Origin: Hydrogenothermaceae bacterium
Lineage (GTDB): Bacteria; Aquificota; Aquificia; Aquificales; Hydrogenothermaceae
NCBI GenBank assembly: GCA_027052485.1
Contig: JALUFA010000053.1
Coordinates: 1 to 16,138 of the forward strand
DNA length: 16,138 nt
Direction of reading: 5' to 3'
Positions 1 through 16,138 of the stretch are shown in pieces. The notes under the pieces were generated by a model. That model searched no databases. It saw nothing but the letters and a program-made list of their open reading frames with translations, and was not told where the DNA came from. Every line of letters starts with the position of its first letter. Positions within the stretch are counted from its first letter, which is position 1. The translations under genes and the position numbers were made by a program.

Positions 1-182
1 CTAATAGAACCGCTGCAAAAAGGCTGAAGATAACGGCTAAAGGTAAAGTTAAGTACTTCAAAGGTGGAGTTTCCCACTACAACACAAAGAAAACCAGAAA
101 GAGAAAGAGACAGGGAAGAAAGCCTCAGTACGTACCTGAAACAATAGAAGACAAAGTCAAAAAGCTCTTACCATACGCGTAA
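1..182 (+). CDS. rpmI: 50S ribosomal protein L35, 3' part (5' end outside window)
   Basis: This is the C-terminal part of ribosomal protein L35, a small basic protein of the large subunit. The open frame enters from the left edge (first whole codon at 3) and stops with TAA at 180-182. The visible 59 residues begin NRTAAKRLKITAKGKVKY, matching the conserved N-terminal AAKRxKxTxxGKVK block of L35, and continue into a Lys/Arg-rich stretch (TKKTRKRKRQGR). L35 is usually about 65 residues, so only a few N-terminal residues are missing. It lies 24 bases before rplT, the standard rpmI-rplT pairing; in many bacteria infC precedes it, but that would lie off the window. Confidence 0.95.
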   Translation, partial: NRTAAKRLKITAKGKVKYFKGGVSHYNTKKTRKRKRQGRKPQYVPETIEDKVKKLLPYA

Positions 183-206
183 ATACTAGATAAGGAGGAA
201 AGATAA

Positions 207-557
207 ATGAGAGTAAAAGGACCATCTTCAAAAAAGCATAAGAAAAAAATTTTAAAAATGGCTAAAGGATACTACGGAGCAAAACTTCGTTCTTACAGAA
301 GAGCAAAAGAACAGGTTTTAAGGTCTCTACAGTATGAGTATAGAGACAGAAGATTAAGAAAACGTGAGTTTAGAAGACTGTGGATACAAAGAATTAACGC
401 AGCAGCAAGATTAAATGGACTTTCTTACAGCAAATTTATCAATGGACTTAAAAAGGCCGGTGTAGACCTTGACAGAAAAGTTTTAGCTGACATTGCTGTT
501 AACGACCCAGAAGGTTTTGCAAAACTGGTTGAAACTGCAAAATCAGCTTTAAACTAA
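207..557 (+). CDS. rplT: 50S ribosomal protein L20
   Basis: L20 binds 23S rRNA early in large-subunit assembly and in several bacteria also represses translation of its own operon. The protein is 116 residues, the normal family length. It has the basic N-terminal extension ([16 protein letters not shown]) followed by the conserved helical block SYRRAKEQ ... [21 protein letters not shown] good ribosome-binding site, AAGGAGGA at 192-199, supports the ATG at 207. It sits between rpmI and pheS with 20 bases to pheS, so it is almost certainly cotranscribed with both. No T-box or leader-attenuator structure fits in the short gap before pheS, so any Phe-dependent control must act further upstream. 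Confidence 0.98.
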
Positions 558-577
558 ACTTTTAAGGAGCAATTCAG

Positions 578-1612
578 GTGGAACTAAAAAAGGAACTTGA
601 GGCTTTAAAAGGGGACTATGAGAAAAAGTTTGAGGAGATTAATAACCTCCAAGAACTACAAAAGCTAAAAGCTGAACTTTTAGGCAAAAAGGGAAAAATT
701 ACTCAAGTTCTAAAAAACTTAAAAAATGTTCCACCTGAAGAAAGAAAAGAGATAGGAAAGCTTGCAAACCAGATAAAACAGTTTTTTGAGGACCTTATAA
801 AGGCAAAAGAACAATCGATTAAAGATAAACTTTTAGAAGAGGAGCTAAAAAAATCCCAAATAGATATTACTCTTCCTCCCTTCTGGATTGAGGCCGGAGC
901 TCCCCACGTTGTAAAGGAAACGTTAAAAGAGATAACCGATATCTTTGTCACTATGGGGTTTTCAGTTGCCGAAGGCCCAGAGGTTGAAAGAGAAGAGTAC
1001 AACTTTGATATGCTGAATATCCCTAAAGACCATCCCGCTAGGGATATGCAGGACACATTTTTTATAAATAAAGAAGGTTATGTCTTAAGAACCCACACAT
1101 CACCGGTTCAGATAAGAACCATGCTAACAAAAAAGCCACCTATAGCAATTGTGGCTCCGGGTAGGGTTTACAGAAAAGATGCAGACCCAACCCACTCACC
1201 GATGTTCCACCAGATAGAGGGTCTGTTTGTTGATGAAAACGTTACATTTAAGGATTTAAAAGGGATTTTAAAAAAGTTTCTTGAAACCGTATTTGGTGAG
1301 AACATATCTATCCGATTAAGACCTAGCTACTTCCCATTTACAGAACCTTCCGTTGAGGTAGATATTGGATGCACCGTTTGTGGTGGTGAAGGCTGTAGAG
1401 TATGTAAATCAACCGGATGGCTTGAGATACTTGGAGCTGGAATGGTAGACCCTAACGTGTTTGAAGCGGTAGGAATTGATACTGAAAAGTACACAGGATT
1501 TGCCTTTGGGCTGGGTATAGAAAGAATAGCCATGCTTAAGTACCGAATACCTGATATAAGGCTGCTTTTTACAAACGACTTAAGATTTAATACCCAATTT
1601 AAAGGTATCTAA
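578..1612 (+). CDS. pheS: Phenylalanyl-tRNA synthetase alpha subunit
   Basis: Catalytic subunit of the alpha2beta2 phenylalanyl-tRNA synthetase, which charges tRNA-Phe in the cytoplasm. The protein is 344 residues, normal for PheS. An N-terminal coiled-coil arm (about 1-85) is followed by the class II synthetase core. Visible landmarks are HPARDMQDTFF near 150, motif 2 (GRVYRKDADPTHSPMFHQIE) from about 195, and motif 3 (GFAFGLGIERIAML) at about 307-320. Four cysteines at 265, 268, 273 and 276 form a CX2CX4CX2C knuckle that could bind zinc. The start is GTG at 578, with AAGGAG at 564-569 at proper spacing. It is followed after 11 bases by pheT. Confidence 0.98.
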   Translation: MELKKELEALKGDYEKKFEEINNLQELQKLKAELLGKKGKITQVLKNLKNVPPEERKEIGKLANQIKQFFEDLIKAKEQSIKDKLLEEELKKSQIDITLPPFWIEAGAPHVVKETLKEITDIFVTMGFSVAEGPEVEREEYNFDMLNIPKDHPARDMQDTFFINKEGYVLRTHTSPVQIRTMLTKKPPIAIVAPGRVYRKDADPTHSPMFHQIEGLFVDENVTFKDLKGILKKFLETVFGENISIRLRPSYFPFTEPSVEVDIGCTVCGGEGCRVCKSTGWLEILGAGMVDPNVFEAVGIDTEKYTGFAFGLGIERIAMLKYRIPDIRLLFTNDLRFNTQFKGI

Positions 1613-1623
1613 AGAGGTAAAAA

Positions 1624-4029
1624 ATGAAAGTTCCTTACAGTTGGATAAAAGAGTTTGTTGACATAGAAGAAGACCCAAACATAGTAGCGGAAAGACTAAA
1701 CGAAACAGGGCTTGAAACCACGGTAGAAAAGTTTGGTGAGTACATTCCTAACCTAATAACTGTAAGGATTACCTCTGTAAAAAAACATCCAGAAAAAGAT
1801 AAACTTTTCGTGTGCGAAGCCACAGACGGACAAAAGACATACCAAATCATTACCGGAGCCGACAACGTAAAAGAAAATCAAGTGGTTATCCTTGCTAAAG
1901 AAGGAGCGGTAATAAAAGGTCAAGAGATTAAACCTGTAAAGTTTGGCTCATTTGAATCGGAAGGTATGTTCTTGTCTTTAGAAGAGCTAGGTTTAGAAGA
2001 TGAAAGCGAAGGAATACTTCTTCTTGGGGAAGATGCCCCTATAGGTGTTGATGCGTCAAAGCTGTTAAACCTAGGAGAAGACTACATTTTTGAAGTAGAG
2101 ATAACCCCAAACAGAGGAGATGCTCTAAGCGTTAAAGGGTTAGCTAGGGAAATAGCAGCTATCTTTAACAAAAAGAGAAAAGAGATAAATCCCAATGTTT
2201 CGATTGGGAAAGAAAAAAACCCTCAAATCAGCGTAGAAACGGAAAAAGTAAACAGATACAGAGGTATTGTTATAGAAAACGTTGAGGTTAAAGACTCTCC
2301 TTTTGAGATAAAACTAAAACTGATAAAATCCGGGCAAAAACCTATAAACAACGTAGTTGATATCACAAACTACATTCTCCTCCAAGAAGGACAGCCCTTA
2401 CATGCCTTTGATTTAGACAAGATTGAAGGACAGATACACGTTAGAAATGCAAAAGAAGGTGAAGTATTTGTAGCCTTAGACGGAAATGAGTACAACCTAA
2501 AAGAAACAGATATTGTAATAGCCGATGATAAAAAAGTTCTTGCCCTTGGTGGCATAATCGGTGGAGAAAACTCAAAAGTTGATGAGAACACAAAACATGT
2601 TCTCCTTGAGGCAGCCCATTTTGAACCTTCAGCCATCAGAAAAACTGCAAAGAGACTAGGGATAAACACTGAAAGCTCATACAGATTTGAGAGAGGAGTA
2701 GACATTGAATCTCTTCCGCTGGCACAGGATAAGGCAGTTGAGCTTATTGAAAAGATAGCATCAGGAAAGCCTGTTGGAGAAAAAGAGATTTACCAAAACG
2801 TTTATACACCAAAAACCATAAAACTAAGAGAAAAGACAACAAAAAGAGTTCTGGGAGAAAATATACCTAAAGAGGAAGCCTGTGAGATTTTAAATAGGCT
2901 TGAGATACCTACTCAGGAAGTTGAGGATGGTACAGTTTCCCAAATTCCAGCATTCAGAGCTTACGACCTGCAAAGAGAAATAGACCTTGTTGAGGAAGTT
3001 GGAAGACTCAAAGGATTAAATAACCTTGAAGAAACATACCCAGCTGTACCTACCCTTTCCTATGAAAAGCCCGAGTGGTACATGTTCGAACAAAAAACAA
3101 GACAGTTCTTCTTAGATAACGGTTTAAATGAAGTACTTACCTATACCTTCGTTGGAGAAGAAATCTATAACAAATTAGGGCTTACACCTCCAAACTTAAG
3201 GATAGTTAACTACATTCTAAAATCCCAAAGTGTGATGCGGGATAATCTGACAGTAAGCCTTATTGATGTTCTTAAAGAAAACCTAAGACACCAAACTAAA
3301 GATGTGGCCGTATTTGAGATTTCCTCAGCATTCTTTGACGATCTTGAGGAGATAAGAGCAGGAATACTGGTAAGTGGTAAGATTATAGATGGATACAGAT
3401 ACACAAAAGAAAAAACTACTTTCTCAACAGATTTACAGTGGGATTTTCTAAAGGTAAAAGGGCTGCTTCTGAGCTATCTAGCTAGTCTAGGTTTCAAAGA
3501 TGCAGAGTTGCAATCAGCAGATTTACCATTCCTAAATAGATACGAAAGTGCAGATATCTTTATAGATGGTAAAAACGTAGGTTTCTTTGGAAAGGTACAT
3601 CCCAAAAAAGCGGAAGAGCTAAAGATACCAAAAAACACCTACGTTGGAGAGTTAAAACTAAAACCTGTTTCAAGAGAGCTACAACCTCTAGAAAAGGAAG
3701 ATTACCTGTTTACCCTTTACAAGAGACGTAAAACTCCAGCGTTTCAACCTCTACCTAAGTTTCCTCCTGTTAAGAGGGACTTAGCATTTGAAGTTCCAGA
3801 AGATTTTGAAGTAGGAAAACTCATACACGAGATAAAAAACTCTTGCAAATTTGCCAAAAAGGTTAAATTATTTGACGTCTACTACTTAGGAAACGGTAAA
3901 AAAAGCGTAGCCGTTTCTGTTGAGTTCAACGCAGACGATAGAAACCTCTCAGATGAGGAAGTAAACAGTATCGTTGAAGAGCTAATTAAAGAGCTTGAAG
4001 AAAGACTTGACGTTAAACTTAGAACTTAA
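1624..4029 (+). CDS. pheT: Phenylalanyl-tRNA synthetase beta subunit
   Basis: Large subunit of phenylalanyl-tRNA synthetase, needed for tRNA binding and for editing of misacylated Tyr-tRNA-Phe. Its 801 residues match the full-length bacterial form. Domains in order: N-terminal region MKVPYSWIKEFVDIE, an EMAPII-like OB-fold tRNA-binding domain at about 40-150, the B3/4 editing region from about 205 (INNVVDITNYILLQEGQPLH near 240, SYRFERGVD near 353), B5 at about 395-465, the catalytic-like core, and a C-terminal ferredoxin-fold anticodon-binding domain from about 705 (FPPVKRDLAFEV near 710). AGAGGT precedes the ATG. It closes the rpmI-rplT-pheS-pheT block; I see no clear intrinsic terminator after it, and the 6S RNA begins about 40 bases downstream. 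Confidence 0.98.
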   Translation: MKVPYSWIKEFVDIEEDPNIVAERLNETGLETTVEKFGEYIPNLITVRITSVKKHPEKDKLFVCEATDGQKTYQIITGADNVKENQVVILAKEGAVIKGQEIKPVKFGSFESEGMFLSLEELGLEDESEGILLLGEDAPIGVDASKLLNLGEDYIFEVEITPNRGDALSVKGLAREIAAIFNKKRKEINPNVSIGKEKNPQISVETEKVNRYRGIVIENVEVKDSPFEIKLKLIKSGQKPINNVVDITNYILLQEGQPLHAFDLDKIEGQIHVRNAKEGEVFVALDGNEYNLKETDIVIADDKKVLALGGIIGGENSKVDENTKHVLLEAAHFEPSAIRKTAKRLGINTESSYRFERGVDIESLPLAQDKAVELIEKIASGKPVGEKEIYQNVYTPKTIKLREKTTKRVLGENIPKEEACEILNRLEIPTQEVEDGTVSQIPAFRAYDLQREIDLVEEVGRLKGLNNLEETYPAVPTLSYEKPEWYMFEQKTRQFFLDNGLNEVLTYTFVGEEIYNKLGLTPPNLRIVNYILKSQSVMRDNLTVSLIDVLKENLRHQTKDVAVFEISSAFFDDLEEIRAGILVSGKIIDGYRYTKEKTTFSTDLQWDFLKVKGLLLSYLASLGFKDAELQSADLPFLNRYESADIFIDGKNVGFFGKVHPKKAEELKIPKNTYVGELKLKPVSRELQPLEKEDYLFTLYKRRKTPAFQPLPKFPPVKRDLAFEVPEDFEVGKLIHEIKNSCKFAKKVKLFDVYYLGNGKKSVAVSVEFNADDRNLSDEEVNSIVEELIKELEERLDVKLRT

Positions 4030-4067
4030 GGAAGGCAACAAGCGGAAATTTATATAGATTTAACTAA

Positions 4068-4236
4068 AAAAGCCTGCGAGGTGCGATAGGGATGTCCTAA
4101 ATTTTCTGGGCTATGACCACACTTAAGGGAGTCCTACATCCCGCTCACTGCCGTTGAGCAGTGTCGGTGCGGACACCCACGTTGTTTTTTGTCCCCAGAA
4201 AGACGGGACAGGCATTCCCGTCGGCCTCGCGGGTTT
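4068..4236 (+). ncRNA. ssrS: 6S RNA
   Basis: 6S RNA mimics an open promoter and holds housekeeping RNA polymerase in stationary phase. The call rests on structure and position. A closing stem pairs 4073-4081 with 4225-4233 (9 bp). Further in, GGGA 4089-4092 pairs with TCCC 4216-4219, GTCC 4094-4097 with GGAC 4205-4208, and TTCTGGG 4104-4110 with CCCAGAA 4194-4200. These flank a large central bubble, and a terminal hairpin includes CACTG 4146-4150 / CAGTG 4159-4163. This long interrupted rod is the 6S fold, and the RNA lies directly upstream of ygfA/fau as in many bacteria. Ends are approximate. A -10-like TATATAGAT lies at about 4051-4059, with no convincing -35. No terminator follows, so processing from a transcript that continues into ygfA is likely. 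Confidence 0.85.
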
Positions 4237-4247
4237 ATATTCCGCGG

Positions 4248-4271
4248 CCTTCCATAGCAATTTATGGGAGG
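4248..4271 (+). promoter_or_regulatory. Hairpin masking the ygfA/fau ribosome-binding site
   Basis: CCTTCCATA at 4248-4256 pairs with TATGGGAGG at 4263-4271: nine consecutive pairs, one of them G-T, with a six-base loop. The 3' arm contains the whole Shine-Dalgarno sequence (GGGAGG) of the gene starting at 4276, so translation should depend on melting or unfolding this stem. It lies immediately after the 6S RNA. The pairing is read from the sequence; a regulatory role is inference. Confidence 0.55.
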
Positions 4272-4275
4272 TCTG

Positions 4276-4833
4276 ATGAAAGATAGAATACGTAAAAAAA
4301 TTTTAGAGAAAAGACAAACACACCAAAATCATGCTGCGGATAGTGCCAAGGTTATCCAGCAGATAGAAAACCTTGAAGCTATCCAGAACAAAAACGTATT
4401 TCTCTTTTACTATCCCCATAAAAATGAAGTAGACTTAAGACCTCTCATAGAAAAGCTCCTGTACCACGGAAAAACCGTTTTACTACCAAAAACTACAGAA
4501 GACACCATTATTCCTATTCAGATAACGTCTCTAAACGACCTAAAAAAAGGAAAGTTTTCAATTCCCGAACCAGAAGGAAAACCATTTCCAAAGGAAAAAA
4601 TACAGGTTGTATTCATTCCCGGTGTTGCTTTTGATAAAAATGGGAACCGTATCGGCTATGGAAAAGGCTACTACGACAGATTTTTACAGGATATTAATCC
4701 TCTGAAGATAGGAGTAGCCTATGATTTTCAGGTATTAGACCATATACCGGCAGAAAAGCACGACCAGCGGGTAGATTACATTATTACCCCCACAAAAATA
4801 CATAAAATAAAGGAGGAAAAGAAAGATGATTGA
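4276..4833 (+). CDS. fau: 5-formyltetrahydrofolate cyclo-ligase (YgfA/Fau)
   Basis: Converts 5-formyl-tetrahydrofolate to 5,10-methenyl-tetrahydrofolate using ATP, recycling a storage or inhibitory folate in the cytoplasm. The protein is 185 residues from ATG 4276. Family landmarks are the basic N-terminus MKDRIRKKILEKR, FFYYPHKNEVDLRPLIEKLL (read here as VFLFYYPHKNEVDL), the phosphate-loop-like region LLPKTT, VVFIPGVAFDKNGNRIGYGKGYYDRFL (key residues G-V-A-F-D and G-x-G-x-G-Y-Y-D), and IGVAYDFQ. An in-frame ATG at 4264 would start inside the Shine-Dalgarno GGGAGG at 4266-4271, so 4276 is preferred. It follows 6S RNA, the same order as in Escherichia coli, and overlaps rny by 8 bases, indicating translational coupling. 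Confidence 0.93.
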   Translation: MKDRIRKKILEKRQTHQNHAADSAKVIQQIENLEAIQNKNVFLFYYPHKNEVDLRPLIEKLLYHGKTVLLPKTTEDTIIPIQITSLNDLKKGKFSIPEPEGKPFPKEKIQVVFIPGVAFDKNGNRIGYGKGYYDRFLQDINPLKIGVAYDFQVLDHIPAEKHDQRVDYIITPTKIHKIKEEKKDD

Positions 4834-6487
4834 GATAATTATCGGTATATCGGCATTAATAGTAGGCGGAGCAGGTGGCTACTTAGGCTGTAAGTTAACC
4901 GCTGAAAAAACATTAAAAGAAAAAGAAGCAAAATACCTAGAAGTTATAAACAGAAAAGACCAGATAGAAAAAGAAGCCAAAGAAAAGGCAAAGGAAATTA
5001 TTGAAGCAGCTAAAAGAGAGGCAAAAATACAGGCACAGCAAATTGTAAAAGAGGCGGAAGACTTAAAAAGACAACAAGAGCTCATCATTGAAAAAGAAAT
5101 CCTAAAAAGAAAAAAAGAGCTTGAAGAAGAGCTGAAAAAAGAAAGGGAAGAACTGCAAGAACTAGAAAAAACCCTCATAACAAGGGAAGCGCAGCTTGAA
5201 AAGAGAATTGCAAGGGTAGAGCATAGAGAGGAAGAAGTAGATAAAAAGTGGGAGGAGATAAAACGCCTAGAAGAAGAACTTAAAAACCTTGAAAAAGAAC
5301 TACAGGCAAAAGAAGAAAAACTTAAAGATGCTGAAGAAAGATACATGCTTGAACTTCAAAGAATAGCCTCAATGACAAAAGAAGAGGCAAAAGCCGAGAT
5401 AATGAAAAAAGTTGAAGAAGAGGCAAAACTAGAAGCTGCAAAACTGATGAAAGAGATAGAAGAAGAAGCCCAAAAAGAGGCAGAGAAAAAGGCAAAATGG
5501 AACCTCGTAACGGCAATCCAAAGACTAGCTCCAGAAGTTACAACATCTTACACAGTGTCAGTCGTTGACCTTCCAAGTAATGACTTAAAAGGAAGAATAA
5601 TCGGAAGAGAAGGAAGAAACATAAGAGCTTTTGAGCTAGCAACTGGAGTAGACCTAATCATAGATGACACACCAGATATAGTAACAATTTCATCCTTTGA
5701 CCCACTTAGAAGAGAGATAGCTAAAGAATCTCTAGAAAGACTTATTGCCGATGGAAGAATACACCCAGGAAGAATTGAAGAAGTTGTAGAAAAAGTAAAA
5801 GAGGAGATGGACGAACACATCAGAAAACTTGGAGAGGAAACCTGTCTAGAGCTAGGATTTACAGACGTTCATCCTGAGCTTTACTACTACATAGGAAAAC
5901 TCAACTACAGAACCTCTTACACTCAAAACGTACTCCTCCACACTAAAGAAGTTGCATACCTTGCAGGAATGATGGCAGCAGAGCTTGGGCTTGATGAAAA
6001 AATGGCAAGAAGAGGTGGCTTAATGCACGATATAGGTAAAGCAATATCCCACGAGGTAGGTGGAGCCCACTCTAAAATAGGTGCTGAGCTTGCAAGAAGA
6101 TACGGAGAACCAGAACCAGTAATAAACGCTATCCTCTACCACCACAATGATGAACCTGCAAAATACCCAGAGGCAGTACTGGTAGCAGCAGCAGATGCCC
6201 TATCGGCAGCAAGACCGGGAGCAAGAAGAGAGGCTCTCCAGTCTTACATCAACAGACTTGAGAAGATTGAAGCAATTGTAAACTCATTTGAGAATGTAGA
6301 AAAATCCTTTGCAATACAGGCCGGTAGAGAAGTTAGGGTTATAGTAAACGCAGAAAAACTGTCTGATGAAGAGGCATATCTTCTAACAAAAGAGATAGCA
6401 AAAAGAATTGAAAAAGAAGTAGACTTCCCAGGCCAAATCAAGATAACAACTATCAGAGAGGCAAGATTCGTGGAACTGGCTAAGTAA
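4826..6487 (+). CDS. rny: Ribonuclease Y
   Basis: Membrane-anchored endoribonuclease that initiates mRNA decay. The protein is 553 residues, somewhat longer than the roughly 520 usual in Firmicutes, mainly in the coiled coil. Order: one N-terminal membrane helix (IIIGISALIVGGAGGYLG, about 4-21), a long Glu/Lys-rich coiled coil (about 25-230), a KH RNA-binding domain from about 240 with its loop in GRIIGREGRNI near 254, and an HD phosphohydrolase domain with the metal-binding HD in GGLMHDIGKA near 400, followed by ILYHHNDEP. Start ATG 4826 is preceded by AGGAGG at 4811-4816 inside the end of fau. A terminator follows the stop by about 10 bases, so fau and rny share one transcript, probably including 6S RNA. 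Confidence 0.97.
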   Translation: MIEIIIGISALIVGGAGGYLGCKLTAEKTLKEKEAKYLEVINRKDQIEKEAKEKAKEIIEAAKREAKIQAQQIVKEAEDLKRQQELIIEKEILKRKKELEEELKKEREELQELEKTLITREAQLEKRIARVEHREEEVDKKWEEIKRLEEELKNLEKELQAKEEKLKDAEERYMLELQRIASMTKEEAKAEIMKKVEEEAKLEAAKLMKEIEEEAQKEAEKKAKWNLVTAIQRLAPEVTTSYTVSVVDLPSNDLKGRIIGREGRNIRAFELATGVDLIIDDTPDIVTISSFDPLRREIAKESLERLIADGRIHPGRIEEVVEKVKEEMDEHIRKLGEETCLELGFTDVHPELYYYIGKLNYRTSYTQNVLLHTKEVAYLAGMMAAELGLDEKMARRGGLMHDIGKAISHEVGGAHSKIGAELARRYGEPEPVINAILYHHNDEPAKYPEAVLVAAADALSAARPGARREALQSYINRLEKIEAIVNSFENVEKSFAIQAGREVRVIVNAEKLSDEEAYLLTKEIAKRIEKEVDFPGQIKITTIREARFVELAK

Positions 6488-6494
6488 ATCAAGA

Positions 6495-6520
6495 GGGGAG
6501 ACCTTCTCCTTTCCCCTTTT
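6495..6520 (+). terminator. Intrinsic terminator after rny
   Basis: GGGGAGA at 6495-6501 pairs with TTTCCCC at 6510-6516 (one G-T pair, 8-base loop), followed by TTTT and CTCTTTT. It starts 7 bases after the rny stop codon and separates the 6S-fau-rny unit from the chemoreceptor gene. Confidence 0.8.
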
Positions 6521-6566
6521 CTCTTTTCATCAAAATTTTAAATCTCATTATTTAAAAACTCTATCA

Positions 6567-6592
6567 AAAAGTATTTGCTAACTTACCGATAA
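6567..6592 (+). promoter_or_regulatory. Sigma-28 (FliA)-like promoter for the chemoreceptor gene
   Basis: ACCGATAA at 6585-6592 matches seven of eight bases of the flagellar sigma-28 -10 element (GCCGATAA). AAAAGTAT at 6567-6574 matches six of eight of the -35 element (TAAAGTTT). The spacer is 10 bases; the consensus is 11. The site lies about 60 bases before the chemoreceptor start, and chemoreceptor genes are classic targets of this factor. The element is visible; its activity is inference. Confidence 0.55.
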
Positions 6593-6652
6593 TCAGTGTA
6601 GAAATATTTAAGATGAAGAAATCTTCTAATTTTGCAAAATGTGGAGGAGTTA

Positions 6653-7930
6653 ATGTTTAGCTTTTTTGCAAAACCATCTCAAAATATAACCAATGTTAGC
6701 ACAAAAGAAGATGCATACTTAAATCGGATAAAAACACTGCTTCCGAAAATAGCAATAAGCATATATCATAGTTCTTTAATATCTGGAGAAGGTTTTAAAA
6801 TAAAAAACAGGATAAAGCTATATGAAAAAGAGATAAAAAACATCGTAAAAGAGTCAAACGAAGTACTAGAGGCAATTAACAACCTAAAAGAAAACATCCA
6901 CAAAATCTACCAGTTTCAGGAAGAAGTTCAACAGCTAGTAAACAAAGGAAATGAATCTGTAGAAGAAACCATAAAAGTTATAAACTTTGCCGAAGAGGTT
7001 ATGGAAACCCTTGGCAAATCTACAGAAGACTTAAAGGAAGAGATAGACAGTATAGAAGACGTTCTAAAAATAATCCTTGATATTGCCAACCAAACAAACC
7101 TACTTGCTTTAAACGCAGCAATAGAAGCAGCAAGGGCTGGGGAGTATGGAAAAGGTTTTGCCGTTGTTGCAGATGAGGTTAGAAGCTTAGCAGAGAAAAC
7201 TTCCCAGAGTATAAACTCTATACGGGAAGTTATTAACCGCGTTATTGAAAACACAGACCAAACAATAAGAAAAGTACAAGAAGCAAAAGAAACCACATCA
7301 ACGTTAATAGACAATACAAAAGATATTTCCTACATCTTTAAAGACATAAAAGAGGGAAGCGATAAAGTCTCTGAAATGTTAAAACAGCTCAATGATGAAA
7401 CCACAAAAATATACGAGTTTGTAAATAACGTTATTCAACATATAAAAGAGCTAGAACAGGCCTTCCAAGAGATAATAAAAATTGGAGACAAGATTGCCGA
7501 TGATTCCAGAAAAAATCTAAGTGAGTATATTGACATCTGGAAAGAACTTGTAGAAGGTCTCCAAGGACTAGATATAGAGCTTTTAAAAAGAATAATAGAC
7601 CACGCGATATTTATGGATAACGTAGCCAAAGCTCTGGAAGGAAAGACAGATTGGAAACCAACAGACCATACCCAATGCGCTTTAGGAAAATGGTACTACT
7701 CCCAAGGAAAGCAAGAAATAGATAAATACGGAAAAGAAGCTTTAGAAATCTTTAACTCAATCGAAGAACCCCACGCCCGCCTTCACAGTTTTGGAATAAG
7801 AGCTATAGAAGCTGCACAGGAAGGTAAAGAAGAGGAAGCATACGAGTACGTTTCAAAAATGTATGAGTCTTCATATGAAATAGTTCAAAAACTGTTAGAC
7901 CTATATAATATCGTATCTCAACGACATTAA
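6653..7930 (+). CDS. Soluble methyl-accepting chemotaxis protein with C-terminal CZB domain
   Basis: A cytoplasmic chemoreceptor that would signal through CheW/CheA. From ATG 6653 it has 425 residues and no membrane helix or HAMP domain. A short N-terminal region of unclear fold leads into a long helical hairpin. The conserved signalling tip is [20 protein letters not shown] plus [20 protein letters not shown], at about 143-185. The C-terminus is a chemoreceptor zinc-binding (CZB) domain with candidate ligands H317 ([11 protein letters not shown]), C342 ([11 protein letters not shown]), H374 and H378 (EPHARLHSF). CZB domains in other bacteria sense hypochlorous acid or zinc state through the zinc-bound cysteine. 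An upstream TTG at 6632 is possible, but GGAGGAG at 6643-6649 points to 6653. It is monocistronic, with its own promoter and terminator. Confidence 0.92.
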
Positions 7931-7942
7931 ATATATCTACAT

Positions 7943-7972
7943 AAGGCTTAGTTTCCCCTTGGCCTTCTTTTT
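7943..7972 (+). terminator. Probable terminator after the chemoreceptor gene
   Basis: AAGGC at 7943-7947 pairs with GCCTT at 7962-7966 across a 14-base loop, followed by CTTTTT. It lies about 13 bases after the stop codon. The stem is short, so this is a moderate call. The next 110 bases are AT-rich with nothing else recognised until the promoter near 8087. Confidence 0.45.
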
Positions 7973-8086
7973 GTATTGCCAAGATATCAAAATCTCTCCA
8001 TTTTTAAAATAAAAAGCTAAAGTGCTAACTTTCAAAACTTTAGTATATTTATTTAAGATAATTTTATATTTTTATGATAAATTTAA

Positions 8087-8114
8087 TTGACAATAAAAAT
8101 TTATAGCATAAATT
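8087..8114 (+). promoter_or_regulatory. Sigma-70-type promoter of the prefoldin operon
   Basis: A perfect -35 box TTGACA at 8087-8092 is followed after 16 bases by TAAATT at 8109-8114, which keeps the T-A-x-A-x-T positions of the -10 box. Transcription would start near 8121, giving a leader of about 30 bases before the GTG at 8151. The surrounding 8040-8135 is very AT-rich, so alternative -10 boxes (TTATAA at 8113-8118) exist. This is the only good promoter I see for the six genes ending at 11639. Confidence 0.5.
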
Positions 8115-8150
8115 ATAAGTATAACAAATAACAAAAATGGAGGGTAAAAG

Positions 8151-8843
8151 GTGGATTTATTCCAACTAAGAGAACTACAAGCTTTAAATACACTTGTGTT
8201 TGAAACGCTAGGACAACCAGAAAAAGAGAGGGAGTTTAAGCTAAAAGCTTTAAAAAGATGGGGATTTGACCTTTTATTTGGTAAAAAGGATGGAGTGCAA
8301 ACGTTTTTTACAGCAGAAACAGGAAAAAGGGATGTGGGAGAATCATACGAAGAAGACGAAATAAAGTACGAAGTAGAAGAAATCATCCATGAACTTCCAA
8401 AAAACAAAAAGATATTTGCCCACATAGAGATGTTCCAAGGTAGGGCATATCTCATTGGGGAACTAAGAGAGGGAGAGGAGAACATTGAAATTCTACGCGT
8501 ACCAGCTGGAGCTGTTCTACTTGCATACTTTAAAAAACATAAACTACACCACTTAATAGAGGCGTTAAGAAACGTTGGAACGGCTACGGAGCTGGTGAAA
8601 CAGAGAGGTCAGGAAGGTAAACCTGTACCTTACGAACAGCTGCCAAACGTGGCTAGACGATTTTTAAGAGGGGCAAAAGACGTAGAAGAGGATGCAGGAT
8701 TTGGACGGGTGGCGCTATCTTACTGGGGAGAAAACAAAGACGGGGATGCAAGATTTAGAGTTTCATGGCTACTTCCAACAATAGCACTGTTTGACATTAA
8801 CATTGCAGAGAAGGCAGATAAACTACTGGCTGCCTTCAAGTAA
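8151..8843 (+). CDS. Unrecognised 230-residue cytoplasmic protein, first gene of the prefoldin operon
   Basis: I do not recognise this protein. It has 230 residues and no signal peptide, membrane helix or obvious catalytic motif. It is a charged, mixed alpha/beta sequence: a helical N-terminus ([20 protein letters not shown]), an acidic stretch around 68-85, a beta-rich middle ending [19 protein letters not shown] at about 115-133, then a basic helix-rich part with [20 protein letters not shown] and a hydrophobic C-terminal segment ([20 protein letters not shown]). The [13 protein letters not shown] stretch faintly echoes the VPSSVIENALKSA segment of the next protein; I do not take this as proof of homology. 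The GTG start at 8151 has GGAGGG at 8139-8144. The stop abuts the next gene (TAATG), so the two are translationally coupled and may work together. Confidence 0.85.
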
Positions 8844-8857
8844 TGGGGGAAGGGAAA

Positions 8858-9592
8858 ATGCTCCTTCTAAACTGGACTCCTTTTGTATTTAGCAGAAAGG
8901 GCTTTTTAAGAGACGAGGAAGGAAAACCTTACGTACCTTCCTCGGTTATAGAAAACGCCCTTAAATCTGCAGCAGTTTACTACTACATAAAAAAAGACAA
9001 AGAAATAGAAAATAAAGTAAAAAATTATCTCCTTAAAAAGGAATTAGACCCAAAGGAAGTCGTAGAAAAGGTTAGAGAGCTTGTCTTCAACAAGTACCCA
9101 ATATTTGAAAACCTAAAAATACAGGAAAAAATATACCTTAACCCTGAAAGAATAAAAGAAGAGTACATTGAAGTTTTCGATTTGAAAGAGTGGATAGATG
9201 TAAAAGGTTTTAAAACTGAAATCTATCAGGACACGTTAGAGATAGATATCCATATAGACAACTGGGAAAAGGTGAAGGCTATAGCCCACTCTTACGCAGA
9301 AGGACTGGCTCACATGGAAATGACAATGTTAAAAGACCACCCATTGGTGGACATTTTCTACAAACCTTTACTTACCGAGATGAAAAACTGGGAAGCACCT
9401 TTAAGAATAGGAATGTGGACTGAAAACAAGTTTAAAGGAAATCTACTGTTCTTCTGGAGAATAAAAGAAGTACGGGAAAAATTTTTAAAAGAGCATAAAT
9501 TAGATATTAGGCCTAGATACGTTTTATACCTGCCAAGAGAAAAACAAACAACAGGATGGGCTGAACTAAAAAAAGAAGGAGGTGCGGAGTAA
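8858..9592 (+). CDS. RAMP-like protein resembling Csm5 of type III CRISPR systems, without a CRISPR locus
   Basis: From ATG 8858 this is a 244-residue protein. An alternative ATG at 8843 overlaps the previous stop (TAATG) and would add MGEGK; 8858 is preferred because GGGGGAAGGG precedes it. Three segments recall Csm5/RAMP proteins: KPYVPSSVIENALKSAAVYY, like the Y-I-P-G-S-S-x-x-G-A-x-R segment; WEAPLRIGMWTENKF, like the LRxGxG glycine-rich loop but with the glycines eroded; and the C-terminal YLPREKQTTGWAELK, like the family's ending P-x-x-R...GWxxL. Csm5 binds the 3' end of the guide RNA in the Csm complex. No cas10, csm2-4, cas6 or repeat array is in the window, so a CRISPR role is doubtful. 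The resemblance is from memory of the family, not an alignment. Confidence 0.5.
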   Translation: MLLLNWTPFVFSRKGFLRDEEGKPYVPSSVIENALKSAAVYYYIKKDKEIENKVKNYLLKKELDPKEVVEKVRELVFNKYPIFENLKIQEKIYLNPERIKEEYIEVFDLKEWIDVKGFKTEIYQDTLEIDIHIDNWEKVKAIAHSYAEGLAHMEMTMLKDHPLVDIFYKPLLTEMKNWEAPLRIGMWTENKFKGNLLFFWRIKEVREKFLKEHKLDIRPRYVLYLPREKQTTGWAELKKEGGAE

Positions 9593-9593
9593 A

Positions 9594-10076
9594 ATGGCTA
9601 TTTTAGACTTTTCAACACCACCATCAACAATCTTTAACAGACTTTTAGAAGGTGGAGTGTTCCCATACTTCATCCATCTTATTGAAACTGCAGGGATGAA
9701 GGAAGAGCTTATAACAGGTGGACCTTTTACTGTATTTGTCCCTACAGATGAGGCAATAGACACAAGCGATCCAGAAAAATTAAAAGAATTTAAAGAAGCG
9801 TTAAAAGACCCTGTCAAAGCAAGAGAAGTGTTAAACAGATACATAATCAACGACACTTACCGTATACACCAGATTGCGGAAAAGGGAAGCATCCAGAGCA
9901 GAAATGGCTACGAGCTTAAATTTAAAGTAATTTGCCATATAAAAGATGAAGATAACCTAGATATGGATGTTGGTGGGGGTAAAGTGGACTTTTACATTAA
10001 TGATACTGCAAGGGTAACTCTTGCAAACGTACCGTGTTTAAACGGTGTAATTCACATTATTGACAAACTCTATTAA
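9594..10076 (+). CDS. Single-domain fasciclin (FAS1) protein without signal peptide
   Basis: The whole 160-residue protein is one FAS1 domain, a fold usually found in secreted adhesion proteins. The diagnostic first box is GGPFTVFVPTDEAI at about 41-54; then REVLNRYII, and the closing box LANVPCLNGVIHIIDKLY at the C-terminus. A signal peptide would be expected, but the N-terminus (MAILDFSTPPSTIFNRLL) is not one, so the protein should stay in the cytoplasm with its operon partners. ATG 9594 follows the previous stop by one base. GGAGG lies at 9578-9582 and GGAG at 9586-9589. A GTG at 9582 is in frame, but it falls inside the upstream gene and its ribosome-binding site. Confidence 0.88.
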   Translation: MAILDFSTPPSTIFNRLLEGGVFPYFIHLIETAGMKEELITGGPFTVFVPTDEAIDTSDPEKLKEFKEALKDPVKAREVLNRYIINDTYRIHQIAEKGSIQSRNGYELKFKVICHIKDEDNLDMDVGGGKVDFYINDTARVTLANVPCLNGVIHIIDKLY

Positions 10077-10105
10077 AAAATAAAAATCTTTAGGAGGTAA
10101 GTACC

Positions 10106-10567
10106 ATGGCAGAACAAAAAGAGCAAAAGGAACAAAAGCAAGAGAAAAAGCTCTCTATTGAAGAGCTCAACAAAGCACTAAAAGGCTATATAGCCCAAAT
10201 TGAAGCTTTAAGAGCTGAAATTGCTGTAATCAATGAAACTATCACTGAGTACAGAAACATCATCAAAACTCTCGCAGCTCTAAAACAACTTGGAAAAGGC
10301 AAAAACATCATTATTCCAGTTGGTTCAATTGCAGCTATCGAAGCTAAAATTGAAGACCCTGAAAAAGTTATCATCACTATCGGTTCAGGAATTTCTGCTG
10401 AACTCAAATACGATGAAGCTGTAGCTCAAATCGCCACACAAATCGCTGCACTAGAAGCATTAAGACAAACTCTTGAAGAAGCTATTGCAGAAGCTTATAT
10501 CCAAATTGAAGCAATTCTCCAAAAAACAAGAGAACTCGGTCAGGAAGAAGGAAAACAACAAAAATAG
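10106..10567 (+). CDS. Prefoldin alpha-class subunit, closest in character to filament-forming gamma-prefoldin
   Basis: Prefoldins are ATP-independent holdase chaperones built from coiled-coil arms on a beta-barrel. The 153-residue protein has the alpha-class layout: a hydrophilic tail (1-15, EQKEQKEQKQEKK), an N-terminal coiled coil from about 18 (YIAQIEALRAEIAVINETIT), the double beta-hairpin region GKNIIIPVGSIAAIEAKI then VIITIGSGISAELKYDEA (about 64-104), and a C-terminal coiled coil. As I remember it, the gamma-prefoldin of Methanocaldococcus jannaschii, which forms long filaments, shares the blocks AYIAQIExLRAEI, LVPVGSIA and ISAELxYEEA. Prefoldins are mainly archaeal and eukaryotic. 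AGGAGGT at 10092-10098 is a near-ideal ribosome-binding site, and Ile codons are 12 ATC, 11 ATT and 1 ATA, unlike the YfdX gene downstream. Both suggest high expression. Confidence 0.85.
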   Translation: MAEQKEQKEQKQEKKLSIEELNKALKGYIAQIEALRAEIAVINETITEYRNIIKTLAALKQLGKGKNIIIPVGSIAAIEAKIEDPEKVIITIGSGISAELKYDEAVAQIATQIAALEALRQTLEEAIAEAYIQIEAILQKTRELGQEEGKQQK

Positions 10568-10579
10568 TAAGGTGAAATC

Positions 10580-10765
10580 ATGGATAAAAAAACCATAGAA
10601 ACCACTTTAAAATGGCTTGAGACCCTCCCTTCTGGGAGGCGTCTTTTTTTTAACACAGGTGTTTTGATGATTGAAGTTACAAAAGAAGAAGCTATAGAAA
10701 AGCTAAAAGAACTACTCAAAGAGATAGAAGAGATGGAAAAACAGGAGGGAAAGGATGAAAAGTAA
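10580..10765 (+). CDS. Mini prefoldin-beta-like protein (61 residues)
   Basis: Residues 20-57, from RRLFFNTGVLMIEV through TKEEAIEKLKELLKEIEEMEKQE, resemble the prefoldin-beta hairpin and second helix (consensus V-Y-K-x-x-G-x-L-x-x-V-x-K-E-E-A-x-E-x-L...E-K-Q-E). A complete beta subunit has about 115-120 residues; here most of the N-terminal coiled-coil helix and part of the C-terminal one are absent. The start ATG 10580 lies 12 bases after the prefoldin-alpha stop, behind a weak site (AAGGTGA). An intrinsic terminator is encoded by codons 14-24. ATG 10667, behind AGGTG, is an alternative start giving 32 residues, but it would lose the first beta strand. The gene overlaps the YfdX gene by 11 bases. 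The beta assignment is by eye and moderately certain. Confidence 0.6.
   Translation: MDKKTIETTLKWLETLPSGRRLFFNTGVLMIEVTKEEAIEKLKELLKEIEEMEKQEGKDEK
10620..10651 (+). terminator. Intrinsic terminator inside the mini prefoldin-beta reading frame
   Basis: CCTCCC at 10624-10629 pairs with GGGAGG at 10634-10639 around a TTCT loop. After a one-base bulge (C10640), the stem extends through AGAC 10620-10623 with GTCT 10641-10644. T10644-T10651 is an eight-T run. This is the strongest terminator in the window. It lies 53 bases after the prefoldin-alpha stop, so it can end the message there. Ribosomes moving through codons 14-24 of the small gene would block the hairpin, which is the arrangement of a translation-dependent attenuator. 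The structure is seen; the regulation is inferred. Confidence 0.8.
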
Positions 10766-11639
10766 AGTATTGGCTCTCACATCAGCGGTGCTAATGACAG
10801 CTGGACTTTCCTTTGCTCAAGCTGAAAAAAGTGCAAATCAGTTAATCCAGTCTGCAGGTAAAAGGTCAGCACAAAGCATACAAGCACAGGAAGCCCATAA
10901 AATAATCCAAGAAGCTCTACAGGCTTACCAAGAAACCCAGCAGGTACTTATACTGCTTGCCCAAGGGAAAGTTCAAGAAGCAAAAAAACTTATGGAAGAT
11001 ATCAAAAAGAAATTACATCATCTAAAAACACTTCACCAAGAAAAACTCGCCAAACTGCCAATAAGTGTTGTTATCACTGAGATTGATGGAGTTGATGACA
11101 TTAAACTGGCAAAAGAAATACTAAAAAAAGCCAAAAAAGCTTGCCAGCAAAACGACATACCAACAGCAAGAGACCTCTTAGAACTTTTAAGAAACGAGAT
11201 AGACATTCAAACCCACTATCTTCCACTTGATATCTATACCAGAGCTGTAGAGCTAGCTTACCAGCTATTGGAAAAAGGTGATGTAAAAAATGCACTTGCA
11301 GCGTTAAACGTTGCTCTAGGTTCTATAGAGATTGAAGAAGTAATTATTCCAAAACCTATAGCAGAAGCTCTAATACTGGTTCAAGACGCTAAGAAAGTGT
11401 TTAAAGTAAACCCTAAAAAGGCAGAAAAACTCCTAGAAGAGGCTAAGCGAAAAATCAAACTGGCTCAAGTACTTGGATACATTAGAACGGAAAAAGAGAT
11501 TGAGCCTCTCATAAGAGAGATTGAGTCTCTTGAAAAACAAATCAAGAAAGAAACAGCTACTAAGTCTCTATTTGAATCCCTTGAAAAACACATCCAAAAA
11601 ATGCAAACAAAATCTACCCACACAAAAGAAAGACAGTAA
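10755..11639 (+). CDS. Secreted YfdX-family protein
   Basis: A 294-residue protein with a Sec signal peptide: MKSK, a hydrophobic core VLALTSAVLMTAGL, and cleavage probably after SFA (21) or AQA (23). The mature part is almost all helical. It carries the YfdX-family pattern of two related helical units: LILLAQGKVQEAKKLMEDI (about 71-89), then PLDIYTRAVELAYQLLEKG with VKNALAALNVALGSIEIEE (about 156-195). YfdX proteins are poorly understood stress-linked periplasmic proteins of enterobacteria and others. AGGAGGG at 10743-10749 supports ATG 10755, which lies inside the end of the mini prefoldin gene. Ile codon use (about 11 ATA of 29) is ordinary. The C-terminal tail (about 255-294) is a Lys-rich coiled coil. 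It is the last gene of the operon and the only one with an export signal. Confidence 0.75.
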   Translation: MKSKVLALTSAVLMTAGLSFAQAEKSANQLIQSAGKRSAQSIQAQEAHKIIQEALQAYQETQQVLILLAQGKVQEAKKLMEDIKKKLHHLKTLHQEKLAKLPISVVITEIDGVDDIKLAKEILKKAKKACQQNDIPTARDLLELLRNEIDIQTHYLPLDIYTRAVELAYQLLEKGDVKNALAALNVALGSIEIEEVIIPKPIAEALILVQDAKKVFKVNPKKAEKLLEEAKRKIKLAQVLGYIRTEKEIEPLIREIESLEKQIKKETATKSLFESLEKHIQKMQTKSTHTKERQ

Positions 11640-11645
11640 GACTTC

Positions 11646-11664
11646 AGGGGCTTATGCCCCTTTT
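11646..11664 (+). terminator. Intrinsic terminator ending the prefoldin operon
   Basis: GGGGC at 11647-11651 pairs with GCCCC at 11656-11660 around a TTAT loop, followed by TTTTCTT. It is close behind the YfdX stop. The converging aldo/keto reductase gene ends with its stop codon (TTA on this strand, 11652-11654) inside the loop, so the hairpin doubles as coding sequence on the other strand. The minus-strand side lacks a good T-run, so termination is clear only for the plus-strand operon. Confidence 0.8.
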
Positions 11665-12668
11665 CTTAACAATGCCTCTATCTGTTCTCTACTAAGAGGT
11701 GGTACATTTTCTATCTCTAGATTTTCAAGGAGATGATGCTTTTTACTGGTTCCTATCAAAACCGTTCCAACACCAGGAGTACTTCTGACAAACTGGATAG
11801 GAATGTGGGAAGGTTTATTAACCCCAAACATCTGTAAAATCTCTGGAGCAACAGGTCTAATCAATCTTGACTGTAAAAGAGGTGCACTTATATAAGTGTA
11901 TATACCAAGCTTTTCTGCAGTCTCTAACGTTGATAGATTTTCACCATCAATATTCTGGTTTTTCAAAGTGTAAGCTTCTGTCATTGCAATATTGTATGGA
12001 AGCTGGATAAACTTAAAATGGTTATCTTTTCCGGCTACCTTTTCAGCGATATCCTTTATCTCTTTGAGGTTTAAGTACTGCCTGTTATCTGGAGGTACCC
12101 TAAAACCGTTCCACGTGGCTAAGCCGTAGTACTTTAGCTTTCCCTGCTTTACGAACTCTTCTAGCAGAGAAAATACATCTTCCAGTTTTTTGTAAAATTC
12201 ATCTCTAGAAAACTTTAAAAGTTGGTCTTCTGGGTTATGCAGATAGTAAACATCTATGTAGTCAGTTTTTAGGTTTTCTAAACTTTTGTGGAAAGCCCAG
12301 TTTATATAATTCTTTGTTAGTACATTTCCCGTTTCGGTTATATCGTTAGGATTAACGATACCAGTTTTCACGAGAGTTTCCCTAAACCAAGCCGTAGCAT
12401 CGCTAACATCTGGAGGTAAAGCTAGATATCCTCCTTTTGTAGAAATAACTGCCTTCTCCCTTCCAACTTCAGATAAAACGTTTCCAATGACCCTTTCACT
12501 TCTCATATTACGGTAGTTAATCGCAGTGTCTACAACGTTTACGCCTTTTTCTAAAGCTAGCTTAATGGTCTCATAGTAGTTTTTATCTGTCTGCTCGTCT
12601 GGGTTCCCAAGGTAAGTACCTACTCCTAGCTCAGAAAGATTAAGGTCTAAAAACTTTTTATATCTCAT
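11652..12668 (-). CDS. Aldo/keto reductase
   Basis: A NAD(P)H-dependent oxidoreductase of the TIM-barrel aldo/keto reductase family. The protein has 338 residues, usual for the larger family members. The full catalytic tetrad is visible: D47 and Y52 (VVDTAINYRNMRSERVIG), K77 (ISTKGGY) and H143 (IDVYYLHNPEDQ). The C-terminal part has RPVAPEILQMFG and STPGVGTVLIGTSKKHHL, the usual cofactor-binding end. The physiological substrate cannot be told. The start ATG overlaps the thiO stop (ATGA), so it is translated in tandem with thiO, but I know of no biochemical link to thiazole synthesis. It runs convergently into the YfdX terminator. Confidence 0.9.
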   Translation of the reverse strand: MRYKKFLDLNLSELGVGTYLGNPDEQTDKNYYETIKLALEKGVNVVDTAINYRNMRSERVIGNVLSEVGREKAVISTKGGYLALPPDVSDATAWFRETLVKTGIVNPNDITETGNVLTKNYINWAFHKSLENLKTDYIDVYYLHNPEDQLLKFSRDEFYKKLEDVFSLLEEFVKQGKLKYYGLATWNGFRVPPDNRQYLNLKEIKDIAEKVAGKDNHFKFIQLPYNIAMTEAYTLKNQNIDGENLSTLETAEKLGIYTYISAPLLQSRLIRPVAPEILQMFGVNKPSHIPIQFVRSTPGVGTVLIGTSKKHHLLENLEIENVPPLSREQIEALLRKGA

Positions 12669-13756
12669 CTATTTTCTCCTTTAAACCTAAGTGGTGAGTA
12701 AAGTTTCAGGTACTTATCTTGTATCCCATCTAAGATATACTTTGTTATGATTTTTGCTGTGATTGGGGCAAGTAAAATACCATTTCTGTAATGGCCTGTT
12801 GCATATATGAGATTTTTTATATTCCCCTCACCAAGAATTGGCAGCTCATCATCGGTTGCAGGTCTATAACCAAACCAAAGCTCAAGTATATCTTTATCAT
12901 ACAGATTTTTTAGCGTTGATACGGCACCGTTTAAAAGCTGTAAAGTACCCTTTACCGTGTTCCCATCTTTAAACCCAACGTTTTCCTGTGTAGCTCCTAC
13001 CACTAAACGGTGATAGTCTTTACGAGGTATTAGATAAGCCCTCGAGCTGTAAAGTACCCTGTCAATATTTGACCTGTCTATACCTAAAGCTAGCATCTCT
13101 CCCTTTACAGGGTAAACAGGCGTTCCAAAATCATCGCTCCACGCACCGGCAGCTATAACACATATATCAGCTTCTATTTCACCACTATCTGTTATTACAG
13201 ACTTAAATTTTCCTTCTGCTGTTTCTATCCACTTTACAGGTGTATATTCTAAAACCTTAGCATTTTTCTTAACAAACTCTTCAAGAGCTATAACAAGCTT
13301 CCTATTGTCTACCTGAGCGTCATCTGGGTATAAAACACCACCTAAAACGTCTTCTCCAAGGTCAGGGTACCTTTCTTTTAGCTCTTCTCTTGTTAGGAAC
13401 TGGCCTTTTAGACCTAAAGATTTAAAAAATTCTAAATCTTCCTTTAGTGTATCCAGCTCCTCTTGCGAAAAAGCCAGTTTTAAAATCCCACATTTCCAGT
13501 ACCCTGTGTCTAACCCTGTGTCTTTTTCAAGCTCTCTACAAAAGTCCTCATACATATCCCTAGAATCTAAACAAAACTGTAGAAAGTCTTTATCCCTTAT
13601 ACCTTCCGCCTGTGGAGCTAACATTCCTCCTGCAACCCACGATGCTTTTCTACCAACACGGCCTTTATCAATAAGAATAACCTCAACATCTGCCTTTATA
13701 AGGTTTCGTGCAATGGAAAGACCTATGATACCTCCACCAACGATAAGAACTCTCAT
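12665..13756 (-). CDS. thiO: Glycine oxidase ThiO
   Basis: FAD enzyme that oxidises glycine to iminoglycine (dehydroglycine), which ThiG uses to build the thiazole of thiamine; this is the oxygen-using route. The protein is 363 residues, normal for the family. The N-terminal dinucleotide motif is VGGGIIGLSIARNL (about 6-19), followed by ASWVAGGMLAPQAEG, VYPVKGEMLAL, and the C-terminal block WFGYRPATDDELPILG ... YATGHYRNGILLAPITAK, which holds the Arg that binds the substrate carboxylate. No thiG, thiS or other thi gene is in the window. It is separated by 12 bases from the upstream hydrolase gene, and a short GGGG/CCCC hairpin sits directly before its ATG. Confidence 0.93.
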   Translation of the reverse strand: MRVLIVGGGIIGLSIARNLIKADVEVILIDKGRVGRKASWVAGGMLAPQAEGIRDKDFLQFCLDSRDMYEDFCRELEKDTGLDTGYWKCGILKLAFSQEELDTLKEDLEFFKSLGLKGQFLTREELKERYPDLGEDVLGGVLYPDDAQVDNRKLVIALEEFVKKNAKVLEYTPVKWIETAEGKFKSVITDSGEIEADICVIAAGAWSDDFGTPVYPVKGEMLALGIDRSNIDRVLYSSRAYLIPRKDYHRLVVGATQENVGFKDGNTVKGTLQLLNGAVSTLKNLYDKDILELWFGYRPATDDELPILGEGNIKNLIYATGHYRNGILLAPITAKIITKYILDGIQDKYLKLYSPLRFKGENR

Positions 13757-13767
13757 GGGGATACCCC
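13757..13767 (-). promoter_or_regulatory. Short GGGG-TAT-CCCC hairpin at the thiO start
   Basis: On the minus strand AAAGGGG is followed by TAT and CCCC, then directly by the thiO ATG. The four G-C pairs with a three-base loop would tie up the only purine-rich Shine-Dalgarno-like sequence for this gene. It may simply reduce thiO translation. I see no TPP-riboswitch core nearby. Confidence 0.35.
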
Positions 13768-13768
13768 T

Positions 13769-14536
13769 TTATGAAAAGATTAATTTCATATTATCTTCAG
13801 CGGCAATAGTTGGGACTTTTGTTTCCTTTTGGATATCTTCAGCAACACTTTTTGGGTTTGCCTTTAACATCTCAACGCTAAAATGGGTGATAACCGCTTT
13901 TTTTGGCTTCAGATGTGAAACCATCTTTTTAACGTCTTCTGCCGATAAGTGCTGCACGTTGCCTCTGGGTTTAACAAAGGTTGTGTTAAAAACCATTATA
14001 TCTGCATTTGCAGGATACGCTGACAGCATATCATCAAAAAACTTTCCACACGGCACATAAACAAAGGAGCTTTTATCATCCGTGATATTTATTCCGTAAG
14101 TGTCGGCTCCTCTGTGGATATGTTTGATAATACCTTTAATCTCTAGGTTTTTATATGAAACGTCGGTTTTTTCATCTAAGTAAACAATATCCTTTATACC
14201 CTTTCTAAGGTACTTTAGTAGTACTGGCTCTTCTCCTTCAAGGGCGTCTTTAGGGGCTACCAGTAAGTCTATAGGTTTTTTTGTGCTTTCTGTTGCCGAT
14301 TCTAAAACTGCATTTATATCTGATGAGTGGTCTAAGTGTCTATGGGACAGGATTACCACATTGAGGTCTTTAGGCTCAAGTCCATTTTCAAAAATTCTTA
14401 TAAGACTTCCGGGACCTGGGTCTATTAGTATGTTAACACCAGAAAATCTTAGCCACATACCTCCAGACTGGCGAAGCTGACGAAAAACAACAACCCTTCC
14501 ACCGCCTGTTCCTAGAAACTTTATCCAGTTTAGCAA
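13769..14536 (-). CDS. Metallo-beta-lactamase-fold hydrolase
   Basis: A 255-residue MBL-fold protein with layout FLGTGGG (8-13), LIDPGPGSLIR, and the metal motif HRHLDH with H65, H67, D69 and H70. Later candidate ligands are H139/H141 (KHIHRG), H196 (VQHLSAED) and H218 (VITHFS). The last parts resemble RNase Z/PhnP-type hydrolases. The strand where the bridging Asp normally lies (Y-x-x-D-T) reads SFVYVPCGKF, with Cys163 at about that place; this is by-eye alignment. The substrate is unknown. The start is TTG at 14534-14536, with GGTGGAAG upstream, inside the end of the SDR gene. Translation of the two is coupled. Confidence 0.85.
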   Translation of the reverse strand: MLNWIKFLGTGGGRVVVFRQLRQSGGMWLRFSGVNILIDPGPGSLIRIFENGLEPKDLNVVILSHRHLDHSSDINAVLESATESTKKPIDLLVAPKDALEGEEPVLLKYLRKGIKDIVYLDEKTDVSYKNLEIKGIIKHIHRGADTYGINITDDKSSFVYVPCGKFFDDMLSAYPANADIMVFNTTFVKPRGNVQHLSAEDVKKMVSHLKPKKAVITHFSVEMLKANPKSVAEDIQKETKVPTIAAEDNMKLIFS

Positions 14537-15255
14537 ATCAATCTTCCACCTTCCACAGGTATAAACGCACCTGTAGTAAATTCAGTCTCTATTAAATATT
14601 TTACAGCTTTGTATACCTCTTTTTCACCTCCCCATTTTTTCAGAACCGTTTTTTCTAGGGGTTTCTTAAGGTCTTCTATTCCCTCAGCTGGAACAATTGG
14701 CCCCGGTAAAACAGCATTTACAAGGACATGGGGAGCAAGCTCCTTTGCTAAAACCTTTGTTAAGGTTAAAAGACCTCCCTTTGTTATTATGTATGGCGCA
14801 AAGCCTTTGTAAGGTCTTAGAGGAGAGTAATCTACGATGTTTATAATCCTTCCCTCTTTTACCTCCAGCATCTTTTTTCCTAAGATTTGTGATAGGATGT
14901 AAGGAGCCTTTATGTGTATCTTATAAAACCTATCAAGCTGGCTAAAATCATCCTTAAGAAAATCAACAGGATAGTAGATAGATGCGTTGTTAATAAGTAT
15001 GTGAACTGCTCCGACCTTTTCTAAAGCTTGGTATGCAAGACTTTCAACCTGTTTTTCATCTTCAAGGTTTGTCTTTATTAAAAAGGCTTTTCTCCCTAGG
15101 GACTCTATCTGCTTTTTTAAAGATTTGGCCTTATCTTCTGATGAATTGTAATGGATTATAATGTTTGCTCCATCTTTTGCAAGGGACAGTGCCAGAAAGG
15201 TACCAATCCTTCTGGCTGCTCCTGTGATGAGGATGTTTTTATCTTTAATATTCAA
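14530..15255 (-). CDS. Short-chain dehydrogenase/reductase, pteridine-reductase (FolM/PTR1)-like
   Basis: A 241-residue Rossmann-fold NAD(P)H reductase. The cofactor motif TGAARRIG (11-18) has the Arg-Arg typical of NADPH-using pteridine reductases. NNAS lies at 89-92, and the catalytic Y155-x3-K159 in APYIITKGG. The position that holds Ser in ordinary SDRs is D142 (IVDYSP), as in Leishmania PTR1 and E. coli FolM (dihydromonapterin reductase). A role in reducing dihydropterin or dihydrofolate is therefore plausible, but another carbonyl substrate cannot be excluded. The start is TTG at 15253-15255, directly after the chemoreceptor stop (TAATTG), with no clear Shine-Dalgarno, so it probably depends on coupling. 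Its stop overlaps the hydrolase start. Confidence 0.87.
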   Translation of the reverse strand: MNIKDKNILITGAARRIGTFLALSLAKDGANIIIHYNSSEDKAKSLKKQIESLGRKAFLIKTNLEDEKQVESLAYQALEKVGAVHILINNASIYYPVDFLKDDFSQLDRFYKIHIKAPYILSQILGKKMLEVKEGRIINIVDYSPLRPYKGFAPYIITKGGLLTLTKVLAKELAPHVLVNAVLPGPIVPAEGIEDLKKPLEKTVLKKWGGEKEVYKAVKYLIETEFTTGAFIPVEGGRLIC

Positions 15256-16138
15256 TTATCTCTTTATTTTTTCTTTGGCTAATTTATCTAACTCTTTTTT
15301 GATTATTTCTTCAAGTTCTTCAAATGCCACTTTACTTGAGTTTTCCATAGATTTAAGCATTTCTACAATCTGCTGGTCTATGATACCCTCATCAACGGCA
15401 CGTTTAATAACTTCTCTTACCATGTCGTGTACGTTTTTATGGTGTTTTGCAATGTCTTCAAGTATACCTTTGTCCTTGATAAGGTAGATAAGTTCTGAAG
15501 AAAACCATTTTCCAAAATTACACTCTGTTTCTGGAACCACCTCTTCTTTCTTGTGAAGGGCGATTGCTTCGTAAGCCTTAACCTTAAGTAAAATATGGTC
15601 AATTTTTCCAACGATAATTTTAATGATATAGTTAACTTTAGAAGTTTTCTCTTCAATTGTTTGAGCGTTGTTAACAATTTCCACAAGAGCAGCACCAAGA
15701 TTTCGTAAGGCTTTTACGTCTTCGTCTATTTTAAGGACAAATGTATCTGAAATTTTGTTTATGTCTGATGCTTCCTGTTTTAGCTTTTCAATGTTTGCTG
15801 CAACTTCTTCTGTAGCTTTTCTCGTTCTTTCTGCAAGGTTTCTAACCTCATCTGCAACAACGGCAAATCCTTTCCCGTGTTCTCCGGCCCTTGCAGCCTC
15901 TATTGCAGCGTTAAGAGCGAGGAGGTTTGTCTGGTCTGATATGTCTCTGATTAAAGAAATTACGTTCGTTATTTCTTCTGTACTTTTGTTTAACGTTTCT
16001 ACTACCTTCTTCAAATCTTTAGAGTAGTTCACAAGTTCTTCCATAGACTCAATAACGTCTTCACTGTACTTATGGGCTGATTCTGTCTTTTCTACATTTT
16101 TCTCATTAAGTTCTACAACTTCATCTAGCATTTCAGAA
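15256..16138 (-). CDS. Methyl-accepting chemotaxis protein with CZB domain, 5' end outside window
   Basis: C-terminal part (about 293 residues) of a second chemoreceptor. The frame is open to the right edge: codons for Ser-Glu precede the Met at 16131, so that Met is internal. The signalling tip [20 protein letters not shown] plus [20 protein letters not shown] is followed by a helical return arm and a CZB domain. Candidate zinc ligands are in [14 protein letters not shown] (His), [12 protein letters not shown] (Cys) and [10 protein letters not shown] (two His). Sensor and membrane parts, if any, lie beyond the window. It abuts the SDR gene, an unusual partner for a chemoreceptor. It shares the CZB design with the receptor at 6653, but the sequences outside the tip differ clearly. 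Confidence 0.92.

Follow-up and report, generated by a model that had tools for sequence, protein, structure and literature searches.

A bacterial gamma-prefoldin is encoded together with a small, single-hairpin beta-class prefoldin that may cap its filaments

The locus that we have analysed is located on contig JALUFA010000053.1 of assembly GCA_027052485.1, from a thermophilic Hydrogenothermaceae bacterium of the phylum Aquificota; the whole stretch of 16,138 nt is referred to here as the window. Two prefoldin genes lie next to each other on its forward strand, the gene of an alpha-class subunit, gamma-prefoldin (gPFD), and a 61-aa open reading frame (ORF) that we refer to as the "mini-beta". 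These genes, their structural elements and their neighbours are the following:

8151..8843, + strand: UPF0128 / TIGR00703 protein, a conserved neighbour that co-occurs with gPFD (profile matches, locus comparison)
8843..9592, + strand: RAMP-like protein, a conserved neighbour (PF03787 at 18.8 bits, below the cut-off of 22.1)
9582..10076, + strand: fasciclin-domain protein, encoded between the genes of the RAMP-like protein and of gPFD (PF02469)
10106..10567, + strand: gPFD, alpha-class, 153 aa (PF02996 and TIGR00293; 6vy1 as best match by sequence and by fold; tree)
10304..10408, + strand: beta-hairpin pair of gPFD, strands 67-72, 76-81, 87-93 and 96-101 (AlphaFold2 (AF2) secondary structure)
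10569..10575, + strand: AAGGTGA, a Shine-Dalgarno-like sequence ahead of the mini-beta (sequence inspection)
10580..10765, + strand: mini-beta, a 61-aa beta-class prefoldin with shortened arms (PF01920, AF2, Foldseek, conserved adjacency to gPFD)
10643..10678, + strand: the one beta-hairpin of the mini-beta, strands 22-25 and 30-33 (AF2)
10755..11639, + strand: YfdX-domain protein with a signal peptide as judged by eye (PF10938)

The gPFD ORF is preceded by a Shine-Dalgarno-like AGGAGG (by eye), its stop codon is separated from the mini-beta by 12 nt, and the last 11 nt of the mini-beta are shared with the YfdX-domain gene. The window also encodes a methyl-accepting chemotaxis-like protein (6632-7930), with a C-terminal CZB zinc-binding domain and no transmembrane stretch recognised by eye, and a second protein of this kind (15256-16131), judged by eye only.

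The ORF at 10106-10567 is a bacterial ortholog of gPFD, the filament chaperone of Methanocaldococcus jannaschii, and its family assignment is secure. It matches PF02996 (Prefoldin) with an E-value of 4e-24, above the curated cut-off, and TIGR00293 ("prefoldin subunit alpha") with 93.7 bits (cut-off 53.9); among solved structures it is closest to 6vy1, the filamentous prefoldin of M. jannaschii determined by cryo-EM (E 3e-30, 108 bits), while the ordinary archaeal alpha subunits follow at 43 bits (1fxk_C, the next after 6vy1) and 35 bits (2zdi_C). The AF2 model, taken from a chain joined to the mini-beta, begins with a long helix (residues 18-62), continues with a pair of hairpins made of four strands and ends in a second long helix that starts at residue 102; its top Foldseek match is again 6vy1_A (49% identity at 1.5 A, with a TM-score of 0.90 when normalised by the target). 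Among 5.8 billion proteins searched, 97 relatives have been found at E<=1e-5, with Persephonella, Aquifex, other Aquificota and Methanocaldococcus as the named sources; the Persephonella and Aquifex members are already carried by the databases as "prefoldin subunit alpha". The initial annotation had described this ORF as a gPFD homolog with an alpha-class layout in a bacterial host, and all of this is supported; each of the three sequence blocks that it had singled out as gPFD-like contains columns that are invariant over 24 aligned gPFDs.

The second ORF (10580-10765), which the initial annotation had overlooked, encodes a prefoldin of the beta class that has one hairpin and two shortened coiled-coil arms; its family assignment is also secure. 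Searched alone against PF01920, it scores 28.4 bits (cut-off 27.6), and in the six-frame search 24 bits, which is below the cut-off; it matches Pyrococcus prefoldin beta with an E-value of 1.5e-4. The family carries the signal as well: 25 of 28 mini-betas match PF01920 at E<=0.01, and the profile that is built from the 28 reaches the beta-class chains 3aei (1.2e-6), 2zdi_A (1.5e-6) and human prefoldin 2 (1.9e-5). The AF2 model from 23 sequences (mean pLDDT 92.3) has a helix at 3-15, the two strands of the hairpin and a helix at 35-60, and Foldseek places prefoldin beta chains at each of ranks 1 to 6; for five of these the TM-score to the query is 0.70-0.76, and the E-values are modest (0.002-0.03, none <=0.001). 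A single-sequence protein search has returned two relatives and a profile search 78; Methanocaldococcus was absent from the names displayed for these 78 matches, where only the 7992 candidates that share most words were scored. In the genome of the window (77% complete), there is no further PF01920 match at E<=0.001.

The lengths of the two arms vary among the families of the phylum, which we call f1 to f5, taking f1 as Hydrogenothermaceae and f5 as Desulfurobacteriaceae by inference. The mini-beta of the window has 19 residues before and 23 after the hairpin, next to ~52 and ~46 in the canonical chain 2zdi_A, as counted from the alignment. Similarly short arms occur in f1 (16-31 before and 12-28 after, measured in 20 of 21), f5 (19-22 and 9-14) and the Methanococci (19-22 and 12-17); the first arm is longer in f2 (60-64 and 14-16) and in the candidates from f4 (49-55 and 13-14), and f3 has 37-41 and 29-34. 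Three mini-betas from genomes named Thermaceae (112-114 aa), which fall outside the pattern measurement, have a long C-terminal stretch; by eye, ~70 residues follow the hairpin, possibly an extra domain. Short arms are therefore not universal, given the long ones in f2, f3, f4 and the Thermaceae-named genomes, and the constant part of the family is the one hairpin, together with at least one short arm in most families.

Comparison of coding sequences indicates that the mini-beta is a real gene under purifying selection. In 11 pairs that were picked to spread over the clades, three of them saturated, 161.5 of 1575 nonsynonymous and 219.5 of 405 synonymous sites differ, a pooled pN/pS of 0.19 from raw proportions. 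All defined dN/dS values (18 of 23 pairs, the other five being saturated) are below 0.5, with 0.08-0.25 for the pairs of Methanococci and the highest values, 0.44 and 0.47, for pairs within the genus of the window. A chance ORF is ruled out by this selection and by the linkage with gPFD that is described below; decay from a full-length beta gene to a pseudogene is ruled out by the selection and by the recurrence of the short length in many genomes.

The search for the mini-beta near other gPFD genes was conducted with phmmer and the 61-aa protein of the window alone. The ORFs searched, 7358 in number, were drawn only from gPFD loci (57 loci with 460 kb in total, gPFD itself being present in 56). 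It has returned 54 matches at E<0.01, of which 49 adjoin gPFD, four lie further downstream and one is found on a separate contig; with the window included, the mini-beta directly follows gPFD in 50 of 57 gPFD genomes, its start, measured from the last base of the gPFD stop codon, ranging from 32 nt upstream to 59 nt downstream. The four further downstream are those of f2 (Aquifex), 1.4-2.4 kb after gPFD on the same strand. In the genome with the separate match (G110), the mini-beta is located at the start of its contig and the contig that bears gPFD stops 52 nt past it, so this pair is probably split by the contig end. The two genomes of f4 (L124 and L125) have a divergent ORF of 81-88 aa at the position of the mini-beta; compared with the mini-beta of the window alone, that of L125 has an E-value of 0.1 and that of L124 is unlisted at E<=10, and both were joined to the family by an iterated profile, which is circular, so that their status as mini-betas is doubtful. 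The gPFDs of these two genomes are themselves divergent and located on a long branch.

Genome-wide, PF01920 exceeds its cut-off in 18 of the 136 genomes of the phylum, and the top match in all 18 is the mini-beta near gPFD; an additional listed match (G075) reaches the cut-off only when taken together with the neighbouring ones in its frame. Below the cut-off, the profile is unspecific, with matches at E<=0.1 in 129 of 136 genomes and in control bacteria as well.

The same pair of genes is found in the organism from which the filaments are known. One of the archaeal gPFDs of our set (L137) agrees with the chain of 6VY1 at each of its 147 residues, from which we take it to be that of M. jannaschii; its gene shares its last 20 nt, counting the stop codon, with a mini-beta of 54 aa that is preceded by GAGG and is matched by the sequence of the window alone with an E-value of 3e-7. 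All seven Methanococci with gPFD have a mini-beta, which in the other six starts 17-29 nt upstream of the last base of the gPFD stop codon, also with GAGG upstream. The two genes thus stay together in the phylum of the window, in three Thermaceae-named genomes and in seven Methanococci.

In total, gPFD has been found in 57 genomes. PF02996 exceeds its cut-off in 47 of the 136 Aquificota genomes (21 in f1, 4 in f2, 5 in f3, 2 in f4 and 15 in f5); at E<=0.001 there are 48, the last of which (G090) is a fragment of 19.5 bits and is not counted. A further seven belong to the 36 genomes of the phylum of Methanocaldococcus, where the gPFD profile scores 198-204 bits and the remaining matches 28-48 bits, and three to the 111 genomes of the phylum that holds the Thermaceae-named genomes, where they fall into a single family of 14 genomes. 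At least within Aquificota, the rarity in bacteria that the initial annotation had assumed does not hold.

The tree of 70 rows (56 gPFDs, with that of G110 left out from f3, and 14 PfdA sequences of Methanococci; 154 columns) separates the gPFDs from PfdA as one clade with 100/100 support, and each of f1 to f5 forms a clade; the identification of the ORF as an ordinary hexameric PfdA, which would have refuted the initial annotation, is ruled out by it. The seven gPFDs of Methanococci (support 87/79) have f3 as their sister group (97/95), inside the bacterial gPFDs, and the constraint of all bacterial gPFDs to one clade costs 5.2 log units and is rejected (p-AU 0.023). The acquisition from a thermophilic archaeon that had been proposed for this gPFD is not supported by this nesting; a transfer from bacteria to archaea fits better, because the Methanocaldococcus gPFDs are nested with f3 and the constraint is rejected. 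The reverse direction, in which gPFD would have passed from Aquificota to Methanocaldococcus, is held here with moderate confidence, since the root is on a very long branch, flagged by the program, and the constrained clade was named after the tree had been seen. The tree of the mini-betas (55 columns) is too short for the same comparison, rejecting neither Methanococci with f3 (p-AU 0.58) nor Methanococci with f5 (p-AU 0.44).

The surroundings of gPFD are also conserved, and the operon of its own that had been suggested for it gives way to a cluster with UPF0128, a RAMP-like protein and the second prefoldin gene. Of the 52 loci compared, 37 have a UPF0128 gene close to gPFD, 37 a gene of the RAMP-like family and 19 one of the YfdX-domain family; the fasciclin-domain gene is accessory, belonging to no family that is found at five loci or more, and no signal peptide is apparent by eye in its product. 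A membrane-anchored "IPxSPI" protein and a second membrane protein occur at 24 loci each, where they replace or join the YfdX-domain gene; the first 110 residues of one protein of each kind match no Pfam family over its cut-off. Across the 136 genomes, 45 have both gPFD and UPF0128, two gPFD only, two UPF0128 only and 87 neither (Fisher 5e-31, uncorrected for kinship); the two with gPFD only are 70% and 64% complete, and the two with UPF0128 only have partial matches. In the Methanococci, UPF0128 is found in 16 of 36 genomes and gPFD in 7 of 36; M. jannaschii has UPF0128 far from gPFD.

Thermosome matches over the cut-off are found in none of the 136 genomes (best score 68.7 vs 671 bits), and those below it are mostly ORFs of ~550 aa, which we read as GroEL; the window's own genome (77% complete) has no thermosome match. 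Since no thermosome exceeds the cut-off in these genomes, the gPFD system probably passes no clients to a group II chaperonin in this phylum.

Filaments of gPFD have been under study since 2007 and have been engineered as self-sufficient polymers, and in hexameric prefoldin a single beta hairpin closes the barrel that is begun by the alpha subunits (1FXK). According to PMC4895442, the beta-sheet regions X1 and X2 of M. jannaschii gPFD make the contacts of the filament, which grows via both, and the engineered cap TERM has a working X1 and a disabled X2, i.e. one live and one dead hairpin. Because TERM caps with one working hairpin and a beta hairpin closes the alpha barrel, a free beta hairpin that has no second face could be a natural cap, and we propose this role, or that of a length governor, for the mini-beta. 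In the proposed mechanism, gPFD would polymerise through its two hairpin faces, and the single hairpin of the mini-beta would occupy the face that is exposed at the end of the filament, as beta subunits do in closing the barrels of hexameric prefoldin; having no second face and little tentacle, the mini-beta would cap or limit the filaments and add no client-binding arms, so that the ratio of the two neighbouring products would set the filament length. The filament itself would act as a heat-stress holdase that works with no group II chaperonin.

We judge this reading as a whole, a two-gene filamentous prefoldin with a capping mini-beta and a holdase role under heat stress, to stand just short of an even chance; the capping role is the best-supported guess, about evenly balanced against all of its rivals together. 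The broader statement, that the mini-beta is the natural counterpart of TERM and sets the length of gPFD filaments even in M. jannaschii, that the bacteria operate it with no group II chaperonin and that Methanocaldococcus acquired it from Aquificota, is somewhat less probable. A single hairpin, which might join a filament, is predicted in the mini-beta by AF2. The filaments of M. jannaschii are given in PMC11117396 as up to ~500 nm in cells and up to ~5 um in vitro; this difference fits length control and also fits the confinement in a cell of ~1 um. A statement in the same source speaks against capping, in that gPFD is said there not to interact with the alpha or beta subunit, with no further specification of the beta; the formation of filaments by M. 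jannaschii gPFD alone counts against it as well. The AF2 model of a read-through fusion of gPFD and the mini-beta, a single chain with one gPFD and no dimer, has a pTM of 0.56 and does not place the mini-beta with confidence; eight of the nine stand-alone mini-beta rows were left out of its alignment, as MAFFT had aligned them with the gPFD part.

The pairing of the mini-beta gene with that of an alpha-class subunit, as in the alpha2beta4 prefoldin, and its beta-class hairpin and fold would also suit a closed complex, in which a gPFD dimer and four mini-betas would form a hexamer resembling prefoldin but standing on two long legs and four stubby ones, with filaments arising only when the mini-beta is scarce; that the genome of the window lacks a second PF01920 match, as noted above, points the same way. 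We regard this arrangement as the main rival of capping but as unlikely, because gPFD belongs to the filament-forming clade, far from PfdA, because M. jannaschii gPFD makes filaments by itself in the account given in PMC11117396, and because the short arms could hardly grip clients in the manner of normal beta tentacles. The mini-beta might instead be a nucleator, a side-binder or an adaptor, for example one that would connect the filament with UPF0128 or with a client, and would not cap at all. The co-occurrence of UPF0128 with gPFD, which extends to f3 where the two are on different contigs, and the long C-terminal stretch of the Thermaceae-named mini-betas are in favour of such a role, but UPF0128 is more widespread than gPFD in the Methanococci and the smallest mini-betas are merely a hairpin with short arms, and we consider it rather improbable.

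Far less plausible still is a stand-alone, homopolymeric bacterial gPFD of archaeal origin with an incidental small ORF behind it: the homology of gPFD agrees with it, as does the polymerisation of M. jannaschii gPFD alone in vitro (PMC11117396), but 55 of the 57 genomes have a mini-beta linked to their gPFD, the other two being doubtful, the mini-beta evolves under purifying selection, and the archaeal gPFDs lie inside the bacterial ones.

The core of the initial annotation holds and is extended: a bacterial gPFD is part of a two-gene system, the second member of which is also located beside the filament gene of M. jannaschii. The open-access papers that were searched make no mention of gPFD in bacteria or of a small protein resembling a beta subunit as its partner. 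If the mini-beta caps filaments, the role of gPFD and the control of the polymer in the cell could be tested in M. jannaschii, for which transformation is available (PMC11117396), and the use of gPFD in nanomaterials would profit from a length controller of 6-7 kDa that is natural and heat-stable.

Among known systems, M. jannaschii gPFD (6VY1) is the closest to the protein of the window, being its best match by sequence and by fold, sharing its clade and having a mini-beta gene behind it; the protein of the window differs in being bacterial, in being 49% identical over the Foldseek alignment and in being known here from its sequence and a model, and its mini-beta is separated from it by the 12-nt gap, whereas the two genes overlap by 20 nt in M. 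jannaschii. The archaeal hexameric prefoldin (PfdA2 PfdB4) likewise combines alpha-class and beta-class subunits with the same hairpin-on-coil folds, but the beta partner in the window lacks most of both coiled-coil arms, its alpha subunit belongs to a different clade, and a group II chaperonin over the cut-off is absent from the 136 genomes of its phylum. With the prefoldin beta subunits of PF01920 (2zdi_A and 1fxk_A), the mini-beta shares the one beta-hairpin between helices, with a Foldseek probability of 1.00 for both; it has 61 aa, compared to 117 (2zdi_A) and 107 (1fxk_A), and arms of 19 and 23 residues in the place of the long tentacle helices of 2zdi_A (~52 and ~46). The protein aq_754 of Aquifex aeolicus, which NCBI lists as a "prefoldin subunit" and UniRef as an "uncharacterized protein", is a mini-beta of f2, but it has 99 aa and a long N-terminal arm, and its gene follows gPFD at a distance of 2.4 kb, after four intervening genes. 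Lastly, TERM, as described in PMC4895442, offers the one working hairpin as the capping principle that is proposed here; TERM is a gPFD mutated in the laboratory, while the mini-beta is a natural, beta-class, putative cap.
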